Shown here: in pieces, positions 1 to 64,000 of the stretch
How positions within the stretch are numbered: the first letter of the stretch is position 1
How the letters are laid out: each line of letters starts with the position of its first letter
Assembly: GCA_029242935.1 (NCBI GenBank)
Contig: JAQWSX010000042.1
Coordinates: 1 to 64,000 of the forward strand
Length of the DNA stretch: 64,000 nt
Source of the DNA: Akkermansiaceae bacterium
GTDB taxonomy: Bacteria > Verrucomicrobiota > Verrucomicrobiia > Verrucomicrobiales > Akkermansiaceae
Direction: 5' to 3'
Program-made: the position numbers and the translations under genes
Notes under the pieces: generated by a model
Database searches by the model: none
What the model saw: only the letters and a program-made list of their open reading frames with translations
Told to the model about the DNA's origin: nothing

Positions 1-1
1 C

Positions 2-658
2 CTCTCAAATGATCGCACCGAACTCAATAATCTCGCGAAACAACATCCCGAACGTTTGACCGAAATGGTTCAACAATGGAAGAAAATATCGCGCAATGTG
101 CTTCACTCACCCAAGCTTGCCGATACAAAAATGATCCCAACGCAAAACCCCCACAAGAACCGCGAGTGGACGGTTTTCTCGGACTCTCCCCATCCTCCTA
201 AAACTAGTCTTGAACGCCGACCGCGCAAAAACAAGAAACAAGACCCTCTTGGAATTCGTGCCCGAAAAAATACCAGCCTCGTTCGTGAAGGAAATACTCT
301 CTTTCTGACCTTCACAGGCGAAGACCCCGGCATTGCTATGGACCTCCGTATGCTCAACGAACTCTCCACCGGCCCTTACCACCTGACTTTTGAACTCACA
401 ACTGATACGGAAGGAACCGGGGAAATCTTTTACACTACCGATCGTGTCACAATCTTACCAAAAGGAAACCGACTCAACTTTCCAGTCCGGTCATCACCCA
501 AATCGCAAAAGGTAGAGATCGAAATTAAAACCCAAAAGAAGCTTAACCAGCTCCGCCTCGACGTTTCAAAGGGTCCTGGAAAAGCTGTGATTCGAAACCT
601 AGCACTCTTGGACCATGACAAAAAAATCCTCGCTAGTTGGACTCCGATCAAGAAGTAG
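2..658 (+). CDS. Sulfatase, C-terminal part (5' end outside window)
   Basis: Frame is open from base 2: LSNDRTELNNLAKQHPERLTEMVQQWKKI, the typical C-terminal motif of arylsulfatases (DxTELNNLA..P..L..M...W); stop at 656-658. Confidence 0.8.
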   Translation, partial: LSNDRTELNNLAKQHPERLTEMVQQWKKISRNVLHSPKLADTKMIPTQNPHKNREWTVFSDSPHPPKTSLERRPRKNKKQDPLGIRARKNTSLVREGNTLFLTFTGEDPGIAMDLRMLNELSTGPYHLTFELTTDTEGTGEIFYTTDRVTILPKGNRLNFPVRSSPKSQKVEIEIKTQKKLNQLRLDVSKGPGKAVIRNLALLDHDKKILASWTPIKK

Positions 659-684
659 CCGGATCAATTATCGCTAGCAAACTT

Positions 685-2220
685 TCAATATTGAAAGGCC
701 ACGGCTTCCCGGTCATTGCGCACCAATAAAATTCGCCCGGCCAAAACCGGGTGATTCCAAGTTCGGTGATCTAACGCGTCAAAATCCATCACCACTTCCT
801 CTTCATTTGGGTTGAGCTCGAGGACCGAAATATCTCCCTGTTCCCCCTGCACAATCATGTGCTCCCCAACTCCAAGAATCTGGCCGTGTCCGTAGTTCCC
901 TCCGCGCCAAGCTGACTTCCCATTCTCCAGATTCAAACAGGTCATCCGACCATCATTTAGCCCGTATAAGAATCCATCTTTCACAACCATGTCGGCAAAC
1001 TTGGCCTTTAATTTGAGACTGTGCCAAAGCTCTGTTGCTTCAAACCCGGTCTCACCTTTTTTGATTTGAATCCGATGGGTCCCATATCCATAACCACTAC
1101 TTGTAATAACGGTGTCCCCCACAACGAGCGGTGAAGCACAGTTGCTCTGCGGATTTCCGATCGGAAAGGACCAAAGTTCCTTTCCAGTTTTAATCTCGAA
1201 TCCGGCCACCGCTTTTTGCTGAATTGCAACAATCTGTCGCTTCCCCGCTAAAGTCGCCACTACGGGCGATGCATAAGAAGACGGGTAGTCGCCCGAGCGC
1301 CAAACCAACTCACCCGTATCTACCGAAAAAGCCCCAAGACTTTTCTCTGCCTTACTACCCAAGGTTAAAATAACCTTTTCATCAACCACCAAGGGGCTGC
1401 AACTTTTAGCCCATTTGGGCACACTTTGATTCGTTTCCTTGAGGATGTTTTTCCCCCAAATTAAGCTTCCCGTTCGGGCATCCAAACAATTTAAGAGACC
1501 CGTCGCGCCTAGTGAATAGACTCTTCCATTTGCCACAGTCGGAGTCGACCGCGGACCGTCCCCCCCCATCGATTCCTCAAATCTAACTTCTTCCGAATGG
1601 GTCCACACGGCATATCCAGTGAGAAGTTCGAAGCAAATCGTCGTCTCTGTCGAACCTCGTTGATCCATGGTATAAGCAAACTTGCCGGCAACTGCGAATG
1701 CCGACCATCCCTCACCCATTTCGATTCTCCATAGCTCTTCTGGCACCTTCCTCTCCCAACCATCCGGCAGAAGTTCACCCGTTACCCGGTTATTCATATT
1801 TTGACCCAAAAGACGCGGAAAGTAGGCTGGACCAGTCGTTTGAATCGCCTCTCCTTCTTGAGCCATCACTCCGACTAAATCTGGCATTTCCGTTGCCGAT
1901 TGATTAGACCAGCGCCACGACAGCTGGGGAAAAAAGCTACCGGTGTGTCCATCAATTTTCACGAGAGCCGCAGGCAGTATTATTAATCCAATGCCAATCA
2001 CCCGCTGTTTCCATTGCAAGCGACTGAAACAAATTATCCAGCTTAATGTTACTCCTATCCCAGCGACCAAAAAAAGTAAATCCAGAGCTCCGCCCCACCC
2101 TTGCTCTACAAAATTTGGAATACTTTTAAGCACAATCCACACCACGGCCACCACCAACTCCATAATCAAAAGCAAACGCCAACGAGGACTTTTTTTCGAG
2201 GAGGGGACATCAAGATTCAT
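685..2220 (-). CDS. PQQ-like beta-propeller repeat protein with N-terminal membrane helices
   Basis: Repeated blades with GxLxWxxxxG-type ends (DARTGSLIWGKN, SVDTGELVWRSG, EIKTGKELWSFPIG, NLENGKSAWRGG); hydrophobic N-terminus; ATG at 2220 preferred over the ORF start 2247. Confidence 0.8.
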   Translation of the reverse strand: MNLDVPSSKKSPRWRLLLIMELVVAVVWIVLKSIPNFVEQGWGGALDLLFLVAGIGVTLSWIICFSRLQWKQRVIGIGLIILPAALVKIDGHTGSFFPQLSWRWSNQSATEMPDLVGVMAQEGEAIQTTGPAYFPRLLGQNMNNRVTGELLPDGWERKVPEELWRIEMGEGWSAFAVAGKFAYTMDQRGSTETTICFELLTGYAVWTHSEEVRFEESMGGDGPRSTPTVANGRVYSLGATGLLNCLDARTGSLIWGKNILKETNQSVPKWAKSCSPLVVDEKVILTLGSKAEKSLGAFSVDTGELVWRSGDYPSSYASPVVATLAGKRQIVAIQQKAVAGFEIKTGKELWSFPIGNPQSNCASPLVVGDTVITSSGYGYGTHRIQIKKGETGFEATELWHSLKLKAKFADMVVKDGFLYGLNDGRMTCLNLENGKSAWRGGNYGHGQILGVGEHMIVQGEQGDISVLELNPNEEEVVMDFDALDHRTWNHPVLAGRILLVRNDREAVAFQY

Positions 2221-2478
2221 GCAGTGAGGATATCCCAAAAATCCCATCTCTCAAGTCCCTCATCTCTTTTAAAGGCTACTCCCTTTTTTTCAATTAAGAC
2301 AAAAGGTCCTTCACTCGCTCAACAACGACCAAAATAGAAGGATCTGGCACATCCCAACTCCTAAGGCAGCTTCCGAAGACAACGACAATTCTGAGAACCG
2401 ATAAAGCTCCCAACTTCCTTAAAAAAATACTGACTTGTCTGTGACTTCTTCAGCTCGATCCTTTATCTATGGGGAACA

Positions 2479-4065
2479 ATGAAAATCGCAGCTCCCGACC
2501 TTTTACTAAGCATTGCCTTTATTTCCTCTGTCCATTGCAGTCCTTTAAAAGAGGTGAACAAGCCCCTAAAACAAGCTACGCGCCCTCTCAATATCATCCT
2601 CTTTACTGCCGACGATCTTGGTCATGAACAGCTTGACTTCCATGGCGGCAGAATTTCTGAAGTCACCCCCAACCTCTCTCGATTTTCTGCAAACAATCAC
2701 ACCTTCCTTCGAGGGCATGTCAATATTGCGATCTGCGCACCAAGCCGCAGTATTATTGCAACAGGGCGATATGGACACAACTCTGGCTGCTACGGATTCA
2801 ACAAGCTTCCCAAGAAAATCCCTACGGTTTTTGCCCACTTTAAGAAACATGGATATCTCACGGGCATTCTCGGAAAAGTGTCTCATTCCACCTGCGACAC
2901 CTCTTTCACTTGGGATTTTGCTCACGATCAGCGCGAACTTGGAAATGGTCGTAGCCCAAAAAAATACCACGACTACTCGGTAGAGTTCTTCAACCGATGT
3001 AAGCAGGAGGGAAAACCCTTTTATTTTATGGTTAATTCTCATGATCCTCATCGCCCTTTTCACGATCCACAGAAGCCCGTCAAGAATGCTGAGGAGCCTT
3101 CCAAGCTCTTCAAGCCCGATGAAATCGAAATCCCTCCTTTTCTGCCAGACCTTCCCGGAGTTCGCAAGGAACTGGCCCACTACTACAATTCTATTCGACG
3201 CCTCGATGACACCTTTGGTCGCGTAATGGAAGCCCTCGAACAATCCGGTTTCTCCGATAACACGCTAGTTCTTTTTATCACCGATAACGGCTCAGCCTTT
3301 CCTTTCGCGAAAGCCAACACTTATCTCGCAGCCACCCGCACTCCCCTTCTGGTCCGATGGCCCGGTGTCACTCAATCAGGATCGAAAGACAACACCCACT
3401 TTGTCTCTGAAGTCGATTTCTTCCCCACCTTCACCGAGGCTGCCGGACTCCCAACTCCTGACAAACTCGACGGACGTTCCTTTGTGCCGCTTCTCCAGGG
3501 AAAAACACAAGAACAGCGGGACGTCGTCTTCACTCAAATCGATTACACCATTGGTGGGCCGCCCAAACCAATGCGCTGTATTCAGGATGAAAATTTTGGC
3601 TATATTTTTAATGCCTTCTCCGATGGTAAATTTCAATACCGCAATAACAACGAAGGCCTCACTTTTAAGGCAATGCAGGAAAAAGGAAAAACCGATCCCA
3701 CGATCCAAGCTCGTGTCGACCTCTTCCGTTTTCGGGTTGTCGAAGAATTCTACGATCTCCAAAAGGACCCCGGCTCAACAAACAACTTAATTGACTCGCC
3801 GGAGCACCAAAATCACATCGCATCCCACATCAAACGACTCCGTAAGTGGATGGTGGAAACCAACGATCATAACCTCAAATCATTCGATGCCCGTAACAAC
3901 CCTCAAGAACTTGCAGCCGCAATCGAAAATTATCCTAGAATGATTAAGAATAGACCCAACCACCAGGATTCGGACAAAAAGACGAATCCTAGAAAAATCC
4001 GAGCGACCAAAAGAAAATCTAGAGCTAAAAACGGCGACACTAACAACCAGCGTGAACCGAAATGA
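2479..4065 (+). CDS. Sulfatase (type I, formylglycine-dependent)
   Basis: NIILFTADDLGHEQLDFHGG metal site; CAPSRS formylglycine motif (C codon at 2734); signal peptide-like N-terminus. Confidence 0.92.
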   Translation: MKIAAPDLLLSIAFISSVHCSPLKEVNKPLKQATRPLNIILFTADDLGHEQLDFHGGRISEVTPNLSRFSANNHTFLRGHVNIAICAPSRSIIATGRYGHNSGCYGFNKLPKKIPTVFAHFKKHGYLTGILGKVSHSTCDTSFTWDFAHDQRELGNGRSPKKYHDYSVEFFNRCKQEGKPFYFMVNSHDPHRPFHDPQKPVKNAEEPSKLFKPDEIEIPPFLPDLPGVRKELAHYYNSIRRLDDTFGRVMEALEQSGFSDNTLVLFITDNGSAFPFAKANTYLAATRTPLLVRWPGVTQSGSKDNTHFVSEVDFFPTFTEAAGLPTPDKLDGRSFVPLLQGKTQEQRDVVFTQIDYTIGGPPKPMRCIQDENFGYIFNAFSDGKFQYRNNNEGLTFKAMQEKGKTDPTIQARVDLFRFRVVEEFYDLQKDPGSTNNLIDSPEHQNHIASHIKRLRKWMVETNDHNLKSFDARNNPQELAAAIENYPRMIKNRPNHQDSDKKTNPRKIRATKRKSRAKNGDTNNQREPK

Positions 4066-5747
4066 AATTTCCACTTCTTCTTCTTTCAATCACTCCTTGC
4101 CTGCTTTCGGCAACTGCCCCAGAGAAACCAAATATCCTCTTCATTTCAGTCGATGATCTTAACGACTGGATTAGCCCACTAGGTGGCCACCCTCAAAGCA
4201 TCACGCCAAACTTCCAGCGCCTTGCTGACCAATCAGTTCTCTTCACCAACGCCCACTGTCCCGCCCCCGCTTGCGGCCCGTGTCGCGCCGCTGTTCTCTC
4301 GGGAATCCCCCCGCACCGCTCGGGCCTCTATGAAAACATGCAACCGCTACGGCAGGTCATGCCCGATATCACCCTAATGCCACGACATTTTTCCAATCAC
4401 GGATACCACTCTTCTGGTTCAGGAAAGATCCTTCATTATGTCATCGATCCCCAGTCATGGGACAACTACTTCCCTGAGAAAGAAAAAGACAATCCATTTC
4501 CCTTCACACACTACCCCGACAAGCGTCCGGTCTCACTTCCGCGCGGCGGCCCTTGGCAATATATCGAGACAGATTGGGGGCCACTTGAAGTCACAGATAA
4601 AGAATTCGGAGGTGACTACACGGTGTCGCAGTGGGTTTCAAAGCAACTTGCAAATCCGCCGATCAATAAACCATTTTTTTTGGCCTGCGGATTTTATCGT
4701 CCCCATGAGCCATGGTTTGTGCCATCGAAATATTTCAAGCCCTTCCCACTTGAGAAGGTGCAATTACCACCCGGTTACCGTCTCAATGACCTTGATGATA
4801 TACCACCCGCCGGACGAGCGCTGGCCCGCAACCGTTATTTCCCGCATATTCAGAAGAACGACGAATGGAAGGCTGGCATTCAAGGCTACCTCGCTTCTAT
4901 TCACTTCGCAGATGCTATGCTCGGAAATGTTCTAGATGCTCTAGATCAATCTCCACGCCGCAACAATACCATCGTCGTTCTCTGGTCAGACCACGGATGG
5001 CACCTTGGCGAAAAGGAACATTGGCAAAAGTTCACCGGATGGCGCGCTTGCTCGCGTGTCCCCATGATGATTCTCGCTCCAGGCATCCACCCGGGAGTCT
5101 GCGATCAACCAGTCTCTACCATCGATCTATTCAAAACCCTCGCTTCGCTCTCAGGGGTCACCGCACCTGAAAATATTTCTGGAACCGACCTCTCTCCCTT
5201 GCTCAAAAATCCAGATTTAGAATGGCCTCACATCGCACTCACCCAACTCCGGGGGCCCAAAGCCTATGCGCTTTCAGGAAAAACCTTCCGCTATATTCAC
5301 TACGCAAATGGAGACGAAGAGCTTTATGACATTTCTAAAGATCAATACGAGCACACCAACCTTGCGAGAAATAAGGATCACGAAGAAATTCTCATGAAAC
5401 TTCGTGCGAAAGCACCAATAAAGGGATTACCTTTTCCGCAAAAGGGGCAATCTTTTAGCGTGAAAAATGCTCCTCTCGTGGAGTTAGACCGAAAAAACAA
5501 ACCTCCTCCCTCACAGAAGTCCTTTACCCGCGTTCCTCTCGCCATCAAAAATTCGAGCAGTAAACACCTTCGGATTTTCTGGATCAACCAACAAGGACAA
5601 CGAAAGGCCTTCGGGAAAGTTGCGACAGCTTCGAATCGAATCATTCCAAGCCATGTCGGCCATACATGGGTGATCGAAACCGAGAAGGGTGGATTTCTCG
5701 GCTATGTGGTCATCCCCAAAAAGGGAGCCCGGATTACTATTGAATAA
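4062..5747 (+). CDS. Sulfatase (iduronate-2-sulfatase-like)
   Basis: PNILFISVDDLNDWISPLGGHPQ; CGPCRA (C-x-P-x-R) at codon 4272; WSDHGWHLGEKEHWQK; 4-nt ATGA overlap with the preceding sulfatase. Confidence 0.92.
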   Translation: MKFPLLLLSITPCLLSATAPEKPNILFISVDDLNDWISPLGGHPQSITPNFQRLADQSVLFTNAHCPAPACGPCRAAVLSGIPPHRSGLYENMQPLRQVMPDITLMPRHFSNHGYHSSGSGKILHYVIDPQSWDNYFPEKEKDNPFPFTHYPDKRPVSLPRGGPWQYIETDWGPLEVTDKEFGGDYTVSQWVSKQLANPPINKPFFLACGFYRPHEPWFVPSKYFKPFPLEKVQLPPGYRLNDLDDIPPAGRALARNRYFPHIQKNDEWKAGIQGYLASIHFADAMLGNVLDALDQSPRRNNTIVVLWSDHGWHLGEKEHWQKFTGWRACSRVPMMILAPGIHPGVCDQPVSTIDLFKTLASLSGVTAPENISGTDLSPLLKNPDLEWPHIALTQLRGPKAYALSGKTFRYIHYANGDEELYDISKDQYEHTNLARNKDHEEILMKLRAKAPIKGLPFPQKGQSFSVKNAPLVELDRKNKPPPSQKSFTRVPLAIKNSSSKHLRIFWINQQGQRKAFGKVATASNRIIPSHVGHTWVIETEKGGFLGYVVIPKKGARITIE

Positions 5748-5852
5748 CGAACTCAAGAACTGGCTTTCGAGGTTCTATTCAGCGCACTGATCACTAATAA
5801 TTTCTCTTCAACGGTCTTAATCTGTTTGATGCAGCACAGCTTTCTTAAAGAA

Positions 5853-6008
5853 TCACTCCGTCCAAAATCGCCATCTTTCCTTGCCCTCCTCTTCGTTAGA
5901 AAACTGGGTCACGGCAGACTTTGATAATCGAACGGGTAGCAGGTCCTCCAACGAGATCTCCACCTTCGGCGCCGAAGGTTTTCCTGCAAAAAGATTCTCC
6001 CGAATCAA
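5853..6008 (-). CDS. Possible small ORF or gene remnant (51 codons from a TTG)
   Basis: Open frame immediately behind queD on the same strand reads LIRENLFAGKPSAPKVEISLEDLLPVRLSKSAVTQFSNEEEGKERWRFWTE*; protein-like composition but no ATG start. Confidence 0.35.
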   Translation of the reverse strand: MIRENLFAGKPSAPKVEISLEDLLPVRLSKSAVTQFSNEEEGKERWRFWTE

Positions 6009-6026
6009 AAAAGGGCCTACTTACCT

Positions 6027-6392
6027 CTAAAACTCACCACGGAAGGAACATCTAGCGGTCGGGGTCTCATAAATAACGATCTCGCATAGACCCGGCAAAT
6101 CCTTTTCAAGCTTACGCCAAAACCAAGCCGCTATCACCTCAATAGTCGGACTTTCCAGTCCCTTGATGTCATTCAGGTAGCTGTGGTCCATGAGATCGAT
6201 CAACGGCTTCATGGCATCTGAGATACACTTATGATCGTAGACCCAGCCGATTTCCGGATTCACCTCGCCTTCGACATGAATCTCAACCTTAAAGCTGTGA
6301 CCATGCATCTGTCGGCATTTATGGTCGCTAGGTAGACTTGGCAAGGTGTGAGCTGCTTCGAAGCGGAAGTCCTTGATGATTCGTGCGCGCAT
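6027..6392 (-). CDS. queD: 6-carboxytetrahydropterin synthase / 6-pyruvoyl-tetrahydropterin synthase family
   Basis: FEAAHTL, CRQMHGHSFKVEI, YDHKCISDAMKPLIDLMDHSYLND, SPTIEVIAAWFW; start at 6392 (MRARII). Confidence 0.88.
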   Translation of the reverse strand: MRARIIKDFRFEAAHTLPSLPSDHKCRQMHGHSFKVEIHVEGEVNPEIGWVYDHKCISDAMKPLIDLMDHSYLNDIKGLESPTIEVIAAWFWRKLEKDLPGLCEIVIYETPTARCSFRGEF

Positions 6393-6468
6393 GATTCGTA
6401 AAAGAGATGTGTCTAACACGAGGATAGACTTGTCTCCTCTGCCGTCCATCGCCAAGTTCTATTCGTTT

Positions 6469-7272
6469 ATGGCCAATCGCATTGACACCACTTTCGCCCG
6501 ACTTCGCGAACAAAACCGGAAAGCCTTCGTCGCCTACGTCGCAGGTGGAGATCCTGATTTTGATCGCTCTCTCGAGATCATGTGTACTCTCTCCGACGCT
6601 GGAGCCGATATTATCGAAGTCGGAATTCCATTTTCGGATCCGATGGCAGATGGAATCGTCAACCAATTAGCAGCAGATCGCGCCCTCAAGTCAGGAATGA
6701 ACTCGCATCGCATTATCGATCTCATCAAGGCCTTTCGTAAAACCCGCGACACCCCGCTGGTTCTCTTTACCTATCTGAATCCAATCTACGCCTATGGTTT
6801 CGAAGCTTTTCACAATGATGCCGCAGCAGCAGGAGCAGACGGGATTCTTCTGCTCGATCTCCCCCCCTCTCAAGCGGCGATAAACCCTGAATTCCTCCAC
6901 GGAGAGGCTCTTCATCATATTCACCTTATCGCTCCCACCACTCCACCGGCCCGTCGCAAATCTCTCGCCGAATCATCACAGGGATTTATTTACGCCCTCT
7001 CCCGGACCGGAGTCACTGGAGCTCATTCGGCTCCATCTGAGAGTATCGAAACTCAAGTGGCTGAAATCCGCGAAATGACAAACACTCCGATTTGCGTGGG
7101 ATTTGGAATCACCACCCCAGAACAAGCAGCCCAGCTTGCAGGCTACGCCGACGGCATTATTGTCGGATCAGCAATCGTTAGGAAAATTCAGGAAAATTCT
7201 AATGATCCCAATGTTGCCAAAAAACTGAAGGATTTTGTGACCCCTCTCATTAAAGCAATCCACGTAGCCTGA
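6469..7272 (+). CDS. trpA: Tryptophan synthase alpha subunit
   Basis: FVAYVAGGDPDFDRSLEIM, IIEVGIPFSDPMADGIVNQLA, GADGILLLDLP, ICVGFGITTPEQA, DGIIVGSAIV; start MANRID at 6469. Confidence 0.95.
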   Translation: MANRIDTTFARLREQNRKAFVAYVAGGDPDFDRSLEIMCTLSDAGADIIEVGIPFSDPMADGIVNQLAADRALKSGMNSHRIIDLIKAFRKTRDTPLVLFTYLNPIYAYGFEAFHNDAAAAGADGILLLDLPPSQAAINPEFLHGEALHHIHLIAPTTPPARRKSLAESSQGFIYALSRTGVTGAHSAPSESIETQVAEIREMTNTPICVGFGITTPEQAAQLAGYADGIIVGSAIVRKIQENSNDPNVAKKLKDFVTPLIKAIHVA

Positions 7273-7278
7273 ACTAAC

Positions 7279-8082
7279 ATGATACTAGATTTCACCAAAA
7301 TGAACGGAGCCGGAAACGACTTCGTGATCATCGACAATCGCAGTCGAAACAAAGACCTCAACAAAGATCAAATCGCACAGCTTTGCGACCGCCACCGCGG
7401 TATTGGTGCTGACGGGCTACTGGCAGTCGAGCCAGCGGAAGGTGAAGCCGATGTTAAGTTCCGCTATTATAATGCGGACGGTGGTGAAGCCGAAATGTGT
7501 GGCAATGGTGCCCGTTGCTTCGGCCGTTATACCGCTCGCCTTCTCGGTGGTAATCTCACCAGCCTTACCTTTGAAACCATAGCGGGAACGCTCCGAGCCG
7601 AGTTAATCGGTGACGAGGTCTGCATCGACATGTCCGACCCCGTTGATCTCGAAATGGAGGCACTGGTCGAAGCGGCTGGGACAGTTCATAATCTCAACAC
7701 CGGAGTCCCCCATGCCGTCGTTTTTGTCGAAGACCTCGAAAACTGTGACATTGTCAAAAATGGTGCCGCGATCCGATATCGGGACCTCTATGCACCAAAT
7801 GGAACCAATGTGAACTTCGTCAGTGTTATCGAACTGCAACACCTCTCCGTCCGCACCTACGAGCGTGGAGTTGAGGGAGAAACACTGGCTTGCGGGACTG
7901 GAATCACCGCCTGCGCACTTATTCACCACCTCCAAACTGGCGCGCCTTCTCCAGTAAAAGTCGATGTTCGCGGAGGCGATACCCTCTCGATTGCGTTTGA
8001 ACCAGGCCCAGATCGTAGTTTTTCCAAGGTCACCCTGACCGGACCAGCCGATTTCGTATTCGATGGAGTGATCACGATCTAG
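7279..8082 (+). CDS. dapF: Diaminopimelate epimerase
   Basis: FTKMNGAGNDFVIID, GADGLLAVE, YYNADGGEAEMCGNGARCF, GVEGETLACGTGITA. Confidence 0.96.
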   Translation: MILDFTKMNGAGNDFVIIDNRSRNKDLNKDQIAQLCDRHRGIGADGLLAVEPAEGEADVKFRYYNADGGEAEMCGNGARCFGRYTARLLGGNLTSLTFETIAGTLRAELIGDEVCIDMSDPVDLEMEALVEAAGTVHNLNTGVPHAVVFVEDLENCDIVKNGAAIRYRDLYAPNGTNVNFVSVIELQHLSVRTYERGVEGETLACGTGITACALIHHLQTGAPSPVKVDVRGGDTLSIAFEPGPDRSFSKVTLTGPADFVFDGVITI

Positions 8083-8145
8083 GAAAGATGCGGCTTCCCA
8101 CCATGGAATTTGTGTGGTTTTCTTTATCGAGAAATTATGGAACTT

Positions 8146-8415
8146 GATTTCACAGATACTCCGTTCGATACCAGATCGATCAAGCCCCACGAGATTGAGG
8201 AGGTTTTTGAGGATCCGTTTTCAATTCGACTCCTCCCCGACAACGAACGCGCTGATGGTGAGGCCCGGTTCTATCTGATTGGCAAAACCATTGGAAGCCG
8301 TGGACTTTTTCTTTCTTTTTGGTCAAATGGCAAAAAAGCGCGAGTGGTTTCAGCCCGCGACCTCGTCCAAGAGGAGGAATCTTACTATGAACGTAAGTTA
8401 GCTGAAATGAAGTAA
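8146..8415 (+). CDS. BrnT-family toxin-like protein
   Basis: Short protein with BrnT-like layout (IEEVFEDPFSIRL, EARFYLIGKTIGSRGLFLSFWSNGKKARVVSARDL..EE..YYE), followed at once by a BrnA/CopG-like gene. ATG at 8146 gives MELDFTDT; longer ORF start at 8110 also possible. Confidence 0.7.
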   Translation, partial: DFTDTPFDTRSIKPHEIEEVFEDPFSIRLLPDNERADGEARFYLIGKTIGSRGLFLSFWSNGKKARVVSARDLVQEEESYYERKLAEMK

Positions 8416-8428
8416 CCCCCCTTTTTAA

Positions 8429-8716
8429 ATGAACACCATCTCAGATTGGAACGACGTCCCTGATTTTGAAACCGATGAAGAGGAGCATCAATTTTGGTCT
8501 GAACACTCATTGAACCCTCGGCTTATCAATGCCTCGGTCCACGCCCCAGACTCCAAGGAATCGACTACGATAACACTCCGATTTGATCCCCGAATGCTCT
8601 CCCGTATCAAGCGGATTGCCAGATCACGGTTTCTTAATTACCAGTCGATGATGAAACAATGGCTCGCCGAGCGGATGGAGGAAGAGATACGCCGTAGCGG
8701 AGATCAGGATTCATAA
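8429..8716 (+). CDS. BrnA/CopG-like antitoxin
   Basis: SEHSLNPRLINASVHAPDSKESTTITLRFDPRMLSRIKRIARSRFLNYQSMMKQWLAERM: ribbon-helix-helix-like C-terminus adjacent to the BrnT-like gene. Confidence 0.7.
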   Translation: MNTISDWNDVPDFETDEEEHQFWSEHSLNPRLINASVHAPDSKESTTITLRFDPRMLSRIKRIARSRFLNYQSMMKQWLAERMEEEIRRSGDQDS

Positions 8717-8744
8717 TCTATTACCGGTAGACTTTAACACTGGT

Positions 8745-9143
8745 ATGACTTCCAAAAGGCTCCGCCAAAGCCCTAAATTTTGGATTAGCTGCTTCGCCTT
8801 CTGGTTCGTTGCTCTCAATCTACTTTCCCACGGAAATAAATTTCATCCGCCCGGCACATTTTCTTTTGATATTCCCCATTTTGATAAAATAGTTCACTTC
8901 GGATTTTTTTTTGGCGGCGGTGGCCTTCTTTCGGCAGCCCTTTTTTTCACCAAAAAACCTCCATGGCGAAGTCTCATCCTTACCGTCACAGTCTCTCTTT
9001 CACTGGTTGGAATTTGGGATGAATTTCATCAATCCTTTTTCGACAATAGAACCGGTAACGATCCCGGTGACTGGCTTGCGGACACCCTTGGAGCTTTTTG
9101 TGGAGGTATCATTTTTCGTAAATTTCACAAAAGTATCTTGTAA
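8745..9143 (+). CDS. VanZ-like membrane protein
   Basis: FDKIVHFGFFFGGGGLL ... IWDEFHQSFFDNRTGNDPGDWLADTLGAFCGG, VanZ signature. Confidence 0.75.
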   Translation: MTSKRLRQSPKFWISCFAFWFVALNLLSHGNKFHPPGTFSFDIPHFDKIVHFGFFFGGGGLLSAALFFTKKPPWRSLILTVTVSLSLVGIWDEFHQSFFDNRTGNDPGDWLADTLGAFCGGIIFRKFHKSIL

Positions 9144-9207
9144 TCATGCATCTCGTCCATTTCCACTTGCAGATCAAGGAATCAGCCCGAGTTGTCTCTA
9201 ACAACAT

Positions 9208-9822
9208 ATGATTTCATTCCTCTCCCATCCTGTGACCACCTTCTTCGGTGGAGTAATTCTCGCCCTCATCGGGATCGGTATTCTCCTGAACACAAAAATG
9301 GAAGGTAATCAAACCGCTCAGTTTGTGAAGGATTACCGCGCAGCGATGAGCAAGGCTGGTGAGGCCGGGCCATCACCAGGGACTAGCGATGAGGCTACGG
9401 CAATTCAACGTTTTACCGAATTTCTCGAAAATGTTGGCAATAGAATCTACGTCGAAAATCAAACTGCAAACGCATACGCCGAAGACGCCTATCTCGATGA
9501 TACAATTGCAACCCACTATGGTCCCGACGAAATTCGGAGCTACTTTCTCCAGACTGCAGAGACCATGACATCCTTCGAAGTGAACATCCTAGACTCGGCT
9601 CGATCGGGAGCGGACCATTATATTCGCTGGGAAATGATCTTCGCTGCGCCAAAACTGGCGGGTGGAGAACCGATCCATTCAGTCGGAATCAGCCAGGTGA
9701 GATTCAATGAGAAGGGCAAGGTTGTATTTCACCAAGATTTTTGGGACTCAGGACGACATATATACGGACAAATTCCCGTCGTCGGCGGAATGATTGGAAT
9801 CATCAAAAACCGAATGAAATAG
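9208..9822 (+). CDS. NTF2/SnoaL-like protein with N-terminal membrane anchor
   Basis: N-terminal hydrophobic helix, then RFTEFLENVGN..., DAYLDDTIATHYGPDEIRSYF..., DHYIRWEMIFAAPKLAGGEPIHSVGISQVRFNEKGKVVFHQDFWDSG. Confidence 0.65.
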   Translation: MISFLSHPVTTFFGGVILALIGIGILLNTKMEGNQTAQFVKDYRAAMSKAGEAGPSPGTSDEATAIQRFTEFLENVGNRIYVENQTANAYAEDAYLDDTIATHYGPDEIRSYFLQTAETMTSFEVNILDSARSGADHYIRWEMIFAAPKLAGGEPIHSVGISQVRFNEKGKVVFHQDFWDSGRHIYGQIPVVGGMIGIIKNRMK

Positions 9823-9831
9823 AAGCAAGGC

Positions 9832-10800
9832 ATGGCTGACGAAACCCACGAAAAGCACCGACCGTTATCGACACCGATTCGGGTGATCGGGCAATGGCTA
9901 GATTCTGATTTTCGCAGAACGGAAGAACCAAATCCAGCCACCCTCCCTGACCAAATAAATTGGGAAAGAACCCTGCCTTTTATTTTTCTTCACCTTGGAT
10001 GTCTTGCCGTTTTTTTGGTCGGGTTTTCCTGGACCGCGGCCGGCACCGCAATTCTTCTCTACCTTTTGCGAATGTTCGCTATCACAGGATTTTATCATCG
10101 CTACTTTTCACATCGCTCTTTCAAAACGTCACGCATAGTTCAGTTCTTTTTTGCACTTCTGGGAAACAGCTCCATGCAGCGTGGTCCGCTTTGGTGGGCA
10201 GCCACTCACCGTCATCACCACAAGCACTCCGACGAAAAAGTTGATGCTCACTCTCCGGTTCACCACGGTTTCGCCTGGTCCCACATTGGCTGGTTAACCT
10301 CCATGAAGAATTTCCCCACGGACTACCAGGTTATCCCGGATCTCAAAAAGTTTCCTGAGCTTGTTTTCCTGAATCGCTTCGATCAAATCGTCCCGCTCGT
10401 CTACGGAGTAATCATGATCTCCATCGGTGCCGTTCTCGAGATTTTTGCTCCAAGTTTAAATGTTACCATGTGGCAATTTTTCATCTGGACCTTCTTCATC
10501 AGCACAACCGTTTTACTTCACGGCACTCTTTTCATCAACTCGCTGGCCCACGTGTGGGGAAAGCGCCAATACGATACGAAAGATGACAGCCGGAATTCTT
10601 TTCTACTTTCGGTCATCACGTTAGGTGAGGGCTGGCACAACAATCACCATCGCTATCCCCATTCGGCCCGACAAGGATTCCGCGCCGCGGAAATTGATTT
10701 TACCTACTACGGCCTCAAGGCGCTCTCGTGGCTTGGTTTGATTTGGGATCTCAAACCTGTCCCGAGAAAAATTAAAGAGGAGGGGCAAAGCCATTCATGA
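9832..10800 (+). CDS. Acyl-CoA (delta-9 type) fatty acid desaturase
   Basis: Three histidine boxes: HRYFSH, HRHHH, HNNHH. Confidence 0.92.
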   Translation: MADETHEKHRPLSTPIRVIGQWLDSDFRRTEEPNPATLPDQINWERTLPFIFLHLGCLAVFLVGFSWTAAGTAILLYLLRMFAITGFYHRYFSHRSFKTSRIVQFFFALLGNSSMQRGPLWWAATHRHHHKHSDEKVDAHSPVHHGFAWSHIGWLTSMKNFPTDYQVIPDLKKFPELVFLNRFDQIVPLVYGVIMISIGAVLEIFAPSLNVTMWQFFIWTFFISTTVLLHGTLFINSLAHVWGKRQYDTKDDSRNSFLLSVITLGEGWHNNHHRYPHSARQGFRAAEIDFTYYGLKALSWLGLIWDLKPVPRKIKEEGQSHS

Positions 10801-12041
10801 TGACAGGACGTGAAAAGATTGCCATCGTTGGCTCGGGAATCTCGGGCATGGCATGTGCTCACTTTCTCCACCCGCATCACGACATCACGCTTTTCGAAAA
10901 AGACGATCGAATTGGCGGACATTCCAATACAGTAAAGGCGGGCAATGATCCACTCGACACTGGGTTTATGGTTTATAATGAAGTCACCTATCCGCTCCTG
11001 ACCCGGCTTTTTGAAAACCTTGGCGTTGTGACAAAACCAACCTCAATGTCATTCAGCGTGCAGCACACCGCCGACGGGCTTGAGTACAACGGGGGGAGTT
11101 TAAACCTCTTATTTGGTCAGCGCAAAAATCTTTTAAAGCCCCGATTTTGGAAGATGTTGATGCAGATTAATCGTTTTAATAAAGAAACCGTCGCGGAGCT
11201 TCAGCGGGAGGAGGAAACCAAACTCACCCTTGTTCAATATGTCGAAGCAAGAGGCTACGGACAAGACTTTCTGAAATGGTATCTCTCCCCTATGGCAGCT
11301 GCCGTTTGGTCCTGCCCGCCGGAAAAAATTGAACACTTTCCAGCGATTACGCTGATGCGTTTTTGGAACAACCACGGATTTTTAGGTTTGGATACCCAAC
11401 ATCCATGGCGGACGGTCGTCGGAGGATCAAAGGAGTATGTCAAAAAGCTCGTCTCTCCTTTTAAGAATCGCATTAAGATTGGCAGCCCTGTGACTTCGAT
11501 TACTTCTAGAAATGAGATCATTCTTGAATCCGGTCACCGGGAACCTTTCGATCGTATCATCAGCGCAGCACATGGGGACCAAGCTTTCAACTTGCTTGCT
11601 TCACCTACCAAACTTGAAACCGAAATCCTCTCATCTTTCTCTTACCAATCAAACAAGGCAATCCTTCACACTGACTCCCAATTCATGCCTCAAACCAAGA
11701 GATGTTGGGCGTCTTGGAATTACCGAGTTGATGCTCATAGACATTCGACAATTTACTGGATGAACAGTCTGCAGGGTGCCACGGCCCAAAAGGATTTTTT
11801 TGTCTCAATCAATCCATCATGTGAAATTCCTGATGAGCATATCATTAAGGAATTGGAATACGATCATCCGCTTTTTGACCTCAAAAGTATCGCCGCACAA
11901 AAAAGGGTTCCTGAACTCAACATCGCCGATACTGGAAGATATTTCTGTGGCGCTTGGCAAAGGTTTGGGTTTCACGAAGATGGACTTTGGTCTGCCTTTC
12001 GACTTTGTGAACAATTGTTGGGGAGGAGCCCTTGGTCATGA
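10797..12041 (+). CDS. NAD(P)/FAD-dependent oxidoreductase (amine-oxidase-like, CFA-operon type)
   Basis: IAIVGSGISGMACAHFL dinucleotide-binding motif; DTGFMVYNEVTYPLLTRLFENLGV; RYFCGAWQRFGFHEDGL. Confidence 0.9.
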   Translation: MMTGREKIAIVGSGISGMACAHFLHPHHDITLFEKDDRIGGHSNTVKAGNDPLDTGFMVYNEVTYPLLTRLFENLGVVTKPTSMSFSVQHTADGLEYNGGSLNLLFGQRKNLLKPRFWKMLMQINRFNKETVAELQREEETKLTLVQYVEARGYGQDFLKWYLSPMAAAVWSCPPEKIEHFPAITLMRFWNNHGFLGLDTQHPWRTVVGGSKEYVKKLVSPFKNRIKIGSPVTSITSRNEIILESGHREPFDRIISAAHGDQAFNLLASPTKLETEILSSFSYQSNKAILHTDSQFMPQTKRCWASWNYRVDAHRHSTIYWMNSLQGATAQKDFFVSINPSCEIPDEHIIKELEYDHPLFDLKSIAAQKRVPELNIADTGRYFCGAWQRFGFHEDGLWSAFRLCEQLLGRSPWS

Positions 12042-12820
12042 GCTCCTGTCTTTATGAATGCGATGTCATGCATCGCCGCATCAAGCCAGAGCAAAAGCGC
12101 TTTGACTACCGCGTTTTCATGCTGAGCTTCGATCTCTGTGAACTTCCTCAGAAAGCGCTTCTAGGAATCAATCGCTTCAACCTTTTTAGTCTACGTGACA
12201 AGGACCATATTGATCTCGGAAAGCCCGGTGGAATTCGCCCCAATCTTATGGCATGGTTTCAGGAACATGGAATTGATTGCCCCAAAGATTCACGCATTCA
12301 ACTGATCACTCTTCCCCGCGTTCTTGGTTACACCTTTAATCCCGTTTCCTTTTATTACGTGCGAGCCAATGATAATACGCCTTTATTTGCAGTTGCCGAG
12401 GTCTGCAACACCTACCACGAGATGAAGCTCTACTTGATAGAAAACCAGACCGAAACGGGTTGGCACCGAAAGGTTGAGAAGGGTTTTTATGTCTCTCCAT
12501 TCTCAAGCGTTCGCGATTTTTTTGACTTCGAACTGGGAATCCCTTCTGATGCGTGGAATGTCACGATCAACAATCTTGATACCGAGGGGCTTACTCTAAC
12601 TTCATCCATCCGAGGAGTCGCTAAGCCGCTCACCTCAAGCCGTCTCCTCTGGTTTGGCTTCAAGTACCCCCTCCTCTCGCTCAAAGTGATCGCCATGATC
12701 CACTGGCAAGCTCTGAAATTGTGGATCCGAAAGGTTCCTTACTTTTCAAAAACTAAAAACAAGAACTTCCAAACGGAGGTGCTGCGCCCCCATTCCTCAA
12801 TAACTTCTAAAGATGAGTAA
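12038..12820 (+). CDS. DUF1365 family protein
   Basis: LYECDVMHRRIKPEQKRFDYRVFML, LPRVLGYTFNPVSFYYV, AEVCNTYHEM; ATG at 12038 forms ATGA overlap with the upstream stop. Confidence 0.9.
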   Translation: MSSCLYECDVMHRRIKPEQKRFDYRVFMLSFDLCELPQKALLGINRFNLFSLRDKDHIDLGKPGGIRPNLMAWFQEHGIDCPKDSRIQLITLPRVLGYTFNPVSFYYVRANDNTPLFAVAEVCNTYHEMKLYLIENQTETGWHRKVEKGFYVSPFSSVRDFFDFELGIPSDAWNVTINNLDTEGLTLTSSIRGVAKPLTSSRLLWFGFKYPLLSLKVIAMIHWQALKLWIRKVPYFSKTKNKNFQTEVLRPHSSITSKDE

Positions 12821-14057
12821 TTCCAAACTCCCAATCAAACACGGCCTACCCGAACGACTGGTCGTCGGTCTCTTGAACAAGATGACAAAAGGCCATCTCC
12901 AAATGAATTATTCCGACGGATCATCGCGTCACTTCGGAGATCCAGCTGAACCGGTCAGCGCAGACGTCACTATCAATAACGATGCCGAATTCTTCAAACG
13001 CTGTGCCTACTACGGAAATGTCGGAATGGGTGAGGCCTACACTGACGGCATTTGGGATACTCCCGACATTCGCGCTGTCATCAGCTGGTTTGTTCTTAAC
13101 ATGCAAGCATTGCAGGGAGCTGACACCTCTTCCGATAAACTTCCTGGTGTTGGTTTACTAAAACTCGTCAATTGGTTTCGCCACCTTCGCCGGGCCAATA
13201 CGGTCGACAACAGTCGTCAAAATATCTCCGAGCACTACGATCTCGGAAACGAATTTTACTCACTCTGGCTCGACGCTACCATGACCTACTCCTGTGCTAA
13301 ATTTGAGGAACCCGATCAGGAGTTTGAGAAAGCGCAGACTGCGAAATATGAAGCCCTTTGTCACAAACTCAAACTCAAAGCAACCGATCACGTCCTCGAG
13401 ATTGGATGTGGCTGGGGAGGCTTCGGAACTTATGCCGCGAAAATTTATGGATGCAAGGTGACCGGAATCACGATTTCCGAAGAGCAAGCCAAGTTTGCCC
13501 GTGAACGAGTGAAACGCGAGGGAATTGAAGATCACTTCAAAATCCTCATCCAGGACTACCGTCACATCAAAGGTCAGTTCGATAAAATCGTCTCGATCGA
13601 AATGATCGAAGCTGTTGGTGACCGTTTCCACCAATCTTTCTTTGCTAAATGCCATGAAGTTTTGACACCAGATGGGATACTCGCTCTGCAAATGATCACG
13701 GTCCCAGATAATAGATACAAGAGCCTGACTAAAGGGGTTGACTGGATTCAAAAGGTCATCTTTCCAGGATCCCTTCTTCTGAGCGTTGGCCGAGTCAACG
13801 AAATGCTCCTAAAGACAAGCGACCTTTTTTTACATGACCTAGAAGATTTTGGATCCTTCTACGTCCACACGCTCGAAAATTGGCATGAACGCTTCAACGC
13901 TGCAAAAGACTCACTTTTGAGACTCGGGTTCGATGAGCCATTTATGAGGACGTGGAACTACTACCTAAAATATTGCCAAGCTGGCTTTGCCACTCGCAAC
14001 ATCTCAGTGGTTCAGGCCGTCTACACCCGTCCTAATAATCCGGCTCTGATGCCATGA
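12813..14057 (+). CDS. Cyclopropane-fatty-acyl-phospholipid synthase family methyltransferase
   Basis: NISEHYDLGNEFYSLWLDATMTYSCA, LEIGCGWGGFGTYAA, VSIEMIEAVG, FIFPG-type segment (KVIFPGSLL). Confidence 0.95.
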   Translation: MSNSKLPIKHGLPERLVVGLLNKMTKGHLQMNYSDGSSRHFGDPAEPVSADVTINNDAEFFKRCAYYGNVGMGEAYTDGIWDTPDIRAVISWFVLNMQALQGADTSSDKLPGVGLLKLVNWFRHLRRANTVDNSRQNISEHYDLGNEFYSLWLDATMTYSCAKFEEPDQEFEKAQTAKYEALCHKLKLKATDHVLEIGCGWGGFGTYAAKIYGCKVTGITISEEQAKFARERVKREGIEDHFKILIQDYRHIKGQFDKIVSIEMIEAVGDRFHQSFFAKCHEVLTPDGILALQMITVPDNRYKSLTKGVDWIQKVIFPGSLLLSVGRVNEMLLKTSDLFLHDLEDFGSFYVHTLENWHERFNAAKDSLLRLGFDEPFMRTWNYYLKYCQAGFATRNISVVQAVYTRPNNPALMP

Positions 14058-14560
14058 CAGAAGTTAGCGACAGGCAGGACCCTTGGTGGAGGCGCTGGTT
14101 TATTAATCCGATCCTGAAGCAAATAACACAGGGCATCAGCGCTGACAAGTTGGCCTGGACGATCGCGATTGGTTGTGCAGCCGGAATCTTCCCCGTCATG
14201 GGGACAACTTCTTTTGTTTGTTTCTTTGCTGCCGTCTACCTCAAGCTCAACCAACCGGTAATCCAAGTCGTATGCCATACTCTCTGGGCTGCTCACCTTG
14301 CTTTAATTCTACCCTTCATCAAAATGGGACAATGGATTCTGGGAGATCAGCCTATCAAGGCCTCCATTCCTACTCTTCTGAAAGAATTCTTTACGAGTCC
14401 CTGGCAGTTCGCACAAGACTACTGGTTGGCAGCCTTACACGGTATTTTGGCTTGGTTTCTCGTTTCTATTCCTCTGGTTTTTATTGTCCGCTCGATCACC
14501 CTACCGTTTTTAAAAGCCGCCGCCTCCCGAATAGAACGTAAAAATACTGCTACTACATGA
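14054..14560 (+). CDS. DUF2062 membrane protein
   Basis: WTIAIGCAAGIFPVMGTTSFVCFFAAVYLKLNQPVIQVV. Confidence 0.8.
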   Translation: MTEVSDRQDPWWRRWFINPILKQITQGISADKLAWTIAIGCAAGIFPVMGTTSFVCFFAAVYLKLNQPVIQVVCHTLWAAHLALILPFIKMGQWILGDQPIKASIPTLLKEFFTSPWQFAQDYWLAALHGILAWFLVSIPLVFIVRSITLPFLKAAASRIERKNTATT

Positions 14561-15339
14561 ACGGTCTAACAATCCTAGGAATTATCGCTGCCCTTGTGGT
14601 CCTCGACTTTATGGGAGGCTGGTGGTTTGGCAGGAAAATTAACAACTACTCGCTGGTTGATGCGATGTGGGCTTTCTGGATTGGACTCGCGGGCGTGATT
14701 TACTCAACGTTTGGAACTGGTGATTTTGAAAAGCGTGTTGCCTCGGGAACGATCGCCGCAATTTGGGGATTTCGATTGGCCTACCATTTGCAGAAGCGAA
14801 TTCGCATTCACCACCCTGTAGAAGACTCACGATATCAGAAGCTTCGCGAGGTCTGGAAAGGCCGAGGCTCATCTGCCTTCTTTTGGTTTTTTCAAGCTCA
14901 GGCCCTTTCAGTGCTTCTTCTAACGCTTCCCTATCTTCTTATCGCTCGGGACTCATCACCCTGGGGATTTTTTGAAACATTTGGTTTAACCGTAGCCGTC
15001 ATCGGAATTACTGGAGAGATTCTTTCTGATCATCAAATGTCCAAGTTTAAGTCACAGGATAATCGTTCGTCATCGGTCTGCCGAAATGGGCTTTGGAGAT
15101 ATTCTCGCCATCCCAATTATTTTTTTGAAATGGTGATTTGGATTGGAGTTTATCTTTTTGCCTGTGGATCGGCTTGGGGATGGACCACCTTTTTCGCGCC
15201 CGTGACGATCACCTTTCTCTTATTAAGGGTCACCGGCATTCCGCCAACTGAAAAATCCGCACTCAAACGAAAAAAGGACGCCTATCGCGAGTACCAACGA
15301 ACCACCAGCCCCTTTATTCCTCTCCCACCAAAATCATGA
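14557..15339 (+). CDS. DUF1295 membrane protein (steroid 5-alpha-reductase-like)
   Basis: YSLVDAMWAFWIG, C-terminal SRHPNYFFEMVIWIGVYLF and TSPFIPLPPK. Confidence 0.88.
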   Translation: MNGLTILGIIAALVVLDFMGGWWFGRKINNYSLVDAMWAFWIGLAGVIYSTFGTGDFEKRVASGTIAAIWGFRLAYHLQKRIRIHHPVEDSRYQKLREVWKGRGSSAFFWFFQAQALSVLLLTLPYLLIARDSSPWGFFETFGLTVAVIGITGEILSDHQMSKFKSQDNRSSSVCRNGLWRYSRHPNYFFEMVIWIGVYLFACGSAWGWTTFFAPVTITFLLLRVTGIPPTEKSALKRKKDAYREYQRTTSPFIPLPPKS

Positions 15340-16376
15340 TCAATATCGACGACCTTCTTGCCAAAGACATCATTCCCGACGCGCTGATCCGGATCGGAAT
15401 CCGATCAAGATTAAAAGAGACTCTAAAGCCTCTCGAAAAGCTTGATTGCGAAGATCGACAGGCAGCTCTAATGAGGCACATTGACGAGCTCAAGGAAAGC
15501 CCACTAGCGATCGCCACCGATGAGGCGAACGAACAGCACTATGAGTTGCCAACCGAATTTTTCCGCAAAGTTCTAGGGCCCCACATGAAATACAGCTCCG
15601 GGTATTGGGACTCCGCCACCACGGACATTGAGACCTCCGAGGCTCGCATGCTCAAACTCAGCTGCAAAAGAGCGGAACTCAAAAACGGGCAACGCATTCT
15701 AGAACTCGGTTGCGGTTGGGGATCGCTCACCCTCTGGATGGCAAAGGAATATCCAGAGGCTCAAATTACAGCGATTTCAAATTCAAAAACACAGAAGGCA
15801 TACATTGATTCCCAAGCCGCCGAGCGAAATCTCACCAACCTTGAGGTTAAGACGGTCAATATGATTTCTTACGAAGGCGAGGGCGAGAGCATCTTCGATC
15901 GCGTGGTCTCGGTGGAAATGTTCGAACACATGAAGAACTACGATAAACTGCTTAGCCGGATCTCGCGGTGGCTAAAGCCCGAAGGGAAACTCTTTGTACA
16001 TATCTTCACACATCGTGAATACGCCTACCATTACGAGGCAAAGGACGAGAGTGATTGGATGGCCCGTTATTTTTTCACGGGAGGACAAATGCCATCGAAT
16101 GATCTACTGCTCTATTTTCAAGACCATCTTTCCATCGAGGATCATTGGCAGGTAGGCGGAGACCACTACCAGAAAACTTCCGAGGCATGGCTCGCGCGCA
16201 TGGACGAAGCCAGCGATGTATTGAAACCACTCATCGCTGAAACTTATGGTGAAGCAGAAGCCAAGAAATGGTGGGTTTGGTGGAGATGCTTCTTTATGGC
16301 GTGCGCCGAACTCTGGGGCTTCCAGGGAGGGAACGAATGGGTCGTCTCACACTACCGCTTCACCAATTCTAAATAG
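15336..16376 (+). CDS. Second CFA-synthase-like / coclaurine-N-methyltransferase-like SAM methyltransferase
   Basis: NEQHYELPTEFFRKVLGPHMKYSSGYW, LELGCGWGSLTLWMAKEYP, FDRVVSVEMFEHMKNYDKLL, HIFTHREYAYHY. Confidence 0.88.
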   Translation: MINIDDLLAKDIIPDALIRIGIRSRLKETLKPLEKLDCEDRQAALMRHIDELKESPLAIATDEANEQHYELPTEFFRKVLGPHMKYSSGYWDSATTDIETSEARMLKLSCKRAELKNGQRILELGCGWGSLTLWMAKEYPEAQITAISNSKTQKAYIDSQAAERNLTNLEVKTVNMISYEGEGESIFDRVVSVEMFEHMKNYDKLLSRISRWLKPEGKLFVHIFTHREYAYHYEAKDESDWMARYFFTGGQMPSNDLLLYFQDHLSIEDHWQVGGDHYQKTSEAWLARMDEASDVLKPLIAETYGEAEAKKWWVWWRCFFMACAELWGFQGGNEWVVSHYRFTNSK

Positions 16377-16728
16377 TCTTCGAGACCTCCGGTCGGGGTG
16401 CCGGAATTGCTTCGCAAGCCTCGCGCCAATTCTCGAAATTCCAGCGATTGGGAAATCCGTTACATTGGAAGGGCTTAACAGCTTGGAGTCGGCAATCGAT
16501 GCCATCAAGCATGACACACTCACTGGTTCCCTCTTTATCAATCAACGAGAGGCCCTGACGATTGTCACGCAGCCGGGTAAAGTCCTTCACAAATTGATAA
16601 AGGGGAATTTTGAGGAACTCTGCAATTCTTTCAACCTCACCATCAGCAAGAACCACATCACCTTCCCACTTGCAACAATTCGTACAGCGCTGGCATTGAT
16701 ACCAAACGTCTTCTTCTTTATCTGCCAT
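16369..16728 (-). CDS. YkgJ-family cysteine cluster protein
   Basis: YQCQRCTNCCKWEGDVVLADGEVERIAEFL ... CVMLDGIDCRLQAVKPFQCNGFP. Confidence 0.85.
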   Translation of the reverse strand: MADKEEDVWYQCQRCTNCCKWEGDVVLADGEVERIAEFLKIPLYQFVKDFTRLRDNRQGLSLIDKEGTSECVMLDGIDCRLQAVKPFQCNGFPNRWNFENWREACEAIPAPRPEVSKTI

Positions 16729-16739
16729 TCCAAGTCAAA

Positions 16740-17576
16740 CTATCGCCCAAGCATGCTACGACGATACACATCGACCGCCTTAAGAAAACCTTGCCACTTC
16801 GCACCTGGACGACCGTTAGAAAGAAGGAAATGCGGGCAATTTTTATTGGGAGGATTCTTACCCCTTCGAGGCCACTTGTAATGTGGCACAACACGAGAAA
16901 CTGGCAGATCGTATTTCACGCAAAGCCACGCCGCCAGTTTTGCGGTCCGCTCAAGAGTTCTACTGCGACTATTGCCGGGGTTTTCGCACATCTCGATTCC
17001 GATACTATAGCGATTTCCGGGGCCATCGAAGTCCGCGTGATTACCACGCTCATTAGTGGGAAGGTGCTGAACTGCTAAGTCTTTGTCGACAGTGTAGTGC
17101 CAGGAAAGCCGGCCAAGAGCGCCATTTTTCAGAGCCTTCGAATGGCGAATCGCGTCAGCACCACTTTTCCAGTTTTGAGTCGAATGAATCGTGATATAAC
17201 GAGGAGCCATTTTCTTACGAGATCTCCCGCGAGCGTTGTAAGAAAGGTAATCTTTTTTCACTTTCACCTGCCGATAAAGCGAGGATGGACTTGTTGAGGG
17301 TATAGAGGGCGCTCGTTGGCTGCGAATCATCGGATTGCCATTAAGCGAAGCCGTGGAGGGCCCAGTCGAGGTCACAGTGCGACCGTATTGCTGCCTCCAT
17401 GCATCAGCCCGCGTATCACTTCCCTTGTTATGAATCCCGGAGTAAGGATTACGCCCCGCCGCCGAGTAAGGAGTGTAAACATCGCCAACACTGACGACGG
17501 GAGGATCTGCGGAACAAGCTACGAACAAGCCAATGCATAAGCCTAAGAGCGACAACCAAAGTGATCTCCTTCGCAT
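16740..17576 (-). CDS. N-acetylmuramoyl-L-alanine amidase (Amidase_2), lipoprotein-like
   Basis: RYITIHSTQNW, LSWHYTVDKDLAVQHLPTNERGNHA, IGIEMCENPG, VVPHYKWP..KNCPHFL; lipobox-like LFVAC at N-terminus. Confidence 0.88.
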   Translation of the reverse strand: MRRRSLWLSLLGLCIGLFVACSADPPVVSVGDVYTPYSAAGRNPYSGIHNKGSDTRADAWRQQYGRTVTSTGPSTASLNGNPMIRSQRAPSIPSTSPSSLYRQVKVKKDYLSYNARGRSRKKMAPRYITIHSTQNWKSGADAIRHSKALKNGALGRLSWHYTVDKDLAVQHLPTNERGNHADFDGPGNRYSIGIEMCENPGNSRSRTLERTAKLAAWLCVKYDLPVSRVVPHYKWPRRGKNPPNKNCPHFLLSNGRPGAKWQGFLKAVDVYRRSMLGR

Positions 17577-17837
17577 GATCTGAAAGTAATATCAGCTTAA
17601 TTAGTCGAATGAAAGTCCATGTTTTGAAATCGCGTATTTTATTTCATTCAAACCAGCCCCATCAGGTCCAAACCCCATCAGAACAAGACTCTGAAATCGG
17701 CTATTAGCAGAGGACGAAGAGATATCTTTAACTCAAAATTACCACTCTGATTCACTCAGCTAGGCCGGCTCCATTTTTTCAGCTGGTCATTTCTTTCCCA
17801 ACCAACGAGAAACCCTCCGTCAGAGGCTCTCTCATCC

Positions 17838-18512
17838 ATGAAACCACGAAGAATCGTCGCGCAGGCCAATTCCTGCACCCACCTCAATCTAGACTTCATC
17901 GAGCATGATGGGCGATTTTTTCTAGAGTGTGAAGGTCGGCAGGTCGATGGCAGCCACCAAGGATTTGCAACAAGGAAACTAATCAAAATGATGAGCCTTC
18001 CCTTTCGGCCCGCACGCCAACCAAGAATCATTATTCTCGGATTGGGACTCGGACATGCTGTTGTGGCAGCCCGTGAATCTCTGCCTCAGGAAAAAGCTTC
18101 TTTCGTAATTCTTCCGGAAGCCGCAGAACTCGCGGATCTAATCTCGACAAATCTAGCAATCGACCCACTTGATGATGAGAGGGTGCATCTTGACGATCTC
18201 GATCCATTTACACCGCTCCCAGCAGAATACGCGGCAAGTCAGGGTATATTCGCTGATCTGGATCAGCTTGAGGCTCTTTCTCCAATAAATTGGTCCATCA
18301 CCTCTCCTAATGTCCTTGGAAATTTTCAAGAACGACTCAAGACTGGGGGCCTTCTGGGGCTCATTGCAAACAGACCAATCACGGGGCTTGAAAAACACCT
18401 TCGAAAATCGGGATTTGAGGTGGCCACAGATTTTGCTCCATCTTCCGAAAAATCGAAAAAAAACCGGACTCTTTACCTCGCTCGCAAGGGGCACTATCGA
18501 AGCAAACATTAA
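17838..18512 (+). CDS. Spermidine-synthase-like Rossmann protein, function unknown
   Basis: Rossmann-like IIILGLGLGHAVVAARE; layout resembles spermidine synthase-like proteins but motifs are degenerate. Confidence 0.45.
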   Translation: MKPRRIVAQANSCTHLNLDFIEHDGRFFLECEGRQVDGSHQGFATRKLIKMMSLPFRPARQPRIIILGLGLGHAVVAARESLPQEKASFVILPEAAELADLISTNLAIDPLDDERVHLDDLDPFTPLPAEYAASQGIFADLDQLEALSPINWSITSPNVLGNFQERLKTGGLLGLIANRPITGLEKHLRKSGFEVATDFAPSSEKSKKNRTLYLARKGHYRSKH

Positions 18513-18514
18513 GA

Positions 18515-19933
18515 ATGAATCTTCCAATGAAATTAACTTACGCTCTCCTTCTCCCCGTTCTTCTTTTGGTCAATTCCTTTGGCCGAGAACTAACGATCAA
18601 GGCACAAACTCTGGAGACCACCCTTGAGCTTGATGCTACTTTTATTCCCGAGCAACCGATTGTTTTTAAGATCGAACCAGATCAATGGTCGCAATTCATC
18701 ATTGCCGAACTTGTTAAACATGGTGCGAGTGTAAAAAAAGATCAGCTTATTATTGCATTCGAAGCCGAAGACTATCAGCGCCACCTTGCGGAAACAAAAG
18801 AAGACGCCAAGGTTCGCGCGATTACTTTAGCCAAAGCGGAGCGTCAACTTGCTGACCTTGAGACTACAACTCCGGGCCTACTTGAAGGTTTAAAGCTGGC
18901 TCATGACCGAGCTAAGGAATCACTTGAATATTTCAACCTGACTGGCAGGGCACTTCAAGAGGAGGAGGCTCTCGAAAATCTTGGGCGCTCACAACGGAGC
19001 CTGAGTTACCAAGAAGAGGAACTAAAACAGCTCCTTAAAATGTATAAAGAAGATGGCATCACTGAAGAGACCGAAGAAATCATCCTTAAACGCCAGCGCG
19101 CCTCAGTGAAGAGCGCAGAATTTTCGCTCAAAAAGGCTGAGCTAAGTTCGAAATGGGCTTTGGAAAAAACCATTCCAAGACAAGCTGTTGATCTAAAAAG
19201 AGCACACGCCGAAGCTCTCCTAGCCTACGAAACCGGCATGGTCAATCTGCCCCGGGCAGTAGAGGAGGCTACACTCGCTTTTGCCAAAACCCAAAGATCT
19301 CATGCCAAGTTAGACCAAGATCAACGGGAACTAATAGACGACGGCTCGCTCATGGATCTGAAGGCTCCAGCAGATGGAAAAATTTACTACGGAAAGATTG
19401 ACGATAGATCTTGGTCGATTGAAGGGACTTCCAAATATCTTTTTCAAGCGGGATCTGTCCCAGCAAACACCGTCTTTATGTCACTCATACCGACCGCAAG
19501 CACCCTCACTCTCCATGGGTCCATCTCCCAAAAAGACCTTCTAAAACTATCTGCCAACACCAAAGGAACCGCCTCAGTCGAGGGACTTGAAGACACTACT
19601 TTCCCTGTGACCCTAACCCGGCTCGATGTTGCACCTAATAGCTCTGGGCAATACGGCTTAGGGCTCAGCATAGAACTGCCAAAAGACTCTTCCATCGTAA
19701 CAGGAATGAAGGGAAAGGTACAACTAATCACTTATCGTAAAGAAAACGCTATCAGTATCCCACTGAATGCCATTACCAGCGATAGCGAAAAATCTACCGT
19801 AAAACTTAAAATGGCTGACGGCAAACACGAGACCCGCGAAGTCAAAACCGGTCGGAGTGTAAACGGAAATATCGAAATCCTTGAAGGCCTCGAAGTTGAC
19901 CAAGTCATTTTTGTTCCAGACCAAGCGGAATAA
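18515..19933 (+). CDS. Periplasmic adaptor (HlyD/RND membrane-fusion-like) protein
   Basis: Signal peptide, long coiled coil, MDLKAPADGKIYYG lipoyl-like segment, C-terminal beta domain ending in KTGRSVNGNIEILEGLEVDQVIFV. Confidence 0.8.
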   Translation: MNLPMKLTYALLLPVLLLVNSFGRELTIKAQTLETTLELDATFIPEQPIVFKIEPDQWSQFIIAELVKHGASVKKDQLIIAFEAEDYQRHLAETKEDAKVRAITLAKAERQLADLETTTPGLLEGLKLAHDRAKESLEYFNLTGRALQEEEALENLGRSQRSLSYQEEELKQLLKMYKEDGITEETEEIILKRQRASVKSAEFSLKKAELSSKWALEKTIPRQAVDLKRAHAEALLAYETGMVNLPRAVEEATLAFAKTQRSHAKLDQDQRELIDDGSLMDLKAPADGKIYYGKIDDRSWSIEGTSKYLFQAGSVPANTVFMSLIPTASTLTLHGSISQKDLLKLSANTKGTASVEGLEDTTFPVTLTRLDVAPNSSGQYGLGLSIELPKDSSIVTGMKGKVQLITYRKENAISIPLNAITSDSEKSTVKLKMADGKHETREVKTGRSVNGNIEILEGLEVDQVIFVPDQAE

Positions 19934-19953
19934 ACCGAGCCCACTTAAAAATC

Positions 19954-21114
19954 ATGCGACTTCTACTCATCGCTTCGACTTCCTTGCTCATCCAAGTCAG
20001 TGCTCAACACTTGGCAAAACTTGGACCACTCCCTTCAGTTGAGCGCCTACAAGACGGCGAACTCGAAACTTCGATTAAACGAGGTGTTGATTACCTAGTC
20101 GGCAAACAAAACAAGGATGGCTCATGGGGTGGCCCCACTCGCACAAAGGGGCTCAATATTTACGCGCCAGTTCCCGATTCACATCTGGCCTTCCGAACAG
20201 GTGCGTCAACTCTCGCTCTCAGCGGATTACTAGACAGTGGAGACCGGCGACCAGAGGTCGTTACTGCCATCAAAAAAGCCGAAGCGTGGCTTTTCGAAAA
20301 ACTTCCAAAACTAAGACATCTCGATCCAACAACGACTTACAATGTCTGGGGACATGCCTATGGACTGCGCGCGATTGCCGACCTTTACGTGTATCGAACC
20401 GGCGACGAGACCAAACTTTCCCGCCTTAAACAACTCGCCGCCAAGCAGATTGAAATGCTGATTAAAACTGAGGATATCAATGGTGGGTGGGGATACTTAG
20501 ATTTCGATAACCACACAGCCCATTTCTCAGGCATACCCACTTCGTTCACTACTGCAACCGTCCTGCTTGGCATGAAAGATGCCGAGAAAACTTTTGGCCT
20601 TTTGATTCCCGAGAAAGAAATCAAACGTGGGCTTGTCTCAATCAACAAGCAACGAACACCGGATTGGTCATTTGTTTATTCTTACGATCACCGTTATCGT
20701 CCAAGATACGGAATCAACCGTCCCGCAGGTTCACTGGGACGCTCACAGGTCTGTATGGCTGCGATGCGGAAATTCGGAGATGAGCGAATCACCGACGAAC
20801 TTCTTGAGCACTGGCTTCATCGGCTTTGCCTCAGAGAGGGTTGGTTTGATATTGGCCGGAAACGACCTGTTCCCCACGAGACCCACTTCTCAATCTCCGG
20901 TTACTTCTACTACTACGGATTTTACTACGCGACCGAGTGCCTTCAAATGCTCCCCGATGATCGCCAAAAAATATATATCCCTCACCTCGCGCGCCATATC
21001 ATGAGTAAGCAGGAGAAAGATGGCTCGTGGTGGGATTATCCTCTTTACGACTACCACCAACCTTACGGGACAGGTTATGCATTGACCACCCTTTCGAGGC
21101 TGCGGACAAAATAG
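19954..21114 (+). CDS. Secreted prenyltransferase/squalene-oxidase-repeat (terpenoid cyclase fold) protein
   Basis: Repeats: YLVGKQNKDGSWGGPTR, INGGWGYLDFDNHT, HIMSKQEKDGSWWDYPLYDYHQPYGTGYAL. Confidence 0.8.
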   Translation: MRLLLIASTSLLIQVSAQHLAKLGPLPSVERLQDGELETSIKRGVDYLVGKQNKDGSWGGPTRTKGLNIYAPVPDSHLAFRTGASTLALSGLLDSGDRRPEVVTAIKKAEAWLFEKLPKLRHLDPTTTYNVWGHAYGLRAIADLYVYRTGDETKLSRLKQLAAKQIEMLIKTEDINGGWGYLDFDNHTAHFSGIPTSFTTATVLLGMKDAEKTFGLLIPEKEIKRGLVSINKQRTPDWSFVYSYDHRYRPRYGINRPAGSLGRSQVCMAAMRKFGDERITDELLEHWLHRLCLREGWFDIGRKRPVPHETHFSISGYFYYYGFYYATECLQMLPDDRQKIYIPHLARHIMSKQEKDGSWWDYPLYDYHQPYGTGYALTTLSRLRTK

Positions 21115-21128
21115 CCAAAACCTTAGTC

Positions 21129-21626
21129 TTAGCGCACTACAATATCGTCATCCGTCCAGTGCTTACCATCGGCGCCAGCGGATCGGTATTCAATCTGAAG
21201 GCCGCTCAAACGGTGGAAAAAAACTGGCTTCCCATTTCGATCCAATAAACCGATATCGGGCTTAATGAGCGGATGCTCTGCTGGAATCCAAGCAAGATTC
21301 TCCGGATTGGCTCCTTGTAGAAAGCGCATGATCTCAGGATTTCCTGGTAGGTGAAAGGCGTCGAAATTTTTCATGAGCGACTGACAGTTAATCACGACAT
21401 CCCGAAGCGCTTCTAGATCACGCTTAATATCACCATTTGACTCTCCATATTCGCGGGTAAAAGGATTCTCTCCGAGAAACCTGATTCCTTCCGACTCCTC
21501 AGCGGATTGGGTAATGGATTCTTTCTTCTGAATCACTGCGCCATTTTTCAGTGTTGGCTGATCCATTCTTGATAGAAAGATAAACCCAAGAATCAATAAG
21601 AGAACACCTGCACTGAAAGTCCTCAT
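21129..21626 (-). CDS. Small membrane-anchored protein, pseudopilin-like C-terminus
   Basis: N-terminal hydrophobic helix; C-terminal RSAGADGKHWTDDDIVV resembles the C-terminus of type II secretion pseudopilins; ATGA overlap with DUF1501 gene. Confidence 0.4.
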   Translation of the reverse strand: MRTFSAGVLLLILGFIFLSRMDQPTLKNGAVIQKKESITQSAEESEGIRFLGENPFTREYGESNGDIKRDLEALRDVVINCQSLMKNFDAFHLPGNPEIMRFLQGANPENLAWIPAEHPLIKPDIGLLDRNGKPVFFHRLSGLQIEYRSAGADGKHWTDDDIVVR

Positions 21627-23047
21627 CCTTCCATTTTCATAAAACCAAGTGGCGGGCCATCTCCGACAACATCATGGAAGTTAGACAAATTCGGAAGAAC
21701 CAAATCCCTCACATTAGTTGCCGAAACGCCCATCCAGAGTGCCAGATCCGCAACATACTGATCAACAGAGGTCGTGGGTATAAATCGCCCACGCCCAGTG
21801 TCGAGGTCATTGCCTAGATCAAGTGACGGGTAATCACCAAAGAACTTTCCACCATCAACACATCCGCCAACAACAAACTGATTCCCCCCCCAAGCATGGT
21901 CGGTTCCATTGCCATTTGGTGTTAAGGTCCGACCGAAATCCGAGGCAGTAAAGAGAGTCACTTGGTTCTCCAACTCCAAATCGACCATAGCCTGATAAAA
22001 CTGGCCAATAGCCTCGCTCACCTGCCCAAGCATTGCGGGATGATCATCCAATCCATTATGATGATCCCACCCTCCAAGCTCGACAAAGAAGGTCTGCCGC
22101 TTTTTAGACAGAAGCCCCCGAGCGGAGATCGTTTCAGCAACAGCCTTCAATTGCCCAGCTAAAGAATTCGATGTGTTAAATTCAGTAACGATTGGATCCT
22201 GAGATCCCAGCGCTGCCCTATACTCGGCACTTGCGGCAATCGCAGTCCTTTTCGAAATGGCGAATGACCTCTCAAAGGCATTTTGGTATTGGGCATCAAG
22301 AATTGATTCCTGAGCCGCCCGTTTGTGTCGGTAGACCCATCGGTTCCAGAGACGGATCTCAGGGACACTAGAAGCACCTCTCGAAAGGACTGATGTTGAA
22401 CCGCCGCTTTGAAAAAGATTCGTCCCTGCAAGAGACACATTCATGGAAACCTGACTCTCACCATTCAAGTCATCCAGAAGATCTGCCAAGCGTCCTCCCC
22501 ATCCATTGAGGGGCGAGCGATTTGTAGGAAGCCCCGACTGCCAATGAAGCTGTTGATCAGAATGCGAATAGAGCCCGAGAGGCAAATTCGCTGATTGATT
22601 TTGAATCCCAAGCTTTGTGACCGGCTCAACAAGCGTTCCAACATTATTGATAAAAGACGCTTTTCCCGAATCAAACAAAGCTTTCAGCTCAGGCATTTCT
22701 ACATTCAAACCCAGTGTTCGACCATCCGGAGAAGGGAGAGCATCTCCGATTGGAGTAAAATCAGTTTCAGGAAGAGCAACATCACCACGAGCTGCCAGAT
22801 ATTCGGGATAGCCTTGCGAAGCGTCAACCGGTGCCAGCATGTTAAAAGAGTCATTGCCCCCCGCGAGAAAGACGCAAACTAGGGCTTTATAATCTTCTCC
22901 CTCATCAGTATCCGCAGCCGCCAAAGATCCGGTAAGCCGCAAATTAATTAGCGAGGAAAGAAGTGAAGTGGCCCCAATCGCCGAACAACTCGCCTGCCCA
23001 AGAAAACGTCGACGATTAACGCGACTGTATTGCTGCATATTTTTCAT
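21623..23047 (-). CDS. DUF1501 family protein, Tat signal
   Basis: NRRRFLGQASCSAIGATSLL Tat motif; ALVCVFLAGGNDSFNMLAPVD; FTASDFGRTLTPNGNGTDHAWGG; start MKNMQQ at 23047, TGATG overlap with upstream gene. Confidence 0.92.
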   Translation of the reverse strand: MKNMQQYSRVNRRRFLGQASCSAIGATSLLSSLINLRLTGSLAAADTDEGEDYKALVCVFLAGGNDSFNMLAPVDASQGYPEYLAARGDVALPETDFTPIGDALPSPDGRTLGLNVEMPELKALFDSGKASFINNVGTLVEPVTKLGIQNQSANLPLGLYSHSDQQLHWQSGLPTNRSPLNGWGGRLADLLDDLNGESQVSMNVSLAGTNLFQSGGSTSVLSRGASSVPEIRLWNRWVYRHKRAAQESILDAQYQNAFERSFAISKRTAIAASAEYRAALGSQDPIVTEFNTSNSLAGQLKAVAETISARGLLSKKRQTFFVELGGWDHHNGLDDHPAMLGQVSEAIGQFYQAMVDLELENQVTLFTASDFGRTLTPNGNGTDHAWGGNQFVVGGCVDGGKFFGDYPSLDLGNDLDTGRGRFIPTTSVDQYVADLALWMGVSATNVRDLVLPNLSNFHDVVGDGPPLGFMKMEG

Positions 23048-25161
23048 CAATTTAAAACGACACATTCCATCGATTGGCTCACTAAATAGATCGCTGTTCG
23101 AACTTTTTCTAAATCAGTAACTTCACTTTGCACGGCGTTCAGAATCATAGCCTTTGTTTCAGCTTTGAGCCGACCTCCTGTCATCAGAAGATCCACCCTG
23201 TCAATTAACGCACTTGCTTCGTTAGCAAGTGCCAACTCTTTCGTGAAATCAAAACTTCCAAATACGCCCGACTCTTCTACCGAAGCTGCAAATCGCGAAT
23301 CCGACCGCAGCATCTGTGACAACGAAGCGAGCTGGAGTTCCGGGCTCACCATTCCAGCCACGCGGAATTCTCCCTCCGGCGCAAAGTCCGGAAGGTAGAA
23401 ATTAAATACGCTTGGTGAGAGCATCGGAAACTGGCCTAAGTCGTCGTTGAGTAACGGTTGGTTAGTCGAATATTTCCCACTTTCCGAAACGAGATTAAAT
23501 GCTCTCGCTAGACTTGCATACCGGATGATTGGCTCACGAACTTTCCCACGAAACTGATGACCAGCGCCGCCACTGAGGGCCTCGGGATCGAGCAAGATCG
23601 CCTTAATTACTTCTCCCAAATCAGCCGATTCACCAGTAGAATCGTCTACCCAAACCCTGGAGACTCGGGCTAAATAGGCCGAAGATGGATTAGAACTGGT
23701 AAAACGTTGGATCAGGAGTCTGCTCAAAAACGGGGGGAGTGATGGATGTGTCATCAAGGCATCCAAAGCAGCTTGAACCTCCTCCTCACCTGTTTGCGTG
23801 CCATCCAACTCCACCCCATTGACGATTGATTTAGGACCAGCTTCATGTTCCTCGTCCCAAACCTTCATCTTATATAAATAGTCGTTCCCCCGGGCTACGT
23901 TATGAAAACTCGTCGCCGCCGTCCCATTATTCGTCGTTGAATGACTCATCCCCGTAAACACCTTGGCCATCTCGGTAATCGTTTGATTATCGTAGGTAGA
24001 GATGAAATTTCCTCCCTCATCCAATTTTCGCGAGCCATCCAAATTTAGCTCCCATAACCCAATCGTAAAAAGCTGCATAATTTCACGTGCAAAATTTTCG
24101 TCAGGGAAACGTGTTGGGTTCACCGGGTCATCAGACTTTCGGTTGTTTAAATGGGACAAATAAAAGCCCATCGCAGGACTATAGGTTATTTTTTCGAGAG
24201 CATTTCGATATGAATCAAACGCCCCTGTCGTAAAAATATCGTAGTAGCGAGCTTGGATAAGGTAGTTGTCACCGATGACACTTCCCCCCTGAAAATTTAT
24301 AACAAGAATTTGGCTGAGCGCGTAGGCCATTCGCTGCCTCAACTGGTCGGGCGCAATATTCGCAGATCTCCACCAACCATCACGTCCCCTAGAACTATTT
24401 ATAGGTAGAGCATTCCTTGCAATGGAAGTCTGAAGGCGGGTTGTCGGAATACTCGCTTGGTTATCTATCCAACCTGTTAAACCCATTGACATGACTTCCT
24501 CAATTGATTCATCGGTAGGGCCAAAACTTGCCCTCAGCAAGAATCGAGCTGCCTCCTTCTCACTGGGCAATCTTCTGTCGAGTTGTGTTCCGTTACTTAA
24601 AAGCACGCCCCCTTCAGATTCAAGAGCCCGAAGAGCGGTCACAAAGTCACCTTCACCAGAACCATCACTGCCGGCTGCACTTTCATCGCTGGTTCCAATT
24701 AGAATCTCCTCCCAAGCACTCAGGCCATCTCCATCCCTATCGATGTCAGCTGACACAAGGCGAAAAACACCACCATCTGAACGGTCCAGTGTGACCGTTT
24801 GGATCGCTGCGACACTTAAAGGAAGAACTAAGGCCGCTTCACTCCAGCCATTTACAACTGAATCCCAACGCTCAAGCCGGTAGATTTTCCCTGCCTCAGC
24901 GGACCAAGAAAAATGAACCTCGGCCCCATCCAAAACCGGATACTCAAGAGCCAAAAAACTCGTTGGATCATGGGGATCTGTCCCGGCAATCCCTTCGGCC
25001 TGATTTGAAAAACCATCACGGTCAGAATCAACATCGTCCGCACCTGCCTCTGTATACTGAAGCTCCCAAAATTCCGATACCCCGTTCCCATTAAAATCGA
25101 TTACCCCTAACAAAACGGAAGGGAGCGCGAATATCGCTACTACAATTGTCAGAGTTTTCAT
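23047..25161 (-). CDS. DUF1800 family protein with thrombospondin type 3-like repeats
   Basis: AARFLLRASFGPTDESI..., RMAYALSQILVI, ENFAREIMQLFTIGLWELN, FRGKVREPIIRYASLAR; DxDxDG repeats at N-terminus. Confidence 0.92.
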   Translation of the reverse strand: MKTLTIVVAIFALPSVLLGVIDFNGNGVSEFWELQYTEAGADDVDSDRDGFSNQAEGIAGTDPHDPTSFLALEYPVLDGAEVHFSWSAEAGKIYRLERWDSVVNGWSEAALVLPLSVAAIQTVTLDRSDGGVFRLVSADIDRDGDGLSAWEEILIGTSDESAAGSDGSGEGDFVTALRALESEGGVLLSNGTQLDRRLPSEKEAARFLLRASFGPTDESIEEVMSMGLTGWIDNQASIPTTRLQTSIARNALPINSSRGRDGWWRSANIAPDQLRQRMAYALSQILVINFQGGSVIGDNYLIQARYYDIFTTGAFDSYRNALEKITYSPAMGFYLSHLNNRKSDDPVNPTRFPDENFAREIMQLFTIGLWELNLDGSRKLDEGGNFISTYDNQTITEMAKVFTGMSHSTTNNGTAATSFHNVARGNDYLYKMKVWDEEHEAGPKSIVNGVELDGTQTGEEEVQAALDALMTHPSLPPFLSRLLIQRFTSSNPSSAYLARVSRVWVDDSTGESADLGEVIKAILLDPEALSGGAGHQFRGKVREPIIRYASLARAFNLVSESGKYSTNQPLLNDDLGQFPMLSPSVFNFYLPDFAPEGEFRVAGMVSPELQLASLSQMLRSDSRFAASVEESGVFGSFDFTKELALANEASALIDRVDLLMTGGRLKAETKAMILNAVQSEVTDLEKVRTAIYLVSQSMECVVLN

Positions 25162-25375
25162 TTAACAGCGATAGGATAGCCCAATTAAGATGAGAAAACG
25201 ATGAGAAAAACCCCTTTAATAGGTATTTTTTTTACCTTAAAACCCATGAATTCATCAATAGATCTAAAATTGTTCAAACTAGGGATCATGCCATATTTAT
25301 TGGCAAACTCAAATCCATCGTAATTTCCCCGTTAAAACCGATCTCAGCACAAAAGTAGCTCTTGCACCAAACCTC

Positions 25376-26542
25376 GTGCTACCCTCTAATCTCGCCGCCT
25401 TGACGAACGCCATCCTTGCTCTTGAAGACGGTCGCACCTTCCACGGTCGTGCCTTTGGTCACTCTGGAACAACCTCCGGAGAAATCTGCTTTAATACCTC
25501 GATGACCGGATATCAGGAGATTATCACAGACCCCTCCTACCGGGGACAAATCGTGACCATGACCTATCCCCTTCAGGGAAATTATGGAGTGAACACCGAA
25601 GATGCCGAATCAGCTTCACCGCACGTCCGTGGTTTCGTGATTGGCGAACTTTGCGAAGTCCCCTCGTCATGGCGCTCGCAGCAATCCTTAGCCGACTACT
25701 TCAAAGAACACCAGATCATCGGGATCGAAGACATCGATACACGTGCCCTCACAAAACACCTTCGCGATAAGGGGGCAATGCGAGCCGTCATTACGACCAA
25801 ACTCTCGGAACAAGCTGCCATCAAAGCTGCTAACGAAGCCCCTCCAATGGAAGGCAGCGATTTTGTCAAAGAAGTTTCTACCGAAGAACCCTACCTCTGG
25901 GAGGGTGAATCCCGGCTTTGGACTATTCCAAGTGTCACCACAAAGCAGGACACCAATTACATCGACCTTCCTCCCGTTAAATACCGTATCGTTGCTTACG
26001 ATTTTGGTATAAAACACAACATCCTTCGCTCGCTTCGACAATCTGGCTTTGAAGTTGAGGTCGTGAATTCCCGAACACCTGCCAGAGAAGTTCTGGCAAA
26101 GAATCCGGACGGAGTCTTCCTTTCAAACGGACCGGGAGATCCAGCCGCGCTCACCTACATCCACGAGGAGGTAAAACAACTTATCGGGAAAATCCCTGTC
26201 TTTGGAATATGTCTTGGACATCAAATTCTGACTCACTGTTTCGGCGGCACCACCTACAAACTCAAGTTTGGCCACCGCGGAGGAAACCACCCCGTCAAAG
26301 ACCTCCGATCCGGAAAGGTGGCGATAACTGCACAGAACCACGGCTTTGCAACCGACGACAAATCACTCCCCGATTTCGTCGAAGTGACCCACATCAACCT
26401 CAACGACCAAACAGTGGAAGGAATGCGGAGCACCAAAGATCCCGTTTTCTCGGTCCAACATCACCCCGAGGCCGCCCCTGGTCCGAATGATGATAAGGGG
26501 TTCTTCGATGAGTTTATCGGACTCATCGAATCCTCGAACTAA
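25376..26542 (+). CDS. carA: Carbamoyl-phosphate synthase small subunit
   Basis: AILALEDGRTFHGRAFG, TSMTGYQEIITDPSYRGQIV, DFGIKHNILRSL, FGICLGHQIL, VQHHPEAAPGPND. GTG at 25376; a TTG at 25400 is also plausible. Confidence 0.95.
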   Translation: MLPSNLAALTNAILALEDGRTFHGRAFGHSGTTSGEICFNTSMTGYQEIITDPSYRGQIVTMTYPLQGNYGVNTEDAESASPHVRGFVIGELCEVPSSWRSQQSLADYFKEHQIIGIEDIDTRALTKHLRDKGAMRAVITTKLSEQAAIKAANEAPPMEGSDFVKEVSTEEPYLWEGESRLWTIPSVTTKQDTNYIDLPPVKYRIVAYDFGIKHNILRSLRQSGFEVEVVNSRTPAREVLAKNPDGVFLSNGPGDPAALTYIHEEVKQLIGKIPVFGICLGHQILTHCFGGTTYKLKFGHRGGNHPVKDLRSGKVAITAQNHGFATDDKSLPDFVEVTHINLNDQTVEGMRSTKDPVFSVQHHPEAAPGPNDDKGFFDEFIGLIESSN

Positions 26543-26554
26543 TTACTTTTTTAA

Positions 26555-27820
<1,266 letters not shown>

Positions 27821-27829
27821 TTCAACACC

Positions 27830-28546
27830 ATGGGCAACGCCCCACTAAATTCAGTCCCAAGACATGTCGCCGTGATCATGGATGGCAACGGTCGTTGGGC
27901 CGAAGGACGGGGTCTCCCTCGCAAGGCCGGACACCGAGCTGGCGCGGAATCGGTCCGCGAGGCCGTTGACGCCTGCCTAGAGCAAGGAATCGAGTTCTTA
28001 ACTCTTTACGCATTTTCCTCGGAAAACTGGAACCGTCCTCAAAAGGAGATCAACGCACTTATGAAGCTGCTTGAGCAATTTCTGAAGACTAAAGGGAAAG
28101 AGTTCCACAAAAAGAACGTCCGACTTAAGACGATAGGCCGCACTCATCTACTCCCCGAATCATGTCGGAAAGAGCTGGCCAAAGTCATCGACGAAACCTC
28201 TTCCAATACCAAGCTAACTGTAATTCTTGCACTTTCTTACGGCAGTCGAGAGGAAATCACTGATGCCACTCGCTGTATTGCCGAAAAAGCCGCACGTGGA
28301 GAACTCGATCCAGACCAGATCGAAAAAGAGACTATCGCGAAGCACCTCGACACCTCCGAATTCCCCGATCCCGACTTCCTGATCCGTACTTCTGGAGAGT
28401 TACGACTCTCAAATTTCCTTCTTTGGCAGCTGAGTTATTCCGAGATTTTTATCACCGAAAAGAACTGGCCCGATTTTCGAAAGTCCGACTTTCACGAAGC
28501 TCTCGAAATTTATTCTCGCAGACGAAGGCGCTTCGGGAGAGTCTGA
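27830..28546 (+). CDS. uppS: Isoprenyl transferase (undecaprenyl diphosphate synthase)
   Basis: HVAVIMDGNGRWAEGRGLPRKAGHRAG, LYAFSSENWNRP, LIRTSGELRLSNFLLWQLSYSE. Confidence 0.96.
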   Translation: MGNAPLNSVPRHVAVIMDGNGRWAEGRGLPRKAGHRAGAESVREAVDACLEQGIEFLTLYAFSSENWNRPQKEINALMKLLEQFLKTKGKEFHKKNVRLKTIGRTHLLPESCRKELAKVIDETSSNTKLTVILALSYGSREEITDATRCIAEKAARGELDPDQIEKETIAKHLDTSEFPDPDFLIRTSGELRLSNFLLWQLSYSEIFITEKNWPDFRKSDFHEALEIYSRRRRRFGRV

Positions 28547-28561
28547 CGGCGGAATTTAGTT

Positions 28562-29953
28562 GTGAGTAAGGAACCGGAACATCATCTTTTGCTCGTCGAT
28601 CAGGACCTCGACTACCTCGATTGGGCCACTAAACATCTAGGTGCCGGGGGGCTCAAAATCCTGCGCTGTGATAGCGCGGACAAGGCAACGCAGGTGATCA
28701 AAAAGGTTCCCATCGATGTCGTGATCTGCGACATCAAACTCGATCCCTTTGATGGCGTCGAATTACTCCAAGTCATCCGGGCCGCTTCTCCAGAAACAAT
28801 CACTATCCTTACTGCGGTTTCGCCCACAACTAGCCAGATCATAGAAGCCACCCAAAAGGGTGCGCTCGACGTCCTCCGCAAAGAATCGCTGGCATTTGAA
28901 CTTCGTCAGGTTGTCGAAGCAGCCCTCCAAACCGTCGATCAACGTCGGGAAATAGGACCACTTTCAGATCAACGCCCCGGGCTTACTGGAAAGACCACCA
29001 TCATCGGGGTTTCCCGACCTCTGCAAGACGTCATGAAGGTCGTCGGCCGCGTGGCTCACTCAGACGCTCCCGTGCTTGTCACTGGTGAGAGTGGCACTGG
29101 AAAGGAACTGATTGCTCGCTCAATCCACGCCTACAGTCCACGACGGAAAAAAGAGATGCTGGTCATCAACTGCGGCGCCATTCCCGAAAACCTTCTTGAA
29201 TCGGAACTCTTCGGCCACGAAAAAGGATCATTTACCGGTGCCATCGCTCGGCGAACTGGCCGCTTTGAAGACTCTCACGAAAGCACGCTTTTCCTAGACG
29301 AAATTGGAGATCTTCCTCCGAGCGTTCAGGTAAAGCTTCTTCGAGTTCTACAGGACGGCACTTTTTCGCGAGTCGGAAGCAACGAGGTTCAAAAGACCGA
29401 CGTCCGCATCGTCACCGCAACAAACAAGAATCTCGCCCAAGAGGTCAGCGAAGGTCGTTTCCGAGAAGATCTTTATTACCGCCTGAATGTGGTTGAAATC
29501 GAACTCCCGCCACTTCGTGACCGTCAGGAAGATATCGCAATTCTTGCCGAATTTTTCCTCGATCGGATTGCTCGTAGAAACGGCACCGCACGCATGCGAC
29601 TGACTGGAGAAGCAATCGAACACCTCCAAGGGCATCGCTGGCCCGGAAATGTTCGCGAATTGGAAAACACGATGGCCCGATCATGCGCCTTAGCTCTAAA
29701 CAATATCCTATTGCCTGAGGACATTCCAATTGGTAGAAACCCAGCCAATATGGGAGGGACATTAAAAGACGCCCTTTCTCTGATTTTGGAACTCTCAGAA
29801 GGAGACGAACAAAATGCTCTAGATTTCGTCCGAGATGAGTTGATTCGTCATACCCTAGAACAATGCAATCATGACCTAAAAGAGGCTTCCCGTCTACTTG
29901 GCATGACCCAAGCTAATTTAAAGAAACGTCTTTCTGCTCCAAAAAATGCCTGA
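28562..29953 (+). CDS. Sigma-54-dependent response regulator (NtrC-like)
   Basis: Receiver (VVICDIKLDPFDGVELL), AAA+ GESGTGKELIAR, GSFTGA loop, Fis-like C-terminus KEASRLLGMTQANLKKRL. GTG start. Confidence 0.92.
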   Translation: MSKEPEHHLLLVDQDLDYLDWATKHLGAGGLKILRCDSADKATQVIKKVPIDVVICDIKLDPFDGVELLQVIRAASPETITILTAVSPTTSQIIEATQKGALDVLRKESLAFELRQVVEAALQTVDQRREIGPLSDQRPGLTGKTTIIGVSRPLQDVMKVVGRVAHSDAPVLVTGESGTGKELIARSIHAYSPRRKKEMLVINCGAIPENLLESELFGHEKGSFTGAIARRTGRFEDSHESTLFLDEIGDLPPSVQVKLLRVLQDGTFSRVGSNEVQKTDVRIVTATNKNLAQEVSEGRFREDLYYRLNVVEIELPPLRDRQEDIAILAEFFLDRIARRNGTARMRLTGEAIEHLQGHRWPGNVRELENTMARSCALALNNILLPEDIPIGRNPANMGGTLKDALSLILELSEGDEQNALDFVRDELIRHTLEQCNHDLKEASRLLGMTQANLKKRLSAPKNA

Positions 29954-30566
29954 TTTTCAAAATCACCCCCTAGTGGCAGATCGTCTCGCTCGACTTCGCT
30001 CCGCCACTTGCCCTCCGCGGGACTTCCGACATTACGTTTCCGACATCGCACGACTCTTAGTTCTACCCGCGACGGCTAATTTGGCGACGAAGGAAACAGA
30101 GGTTACCACGCCGCTCACTTCGATGACCGGGCTAGAATTGGCCCGTCCAATTGTCCTTGTTCCTATTCTCAGGGCAGGACTTGGGTTTAGTGAAGCTTTT
30201 CTCCAAATGCTCCCTGAAGCAACCGTGGCCCATTATGGAATGAATAGGAACGAGGAAAGCCTGCAACCCGAAGTCTATCTCGAGCGATTTCCCGATCACA
30301 TCGCGGGAGCTGAAGTCTTTGTTTTAGATCCCATGCTAGCGACTGGAGGAAGCGCCATAACTGCAATTGATGGCCTCAAAAAACGAGGAGCTAAACATCT
30401 CCATTTCGTGTGCCTCGTTGCTAGCCCCGAGGGAATAAAGTCTCTTGAAGAAAGCCACCCGGATGTCATTATCACAGTAGCCGCTATCGATGAAGGACTC
30501 AATGAACAAGGATATATTGTTCCCGGTCTCGGTGACGCCGGCGACCGAATCTTCGGCACCTTATAA
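29946..30566 (+). CDS. upp: Uracil phosphoribosyltransferase
   Basis: VPILRAGLGFSEAFLQMLPEA, VFVLDPMLATGGSAITAID, GYIVPGLGDAGDRIFGT. Confidence 0.95.
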   Translation: MPDFQNHPLVADRLARLRSATCPPRDFRHYVSDIARLLVLPATANLATKETEVTTPLTSMTGLELARPIVLVPILRAGLGFSEAFLQMLPEATVAHYGMNRNEESLQPEVYLERFPDHIAGAEVFVLDPMLATGGSAITAIDGLKKRGAKHLHFVCLVASPEGIKSLEESHPDVIITVAAIDEGLNEQGYIVPGLGDAGDRIFGTL

Positions 30567-30567
30567 G

Positions 30568-33219
30568 ATGGCACTCTGCACGACTTGGGCTTATTCTTCC
30601 CGTGTGCGATTACTGGGATTAGTCTTCCTCTTCAGCTATTCATCCTCCCTGCTCGGAGAGGGTGTCACTTTGGGTGAGGTCCAACAGTCACCGGAATATC
30701 AGGCTGCCAAAAAATACATCTCGGATTACCTTCCCGATCTTGCAATTCCCAGAGTTGAAAAAATTTTAGCACGGGAAGATCTCGACGAGACCGCCCGCAC
30801 AACCCTACTCACTCTTCTCGGCGAGGCTCAGATCCGGGCAGGCACTCCTGGCCTCGCACTTAAAACGCTCGACGATCCGCTCTTGAGAGAATTCAGCCCC
30901 GCCCATCTCTGGCGAAGCTACTCACTCGTCAAGATGGGCAGGTATCGGGATGCCATCGGCGAACTCAAAAAAATTGACCGCATGAACATGCGAGAAAACG
31001 CGGACCTCCAAACCGGAAAACTTTTACTCGCACTCGGTAACACCAAAGACGCTCGGCCAAAATTAACCCCTCTTTTGAAGTCAAAAGACACCTCGATCAG
31101 AAGGGAAGCCACGCTGCAACTCATCTCGGTCGCCCTCTCACAGAACCAGCTCGATGAAGCCACCTCTCTCCTCAAAGAGTCAAGCCCCGCCAACCCTGTC
31201 GAAGAGAGCCTCATTCGCTATCTTGACGGAAGACTTCAACTCGCAAAAGGGGATCGTCTCTCTGCAGTGGGAACATTCCAAGCCTTACTCAACGATCCCG
31301 AGATTCGAAAAAATCTCCCTGCCGCACTTTACCACGAATCAACCATAGCTCTCGCCGACAGCCTATCCCTTGAGGGAAATGAATCCGCAGCAATTGATTC
31401 ACTCCTCGAGACTCTTAACAAGAATCCGGTTCCACCGAACTTGGGAGCTATTTTCGCACGCTTGAGAATTTGGGCGGACAAGACTGACTCAGCTGCACTC
31501 ATTTTAAATATTTCAAAGTGGGCTCCCCCTCGACCAGCGTTCCTAGAAAACCCCTCGGTCAGAATTTCCAGTTCCGTTCAAGCCATCAGCCCAACTCTCC
31601 CCAACGCCATTCCCTCCACCACTTTACCTGAGCCGAGAAGCCTTTACTCACTCTCATTTCTCGCAGGTATCCAACTTCAATCTGACGACCTCGACCAAAG
31701 AAGAGAAGGTCGCAAAAGAGCCGCGCAACTCCAGCTCATCAGCCCAAGTGGCTCAGCATTAGTAAACCGCTCATTACTCGAACTCGGCGTCCTGAACTTT
31801 AAAGAGAGTAATTTTGAGCAGGCACTAGCTATCTTTTCTCTGCTCGATGACGAGAAAGCTGCACCAGCAACCAAAGCCTACGCCAAAGCTCTTGCAGCAA
31901 AGGCCGCATTTGCCATCGAGGAACAAACCAAGGCGAGCCAGCTCTTTCTTGAGGCCGAAGAAATTGCCCGGGAAATCCAGCGAGATGATCTTGGGTCACT
32001 TGCGGCCTTGAATGCCGGAATCACGCTACTCACTTCAACACGTTCAAAGGAGATCGATGAAATTACACGCAACCTCGACAGCCCGGAAGCTCGCTCGTTT
32101 CTCATTCTGGAACGTGGTTTGTTCCTTTCCTCAAAAAGAGACACTGAAGCCCGGGATCTTCTCGTAAGTTTCCTCGCAAATTTCCCTGATAATCCCCGCA
32201 CACCCGAGGCCGCTCTGGCTCTCGCCGAGAGCGCGATCTTTAGTTTACCCCTTGATCGCGAACTTGCCCGTAAAAATATCACCCCTCTTAAGTTCGATCT
32301 TAAGAACAAACCCGATCTTGAAGCCCGACGAGTGCTAGTATTGCTCGCTCTAAATAAAGGAATCCAGCAGGCTCAGGACTTCCTAGCTAAGGCCCCTTCC
32401 CACCCATTAGCCCCCCGGGTCCTCTTTCAGCTTGGCCAGACCTATCGCAAACCAACCGACGACAGGGATAAGGAAATTGGTAAAGCGAACTACCAATTTG
32501 AGCTTCTAATTGAGAAATATCCAGAGAGCGAATTCACAGATCCGGCCCGCTACTATAGCGCACTCACATCTACCGCACTCAAAACCAATTCTGCGGACAA
32601 GACCGCTATCTTTCGATTTCGGGAACTCATCGATAGAAAAGGAGTCCTTGCCAATGAAGCCGCCATCAATCTCTGCAGTCTTTTGATCGACCGAAACCAA
32701 CAAGAACGGGCGCTTGGCGAAATCGAAACATTTCTTAAAAATGAAAATAATTCTGAGAGCGACCGGCGACGCTTTCTCGTTCTTGGAGCCGATGCCTCCA
32801 ACCAGATTGGTCAGCATAAGAACGCTTTGGAATTTTATAACAGCCTTCTCGAACTCAAAAACCTACCCGCTTCCACTAAAAATCGAGCGCATTATATCAG
32901 CGGTCAAGCCCTCGAAAAATTAGGCCAGAACGCGCAAGCCCTAGAATCCTACTTTCGGGTGATCAATCGTGATTTCTCTCCTGAATCCACTACTTCTCTC
33001 GAATGGAAATGGTATGATAAGTGTGGCATTGAAGGGGCGCTTTCCCTCCTAGAAAGAGAAGAGCGCTGGAAAGCTGCAATTCAACTTGCTGAACAAATTG
33101 GGAAGAGTGGAAGCCCGCGTGCGGAGGACGCCCAGAAGATAGCCGAACGCATCGGCCTCGAACATTTCATCTATCGAGGACGCCAAGCGCCTGTTGAAAA
33201 AACTCCCCCAAAACAGTAG
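30568..33219 (+). CDS. Large tetratricopeptide-repeat protein
   Basis: Repeated TPR-like helices over ~880 aa, N-terminal hydrophobic segment; start reassigned to ATG 30568 just after upp. Confidence 0.75.
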   Translation: MALCTTWAYSSRVRLLGLVFLFSYSSSLLGEGVTLGEVQQSPEYQAAKKYISDYLPDLAIPRVEKILAREDLDETARTTLLTLLGEAQIRAGTPGLALKTLDDPLLREFSPAHLWRSYSLVKMGRYRDAIGELKKIDRMNMRENADLQTGKLLLALGNTKDARPKLTPLLKSKDTSIRREATLQLISVALSQNQLDEATSLLKESSPANPVEESLIRYLDGRLQLAKGDRLSAVGTFQALLNDPEIRKNLPAALYHESTIALADSLSLEGNESAAIDSLLETLNKNPVPPNLGAIFARLRIWADKTDSAALILNISKWAPPRPAFLENPSVRISSSVQAISPTLPNAIPSTTLPEPRSLYSLSFLAGIQLQSDDLDQRREGRKRAAQLQLISPSGSALVNRSLLELGVLNFKESNFEQALAIFSLLDDEKAAPATKAYAKALAAKAAFAIEEQTKASQLFLEAEEIAREIQRDDLGSLAALNAGITLLTSTRSKEIDEITRNLDSPEARSFLILERGLFLSSKRDTEARDLLVSFLANFPDNPRTPEAALALAESAIFSLPLDRELARKNITPLKFDLKNKPDLEARRVLVLLALNKGIQQAQDFLAKAPSHPLAPRVLFQLGQTYRKPTDDRDKEIGKANYQFELLIEKYPESEFTDPARYYSALTSTALKTNSADKTAIFRFRELIDRKGVLANEAAINLCSLLIDRNQQERALGEIETFLKNENNSESDRRRFLVLGADASNQIGQHKNALEFYNSLLELKNLPASTKNRAHYISGQALEKLGQNAQALESYFRVINRDFSPESTTSLEWKWYDKCGIEGALSLLEREERWKAAIQLAEQIGKSGSPRAEDAQKIAERIGLEHFIYRGRQAPVEKTPPKQ

Positions 33220-33336
33220 CCGTTCGACCCCGTTTGCTCTTTGCAGACAGAAGGCCTCCAAAAATGTATTTTTTCCTTTAGTTTAGGAGGCTTAAGGGTT
33301 ATCCCGCCGCACCTTAGTTTATCAATTTTCACGATC

Positions 33337-35115
33337 ATGTCGCAAACAGCTTCCCCGCCCGCCGCCTCTTCAGATCTTCGTAACGCTGTCATCCGGCTAG
33401 CCGGCAATTCCCAGGACGGTATTCAATCGGTGGGAGCCTTCCTTGGACAACTCGCCGGCACCACTGCTCAAGAGGTCATGACCTACATGACGATTCCTAG
33501 CACTATCTCAGGCGGACCTTCTATTTTTCAAGTCCACCTTGGCTCGGGAGAAGTCCTCCACCCCGGAGATCGCGCCGATACCCTCGTCGCATTTTACCAA
33601 CATTCCTATGACGGTCACCTTGACACTCTCAAAGATGGAGGCATCTGCTTTTACGACAGCGATAATGTCGAAGAATTGAAGGACGAGCGTGGAATCATTC
33701 ACATCGGAGTTCCCTTCACTTCCGCAACCATCGAAGCGATTGGCGGGAGTGCCAAATCAAGAGGGAAAAACATCTTTGTCCTCGGCCTGCTTTGTGCAGT
33801 CTACCAATTGGACCGCGAGAAAATGACCGGGATTATCGCCAAAAAGTTCGGCAAAAAATCAGAAGACATTCTCCGCAATGCAATGCTCGCTTTCGACGCC
33901 GGTTACGCTTGGCCCGTTCACGACATCGAACATATGCCGATGGCTCCTGGCGAAAACGATGCAGCTAATCGCATCTCTACCGATGGCAACACCATGATTG
34001 CGCTCGGTTTGATCGCGGGTGGTTGCCGCTTCGGCGCTGGATATCCCATTACTCCGTGGACCACTATCATGGAGTTTCTTCGCACCGAGCTTCCAAAGTA
34101 TAATGGCATGTTCATTCAATGTGAGGACGAGCTTGCCGCAGTTTCCCTCGCCCTTGGAGCTTCTTATTCCGGACATCTCGCCATCACCGGCTCTTCCGGA
34201 CCTGGTCTGGCCCTAAAGGCTGAGGCTTTAGGCTACGCCAGCATGGCCGAACTTCCACTCATCGTCGTCAATATCCAACGTGGAGGGCCCTCCACCGGCC
34301 TTCCCACTTCGGTAGAACAATCTGATTTACTTCAAGCCATTTACGGATCCCACGGTGATGCCCCCCGCATTGTCTTGGCCCCCAAAAATGTCGAAGACTG
34401 TTTCTACACCGCCCTTGAGGCCTGCCGCCTAGCCAAGCAATATTCGACCCCTGTTTTCATCCTCTCCGATCAGGCTATCGCAACCCGTCTCGAAGCCTTC
34501 GAAGAGCCTAACCTTGAAACCCACTGGCAGGATCCGGAGCTCGATCTCTCCGAGCGAGGAGCCGACTTCAAGCCATACCCTCTAGATCAGTTAACCCGCC
34601 ACTCACCTCCGGGAGCTCGTTCTAGTGAAGGAAAGTATCCGGTCGTCACGGGCCTTGAGCACGATGAATGGGGCCACCCTTCCGGCAACCCGACCAACCA
34701 CGAAAAGATGACCGAGAAGCGGCGCAATAAACTTGTCAAGCTCGCCAAATCCCTCCCTCTCCCCGAGGTTCATGGCGAGTACGAAGGCTCTCTTCTCTTG
34801 GTCGGCTGGGGATCCACATACGGGCCCATTAAGGAAGCCACCGATCGACTTAACGCCCTAGGTCACAAAGTTGGTTCGATCAACATCCGCCATGTCCATC
34901 CCCTTCCAGACGGATTGGGGGAACTCTTCGAAAAATACGATCACGTCCTCGTCCCCGAAATGAACGATTCCGGTGTTTATGGTTACGGTCAGCTTGCCAC
35001 CCTTCTAAGGGGCAAGACTTGTAACCCTAAAATTGAATCCCTGAATAAAGTTCAAGGTATCAGCTTCCGTGTTCTGGAAATCACTGATGCTGCCGAATTA
35101 CTCATCAAAGGCTAA
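33337..35115 (+). CDS. 2-oxoacid:acceptor oxidoreductase, fused gamma/alpha subunit
   Basis: RLAGNSQDGIQSVGAFLGQLA gamma domain, then GCRFGAGYPITPWTTIMEFL, INIRHVHPLP alpha domain; start MSQTAS at 33337. Confidence 0.9.
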   Translation: MSQTASPPAASSDLRNAVIRLAGNSQDGIQSVGAFLGQLAGTTAQEVMTYMTIPSTISGGPSIFQVHLGSGEVLHPGDRADTLVAFYQHSYDGHLDTLKDGGICFYDSDNVEELKDERGIIHIGVPFTSATIEAIGGSAKSRGKNIFVLGLLCAVYQLDREKMTGIIAKKFGKKSEDILRNAMLAFDAGYAWPVHDIEHMPMAPGENDAANRISTDGNTMIALGLIAGGCRFGAGYPITPWTTIMEFLRTELPKYNGMFIQCEDELAAVSLALGASYSGHLAITGSSGPGLALKAEALGYASMAELPLIVVNIQRGGPSTGLPTSVEQSDLLQAIYGSHGDAPRIVLAPKNVEDCFYTALEACRLAKQYSTPVFILSDQAIATRLEAFEEPNLETHWQDPELDLSERGADFKPYPLDQLTRHSPPGARSSEGKYPVVTGLEHDEWGHPSGNPTNHEKMTEKRRNKLVKLAKSLPLPEVHGEYEGSLLLVGWGSTYGPIKEATDRLNALGHKVGSINIRHVHPLPDGLGELFEKYDHVLVPEMNDSGVYGYGQLATLLRGKTCNPKIESLNKVQGISFRVLEITDAAELLIKG

Positions 35116-35148
35116 AATACTTTTCCTAATCTAAACCCGACTTTTATC

Positions 35149-36048
35149 ATGTCAGATACCACCTCAGCCGCCCCCGCCGAAAAGCTCACAAAGAAGCAAC
35201 TCAAAGCAGATCACCCTACCTGGTGTCCCGCCTGCGGCGACTTTGCGGTACTTGCCTCCTTCTTTAATGTCGTCCAAAAACTCGGAATTCCTCACGAAAA
35301 AATCGTCTGTGTCGCTGGAATTGGATGTTCCTCCCGCTTTCCCTATTTTGTGAACACTCACGGAATTCACTTCATTCACGGCCGGGCTCTCCCACTAGCC
35401 ACCGGGATTTCACTTTCCCGCCCTGATCTTCACGTCTTCGTTTTTGGCGGTGATGGAGACGGATTCTCCATTGGAGGAAACCACCTCAACCACGCCGCTC
35501 GAAAAAACGTCAACCTCTCCTACGTTGTGATGGATAACTTCGTTTACGGTCTCACAAAAAACCAAACCTCCCCGACGACTCCAATTGGGCAGCGCTCCAA
35601 AACTGACCCACGAGGAGCAATTGATCGCCCAATCAACCCGATGGCCCAACTGGTTTCCAGCGGCGCAACCTTCATTGCCCGCACCCACGCAGCGCAAGTA
35701 AAGCACATGAACGAAATGTTCGAGCGAGCCATCCTCCATCCCGGTTTCGCCGTCGTGGAAACCCTCTCTGAATGCACCATGTTTAATCCTGGATCATTCG
35801 ACGACAGTATTCCTCGCAAAGGCGGAGTCTTTGATCTTATCAACGAAGAAGAACAAGATCTCGAATCCGTCGCGGCAGCAATGAACCTTTCACAAGATCT
35901 TTCTCCCGGAAAATTTGGCGTGTATTACGAAACCAAGAGACCCACTAAAAACGAACTTGAGCGCGAATGGCTGGCCGACGCTCGCAGCAAAGTCGGTGAC
36001 CTCAGCGAACGAGACCTCCTTCGCCAGCGCTTCTCTTCCATGCGCTAG
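35149..36048 (+). CDS. 2-oxoacid:ferredoxin oxidoreductase, beta subunit
   Basis: TWCPACGDFAVLASF, VAGIGCSSRFPYFVNTHGIHFIHGRALPLATG, FGGDGDGFSIGGNHL (TPP), YGLTKNQTSPTT. Confidence 0.94.
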   Translation: MSDTTSAAPAEKLTKKQLKADHPTWCPACGDFAVLASFFNVVQKLGIPHEKIVCVAGIGCSSRFPYFVNTHGIHFIHGRALPLATGISLSRPDLHVFVFGGDGDGFSIGGNHLNHAARKNVNLSYVVMDNFVYGLTKNQTSPTTPIGQRSKTDPRGAIDRPINPMAQLVSSGATFIARTHAAQVKHMNEMFERAILHPGFAVVETLSECTMFNPGSFDDSIPRKGGVFDLINEEEQDLESVAAAMNLSQDLSPGKFGVYYETKRPTKNELEREWLADARSKVGDLSERDLLRQRFSSMR

Positions 36049-36082
36049 GAGTCACGAGCTAACGGAAGATTAACCGACTCAA

Positions 36083-36111
36083 AAAAGGGAGATCACCTCG
36101 ATCGCCCTTTT
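36083..36111. terminator. Putative bidirectional terminator hairpin between convergent genes
   Basis: aaaagggagatc-acctc-gatcgcccttttc: 12-bp stem with one mismatch, A-run on one side and T-run on the other. Confidence 0.6.
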
Positions 36112-36136
36112 CATGATTTAGAGTTGTGATACTCAT

Positions 36137-36970
36137 TTACTGGATTTCCATTCCGCTCTTAGCGTAAACCCAGCGCACGATCTTTCCATCCTTGATTAAG
36201 GCCTTGGCTTGAACCGGTCGAACCCCGAAAATTGTAGCGGCTTCATAGGCAGCCAAGCCAGTCTGATACTCTGTCCCATCAATAGTCTCTTCTCCGTTCG
36301 TTTTCCACCCCTTGACCTGATCACTGGTGAACTCTTTCACCGCCCCACCTGCGATACTTTCTTTCATCAGGGCAATGATCTCATCATCACCCAGTTTCGC
36401 ATCCGCGGCAGGTGCCGGAGCAGGAGCGGGAGTTGGCTCAACAACCGGCATCGGCTCCGGAGCAGGCGCTGGGACCGGGTCAATTTTAGCAACCGGAGTG
36501 GGCGTTGTTGTAGGAGCGGGTGCCGGAGTCGGAACCGGAGCAGGTGAGGTTGTAGTCGCAACGGCATCTCCGGCTTCCCTTTCATAAATCTTTTTCACCA
36601 ACTGCTGAAAAAGGTCGGTGTCCTTTGGCGAAATTTTGCCTTTGCCGTTTGAATCCGCCTTCTCGACGATCAACGAATCATTCTTACGATTCAAAAGCGT
36701 CACAACATCGCCCTTCTTTAATCTCACCTGCCCTTCTCCACCAGAAGTCGGAATTTCAGTTGGATTCTCGATTGTAACGGTCTCGGGGAGGTCGTTATCC
36801 CGAACCTCATCCAGATTTATAGTATAACTGGCCCCCTTGTATTTCACAATAACAACCATCCCATTATTTTCCTCCCTCACGTCGACCAACGCAGGAGTTA
36901 TGGTTCCACTGAGAAGATATCCCAGAAAGTAAAGGACGAAGACAACTGCAGCGAATTGAGCGTATTTCAT
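36137..36970 (-). CDS. Membrane-anchored hypothetical protein with Pro/Ala/Thr-rich linker
   Basis: N-terminal TM helix, SH3-like segment, ~60 aa PAPAPTPTP linker, compact C-terminal domain. Confidence 0.65.
   Translation of the reverse strand: MKYAQFAAVVFVLYFLGYLLSGTITPALVDVREENNGMVVIVKYKGASYTINLDEVRDNDLPETVTIENPTEIPTSGGEGQVRLKKGDVVTLLNRKNDSLIVEKADSNGKGKISPKDTDLFQQLVKKIYEREAGDAVATTTSPAPVPTPAPAPTTTPTPVAKIDPVPAPAPEPMPVVEPTPAPAPAPAADAKLGDDEIIALMKESIAGGAVKEFTSDQVKGWKTNGEETIDGTEYQTGLAAYEAATIFGVRPVQAKALIKDGKIVRWVYAKSGMEIQ
36400..36552. repeat. Low-complexity PAPTPAP-encoding repeat
   Basis: Degenerate repeats ggagcaggagcgggagt / gccggagtcggaaccggagca inside the CDS 36137-36970. Confidence 0.7.
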
Positions 36971-37073
36971 AATCAGGCGAAGATCTTATGGGAGGCTAAA
37001 ACAGAATTATCAGATTGTCACGCAGTCAAAGTCAGCATTTGACCTTTCCACCATGAGGAGAAAGGCTCTCCTC

Positions 37074-39842
37074 ATGTCAGAAACTCGTTTGTTCCTACTT
37101 GATGGCATGGCACTCGTCTATCGTGCTCACTTTGCCTTCATTCGCAATCCAATTACGAACTCGCAAGGAGTAAACACCTCTGCAATTTACGGTTTCACGA
37201 ACACCTTACTTACAATCATTGAAAAAGAGGCCCCCACCCACCTCGCCGTCGCCTTTGATACATCAGCCCCAACCTCTCGGCACATTCTTTACCCAGAATA
37301 CAAGGCCCAGCGTGAGGCCATGCCAGAAGAGCTCGCGGCCGCCATTCCAGAGGTCAAAAAGGTCTGTGCTGCCTTCAAAATTCCTGTTCTCGTGATAGAC
37401 GGTTTCGAAGCCGACGATATTATTGGAACCGTGGCCCGTCGCGCCGAGGAAACTGGTGAGATCGAGACCTTCATGGTCACACCCGACAAGGATTTCGCCC
37501 AATTGGTAGCACCTCACACCGCAATGTGGAAACCGGGACGCCAAGGGTCGGATCACGAAGTTCTCACCCACGAAAAGATCCTTGCTAACTGGGGAATCGA
37601 GAATCCAAAGCAAGTCATCGACATTCTAGGCCTCTGGGGCGATGCCTCCGACAACATCCCCGGCGTGCCAGGAATTGGTGAGAAAACCGCCAAAAAGCTC
37701 GTCGCTCAATATGGCTCGGTTGAAGGACTGCTCGAAAATACCGACAAGCTCAAAGGCAAACAGAAAGAAAATGTCACTAATTTTGCTGATCAAGCCCGTC
37801 TTTCCAAAGAACTAGCAACCATCATCACCGATGTCCCCATCAAGGAAACCTTCGATGACTTTAAACTCGAAGAACCGGATGAGAAGGCCCTTAAGTCTCT
37901 CTTCGAAACTTGGGAGTTTCGAACTCTCACCAAACGCCTATTTGGTGAGACTACAGCAACGGAGCAAGCTAAAGTCGCTCCGGTTTTCGAGAGCCTGAAA
38001 ACGCTAACCGATGTTCCTCACAACTATCATCTAGTCCAGTCCGAGAAAGCTCTAGATTCCCTTATCAAGGAACTCCTCGCAGCAGATACTTTTTGCTTCG
38101 ACGTTGAGACCAGTTCACTCGACCGCTTCTCTTCACAGCTTCTTGGAATCGCATTCTCACTCAAACCCTCCGAAGCCTTTTATCTTCCTATCACTGAGTG
38201 GTCCACTCTTCGCGAGAAACTTCTTCCAGTTTTTAAATCCCCCGCTCTTAAAATCGGCCACAACTTAAAGTTCGACCTCGCCATTATGCTCTCGCATGAG
38301 ATCGAGGCCACTGGCCCCTTCTTCGACACCATGCTCGCGCATACTTTAGTCGCTCCGGACCAAAAACATAGCATGGATTCCTTATCCGAAAATCTCCTCG
38401 GATATTCGCCGATCAAACTCGTCGATCTCTTTTCCGGAGAGCAGAACGAAGAAGATGATCTTTTTGCCGCCGCCGCGAAAAAAAAGGCTACCAAGGGAGA
38501 ACTAAATCCTTCCGAACTCCCCATTGAAATTCTCGCCGAATACGCTGCAGAGGATGCTGATGTCACTCTTCAGCTTTACCACAAGCTCATTCCCGAGCTC
38601 AAAGAGCTTAATGTTCTCCCTGTCATGGAGGACATCGAGTCCCCGCTTCTTCCAGTCCTAGTGGCAATGGAAAACGAAGGCATCTCAATGGACCAATCGG
38701 TTCTCGATGAGGTCGGAAAAGTTCTTGCGGTAAAAATCGAAACCCTCAGCAAGGAGATCGAGGAATCCGCAGGGCGCTCTTTTAACCTTAACTCACCAAA
38801 GCAGCTCGGAGAAATCCTCTTTGGCGAAATGAAGCTCGTCGAAAAACCAAAGAAAACGAAGACCGGGCAATTCAAAACCGACGAGCAGACCCTCGCTTCG
38901 CTTGCTTCCAAACACCCCATTGTCTCAAATATTCTTAGCTACCGCGAGGCCAGTAAACTTAAGTCAACTTACGTTGACGCGCTCCCCAACCATCGCGCCG
39001 AACACTCCGATCGCGTGCACACCCATCTTCACCAATTAGTCACCTCAACCGGACGTCTCGCTTCATCTGATCCCAACCTACAGAATATTCCCGTTCGCTC
39101 AGAGATGGGCCGCGAACTGCGCCGCGCCTTTATTCCTCGGGGCTTGGAGTTCACCTTAATGGCGGCCGACTACTCTCAGGTTGAACTTCGCGTGATGGCC
39201 GCACTCTCCGGCGATCCCGCCATGATCGAGGCCTTCAAAAACGACCTCGACATTCACACCGCCACTGCCGCCCGCGTCTTCGGCGTTGAAACCAATGAAG
39301 TCGTTCCCGAAATGCGGCGCACCGCCAAAATGGTCAATTTCGGCATCATTTATGGAATCTCAGCTTTCGGACTCTCACAGCGCCTTGGAATCCCCCGCGG
39401 CGAGGCCAGCGAAATAATCAAAACTTACTTTGAGCTGTATCCTGCCATTCACCAGTTCATGGCAGACACCACCGAAAGTGCTCGCGAAAATGGATACACC
39501 CAAACCCTCGCCGGTCGCCGGCGTTACTTCAAGGATATCAAATCTGAAAACGCCAGTATCCGCGCCAACGCTGAGCGAGCTGCGATCAACAGCCCTATCC
39601 AAGGAACGGCAGCCGATATGATTAAATTAGCCATGGTCCAGATTCACGAACTCATGCGAGGCCGTAAATCGAGGATGATTCTCCAAGTCCACGACGAACT
39701 TCTTTTCGATCTCCATCAGGACGAACAAGACGAGCTTCCACCACTTATTTTAGAGGCCATGGAGGCTGCAATCACCTTACCCCACGAGGTTCCGATAAAA
39801 ATCGACCTAGGATTCGGCGACAACTGGTTGCAAGCCCACTAG
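37074..39842 (+). CDS. polA: DNA polymerase I
   Basis: 5'-3' exo (FLLDGMALVYRAHFAF), 3'-5' exo (FDVETSSLDRF), polymerase motifs (DYSQVELRVMA, RRTAKMVNFGIIYG, LQVHDELLFDL); start at 37074. Confidence 0.96.
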   Translation: MSETRLFLLDGMALVYRAHFAFIRNPITNSQGVNTSAIYGFTNTLLTIIEKEAPTHLAVAFDTSAPTSRHILYPEYKAQREAMPEELAAAIPEVKKVCAAFKIPVLVIDGFEADDIIGTVARRAEETGEIETFMVTPDKDFAQLVAPHTAMWKPGRQGSDHEVLTHEKILANWGIENPKQVIDILGLWGDASDNIPGVPGIGEKTAKKLVAQYGSVEGLLENTDKLKGKQKENVTNFADQARLSKELATIITDVPIKETFDDFKLEEPDEKALKSLFETWEFRTLTKRLFGETTATEQAKVAPVFESLKTLTDVPHNYHLVQSEKALDSLIKELLAADTFCFDVETSSLDRFSSQLLGIAFSLKPSEAFYLPITEWSTLREKLLPVFKSPALKIGHNLKFDLAIMLSHEIEATGPFFDTMLAHTLVAPDQKHSMDSLSENLLGYSPIKLVDLFSGEQNEEDDLFAAAAKKKATKGELNPSELPIEILAEYAAEDADVTLQLYHKLIPELKELNVLPVMEDIESPLLPVLVAMENEGISMDQSVLDEVGKVLAVKIETLSKEIEESAGRSFNLNSPKQLGEILFGEMKLVEKPKKTKTGQFKTDEQTLASLASKHPIVSNILSYREASKLKSTYVDALPNHRAEHSDRVHTHLHQLVTSTGRLASSDPNLQNIPVRSEMGRELRRAFIPRGLEFTLMAADYSQVELRVMAALSGDPAMIEAFKNDLDIHTATAARVFGVETNEVVPEMRRTAKMVNFGIIYGISAFGLSQRLGIPRGEASEIIKTYFELYPAIHQFMADTTESARENGYTQTLAGRRRYFKDIKSENASIRANAERAAINSPIQGTAADMIKLAMVQIHELMRGRKSRMILQVHDELLFDLHQDEQDELPPLILEAMEAAITLPHEVPIKIDLGFGDNWLQAH

Positions 39843-39866
39843 TCTTCCCTAAACTCACCCCTAGTT

Positions 39867-40484
39867 ATGACATTATTCTTCAAAATCGCCCTGATCGGAT
39901 TCCTTACTTCTTTTGCCCTTGGACAAGACCCCGCCAAGGAAACCGTCGAGGAAAAGGAGCCCGAAAAACCAGCGCCTGCTAAGGAATCCACCGTGATTAT
40001 GTCCACCTCCATGGGTGACATTCATATTGAACTAGATTCGAAAAGTGCTCCAATCACCGTCGAAAACTTCCTGAAATATGTCGATGCCAAGCACTACGAC
40101 GGCACCATCTTCCACCGCATTATTGGCAACTTCATGATTCAAGGCGGCGGATTCAAAGAAGTAGATGGCTCATTCAAAAAACAACCTACCAACCCGCCCA
40201 TCAAAAACGAAAGCGAGAAAACTCCGAGCAACAAGCGCGGCACCATAGCTATGGCTCGAACTTCGGCACCAAACAGTGCAACCTCCCAGTTTTTCATCAA
40301 CGTAGTCGACAACACCTTTCTCAACTACCCCAATAACGGCGGTGGATACGCCACCTTTGGAAAGGTCATAAAAGGCATCGAAGTAGTGGACAAAATGAAA
40401 GCCGTGAAAACCGGCGCCAAAAATGGCATGGCAAACGTCCCCATCGAAACCGTCACCATAAAATCGGTGAAGAGAGCTAAGTAA
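39867..40484 (+). CDS. Peptidylprolyl isomerase, cyclophilin type (secreted)
   Basis: TSMGDIHIELDSKSAPITVENFLKYVDAKHYDGTIFHRIIGNFMIQGGGF; GTIAMARTSAPNSATSQFFINVVDN. Confidence 0.95.
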   Translation: MTLFFKIALIGFLTSFALGQDPAKETVEEKEPEKPAPAKESTVIMSTSMGDIHIELDSKSAPITVENFLKYVDAKHYDGTIFHRIIGNFMIQGGGFKEVDGSFKKQPTNPPIKNESEKTPSNKRGTIAMARTSAPNSATSQFFINVVDNTFLNYPNNGGGYATFGKVIKGIEVVDKMKAVKTGAKNGMANVPIETVTIKSVKRAK

Positions 40485-40505
40485 TAGAGCCTAAACAATT
40501 AGTTT

Positions 40506-41144
40506 ATGAAATCACTCCTTATTCTCTCAGCTTCTCTTCTCTTCCTCTCGTGCAAAGGGGAAATCGATGATAACGGATCCGTCGATGACGGCTCAAAGAT
40601 TGTCATCGAAACCAACATGGGAACGATCAGGGTTAAACTCCACCCGGAGACCGCACCTATCACAGTTGCTAACTTTCTAAGTTACGTTGATCAGCAACAC
40701 TTCGACGGAACCATCTTCCACCGCGTCATGTCCAACTTTATGATTCAAGGCGGAGGCTTCGAATTAAAAGATGACGTCCCCACCGAAAAACAGACAGGCA
40801 ACGGAATCCAAAACGAAAGCGCCGGAACCAAGAAAAATCTGCGCGGAACTCTTGCGATGGCACGGACAAGCGATCCCCACTCCGCAACAGCTCAATTTTT
40901 TATCAATGTCGTGGACAACCCAAGCCTCGACCACCCTGTCACAAATGATGGTCACGGTTACGCGGTTTTTGGAGAAGTCATCGAGGGCCTGGAAGTCGTC
41001 AACAAGATTAAGATGGTCGAGGTTGGCATCGGATACCTAAACTCCCTGAGACCGGACGGACGAGTCGCCTCCGGACCGCACCAAAACGTTCCGCTCATAA
41101 ATCCCGTGATCATTAAATCGATCCGGCGAGAACCGAAATCCTGA
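40506..41144 (+). CDS. Peptidylprolyl isomerase, cyclophilin type (lipoprotein-like)
   Basis: LLFLSCKG lipobox; TNMGTIRVKLHPETAPITVANFLSYVDQQHFDGTIFHRVMSNFMIQGGGF. Confidence 0.95.
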   Translation: MKSLLILSASLLFLSCKGEIDDNGSVDDGSKIVIETNMGTIRVKLHPETAPITVANFLSYVDQQHFDGTIFHRVMSNFMIQGGGFELKDDVPTEKQTGNGIQNESAGTKKNLRGTLAMARTSDPHSATAQFFINVVDNPSLDHPVTNDGHGYAVFGEVIEGLEVVNKIKMVEVGIGYLNSLRPDGRVASGPHQNVPLINPVIIKSIRREPKS

Positions 41145-41154
41145 CTCCCTCATT

Positions 41155-41796
41155 ATGCTCTGGCTTTTCATTCCTCTTGCCTTCCTTCTGGGATCTATCC
41201 CATTTGGTCTTCTGCTTGGGAAACTGAAGGGCATCGATATCCGAAAACATGGTTCCGGCAATATTGGTTCCACCAACGTTTTCCGAACTCTGGGAAAAAA
41301 GTCAGGTATGATCTGCCTCATTCTTGATATCCTAAAAGGCTTCTTTCCCGTTTTTCTAGCTCGTCACTTTGTTCCAGATGATACGAGCGGCAATACGATC
41401 GAAGTCCTGACGGCACTAGCCGCCATCCTTGGTCATAACTATTCGCCGTGGATTGGATTTAAGGGAGGCAAAGGTATTGCCACGTCCGGAGGAGCCCTTC
41501 TCGCCCTGATGCCTGCTGCCGTAGCACTCTTGATCATCATTTTTGCCATCTTCACCTTCACCACAAAATATGTGTCCATCGGAAGTATCGCCACCGGGGT
41601 TGCTCTTCCGATTCTCACCATCTACGGATCTTGGTATCACGGTAAGATTGCGGATGGCTCCTGGAACAAACCACTCTTTCTTTTTTCAATCGTCGCGGGT
41701 GCACTCGCTATTTGGAAACACCGTTCCAATATCGCCCGTTTACGCGCCGGAACGGAAAACAAAATCGGACAAAAAAAGGAGGCGACCGAATTATGA
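41155..41796 (+). CDS. plsY: Acyl-phosphate:glycerol-3-phosphate acyltransferase
   Basis: LAFLLGSIPFGLLLGKLKGIDIRKHGSGNIGSTNVFRTLGKK; GHNYSPWIGFKGGKGIATSGG. Confidence 0.95.
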   Translation: MLWLFIPLAFLLGSIPFGLLLGKLKGIDIRKHGSGNIGSTNVFRTLGKKSGMICLILDILKGFFPVFLARHFVPDDTSGNTIEVLTALAAILGHNYSPWIGFKGGKGIATSGGALLALMPAAVALLIIIFAIFTFTTKYVSIGSIATGVALPILTIYGSWYHGKIADGSWNKPLFLFSIVAGALAIWKHRSNIARLRAGTENKIGQKKEATEL

Positions 41797-42794
41797 AATT
41801 TCAACATCCCGTCGTGGTGGGCTCAGGCTCCTGGGGAACCGCGCTCGCCGTTTTTCTGGCCAACAAGTGCCCTCAGGTTCACTTGGTCGGACGAGACAAA
41901 AAGATGATCGCCGCGATCAACACGACAAACTGTAATAAGCGCTACCTCCCAAACTCCACTCTTCCAAAAAATCTGGTCGCCACAACTGATCTTTCGTTGG
42001 TCGCCAAGGCTGATCTTTTACTCTTTGTCGTTCCAACTAAAGCCACCCGCTCCACAGCAGAAAAGCTCGTTTCCCTAAACATTCCGGAATCTGCAGTCAT
42101 CCTTTCCTGCGCAAAAGGAATTGAGTTAGAGACTGGAAAGCGCATGTCACAAATTATCGGTGATCACTTCCCCAACAACCAGATCGCGGTTCTTTCAGGA
42201 CCTAACCACGCCGAGGAAATCGCAGAAGGTTTACCCGCAGCAGCCACCATCGGATGCTCGGACGAAGAAGTGGGACTGGCGCTTCAGGATATATTCGCCA
42301 CAGATCGCTTTCGCTCATACACGAACCACGATATCGCTGGGATTGAGCTCGGAGGAGCGATCAAAAATGTTTACGCCATCGCCGCTGGAGTGACGATGGG
42401 GCTTAAGCTGGGAGACAATGCCATCTCCGCCCTCGTCACACGTGCTCTCGCCGAAATGACCCGTCTCGGCACCGATCTCGGTGGCAAAACCGAAACCTTC
42501 GCCGGACTCTCCGGCCTCGGTGATCTCATCGCAACATGCTTTTCGGTTCATTCCCGGAATCACAAGGTCGGCCTCGCTCTTGGCCAGAACAGGCCCCTAG
42601 AGGAAATTGTCACCGAGCTTGGCATGGTTGCGGAAGGAGTTCCAAATACACGCTCGATTTACGAAGCGGCCCGCCGAGCGGGCACCCGAACTCCAATTCT
42701 AGATGTCGTATACGCCGTGCTCTATCAAAACGTTCCTCCCGCTGACGCGCTCGATCGGCTTTTCCGTCAAATCCCGCGCAAGGAAGTCGAGTAA
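41793..42794 (+). CDS. gpsA: NAD(P)H-dependent glycerol-3-phosphate dehydrogenase
   Basis: VVGSGSWGTALAVFLA; SGPNHAEEIAEGLPAA; ELGGAIKNVYAIAAG; start ATG 41793 with ATGA overlap. Confidence 0.95.
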   Translation: MKFQHPVVVGSGSWGTALAVFLANKCPQVHLVGRDKKMIAAINTTNCNKRYLPNSTLPKNLVATTDLSLVAKADLLLFVVPTKATRSTAEKLVSLNIPESAVILSCAKGIELETGKRMSQIIGDHFPNNQIAVLSGPNHAEEIAEGLPAAATIGCSDEEVGLALQDIFATDRFRSYTNHDIAGIELGGAIKNVYAIAAGVTMGLKLGDNAISALVTRALAEMTRLGTDLGGKTETFAGLSGLGDLIATCFSVHSRNHKVGLALGQNRPLEEIVTELGMVAEGVPNTRSIYEAARRAGTRTPILDVVYAVLYQNVPPADALDRLFRQIPRKEVE

Positions 42795-42883
42795 TTCAGG
42801 CCTTTATTGGTCCATAGTCTTGTGCGAATCCTTCAATCCCCTGTGCATACTCAGCTTTTTTCACACTCGCAGGTGAAGCTTTA

Positions 42884-42911
42884 CCAATCTCTTAACAGAG
42901 TGAAGGATTGG
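42884..42911 (+). promoter_or_regulatory. Possible RNA hairpin in gpsA/amidohydrolase intergenic region
   Basis: ccaatctctt-aacagagtg-aaggattgg, 9-bp stem with one bulge; the 3' arm is also perfectly complementary to 42827-42835. Confidence 0.3.
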
Positions 42912-42977
42912 CTGTGTTTCCTCACGAATCACTTCCAAAAGTAGCGCTTAATCTCCTAACTTTCACCTTCACCTCTC

Positions 42978-43814
42978 ATGCTCGACACCCACCACCATCT
43001 TTGGTCCTACAACGCCGACGAGTATCCTTGGATTCCAGCTAATACTCCCCTCGCCCAAAACCAGTTGCTCGCCGAACTTGAAGAAGTCACTTCCGCTGCA
43101 GGGGTCACCGGAACCATCGCCGTGCAAGCCCGCCAAATCGTCGAGGAATCAGCCGCTCTCCTCGAGATCGCGGATCAGACTGAACTCATTCGGGGCGTGG
43201 TAGGCTGGGTTCCCCTGATTTCTGAAAAGGTGGAGGAGAACCTAGAACACTTTTCCGACAATCCAAAATTTGTAGGACTCCGTCATGTCCTACAAGATGA
43301 GGCTGACGAATATTTCCTGAGAGATGATTTCCACCGCGGACTCGCTAAGCTTCCCGCCCGCAACCTCCGCTACGATATCCTTCTTTACCAGCACCAGATC
43401 CCGGTCGCGACTAAACTGGTCGACCGCCAGCCAGAGTTGGGAATGATCATCGATCACATCGCCAAGCCAAAAGCTCGAAACGGCCGTATTGAAGCCGAGT
43501 GGCGCAGTGGAATGAAAGAATTGGCGAAAAGAGAAAACATCCTTGGGGTCAAATTCTCGGGCCTTGCAACCGAATTTCCTGAGAGCGATAACATCGATCC
43601 AGCTACGATTCGGGCCTACTTTGAAGAAACGCTCGAAATTTTCGGCGCTGAGCGCCTTATGTTTGGAACCGACTGGCCCGTCTGTCTTTTGAGATTGGGT
43701 TCTTACCAGGAATGGTCTAACACCGTAATTGCCCTGACTTCCTCTCTCTCAAGTGATGAGAAAGATCTGATTCTCCATAAAAATGGGGAAACTGCCTACC
43801 AACTGAAAAGTTAG
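42978..43814 (+). CDS. Amidohydrolase family protein (TIM-barrel metal-dependent hydrolase)
   Basis: MLDTHHHLWSYNADEYPWI; GVVGWVPL; MIIDHIAKP; ERLMFGTDWPVC. Confidence 0.9.
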   Translation: MLDTHHHLWSYNADEYPWIPANTPLAQNQLLAELEEVTSAAGVTGTIAVQARQIVEESAALLEIADQTELIRGVVGWVPLISEKVEENLEHFSDNPKFVGLRHVLQDEADEYFLRDDFHRGLAKLPARNLRYDILLYQHQIPVATKLVDRQPELGMIIDHIAKPKARNGRIEAEWRSGMKELAKRENILGVKFSGLATEFPESDNIDPATIRAYFEETLEIFGAERLMFGTDWPVCLLRLGSYQEWSNTVIALTSSLSSDEKDLILHKNGETAYQLKS

Positions 43815-43909
43815 GCTGGTCAGAACCCGATTTTCCCCCTTAGCTTTCCGCCCGCGATGACTATGTTGACAGTTATCGTCTCCAGACACTTTCATAACTT
43901 CGATTCCCA

Positions 43910-44674
43910 TTGAGCCTTAACCGCACAGAATACAAGTATCTGATTACACTCGACCAAATGGAGCAAATTCAGAAAGACTTGGACAAACGACTTATCGTCG
44001 ACAGCCTTGCGTCAGAGGACGGGTGCTACCCCATCGTTACGGAGTATTTTGAAACTCCTGACCGAGAGTGTTTTTGGGAGAAGGAACGACGCCTCGCCAG
44101 CCGACGGAAGATCAGGGTGAGAATTTATGGCTGCGAGGGCGGAAAAATCCCTCCCACCGGCTTCATCGAGATTAAGCACAAACACTTTGGCTTCGGGGCC
44201 AAACGAAGACTTTTTCTTCCGGTAGAAGAGGCGATCGAATTTGCAAATGGAAACTACGACATTCTGAGAACCGTCAAACGCGAGTGGACGAGGACCGAGC
44301 GCATGATTGTCAAAGAACTCTTCGATCTTGTTGAACGGCGAAAATTTGGTCCTGCAATCCAACTTCGGTATGATCGCAAGGCGCTGATGACTCCCGATGG
44401 CCAGCTTCGAATCACTTTCGACACCCGCTTGATGTGCCGCTCAAACCTCCTACCACTTGAGGCTGACGACCAGCGATTCGAGGATCACATCATCCCTCTC
44501 GATAAATCAATTTTTGAGGTCAAATCAATCGGACCTGTTCCTTTTTGGTTCCGTGAATACGGAGGTGAAGAAGGACTCGTCCGACGGAGCTTTAGTAAAT
44601 TCTGCGCCGCTATGAAGCAAGTCGATCCAGTTCTTCGTTCACAAATTGGGAAGCTCAAGAATCCGGCAGCCTGA
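43910..44674 (+). CDS. VTC domain (polyphosphate polymerase-like) protein
   Basis: RTEYKYLITLDQMEQI..., YPIVTEYFETPD, RRKIRVRIYG, FIEIKHKHFGFGAKRRLFLP, IQLRYDRKAL. TTG start. Confidence 0.85.
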   Translation: MSLNRTEYKYLITLDQMEQIQKDLDKRLIVDSLASEDGCYPIVTEYFETPDRECFWEKERRLASRRKIRVRIYGCEGGKIPPTGFIEIKHKHFGFGAKRRLFLPVEEAIEFANGNYDILRTVKREWTRTERMIVKELFDLVERRKFGPAIQLRYDRKALMTPDGQLRITFDTRLMCRSNLLPLEADDQRFEDHIIPLDKSIFEVKSIGPVPFWFREYGGEEGLVRRSFSKFCAAMKQVDPVLRSQIGKLKNPAA

Positions 44675-44724
44675 TCGACCCCGAAAAGAACCCAAATTTC
44701 TCTACACCGAAAACACATCACTTT

Positions 44725-45438
44725 ATGGATCCCGTTATTGCATTCTCCTTAGACAGCATCATCGACACCCTTGAGACCATCAGGCAAAACGACCCTAAGC
44801 CTCTAGAGGTTCTAGGAGCCATGGCTATGAGCTTCTTTCTCAACATGTTGGTCGGACTTCTTTACAAGAGCACTTACAAGGGGACGCGCTACTCACAAGA
44901 TTACGTCCACACTTTGGTCATCATTGGAACCGTAACCACCATCCTCATCATGGTCGTCAACGGAAATGAGGCTGTCGCCTTCGGTATGTTTGCCGCGTTC
45001 TCCATGATTCGTTTCAGACGCAATCTGGGACAATCACGTGACCTTGCCTTTATCTTTTTTGCGATGGCGACAGGCATGGGAGTTGGAGCCCGAGAATATG
45101 AAATCGTCTTAGTCACTACCATAATCGTTGGTCTCGCCATTTGGTTTATCTCCAAGCGGGACGCTTTCGCACCAAAACGCGCGTCCCACCAACTTCGAAT
45201 CCGCGTGAATAATGACGTCGACTTCTCCAAAGCCTTCAACGATATCTTTGACAAATTCACCGATGCCACCGAAATGATCAGCGTTGAGTCGGTTCAAGCT
45301 GGAATGATGAGCGAACTTCGCTACGGAATCGTTCTTAAGAACAATGCCCAAATCTCTGACTTCATGGAAGAAATCCAGATCGCCTGCGGAAACAACCGTG
45401 CCATCCTGACATCGACCACTCGCGATCTCGAGTTCTAG
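44725..45438 (+). CDS. DUF4956 membrane protein
   Basis: NMLVGLLYKSTYKGTRYSQDYVHTLVIIGTVTTILIMVVNGNEAVAFGMFAAFSMIRFRR. Confidence 0.88.
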   Translation: MDPVIAFSLDSIIDTLETIRQNDPKPLEVLGAMAMSFFLNMLVGLLYKSTYKGTRYSQDYVHTLVIIGTVTTILIMVVNGNEAVAFGMFAAFSMIRFRRNLGQSRDLAFIFFAMATGMGVGAREYEIVLVTTIIVGLAIWFISKRDAFAPKRASHQLRIRVNNDVDFSKAFNDIFDKFTDATEMISVESVQAGMMSELRYGIVLKNNAQISDFMEEIQIACGNNRAILTSTTRDLEF

Positions 45439-45463
45439 ATTCAAAACCTTTTTCCTCATTCTC

Positions 45464-45502
45464 AATCCCGATAGGCCATTCCGGCCATCGGGATTTTCTT
45501 TT
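45464..45502 (+). terminator. Rho-independent terminator after DUF4956 gene
   Basis: aatcccgat-aggcc-attcc-ggcc-atcgggatt followed by ttcttttc. Confidence 0.85.
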
Positions 45503-45550
45503 CGCTCCGGACTTGAAAGCAACGATCACTCCCCCAAGACTGGACCTCTT

Positions 45551-46900
45551 ATGTGGAAGGGCCGATTTTCAAAAGCAACCGCCGATCTTGTTCAACAATA
45601 TGGAGAATCCATCTCCTATGATTGGCGCTTATACCCGTACGATGTTCTAGGATCAATCGCCCACGCCAGAGCTCAGGTCAAAGCTGGAATCTTGACCGAG
45701 GATGAATTCTCCCAAATCGAAAATGGACTTCGCGAAATCGAAAAGGAAATCGCGGAAGGCAACTTCGAGTTCTCGATCGAAAACGAGGACATCCACATGA
45801 ATATCGAGGCCGCCCTCACCGAGAGAATCGGAACCACCGGAGCAAAACTTCACACTGCGCGTTCTCGAAATGATCAAGTCGCCACTGACACCCGTCTCTA
45901 TTGCCGGGACGCCATTGATGATCTCCTTACTCTTCTCGGCGGACTTCAGAATTCACTGCTCAACCAAGCTAGCCGCTACGCCGAAACAATCCTTCCAGGA
46001 TACACACACTTGCAACGTGGCCAACCGGTCACCGTTGGGCACCACCTTCTCGCCTATGTTGAAATGCTGGCACGCGATAAGAGCCGCCTCGCAGACACCC
46101 GTCATCGGGTCAATATTTCTCCGCTAGGATCCGGCGCTCTTGCCGGCTCAACTATTAATCTCGATCGCGAAGAAATCGCAGCGGAGCTGGGATTCGACTC
46201 TGTCACCACGAACTCGATGGATGCCATCTCCGATCGTGACTACATTGCCGAACTTCTTTTTAATTTCGCCCTCATCGGCGCTCACCTTTCTCGACTCTCC
46301 GAAGACCTGATCCTCTGGTGTTCCAGCGAATTTGGGTTCGTCACCTTGTCCGATGCCCACACCACCGGATCGTCTCTGATGCCTCAGAAAAAAAACCCCG
46401 ATGTTTGCGAACTCACACGCGGCAAGACCGGTCGCCTTTATGGCAATCTGACTTCCATCCTGACCTCGATCAAAGGGCTTCCGCTCACATACAATCGAGA
46501 TCTCCAGGAGGACAAGGAACCCCTTTTTGACTCTATCGATACCCTTACCCTCGCACTCAAGGTAAACACCGAAATGATCTCCGAAATGAAGATCAATGAA
46601 GACGCTTGTGCCGCCGCCTCGGAAGACCCGCTTCTACTTGCCACAGACCTTGCAGACTGGCTTGTTAAACAGGGAATTCCTTTCCGCTCGGCTCACGAGC
46701 TCGTAGGAAAAGCCGTTGCGACTTCGGTTCAGTCCGACATACCGCTCGACAAGCTCGATCTCACAAAAGTTGACCCGGCATTCACCGAAGAAGCCTCCGC
46801 TGTTTTTTCGCTCAAAACAGCCCTCGAAGCTCGAACCAACCCAGGTGCCCCCTCAATAAAAAACATACGCGCGCAAATCGCACGCTGGCGGAACGTTTAG
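45551..46900 (+). CDS. argH: Argininosuccinate lyase
   Basis: MWKGRFSKATADLVQQYGESI, TARSRNDQVATDTRL, GYTHLQRGQPVTVGHHLLAY, GSSLMPQKKNPDVCELTRGKTGR. Confidence 0.97.
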   Translation: MWKGRFSKATADLVQQYGESISYDWRLYPYDVLGSIAHARAQVKAGILTEDEFSQIENGLREIEKEIAEGNFEFSIENEDIHMNIEAALTERIGTTGAKLHTARSRNDQVATDTRLYCRDAIDDLLTLLGGLQNSLLNQASRYAETILPGYTHLQRGQPVTVGHHLLAYVEMLARDKSRLADTRHRVNISPLGSGALAGSTINLDREEIAAELGFDSVTTNSMDAISDRDYIAELLFNFALIGAHLSRLSEDLILWCSSEFGFVTLSDAHTTGSSLMPQKKNPDVCELTRGKTGRLYGNLTSILTSIKGLPLTYNRDLQEDKEPLFDSIDTLTLALKVNTEMISEMKINEDACAAASEDPLLLATDLADWLVKQGIPFRSAHELVGKAVATSVQSDIPLDKLDLTKVDPAFTEEASAVFSLKTALEARTNPGAPSIKNIRAQIARWRNV

Positions 46901-49749
46901 CTGGTGAAATCCAGCAAAGCTTTTCCGGTCAGAGATGTTTTACTTTTTCTAACTTCGGCTGGAGTTCCGGTGGCTACAACGTATCCGCCCTTCACCCCTC
47001 CAGCGGGACCGAGATCGATGAGGTGATCACAAACCGATATCACATCTAGGTTGTGCTCAACGACAACCAAAGAATGCCCGGCGTCGCGAAGCCTTAAGAG
47101 AGCTTTCAGGAGCACCTGCACATCCTGATAGTGCAAGCCAGTCGTGGGTTCATCCAAAAGATAAAGTGTATGCCCCGGTGTTGATTTAGATAACTCGCAA
47201 GCCAACTTGACCCGCTGAGCCTCACCACCCGAAAGCGTATTAGCAGCCTGCCCAAGCTTCACGTAACCCAGCCCGACATCAAAGAGCGTATTCATAATCA
47301 CGCTCAATTTTGGCACTACTCCAAAAAATTCTCGCCCCTCCTCAATCGTCATTTCGAGTATGTCCGCAACACTCTTCCCTCGATATCGAACATCGAGGGT
47401 CTCGCGATTGTAGCGATATCCCTGGCATGCCTCACACTCGACCCAGACATCCGGCAAAAAGTGCATATCAATCCGGATTGAACCTCCGCCCTGACACTTC
47501 TCACAGCGTCCTCCTTTTACGTTAAAACTAAAGCGCCCTGCCTTATAACCCCGCTGCCGGGACAGCGGAAGCTGTGAAAACAAATCGCGAACCAAATCAA
47601 ATGCACCAGTATAGGTTGCCGGATTCGATCTCGGACTTTTTCCCAGCGGACTTTGATCTACGACGACCATCTTTTCGAGATACTCCAGCCCCTCAATCCC
47701 ATCGTGCTTTCCAGGCTCATCCTTGGCTCGATGAAACTTCCTGGCCAAAGCACGACGTAAAATTCCATCCACCAAAGTCGATTTACCACTCCCGCTTGGC
47801 CCTGTTACCCCCACCAATTGCCCCAGCGGAATAGTGACATCTTCGCCCTTTAAGTTGTGCTCACGCGGCCCCTTAATCGTTAACTCAAACGCGGATTTTC
47901 TCTTTGTCGAATTCACCTCCGGCACCCCCCTTCGAAGCCAGCGTCCGGTCGGAGTATCAAGTTTCGAAACTTCCGCCGGAGTTCCTTGTGCCACCAACTC
48001 CCCTCCGTGCTTCCCTGCCGCCGGACCAATCTCCACCACCTGATCCGCAGCTCTCACCATCGCTTCATCGTGCTCTACTACCACCACGGTATTCCCGGCA
48101 TCCCGCAAACGTTGTAAGGCCCCAATTAAACGTTCATTATCCAGTGGATGTAGTCCAATGCTCGGCTCATCCAAGACATACAAAACACCAGCCAACCCAG
48201 CCCCCAGCTGGGTCGCAAGCCTTACCCTTTGGAACTCTCCTCCCGACAAAGTTCCGCTGGCACGATCGAGCGCCAGATAATCTAGTCCAACCTCATCAAG
48301 AAAAGACAAACGCTTTTCCAACTCAGCCAGCACCCCCTTCATCGTCACCTGCCGGTCTTCGGGGATTTTCACGGTCCCGATCCAGTCAAGGGCCTCACTA
48401 ATGGGCGCTGAACAAAATTCGTCGATTCCCTTTGCACCATCTCGCCCCTTCAGGGTCACCGCGAGATACTCTTTCTTCAGCCTCTTCCCTTTGCATGGCT
48501 TACATTCACGCAAAGTCATGAACCTGCCCATACTCCTCTTGACTCCATCACTTTCAGTCTCGCGGTAAAGACGCTCAACCTGCTTGCAGATTCCCTCAAA
48601 CTCCTTCTTCCACGGAACAACCATCCCGTCCTTTTCCCAAGGCACTTCAATTTTCGTATTACCAGTCCCAAAAAACAAAGCCTGTTTGAATTTCTCGGGC
48701 AACTTCTCAAATCGTTCATTCAGACTTACCCCAAAATGCCCGGCCAGAGCTTCGATATGCAACTGGTTCCAACCTTTCTTCTTTTTCGACCCCTTACTCC
48801 AAACAGCCACCGCACCCTCGGCAAGCGATTTACTGCGGTCTGGAACAGCCGAAAACGGATTACAAAAGACCTCGGTCCCAAGTCCATGACACACCTCACA
48901 TGCTCCCAAGTGCGAATTAAATGAAAAATGTTTTGGAGTCAGTGCCGGCAGTTCAAATCCGGTTTTGGGATTCCGATAACTCGTAGCGAAGGCTAATTCC
49001 TCCCAACTATCAGCGCCGCGTTCCTGCGCCAAAGCACGGACCTCAAGCCCGCAGATCCGTATCGCAATTTCAACACTGTCCGCCATCCGGGAATCCACTC
49101 CCTCCTTCACAACCAAGCGATCTACGACGATCTCAATCTCACCTCCATCTTCTGGCCAAACTTGTGCTGCAGCCTCCAACTCAATGATCTCCCCCCCTAC
49201 CCGCACTCTCACAAATCCCTGCCGTTGGAGATCCCCGATCATTCCCTTGGCATCGCCCTCGGTCGTAATCGGAGCCAGCAAAACCAACCGACTTCCTTCG
49301 GGTCGATTCGAGAGAGTCTTCACAATATCAGCCGTCGACATCCGCTTCAGCTTCTCACCAGTCTCTGGGTCATGAGGCACTCCGGCTGCCGCATAAAGAA
49401 TACGAAGAAAATCGTGAATCTCGGTCACCGTCGCAATCGTTGACCGGGGATTGCCCGCTCCAGTTCGCTGCTCAATAGCAATTGCCGGACTTAGCCCGTC
49501 AATCGAATCAACTTCCGGTTTCTCCAGCTGATCAAGAAATTGCCGTGCATAAACCGAAAGCGATTCCACATACCGACGCTGTCCTTCGGCATAGAGCGTA
49601 TGAAATGCTAGGCTCGACTTACCACTCCCGCTCACCCCAGTTACGGTGATCATTTTTCCACGTGGCAAATCAACATCCAGCCCCTTGAGGTTGTGTTGAC
49701 GTGCTCCACGAATCCTGATCACAACGGAATTAGTCGCTGGTTCATCCAT
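46897..49749 (-). CDS. uvrA: Excinuclease ABC subunit A (UvrA family)
   Basis: ARQHNLKGLDVDLPRGKMITVTGVSGSGKSSLAFHTLYAEGQRRYVESLS; LSGGEFQRVRLATQLG; CEKCQGGG...CEACQGYRYN; LSGGEAQRVKLA. ATG at 49749 preferred. Confidence 0.93.
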   Translation of the reverse strand: MDEPATNSVVIRIRGARQHNLKGLDVDLPRGKMITVTGVSGSGKSSLAFHTLYAEGQRRYVESLSVYARQFLDQLEKPEVDSIDGLSPAIAIEQRTGAGNPRSTIATVTEIHDFLRILYAAAGVPHDPETGEKLKRMSTADIVKTLSNRPEGSRLVLLAPITTEGDAKGMIGDLQRQGFVRVRVGGEIIELEAAAQVWPEDGGEIEIVVDRLVVKEGVDSRMADSVEIAIRICGLEVRALAQERGADSWEELAFATSYRNPKTGFELPALTPKHFSFNSHLGACEVCHGLGTEVFCNPFSAVPDRSKSLAEGAVAVWSKGSKKKKGWNQLHIEALAGHFGVSLNERFEKLPEKFKQALFFGTGNTKIEVPWEKDGMVVPWKKEFEGICKQVERLYRETESDGVKRSMGRFMTLRECKPCKGKRLKKEYLAVTLKGRDGAKGIDEFCSAPISEALDWIGTVKIPEDRQVTMKGVLAELEKRLSFLDEVGLDYLALDRASGTLSGGEFQRVRLATQLGAGLAGVLYVLDEPSIGLHPLDNERLIGALQRLRDAGNTVVVVEHDEAMVRAADQVVEIGPAAGKHGGELVAQGTPAEVSKLDTPTGRWLRRGVPEVNSTKRKSAFELTIKGPREHNLKGEDVTIPLGQLVGVTGPSGSGKSTLVDGILRRALARKFHRAKDEPGKHDGIEGLEYLEKMVVVDQSPLGKSPRSNPATYTGAFDLVRDLFSQLPLSRQRGYKAGRFSFNVKGGRCEKCQGGGSIRIDMHFLPDVWVECEACQGYRYNRETLDVRYRGKSVADILEMTIEEGREFFGVVPKLSVIMNTLFDVGLGYVKLGQAANTLSGGEAQRVKLACELSKSTPGHTLYLLDEPTTGLHYQDVQVLLKALLRLRDAGHSLVVVEHNLDVISVCDHLIDLGPAGGVKGGYVVATGTPAEVRKSKTSLTGKALLDFTS

Positions 49750-49816
49750 TCGAGTCAACTGTCACAAAAGAAAACCGTGCCGGAAACGAATCCGACACGG
49801 TTACTAGAGAGCTTGG

Positions 49817-49888
49817 AGGCGGAGGCGAGAATCGAACTCGCGAATACAGGTTTTGCAAACCCGCGCCTTACCACTTGGCTACTCCGCC
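49817..49888 (-). tRNA. tRNA-Cys (anticodon GCA)
   Basis: Minus strand ggcggagtagccaagtggtaaggcgcgggtttgcaaaacctgtattcgcgagttcgattctcgcctccgcct: full cloverleaf, loop ttGCAaa. Confidence 0.95.
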
Positions 49889-50017
49889 CTCGGGCGAATT
49901 CCTAATCTCCCAGCCAGCAGCTGTCAACACCCTGATGCCTGAAAGGCTCATTCTCGCCGTTTCCGGCTAAAATCTGCTCTTTTCCACCAATCCCCCGTTT
50001 GATAAACTCATGGACTA

Positions 50018-52129
50018 ATGACTCACCTACGTCATCTCATCGGGCTCGTTTTCCTAGCCCTTCTCACTGCTCCGGTATTGGCGCAAACACCAGAAGAGCT
50101 TGCAAAACTCGATCCTGGCGGCCTCTACTATCAAGCTTGGTCACTTGTCAAACAGGCCGAAGAACTTGAAAAAAAAGAGGAATTCGTCGAATCGTTTACG
50201 AAATACCGTAAGGCCCGATCTTTCTTTGATCTCATCACGATCACTCACCCCAACTTCAAACAAAAAGAGGGACTTAAATGGCGGACAAAGTCCACAACCG
50301 AGGCCATGCAGCGAATCCACGCCAGAGCCCTTGCCCAACAAAAGGAACGACAGGACGCTGGAAAAACACCCCTTCTAGAAGTTCCCGGCGAAGCAAAGCC
50401 ACGATTAACTATCCCTGGAAAAGTTGACCCAAACGGATTAGCCACCAAAACGATCCGTGACCTGCAGGCAGAAATCAACAGCCTCAATGCCGATCTCCGC
50501 CGTCGAGTCAACATCCGTGATGCTGAAAGCGCAAGGATTCGCCGACAAATCCAAGAACGCCAAACCCAGCTCTCCCGCCTCGCAGCCTCCCCGCTAAGAA
50601 ATCAAGTAGCTGAACTCAATCAGCAGATCGAACAACTCCGACAGGAGCGTGATGCCATGGCTGCGGCCCGAGACAAAGCCCTAGCCGATCAACGCCTCAC
50701 CTTACAGCGGCTTGCCGTGACTCAAAAAGCCCTACTTGTGGCACGAAAGGAAGAAGAGCGTCTCAAAGCTGTCATAGCCAAACAGACCAAAATTAACAAC
50801 CGGGTCGTAGAAGGGCAGCAAAACCAGATCGATGCTCTAAAGACAACCATCAAAGAAAAAGACAGACTTCTGACCGAGTCCAACCGCGTCAAAGCGGTAT
50901 TAGAAACCCGGCTGACCCAATCGGAAAAAATGGTGACCGAACTCCGTCAAGAGCGAATCGGTTTGATCGAAGAGCGCGACCAGATGAAGGCACTTTTGGG
51001 GATGGACGAAACCGACCGAATTCAAAAGCTCATCACGCAGAACGTCAGTCTAAGTAAAGAACTCAATGAGGCCAAAGCAAACCTCGAACTTGTCCAACAA
51101 GACGCCAATGCTTCAAAGGACAAGATTCTCATTGCCAAGCAGACTCTTGTGGTTGCCAAGGCAAAGATTCAAAATTTACAAAAAAGTGACATGCAAAGCA
51201 AATTGCGCATGGATCGACTGCAAAAACGTCTCAAGCAAGCTGAAAATGACCTCCTCGCACAACTGAATGGAGGGACGCTTAACAGGCGCGGAAAAGAGGA
51301 AGTCGCTCTTCTCCGGGGAGTGATCGATAAACTCAAAGCAAAGATACAGGCCCAGCAAGGCGCGGCCGAGCTCCTTTTAAAACAGGGCGAGAAATTGGGT
51401 GCCAATGACCAAAATTGGAAAGATGCACTCGCCCGTATCAGCGGAGATGAAAAAATGGAACTTACCATTGAGGAAATGGAATTGATCGAAAAAACCTCCC
51501 CGCTCAACCCAAGCCTTGAGAGCAATATCACTCCGAGCCCAGAAGAGCTCGCTGCCGGAACTTCACAACTCCGAGCCGCCAATAAAAACCTGAATACTGT
51601 CGCGCGACGCCTCTTTGCCAAAGGAGACTTTCAAGCCTCACGGGGAGCCCTCGAACTCATCGTGGATCAGGACCCCGGGGCCTGGGAGGCCATGATTAAC
51701 CTTGGCATTGTCCAACTTCGGCTGGACGATCCGGCGGCTGCTACCGGGCAATTCAGACAATCAATCCTTGTCGCCGGTGACCGAAAGATTCCCTACGCAC
51801 ACTTCATGCTCGGGGACTCCCTCTATCGCGTCGAGCTCTTCGAGGAAGCCGAGCAGGAACTCCGCCGCTCGCTTTCCTTCGAACCTCAAAATGCATTGGC
51901 TCATATTCTTCTTGGCAATATTGCCGGTAAAACCAACCGCTTTAACGATGCTGAATATCATTTTCTGGAAGCTATCGCTCAGGATCCCAATTTATTTGAA
52001 CCCTACGTCAACCTCTCCATCATTTTCCTGCGGAAGGGGCAGAAAGACGAGGCCCGCAAGTATTACCAACGCTACCTTGCAAAGGGCGGCGCCGCTCGGC
52101 CACCCTTGGAAACTCGCCTCATCAACTAA
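50018..52129 (+). CDS. Secreted coiled-coil and TPR protein
   Basis: Signal peptide; long heptad-rich central region; C-terminal TPRs (PGAWEAMINLGIVQLRLDDPAAATGQFRQSI...). Confidence 0.75.
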   Translation: MTHLRHLIGLVFLALLTAPVLAQTPEELAKLDPGGLYYQAWSLVKQAEELEKKEEFVESFTKYRKARSFFDLITITHPNFKQKEGLKWRTKSTTEAMQRIHARALAQQKERQDAGKTPLLEVPGEAKPRLTIPGKVDPNGLATKTIRDLQAEINSLNADLRRRVNIRDAESARIRRQIQERQTQLSRLAASPLRNQVAELNQQIEQLRQERDAMAAARDKALADQRLTLQRLAVTQKALLVARKEEERLKAVIAKQTKINNRVVEGQQNQIDALKTTIKEKDRLLTESNRVKAVLETRLTQSEKMVTELRQERIGLIEERDQMKALLGMDETDRIQKLITQNVSLSKELNEAKANLELVQQDANASKDKILIAKQTLVVAKAKIQNLQKSDMQSKLRMDRLQKRLKQAENDLLAQLNGGTLNRRGKEEVALLRGVIDKLKAKIQAQQGAAELLLKQGEKLGANDQNWKDALARISGDEKMELTIEEMELIEKTSPLNPSLESNITPSPEELAAGTSQLRAANKNLNTVARRLFAKGDFQASRGALELIVDQDPGAWEAMINLGIVQLRLDDPAAATGQFRQSILVAGDRKIPYAHFMLGDSLYRVELFEEAEQELRRSLSFEPQNALAHILLGNIAGKTNRFNDAEYHFLEAIAQDPNLFEPYVNLSIIFLRKGQKDEARKYYQRYLAKGGAARPPLETRLIN

Positions 52130-52172
52130 TTCTCGCTTGGACTTGGTTCACCTCATGGCCTAGCCTCTCGCC

Positions 52173-53591
52173 GTGGCTAGAACATACCTTGATGACGATT
52201 TCCTTCTCTTCTCTGAGACAGCCCGCAAGCTTTTTCACGATACGGCGAAGGATCTGCCAATTATCGACTATCACACCCATCTTCCGCCAGATGAGGTGGC
52301 CACGAACCAACGGTGGGAGAACATCACCGATCTCTGGCTTGGTCACGACCACTACAAGTGGCGAGCCATGCGCGCCAACGGGATTCCAGAGTCCCACATC
52401 ACCGGAAATGCTTCTCCCAAAGAGAAATTCCGTGCCTGGGCCGACACTATTCCGAACACCCTTCGCAATCCGCTCTACGACTGGACTCACCTCGAGCTCC
52501 GTCGCTGTTTCGGCATTAACACCCTCTTGAGTCCGGAAACGGCAGACGAAATTTGGGAAGGCTGTAACGAACGCCTCACAGACAAGGATTTCTCCGCCCA
52601 AGGTCTCCTTCGCAAATTCCGAGTCGATGCTGTCGGCACCACCGATGACCCCACCGACAACCTTTCCCACCACGTAGCCGCAAATGCCTCAGATTGCCCT
52701 ACCAAGATCTATCCAACCTTCCGGCCTGACAAAGCATTCTTCGTTGACCGTCCTTCTCTCCTAAACCCGTGGCTCGACCAGCTTGGCAAAAACATTATCA
52801 CCTTCGCTGATCTTCTTTCGGCGTTGAAGGCTCGTCAGGATTATTTCCACGAAAAAGGCTGTCGCTTGACCGACCACGGGATGCGCTATGCTTTGTCCAA
52901 TCCATGCCACGAAAGTGAAGCAGATCAAATTCTCGCCAAAGTTCGTGAAGGAAAAGCCGCCAACCCTAAAGAGACCGATGCCTTCGGCGCGCTTATCATG
53001 TATCACGTGGGTCAGTGGGTTTCAGAAAAAAATTGGACGATGCAACTCCATCTGGGACCAAGGCGCAATCCGAACACAAGACTCTTTGATAAACTAGGTC
53101 CCGATTCAGGATTTGATACGATTGGAGATTGGCCTCAGGGCGAGGCTCTTCTGTCCTTCCTTGATTCCCTTAGCAAACTCAACAAGCTGCCAAAGACTAT
53201 CATTTATAACCTTAATCCACGCGATAATGCCGTCCTCGCTGCCGCCTGCGGCTCTTTTCAGGAGGCCCCAATCCGTGGCAAAGTCCAATTCGGATCCGGA
53301 TGGTGGTTCAACGACACCCTCCAGGGAATGGAGTCCCAGATCAACACGCTTTCGGCGATTGGCCTACTTTCCCACTTTGTTGGAATGCTCACCGATTCGA
53401 GATCTTTTCTGTCCTTTCCAAGGCACGAATACTTCCGCCGTTTACTTTGCAATCTCGTCGGACAAGACGTGGAAGACGGCAAGCTACCAAACGATGACCG
53501 GCTCATCAGCAAGATGATTGGCAATATCTGCTACCATAACGCTGAAGCCTACTTCGAGCTCCCCCATCATTCCGAAGATCTCCTAGCCTAA
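52173..53591 (+). CDS. uxaC: Glucuronate isomerase
   Basis: FLLFSETARKLFHDTAKDLPIIDYHTHLPPDEVA; VGTTDDPTDNL; LGPRRNPNTRLFDKLGPDSGFDTIGD; MLTDSRSFLSFPRHEYFRR. GTG start. Confidence 0.95.
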   Translation: MARTYLDDDFLLFSETARKLFHDTAKDLPIIDYHTHLPPDEVATNQRWENITDLWLGHDHYKWRAMRANGIPESHITGNASPKEKFRAWADTIPNTLRNPLYDWTHLELRRCFGINTLLSPETADEIWEGCNERLTDKDFSAQGLLRKFRVDAVGTTDDPTDNLSHHVAANASDCPTKIYPTFRPDKAFFVDRPSLLNPWLDQLGKNIITFADLLSALKARQDYFHEKGCRLTDHGMRYALSNPCHESEADQILAKVREGKAANPKETDAFGALIMYHVGQWVSEKNWTMQLHLGPRRNPNTRLFDKLGPDSGFDTIGDWPQGEALLSFLDSLSKLNKLPKTIIYNLNPRDNAVLAAACGSFQEAPIRGKVQFGSGWWFNDTLQGMESQINTLSAIGLLSHFVGMLTDSRSFLSFPRHEYFRRLLCNLVGQDVEDGKLPNDDRLISKMIGNICYHNAEAYFELPHHSEDLLA

Positions 53592-53756
53592 AAACCCTCG
53601 GTGACGGGCGAATTTCAGCCTCGTTTTTTTCCGAAAAGCACGGTCGCTCTTTTGGGAGACGATGTTACTCTCTACAGGTTGCAAATTTTGAGTAAACTCG
53701 CTGCTCAACTTCGCTTCCCCGGTGACACGACGAAGTCTTCTGATTGATTGAACCCA

Positions 53757-54791
53757 ATGCTTGATATTACCTTTGCCAATCCCCACTTCCTGTGGCTCCT
53801 CATCCCTCTTATCGGGGGGCTTGTTTGGCGTTGGTTCAGTCTTCCTGCTTCTATTGCTGTATCTTCAACCGACCACTACACCAAGGCTGCGCCGAGGAAG
53901 CATTTCGCCCCCCGACACCTGCTTCTCTTGCTAGAGGTTTTCGCTGCCGCAGCCTTCATTTTTGCACTCGCTCGTCCCCAGTCGGATATGGAAATCGTCC
54001 CAGTGACCAAGGAAGGTACCGATATCATGCTGGTACTCGATTACTCGAACAGTATGGATGCTTTCGATCCGCCGTCTGGCATGGATGACTCCGCAGTCAG
54101 AAAAGGCATCGCCCAAGGGAGGATAAAAGACCGCCTGGGCGTCGCAAAAGATCAGATCAACCGCTTCGTTTCGCGACGTTCAGGCGACCGTATTGGCCTC
54201 GTCATTTTTGGCCACCTTGGCAACCTCGCGGTCGACCCAACTATCGACCACGATCACCTCATTGGCTACGTCGATCAACTCGAGAACTCCCTTCTTTCCC
54301 AAAGCGAGCGTGGCACAAATATCGCCGGCGGAATCAGTCAGGGCATCATCGCCTTGAAGGACTACAATGAAACCCGACGCACTATCGTTCTAATCACCGA
54401 TGGTGATCACACTGTTCCTGATCCTGTTTACACTCCAGTCACAGCAGCGGAAGCAGCCAAAAAACAAGACATCACCATTCACACAGTCGGCATTGGAAGT
54501 GACGATCCCTTTCTCCTCGGACCACTCTCACGCATGGGCGCGACAATCCGATTCGACACGCGGAACCTCGAAAAAATAGCATCAATCACCGGCGGTCAAT
54601 TTTTTCGAGCTAAGGATAACAAAGGTTTTGAAGACGTCATGGATACCATCGATTCACTTGAGAAGACCTCAAAACAACGTCCAGCCCTAATTTATCAGCG
54701 CGATCTCTACCCCACACTTTTGATAGGTGGAATCGCTGCCCTCGGCCTTGCCATTCTTCTTCGTCACACCCTTCTTCGCGAAATCTCCTAG
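53757..54791 (+). CDS. VWA-domain membrane protein, BatA-like
   Basis: MIDAS LVLDYSNSMDAF, SGDRIGLVIFGHLGNLAVDPTIDH, TIVLITDGDHT; TM helices at both ends. Start ATG 53757 preferred over TTG 53748. Confidence 0.88.
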   Translation: MLDITFANPHFLWLLIPLIGGLVWRWFSLPASIAVSSTDHYTKAAPRKHFAPRHLLLLLEVFAAAAFIFALARPQSDMEIVPVTKEGTDIMLVLDYSNSMDAFDPPSGMDDSAVRKGIAQGRIKDRLGVAKDQINRFVSRRSGDRIGLVIFGHLGNLAVDPTIDHDHLIGYVDQLENSLLSQSERGTNIAGGISQGIIALKDYNETRRTIVLITDGDHTVPDPVYTPVTAAEAAKKQDITIHTVGIGSDDPFLLGPLSRMGATIRFDTRNLEKIASITGGQFFRAKDNKGFEDVMDTIDSLEKTSKQRPALIYQRDLYPTLLIGGIAALGLAILLRHTLLREIS

Positions 54792-54805
54792 GCTTTATAA
54801 TCAAG

Positions 54806-57358
54806 ATGGAATTCCTCGCTCTCAAAAATCTCTTCTGGGTTCTACCCGTCGTAATCCTGTCGCTTGGTATCGCTGCTTGGTCTTACCATCAGCGGAAGAA
54901 AGCAATCTCCCTTCTTACCCAAAACTCTGGACACTGTAATCTGAAGTCAAATGCCTCTCCGGTCCGCCGGCGGATCCTCGGAATCGTTCTTCTCACTTCT
55001 CTCTTACTTGCCGGAGTCTCCGTCCTCCGCCCGATCAGCGGGTTCGTCAGAACTGAGTTCAAACGCCCTTCAAAAAATTTGGTTGTCCTATTCGATATTT
55101 CCAACTCGATGACAGCAACAGACACCGAAGGAATTAGTCGGAACGATGCCGCAAAACTTCTCTTACGTGAATTCATCAATTCTCGTCCGACAGATCGGAT
55201 CGGCCTTATCTCTTTCGCAGGCGATACCTTTATCGAGACGCCTGTCACCCGGAGCCGCGCTACTCTCCTCAAACGCGTTAATCAAATCCAACCCGGTGAC
55301 TTCCTAGTTCCCGGCACCGACATCACCGCTGCTCTTGAGGAAGCTCAAAATCTCCTCACCGAAGAACCCCCTCCGGGATCAGCGATTATTGTTCTCTCCG
55401 ATGGAGATAACGTCACCGGAGGAGATCCAGAAACCGTCCTCAGGCAACTTAAGAAATCCAAAGTGCCCATTATCGCGGTTGCCTTTGGAAAGGACGGCGT
55501 GCCAGCCAACGTGCCCAGAACCGAAATGTTCACACAGTCTAACCACAATACGGTCAAGCAACTCTCCGGGTCAACCAATGGACTATTTCTTAGCGCTTCA
55601 CCGAAGGAAGTTGAGGCTCAAATTACCCAACTCAACACCCGTGTCGACACTATCGAGTTGAATGGTGAAAATATCGCCGGTGAACTTTACGAACGACCCC
55701 AGGATATTTTTGTCTGGCCTCTTACCTTATCTCTTATCTGTCTCATGATCCACATCTTGCTCCCCCTTAGAACCAAAAACTGGCATCCGCTAACAACCGC
55801 AATCGCCTTCCTTCTTTCCATAGCTCCAAGCCTTCCCGGCGAAGAGGTCGATTCTTACGACGAAGCACTAGAGGTTGCCAAGGAAGAAGCATTACCCGTC
55901 ATGGTGATCTTCACCGGATCCGATTGGTCAAAACTCTCAATCACATTCGAACAGGAAATCCTCACGCACCAAATTTTCAAACAATGGGCAGAGACCAAAA
56001 TTGTCTGGACGCTCATCGACCTTCCCCGTGTTGGACTCACCGATGTGGAGCGGCGCGCTCGACGTACTCTCATGAAGGAACTAGGGGTCGAAACCTTTCC
56101 GATGGCTGTCTTTTTGGACGTGAACAAGAACCCGATGGGCTCTCTCACCCACGATCCCAAAGGACCCAGTTCTTGGATCGAGCGCGCCAATGCCATCTTG
56201 AAGGGTGAAATTGCGGCCGCCGACACCGCCGCTTCAACAGATTACCTTCCAGAAGAAATTCGCAAAAGCCTTGAAGACCCTACTCTCACCGAGACCCAGC
56301 GAAGTATCCGCTTTTACAACAAAGCTCTGGAGCTTGAAAAAGCTGAGCCTGAACTCACCTTGAAATCTGAAGACCGCTTTAAACTGCTGCTTGATCTTTA
56401 CAGCAAGGCTGCCGATGCCGCACCGATCCTCCGAAACGATTTAAAGTTCGCCGCACTTCATAAGCGAGGGATCCTTCATCATCGGAAGGGTCAATCTCGC
56501 GTCCCAAAATCCGAACAGGAAATCATGATGATGGCGATGCAGGAACGTTCTGATCCGGTAAAGCTTCTAAAGCGTGCCAAAAGTTCATTCAAAAATGCTC
56601 TCGAAATTTATAGAAGTGCCGCCCCCCTCAAACCCGCAGACGAAGAACTCAGCGACAACCTCGCTCTTGTTTACAAAAATATCTCGCGGGTCCAGGCCTA
56701 CCTTGATTTCCTCGCAGCCTTCCAAGCTGCCATCGAGGACACCCAAAACGCCCTCAATCAGGAAAATCGATTCGTCAAAAGCCTTGAAAGGGAAGTCAAC
56801 ACTCTCACCGAGGTAAACAAGAAGGCAATCGAAAGCGCCGCGAACTCGATTCAACATCTCATAGCGAGAGCGGAAGCAATCGAGGATTCGCCGACTATTC
56901 TACCAGAAGAGGGATTAAAGGATTACCGCCTGGCCGAGGAAGATATCGTTCTGGCGCCCTCCCCCCATCGCGAACGCCAGTTGGAGCAAGCAGCTCAACA
57001 CATCCAAGATGCCCTAGATCATTTGATCGATCCCCAGCAACAGCAGCAACCTCAACCAGCTCAAGGCGAGGGGGAAGGTGAGCCCCAAGAGGGCGAAAAA
57101 AGTGAAGGTGAGGAACCGGAAGGCGAAGGGGGCCGCCAAAACGAGCAAGAAAATCCGCAGGGTGATCGCCCCGAGGGCGATGAACCTACGGATGGAGATG
57201 AGGGCGAAGGCGATGAAAAAGGCAAGGGAGAGCCCGATGATAATGATCTCAAGAGAGCCGAAAAAGAGGGCGGTGATCTACGTTCGCGACTCCTGAGGAA
57301 ACAGCAGCAGGAATATCTCCGTAATGGTCGACGAGTTCCTCGAAGTAAGAACCACTAA
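54806..57358 (+). CDS. BatB-like VWA protein fused to thioredoxin-like domain and BatC-like Q/E/G-rich tail
   Basis: VLFDISNSMTATD MIDAS; TDRIGLISFAGDTFIETPVT; then LPVMVIFTGSDWSKLSITFEQEIL thioredoxin-like region without CxxC; C-terminal QQQQQPQPAQGEGEGEPQEGEKSEGEEPEGEGG. Confidence 0.85.
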   Translation: MEFLALKNLFWVLPVVILSLGIAAWSYHQRKKAISLLTQNSGHCNLKSNASPVRRRILGIVLLTSLLLAGVSVLRPISGFVRTEFKRPSKNLVVLFDISNSMTATDTEGISRNDAAKLLLREFINSRPTDRIGLISFAGDTFIETPVTRSRATLLKRVNQIQPGDFLVPGTDITAALEEAQNLLTEEPPPGSAIIVLSDGDNVTGGDPETVLRQLKKSKVPIIAVAFGKDGVPANVPRTEMFTQSNHNTVKQLSGSTNGLFLSASPKEVEAQITQLNTRVDTIELNGENIAGELYERPQDIFVWPLTLSLICLMIHILLPLRTKNWHPLTTAIAFLLSIAPSLPGEEVDSYDEALEVAKEEALPVMVIFTGSDWSKLSITFEQEILTHQIFKQWAETKIVWTLIDLPRVGLTDVERRARRTLMKELGVETFPMAVFLDVNKNPMGSLTHDPKGPSSWIERANAILKGEIAAADTAASTDYLPEEIRKSLEDPTLTETQRSIRFYNKALELEKAEPELTLKSEDRFKLLLDLYSKAADAAPILRNDLKFAALHKRGILHHRKGQSRVPKSEQEIMMMAMQERSDPVKLLKRAKSSFKNALEIYRSAAPLKPADEELSDNLALVYKNISRVQAYLDFLAAFQAAIEDTQNALNQENRFVKSLEREVNTLTEVNKKAIESAANSIQHLIARAEAIEDSPTILPEEGLKDYRLAEEDIVLAPSPHRERQLEQAAQHIQDALDHLIDPQQQQQPQPAQGEGEGEPQEGEKSEGEEPEGEGGRQNEQENPQGDRPEGDEPTDGDEGEGDEKGKGEPDDNDLKRAEKEGGDLRSRLLRKQQQEYLRNGRRVPRSKNH

Positions 57359-57372
57359 TTTTCGAAACTAAA

Positions 57373-59673
57373 ATGTTCCGACTCGTTCTCATCTTCAGTG
57401 TCCTATCGGCAATGCCTTCCTGGGCACAGGACTACCGCGTTTCCAGGCCGCCAAATATCATCACTGAGGATCGGATTGAATCCATCAGCATCGTGACCAG
57501 AGCTGAAATGGAACTAGGCAAACTTCCCAAACATCCAAAAATCACTTGGCTCGGATACTCAAGTATTCGGCTTCCCAATGACGCCTATGGCAACATGCAG
57601 ACCGACAACCGAATTTCATTCGTCGCGACCTCACCAGGCTTGATCGATTTCCCTCCAATCCCGATCGTGCTTGAAAATAAGGAATTTTTTATTCGGATTG
57701 GAGAGATCAAGGTGACAGAAAACACCACATCAAAGACCGAAACCCGGTTAGAGATTCTCTGGAATGGAAGTGCTCAGATTCCAAGGCAGGTTCATTTGGG
57801 CGAAGCTGTGGAAGTTCAGTTTATCGAGCTTGTTGAAAACAAGAACACTAGGTTCCGAGCAGGTTCTTATTTCTCCCAGCCCTCGAATCGGGTCGTTGGA
57901 GCTCAGTGGCATCAATACCTACGCTACTCAGGACGTAAACCTGTTCCCAGTGACTACTTTTACACCTATTCCCAAGGCGGATTCTTCAGTCGCTATGGAA
58001 GTCCTGAAAACTACAGCGAAATGGAACAAGAAATCGAGGGCATCGATTACAACCTCCGCGCCTACAAGGCCCGTTTGTATTTCACCAAGGTTGGAAAATC
58101 GACCGGACACCTTAGCGCCACTCTTGGGATTTCGCGGATTCGCTCCAGACATAGGACTCATGTTATTCCGTTCGAAATCGAAGTGCTTCCAGTCCCTCCA
58201 ATCCCAAACAATCAGGCGATCGATTCAGGCCTTGTGGGAGACTGGGAATTTCAAATCGATTACCGCCCTCTTCAGCCAACCGCCTCTCGCCCGTTCATTA
58301 TCGACATCTCAATCACCGGTCAGGGGAACCCAAATCTTCGGAATGACTTTGATTTCTCAAGCCAAGGCTTCCCATCAGTCGAGAGCGATCTCTATCCAAA
58401 AGTTGGCAGTAACTACGATTTCTGGGAGGGAGACTTTACTCAGACTCTTCTCCCAACCGGCAAAGTAGGGACCCTACCCGCAATAACCCTCGCCTCTTTC
58501 GACACGGTTGACGATAGATGGCGTTTCCACAAAATCACACCAACCCTGAACCTTCCAGGAACTAGTGATATTACCGCATCAATGACCCCTAGAAAGGACG
58601 CTGGCAGCATCACCACACGTCCGGTTTTACTCAATCTTCCGGTGTCTACCTTTGGAGCCTTCGCTCTTGCCCCTTTTCTACCTTTTCTGTTTGGCCTAGC
58701 CAAGAAACGGCTGGACGCGCGCGATCCAGGGAAGAAAGACCGCGAACGAACCCTAAAACGTCTTATTATAAGCTTTAAATCAGGAAAAGGAACAGCCGAG
58801 GAAATTGACAACGATTTACTGCCAATTCTTCGACACAAACTCCGACTCCCTCCGGGATCAACCGTGAGAGAGATTGCCAGCGCACTTGATGATCAAGCAC
58901 TCGCCGCAAGACTTAAAACCCATGCCGAAATCTCCTTCTCAAGTCAGGAACAGGCGTTCGATTTCATTGCGTTGGGGCGCGAGCTCACCAAGATTTCGCT
59001 CCTGCTGCTTATCACCATTTCATCACTAAAAGGTTCGACCCTACAGGAAGCCAACCAAGCGTTTAACGAGGCCAATTTCAATAGAGCAATCGATATCTAT
59101 AATGGCCTGATCAAGGAGAGTCCTGACCATGGTTCCCTGCGCTACAACCTTGCTCAAGCACACCTTTCAGCAAATGACCCCGCTCGGGCACGAGCATCCT
59201 GCCACACCGCACTTTTACTTGATCCGCTGGACCAAGAAGCGCGAGACTTGATGAGTGACATTCGTGAGCGCCAAGGTGACCTAACAGTTTCCCGGAACCG
59301 GTTTCTCGACCTTCGCCCGGATCAATGGGTCGTTGTAGCCGCCGTGATTTGGGTTATCACCTATTTGTTTTTTGGAATCTGCAAATTTGTTTCACTCCCC
59401 CGCTGGCCTGGTTTCGCCCTCGCAATCATCGCTTTTCTCTTTTTGGGGACCGCCGCTTGGCGACAGAGTCAACATTACTCTCCCAATCAATACATGGTCC
59501 TTGCCGACGAACTTCCTCGCGAGCCCAAAGCGGGCACACCCGACTGGAATTATCCCGCTCTTAGGGCGGGTCAAATCGTTCAAATTTCCGAAGTCAATGA
59601 AACCCATGCCCTCGTTCGATCATCCGAAAGCACCTTTTGGCTTCCTATAAATGAACTTCAACAAGTCTGGTAA
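57373..59673 (+). CDS. BatD-like protein with C-terminal TPR/BatE-like region
   Basis: N-terminal BatD-like beta domains (LGEAVEVQFIELVEN, PFIIDISITGQGNPNL), TM, then TPR ANQAFNEANFNRAIDIYNGLIKESPDHGSLRYNLAQAHL and C-terminal SH3-like segment. Confidence 0.8.
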   Translation: MFRLVLIFSVLSAMPSWAQDYRVSRPPNIITEDRIESISIVTRAEMELGKLPKHPKITWLGYSSIRLPNDAYGNMQTDNRISFVATSPGLIDFPPIPIVLENKEFFIRIGEIKVTENTTSKTETRLEILWNGSAQIPRQVHLGEAVEVQFIELVENKNTRFRAGSYFSQPSNRVVGAQWHQYLRYSGRKPVPSDYFYTYSQGGFFSRYGSPENYSEMEQEIEGIDYNLRAYKARLYFTKVGKSTGHLSATLGISRIRSRHRTHVIPFEIEVLPVPPIPNNQAIDSGLVGDWEFQIDYRPLQPTASRPFIIDISITGQGNPNLRNDFDFSSQGFPSVESDLYPKVGSNYDFWEGDFTQTLLPTGKVGTLPAITLASFDTVDDRWRFHKITPTLNLPGTSDITASMTPRKDAGSITTRPVLLNLPVSTFGAFALAPFLPFLFGLAKKRLDARDPGKKDRERTLKRLIISFKSGKGTAEEIDNDLLPILRHKLRLPPGSTVREIASALDDQALAARLKTHAEISFSSQEQAFDFIALGRELTKISLLLLITISSLKGSTLQEANQAFNEANFNRAIDIYNGLIKESPDHGSLRYNLAQAHLSANDPARARASCHTALLLDPLDQEARDLMSDIRERQGDLTVSRNRFLDLRPDQWVVVAAVIWVITYLFFGICKFVSLPRWPGFALAIIAFLFLGTAAWRQSQHYSPNQYMVLADELPREPKAGTPDWNYPALRAGQIVQISEVNETHALVRSSESTFWLPINELQQVW

Positions 59674-61347
59674 ATGAAATCCATTCTCATTGCTGCCGCT
59701 CTGGCTTCATTCCTTCCCGCTCAAACAGTCACCTGGACCAAGGAAAACGAAATCTTTGTGCAAGAAAGCACGACTGTATTTGCTTCGAAACTCTCGAAAC
59801 AAATGGTCATCGTTGGACGACTTGGTTTATCTGAGACCAGACCAGCTGTCATCGTAAGCAAGGACGGCCACATCCTGTCTCCATTCCTGCCAAGCATTGA
59901 CGGAGAGGACGCATCCTATCTTCTTTATCGGCTTGATGGCTCTCGTATCGAGCTCGAAACAGTGGCTGAGAATGCAAAACACTTTGTTTCTTTGCTCAAG
60001 ATTAAGGAACCAGAACCCGACCTCGTTCCTATCCGGATTTCAAAAATTATCGATCATACTGTGATCTTACCCACAACAGCCCCTATCGCTTCAACCGGAG
60101 AGCCTTCCAGCCTCTTCGTAGATCATCTCGAGTTCGCTCCTCCAGAGAAAGCTAAAGCAATTCGACTGGATAGTGTGCTTCACCTCCTTGGAACTCCAGT
60201 TTTTGACCTCTCTGGTGCTTTGATCGCGACCACTTTAAAAGCTCGTGAAACCAACACTCCAGCCCTCATGATTCCATGGCTAATTGCCGACTTTCCGGAA
60301 CTTGATGCCATCCTTGCCGATGAAACTGTTTCGGATCTCGACAAACTGCCACTGGCCCCAAAGGCCACCATAGAAGAGGCTCGGGAAATGATTGTCTCGC
60401 CCATCACTCGAGCAAGACAGCGTTTCATCCAGAGGTCACACCCTAATCCACTGCCCTGTGTCCTTGTCTCAAACGAAGGGGCGCAAGCAACGCACTCGGT
60501 CATTGGCACTATCATTCACTCGGAGGGGCTCATCCTCACCAAAGCCAGTGATCTTGGCCCCTCCCTTGTGGTTCGTTACAACGGAAAAAACTATCCGGCT
60601 GTTCTTCTTTCAACTGACGAGGAGACCGATCTTGCTTTGGTTGGCATTCAAGAATTAGAAATGCCGGTCGTTCATTGGAGTGATGAACTTCCCGCCACCG
60701 GCTCAGTTGTGGCCTCTCCTATATTACTTCAGGAATCCACAGATGAAATGGTGGCAGAAGCAACCTCCTATGTTGGAATTTTCAGCCACGAACTCTTAAA
60801 GGGAATTCCTTCCGTGCATGCAACAAGTCAAGTCACAAGTCTGGGCCTCACCACCGAACAACTTGACTCAGGATTAAAGATCGCCGCAATCAAGCCCGAT
60901 ACTCCTGCCTTCGAATCCGGAATCTCGCCCGGAGACCTCATTAAAAAGATAAATAACCAACCTATTAATAACCGGGCCGATCTAACAGCATTTCTGGATC
61001 GTTGCGAGGTCGGAGAAAAAGTGACTGCCGAAATTGCGAGGGGTGGCTCGAGCAGGTCCCATGAGATTGAGCTCATCTCACCGCTCATGATTCCTCCGGC
61101 TACCGGAATCAATCCTTCAAACGGCGTCTCCATGATTCCCAGCATTAGGCGCGCACCTTTTCCCGATGTAATTGTGCACACGATCCCAATCAATGCATGG
61201 GATTGCGGATCCCCAGTCTTCGACATCAATGGACATGCTCTGGGAATTAATATTGCTGCAGTATCTCCAGCCCGAACGATTGCTCTTAAGCCTAAAGATA
61301 TTCGCGCAGCAATCGACCGCCTTCTCGCCAAGACCCGCGCATTTTAA
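59674..61347 (+). CDS. Trypsin-like/PDZ protein with two degenerate protease domains (probable pseudoprotease)
   Basis: Retains TDLALV and PDZ (GISPGDLIKKINNQPINNRADLTAFL) but has KAS in place of AAH and DCGSP in place of DSGGP. Confidence 0.75.
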   Translation: MKSILIAAALASFLPAQTVTWTKENEIFVQESTTVFASKLSKQMVIVGRLGLSETRPAVIVSKDGHILSPFLPSIDGEDASYLLYRLDGSRIELETVAENAKHFVSLLKIKEPEPDLVPIRISKIIDHTVILPTTAPIASTGEPSSLFVDHLEFAPPEKAKAIRLDSVLHLLGTPVFDLSGALIATTLKARETNTPALMIPWLIADFPELDAILADETVSDLDKLPLAPKATIEEAREMIVSPITRARQRFIQRSHPNPLPCVLVSNEGAQATHSVIGTIIHSEGLILTKASDLGPSLVVRYNGKNYPAVLLSTDEETDLALVGIQELEMPVVHWSDELPATGSVVASPILLQESTDEMVAEATSYVGIFSHELLKGIPSVHATSQVTSLGLTTEQLDSGLKIAAIKPDTPAFESGISPGDLIKKINNQPINNRADLTAFLDRCEVGEKVTAEIARGGSSRSHEIELISPLMIPPATGINPSNGVSMIPSIRRAPFPDVIVHTIPINAWDCGSPVFDINGHALGINIAAVSPARTIALKPKDIRAAIDRLLAKTRAF

Positions 61348-61352
61348 TCTCG

Positions 61353-63485
61353 ATGAAAACCTTACTTTTCTTACTCAGTCTTACTGGATCTGTCTTTTCC
61401 CAAACTCCAAAAGAATTGGATCGTATCGTTCGGAAACTTGCCCCGGACTTGGTGGATGCCACCGTTGCGATCATGCTCAACGGTGGCTCCGGTTCCGGAG
61501 TAATCGTAAGCCCACAGGGATTGGTAATTACGGCCGCGCACGTTACGAATGATCCTAAGAAGCAGATGAAAGTGCTCCTTTCCGACGGACGAGAACTTCC
61601 CGCTACCAGTCTTGGAGTTGATCACGAAACCGACGGCGCGCTCTTACAAATCAACGCACCCGGACCCTTCCCCTATCGGCCCTATGTCGTAACCAAAACC
61701 TATAAGATCAATGATTGGGTCATCGCGACCGGCCACCCTGGAGGCCCAGTCGTAGGACGTCCCGCCCCGATTCGGCTAGGCAGAATAAGCGAGGCCGGCA
61801 CCAAGAGTGGCTTCAGCGACGCCATCACCACCTCGGCGACGGTGATCTCAGGCGACTCTGGCGGTCCACTCTACAACCTCAAAGGGGAGGTCATCGGGAT
61901 TAACAGCAACATTAGTGGTTCCTGGCGAATCAACAAACACGTCCCTCTACCCTCCATTGTTGCGCGCTGGGATGCTCTAATCGCTGGCAAAGCATTTGGC
62001 CGCCCAATGCAACCTCAACAAGAAACCGGAGATCTTTTCAATGAACCCTACGCCGAGCTCAGGGAGCGTTTTGAAGAAGCACTCGCCAAGCATGGCAAAG
62101 ATGATCCAGAAGGCATGGCATTACTCAAAAAACCACGACTTTTGGATCCCCACCACATGCAGGAATTCCTAGATCGATGGGAGCCAAATCTCGAAGCACC
62201 AAAATCGCCTCGATATGGCTTTCAGCTGGAAGGTCGCGCTCCGCGGATTACCTCAATCATTCCCAACAGTCCAGCGGCCACAAGCGCCCTCGTGACTGGT
62301 GACGTAATCACTGCAGCCAACGGTCAACCTGTGACAAGAACTACAGACCTCGCTCTCATTCTTCAAAAAGGTGGTAAAGTCTTGCTTACGATCAACAGGG
62401 GAAAAACCGTGGAACTTAAGCCAATGGAGGTAACCGCCCGCAAGCACTTCCCCCAACCGGTTGCCGGCGTGATCGACATGATTGTCATCGAACCGACCGA
62501 AGGCGATAATAGGCCAGAACAAGTGCCTGCAAAAGACTTCACTGGAGCCTTGGAATTCATTCGGAAAAGATTTGCTAAATCTGTTATTCCGCTCAAAGAC
62601 GGACGAGGAAAGATGCTGGTATCAGCAACTGTGATTCACGAAATTGGCCAGCTCATCACCAAAGCTTCCGAAATTGAAGATGTCAAAGATCTAAGCGCAA
62701 CTGTAGATGGCCAGGACTATCCAGTGACTATCATGGCCGTTGACGAAGTTACAGACTTAGCTCTAATCAACATCAATTTGACAGGTTTGGTCCCAGTAAA
62801 TTGGGAGTCGAAGGAACCCATGGTCGGACAACTTCTCGTAACCCCGGGCGGCAGGACCCTTATGAGTGGAGTGATTACGCAACCAGGCCGTGATGCCCCT
62901 AAGAAGGGTTACGAGCTCAATCACACCTCCGAAAAACCATCAGCCTATCTGGGAGTCACCTTTTCTGTCGAAACCTCGGCACCGGTCATCGAGACTATTG
63001 AACTTGGAAGCCCTGCCGACAAAATCGGGATTCTCGAAGGAGACAAGATCATCGAATTTGAGGGGTTTTCCGTCACGACGATAGAAGCTCTTGCCGAGCT
63101 CCTCACAAAGCGTTCACCTGGTGATAAGGTTGAAATCCTGATTGAAAGAGGAAATGAAGAGGTGAAACTTAAACCAATTTTAGATGTTCGCCCCGCTACT
63201 GCAGCAGGATCTTTCGACCGACAAGCCTCCCAACGCGACAGTAGACTTAGCCAGCTCAGTGCGCGAGGCGGCGATCTGAGCCGACGCCGCGATGACTTCC
63301 CCTACGTTCTTTACCACGATCAACCCTTAAGCCCGCACTTAATCGGAACACCTTTGGTTGACCTTAAGGGCGAGGTCGTAGGAATCAATATCGCAAGGGC
63401 AATGAGACACCGCTCACTAGCAATCCCAACTTTGAACCTTGATAGCGTGATTGAAAAACTTCGGAGCGAAGCATTAAACAATTGA
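61353..63485 (+). CDS. Trypsin-like serine protease with PDZ domains; N-terminal domain active-looking, C-terminal domain degenerate
   Basis: GSGSGVIVSPQGLVITAAHVT, DHETDGALLQI, VISGDSGGPLYN; two PDZ regions; second domain has KAS and HLIGTPL instead of His and Ser motifs. Confidence 0.85.
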   Translation: MKTLLFLLSLTGSVFSQTPKELDRIVRKLAPDLVDATVAIMLNGGSGSGVIVSPQGLVITAAHVTNDPKKQMKVLLSDGRELPATSLGVDHETDGALLQINAPGPFPYRPYVVTKTYKINDWVIATGHPGGPVVGRPAPIRLGRISEAGTKSGFSDAITTSATVISGDSGGPLYNLKGEVIGINSNISGSWRINKHVPLPSIVARWDALIAGKAFGRPMQPQQETGDLFNEPYAELRERFEEALAKHGKDDPEGMALLKKPRLLDPHHMQEFLDRWEPNLEAPKSPRYGFQLEGRAPRITSIIPNSPAATSALVTGDVITAANGQPVTRTTDLALILQKGGKVLLTINRGKTVELKPMEVTARKHFPQPVAGVIDMIVIEPTEGDNRPEQVPAKDFTGALEFIRKRFAKSVIPLKDGRGKMLVSATVIHEIGQLITKASEIEDVKDLSATVDGQDYPVTIMAVDEVTDLALININLTGLVPVNWESKEPMVGQLLVTPGGRTLMSGVITQPGRDAPKKGYELNHTSEKPSAYLGVTFSVETSAPVIETIELGSPADKIGILEGDKIIEFEGFSVTTIEALAELLTKRSPGDKVEILIERGNEEVKLKPILDVRPATAAGSFDRQASQRDSRLSQLSARGGDLSRRRDDFPYVLYHDQPLSPHLIGTPLVDLKGEVVGINIARAMRHRSLAIPTLNLDSVIEKLRSEALNN

Positions 63486-63508
63486 ATCTACCTCGTTAAA
63501 CGAGAAGT

Positions 63509-64000
63509 TTAGTCATTCCCTTTACTGACTTTCGGCAGCGTGTTGCTCCATTCGTGGAGTTCATACCCCTTGCCAAGCCCTCCGATTTCATTCAGCAACT
63601 TGGCACATTCTGTTTTCCAAGATGAATAGTCCGGAGCCTTCCATGTCCCTGATGTACGGGGAAAAACGATATAGGTCACACCAAGACCGGATACCGGCGC
63701 ACTATATGGCGTAGATTTGGGATTGAGGGCTTTTGCCATTCGCAAACTGGCCTCTCCGATTTTAGAACTTGGTCCCCCGTCACCTACGATTGCGGGGTAA
63801 ACTTTTTTTTCGTGAATCACTGCCACATAATCACCGACATTTGGCCCCCATGCGCTCTCCCGGTCCTGCAAGATAAATACCGGAATCACGACAAAGGGAT
63901 CATATTCAGCGATCAAAAAACTCCGGCGTTTGAGATCTGCAATACCAGCCGACAGACGCTTCACTTCACTAGAGTTACCTTTTGCCTTTGCGGCGGCTAA
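63509..64000 (-). CDS. GH75 chitosanase-like protein, 5' end outside window
   Basis: DPFVVIPVFILQD...WGPNVGDYVAVIHEKKVYPAIVGDGGPSSKIGEASLRMAKAL resembles glycoside hydrolase family 75; frame open to the window edge. Confidence 0.6.
   Translation of the reverse strand, partial: LAAAKAKGNSSEVKRLSAGIADLKRRSFLIAEYDPFVVIPVFILQDRESAWGPNVGDYVAVIHEKKVYPAIVGDGGPSSKIGEASLRMAKALNPKSTPYSAPVSGLGVTYIVFPRTSGTWKAPDYSSWKTECAKLLNEIGGLGKGYELHEWSNTLPKVSKGND

Follow-up and report, generated by a model that had tools for sequence, protein, structure and literature searches.

The window analysed here comprises 64,000 nt from the start of a contig of 74 kb in a draft genome assembly. Five open reading frames lie at 53757-63485, all on the + strand, and their coordinates confirm the co-directional run that an earlier note had described, with intergenic gaps of 14, 14, 0 and 5 nt. 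They encode a BatA-like protein, a BatB fusion, a BatD/BatE-like fusion and two HtrA-like proteins, PDZ557 and PDZ710. Pfam recognized, in the same order, a BatA N-terminal domain with VWA; VWA with Thioredoxin_7; TPR; Trypsin_2 with PDZ; and two copies each of Trypsin_2 and PDZ. The left neighbour is uxaC (glucuronate isomerase; 52173-53591, + strand; PF02614, E 2e-190), which lies outside the system and is seen 5′ of batA only within the clade that has the split operon described below. A scan of the locus for promoters and terminators was uninformative, with 7 and 12 matches against 7.1 and 13.3 expected in shuffles.

The batA gene (53757-54791) starts at an ATG at 53757, and an alternative longer frame opens with a TTG at 53748. 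Its product is a VWA protein with three predicted transmembrane (TM) segments and an intact MIDAS motif, DxSxS..T..D (PF07584, PF13519 and PF00092, conservation and hydropathy). The batB gene (54806-57358) encodes a BatB-like VWA protein, also with TM segments and a MIDAS motif, which continues into a thioredoxin-like domain; its C-terminal region is helical and acidic and, by position, BatC-like. No TPR was matched in this fusion by Pfam. In both BatA and BatB, the N-terminal TM hairpin has a basic loop, an arrangement that weakly suggests an extracytosolic position for both VWA domains.

The thioredoxin-like domain of the BatB fusion (55850-56119; PF13899, Thioredoxin_7/DsbH-like) does not contain the CxxC redox motif. 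In its place, GSDWSxxS was found in 19 of 19 aligned orthologs and in the ortholog of G294, a genome of another genus in the same family. The domain is thus cysteine-less and presumably non-redox. The next gene (57373-59673) encodes a protein with a signal peptide, a beta-rich region, a TM segment, TPR matches, two further TM segments and a C-terminal domain. Pfam did not recognize BatD in the window protein, and in the ortholog of G078, a genome of another family, PF13584 scored 19.9 bits, below the cut-off of 24.1. The name BatD/E therefore rests on position and architecture.

The last two genes encode proteins of 557 and 710 amino acids, PDZ557 (59674-61347) and PDZ710 (61353-63485), and both open with signal-peptide-like sequences. 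Residues 25-356 of PDZ710 form a secreted protease domain followed by a PDZ domain, as in DegP, DegS and HhoA of the HtrA (Do) family. The protease domain (61425-61997; Trypsin_2, E 7e-33) has GSG and GDSGG motifs and an intact catalytic triad. The triad residues His63 (61539-61541), Asp94 (61632-61634) and Ser169 (61857-61859) are invariant in 15 orthologs. The PDZ domain (PDZ1, residues 282-356, 62196-62420) is C-terminal to the protease domain, as in DegS and HhoA. Unlike these enzymes, PDZ710 continues into a second, dead HtrA-like domain (62550-63482) with an internal PDZ domain (PDZ2, 62946-63170), and the whole-protein scores are far under the NCBIfam cut-offs. After removal of the internal PDZ, the C-terminal half aligned with the protein's own protease domain (hhalign 97.6%, E 4e-12).

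PDZ557 has no intact catalytic triad. Its first HtrA-like domain (59746-60318) lacks both the catalytic His and Ser and is a more distant dead copy (hhalign against the active domain, probability 73%, E 3e-5; the G294 ortholog matches Trypsin_2 at E 4e-20). Its second domain (60406-61344) is of the same kind as the C-terminal half of PDZ710 (E 2e-31). In these two C-terminal domains the His motif reads TKAS(E) and the Asp is retained. GDSGGP is replaced by WDCGSP in PDZ557, which puts Cys at the Ser position (Asn in G078), and by HLIGTP after TKASE in PDZ710. The only PDZ domain of PDZ557 (60835-61074; PF13180 at residues 389-467) is nested within its second dead domain by profile alignment, as is PDZ2 within that of PDZ710. 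Judged from sequence, only one of the four HtrA domains in the two proteins would be active; the other three would be dead, and a PDZ is nested in two of these. The earlier note spoke of a protease/pseudoprotease pair. This stands insofar as one protein carries the active HtrA domain and the other is wholly dead, but the active PDZ710 also bears a dead domain. The dead domains are maintained rather than decaying, since their dN/dS of 0.06-0.18 indicates purifying selection, as does the 0.02-0.05 of the active domain.

To place the nested PDZ, we built a profile from six stand-alone pseudoproteases and aligned it to solved HtrA structures. Positions 58-161 of the profile aligned with HtrA residues 97-200 and positions 274-328 with residues 205-264, whereas positions 178-239 matched the C-terminal PDZ (296-357) of 22kg. 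The insertion point falls between residues 164 and 171 of DegQ (4a8a), a region that we take to be loop L3. In DegS and DegP, loop L3 senses the PDZ domain. The six pseudoproteases share TKASE and a motif resembling RRxxFPxxxQHD. AlphaFold models of both window proteases, with 6-7 close sequences in the alignment, had pLDDT of 29 and 35 and were useless. Because these models failed, the predicted nesting of PDZ inside the protease fold of the C-terminal dead domains is based on the profiles.

Stand-alone gene pairs of protease and pseudoprotease, and pseudoproteases with a nested PDZ, are common in Verrucomicrobiae. In about 29 genomes an HtrA-like gene lies directly beside a single pseudoprotease gene of about 340 aa, as judged by eye from the match lists; such neighbours were inspected at L086, L125, L126, L127 and L129. 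Fused protease-pseudoprotease versions also occur away from bat (L087, L119). Given these pairs and fusions, the pair linked to bat appears to have arisen by recruitment of a fused copy and complete inactivation of a duplicate. No description of a PDZ inserted in an HtrA domain, or of bat with HtrA, was found in the open-access literature searched, a scope that leaves out most subscription papers.

We then compared the locus across genomes. In 25 of 26 same-genus genomes, batA, batB/Trx, batD/E, PDZ557 and PDZ710 lie side by side on one strand, as far as the contigs reach; this count includes G015 and G023, where the position of PDZ557 was taken from the spacing. In the exception, G005, the batD/E match stops early at an apparent contig end and another contig starts inside PDZ557. 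The whole operon is also present in G294 and in G078, where the copy is cut by a contig end inside PDZ710. For PDZ710, all 26 same-genus relatives gave matches over the length of the protein or large parts of it; in other relatives, G078 excepted, the match covered mainly the trypsin domain. Within the order (387 genomes), PDZ557 matches of this extent came from 24 genomes of the same genus (the window's own included), from G294 and from G078. No further full-length PDZ557 was found in the thinly sampled class and phylum sets of about 390 genomes each. Across 116 relatives, every genome with a strong specific BatD/E match also has a long PDZ710 match, and every genome that lacks the first lacks the second.

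In most relatives, batD/E and PDZ557 are separated by 0-1 nt. Gene order, strand and spacing are preserved down to about 30-50% protein identity, and this conservation rules out a chance neighbourhood. The earlier note had joined the bat genes to the two proteases, and among close relatives we found none in which the protease genes were unlinked from bat. Since the operon ties Bat to a protease and its catalytically dead look-alike throughout this genus of Akkermansiaceae, the results suggest that the Bat parts and the HtrA pair work together. The restriction of the operon to certain lineages means that the protease is dispensable for Bat function in general.

Other observations were made on the same genomes. 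The G078 copy, from another family, is nearer to the genus copies than the G294 copy from the same family, suggesting that the isolated copies outside the genus arose by horizontal transfer or differential loss. In UBA5688 (G016), PDZ710 is disrupted: some 320 additional bases and a shift of frame lie between residues 374 and 410 (L034:17225-19827, the L084 locus), and the gene may be a pseudogene or the break an assembly error. In the window's genome (G000), DUF58/MoxR/VWA clusters were found at L056-L060 and L065 (contigs C129, C90, C78, C198, C181 and C146), and HtrA-like genes are tied only to the bat cluster under study. Four other moxR/DUF58/VWA clusters of this genome have no HtrA-like gene adjoining.

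In most relatives with long enough contigs, the gene order is moxR, DUF58, a DUF4381-like gene, batA, batB/Trx, batD/E, pseudoprotease and protease. The DUF4381-like gene encodes a 325-aa protein with a score under the curated cut-off. moxR and DUF58 are contiguous with the bat genes, and moxR, DUF58 and the 325-aa gene run into batA, in 11 same-genus genomes (G001, G002, G004, G006, G009, G010, G012, G013, G018, G022 and G026) and in G078 and G294. In the window neither moxR nor a separate DUF58 gene adjoins the bat genes, as had been noted earlier, and both were found with the 325-aa gene on contig C129 of the same genome (L056, 7786-10646, minus strand). The C129 moxR and DUF58 are 76-92% identical to those of the intact operons in the genus.

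In eight other genomes (G003, G011, G014, G016, G019, G020, G021 and G025), batA likewise follows uxaC or a gene just beyond it. The 325-aa gene, where found in these genomes, is on another contig, and the same is true in G023. In a rerooted tree of the five proteins the split genomes group together, at a node without a printed support value. The lack of moxR and DUF58 beside bat is therefore a derived, lineage-specific split of the classical operon and not an atypical operon type. Co-transcription of moxR and DUF58 with the remaining genes is thus not obligatory.

Compared with the Bat operon of Bacteroides, Leptospira and Riemerella (moxR, DUF58 and batA-E), the operon here has MoxR, DUF58 and DUF4381-like proteins, MIDAS-bearing BatA and BatB and a BatD/E-like TPR protein, and its gene order is identical in most relatives. 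It differs in that batB is fused to the cysteine-less thioredoxin-like domain and a C-terminal region, batD is fused to batE, two HtrA-like genes are appended, and the window's clade has the operon in two halves. It is a new combination of known parts, a Bat operon and an HtrA protease, rather than a system of a new kind. MoxR proteins, which are AAA+ ATPases, work with VWA partners, and the function of Bat is unsettled (PMC3557215, PMC11834572).

Two HtrA systems offer partial parallels. Plant Deg7 (PD-PDZ-PDZ-PDia-PDZ-PDZ) also combines, in one polypeptide, several PDZ domains with two HtrA domains, of which one is active and the other degenerate, a likeness at the level of HtrA proteins in general, and its dead domain is involved in trimerisation (PMC3473262). 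However, its PDZ domains come after the dead domain and are not nested, and it is a chloroplast enzyme without Bat partners. In magnetosomes, the active HtrA protease MamE is encoded with a pseudoprotease relative, MamO, which activates it (PMC4794232). In contrast to the proteins here, MamO has a TauE transporter domain and binds metal, a nested PDZ is not reported, and the gene cluster is unrelated.

We propose, at about even chances, that the operon encodes an envelope quality-control module in which a MoxR-VWA complex acts together with an HtrA protease of its own, which pseudoprotease domains regulate. The window locus is the latter half of an eight-gene Bat operon, here split in two, that ends in PDZ557 and PDZ710. 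The membrane-anchored VWA proteins, acted on by MoxR, would form a complex in the envelope that collects or detects envelope proteins that are damaged or not assembled, and the secreted HtrA domain of PDZ710 would cleave these proteins. By analogy with Deg7 and MamO/MamE, the three dead HtrA domains, two of them PDZ-nested, may act as a scaffold, promote oligomerisation or sense peptides, and so gate the one active site. The VWA proteins and proteases would then share a compartment and touch, with control running from one to the other and envelope proteins as substrates. Direct contact would be possible only if the VWA domains are not cytosolic, a topology that we infer from the N-terminal hairpins. 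We think it unlikely that the Bat complex directly gates the envelope HtrA protease with the PDZ-nested pseudoprotease domains as coupling device, in which case cytosolic, ATP-driven MoxR would switch proteolysis in the ATP-free periplasm.

The linkage of bat and proteases fits equally well with regulatory proteolysis of Bat itself. PDZ710 would process or turn over BatA, BatB, BatD/E or the DUF4381-like protein, PDZ557 would protect or present them, and general quality control would play no part. MamE with MamO does cleave members of its own gene cluster (PMC4794232). We hold this to be rather doubtful, and sequence by itself does not tell it from the quality-control module. Another possibility, to which we give little weight, is co-regulation only: one promoter would serve Bat and the proteases, both of which would respond to the same envelope stress, and the two would be coupled neither physically nor biochemically. 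In some species bat operons are linked to stress (PMC11834572), and the stand-alone protease/pseudoprotease pairs elsewhere in the same genomes imply that a protease module can function without bat. However, the linkage persists to about 30% identity, the operon split left the proteases with batA-D/E, and the bat-linked copies differ from the stand-alone pairs.

The presence of a Thioredoxin_7/DsbH-like domain in the BatB fusion recalls the periplasmic redox or aerotolerance module first proposed for the bat genes of Bacteroides; here the thioredoxin domain would reduce oxidised proteins and the protease would remove the remainder. This is very improbable. Both active-site cysteines are serine in the 19 aligned orthologs and in G294, so these sequences lend no support to the redox role commonly assigned to bat, and bat deletion left oxidative-stress tolerance unaltered in Leptospira biflexa (PMC3557215). 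We give hardly any credence to an immunity-like MoxR-vWA conflict system with the trypsin-like peptidases as effectors, although MoxR-vWA ternary systems with such peptidases have been described (PMC7159879). A PADLOC scan and the gene content disfavour it: no PADLOC model was matched by the bat-side proteins or PDZ557, and PDZ710 gave weak trypsin-domain matches only; no VMAP, beta-propeller or EAD component is among the genes read at the locus. Moreover, the peptidases are secreted HtrA/PDZ proteins, and the locus is conserved genus-wide and not hypervariable.

The tie between Bat and a protease whose active site is intact, which holds across the genus and in genomes outside it, offers a direct way into Bat function: the substrates of PDZ710 S169A would be expected to show what the Bat complex deals with. 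The PDZ-nested pseudoproteases and the cysteine-less thioredoxin domain fused to BatB are two testable surprises, and the latter argues against a redox role at this operon.

Downstream, a gene resembling GH75 (fungal-type chitosanase) lies on the minus strand from 63509 to the window's end at 64000 and runs on to L064:4828. It is convergent to the operon and is kept in many same-genus genomes. Just beyond the window is selD (selenide, water dikinase; L064:4860-5966, contig C149 at about 64860-65966), which has an in-frame TGA in CGGUASK and probably encodes a selenocysteine-containing SelD. In several relatives (L034, L036-L039, L068-L071 and L073), the operon is followed by a 320-aa ORF of the selD kind.
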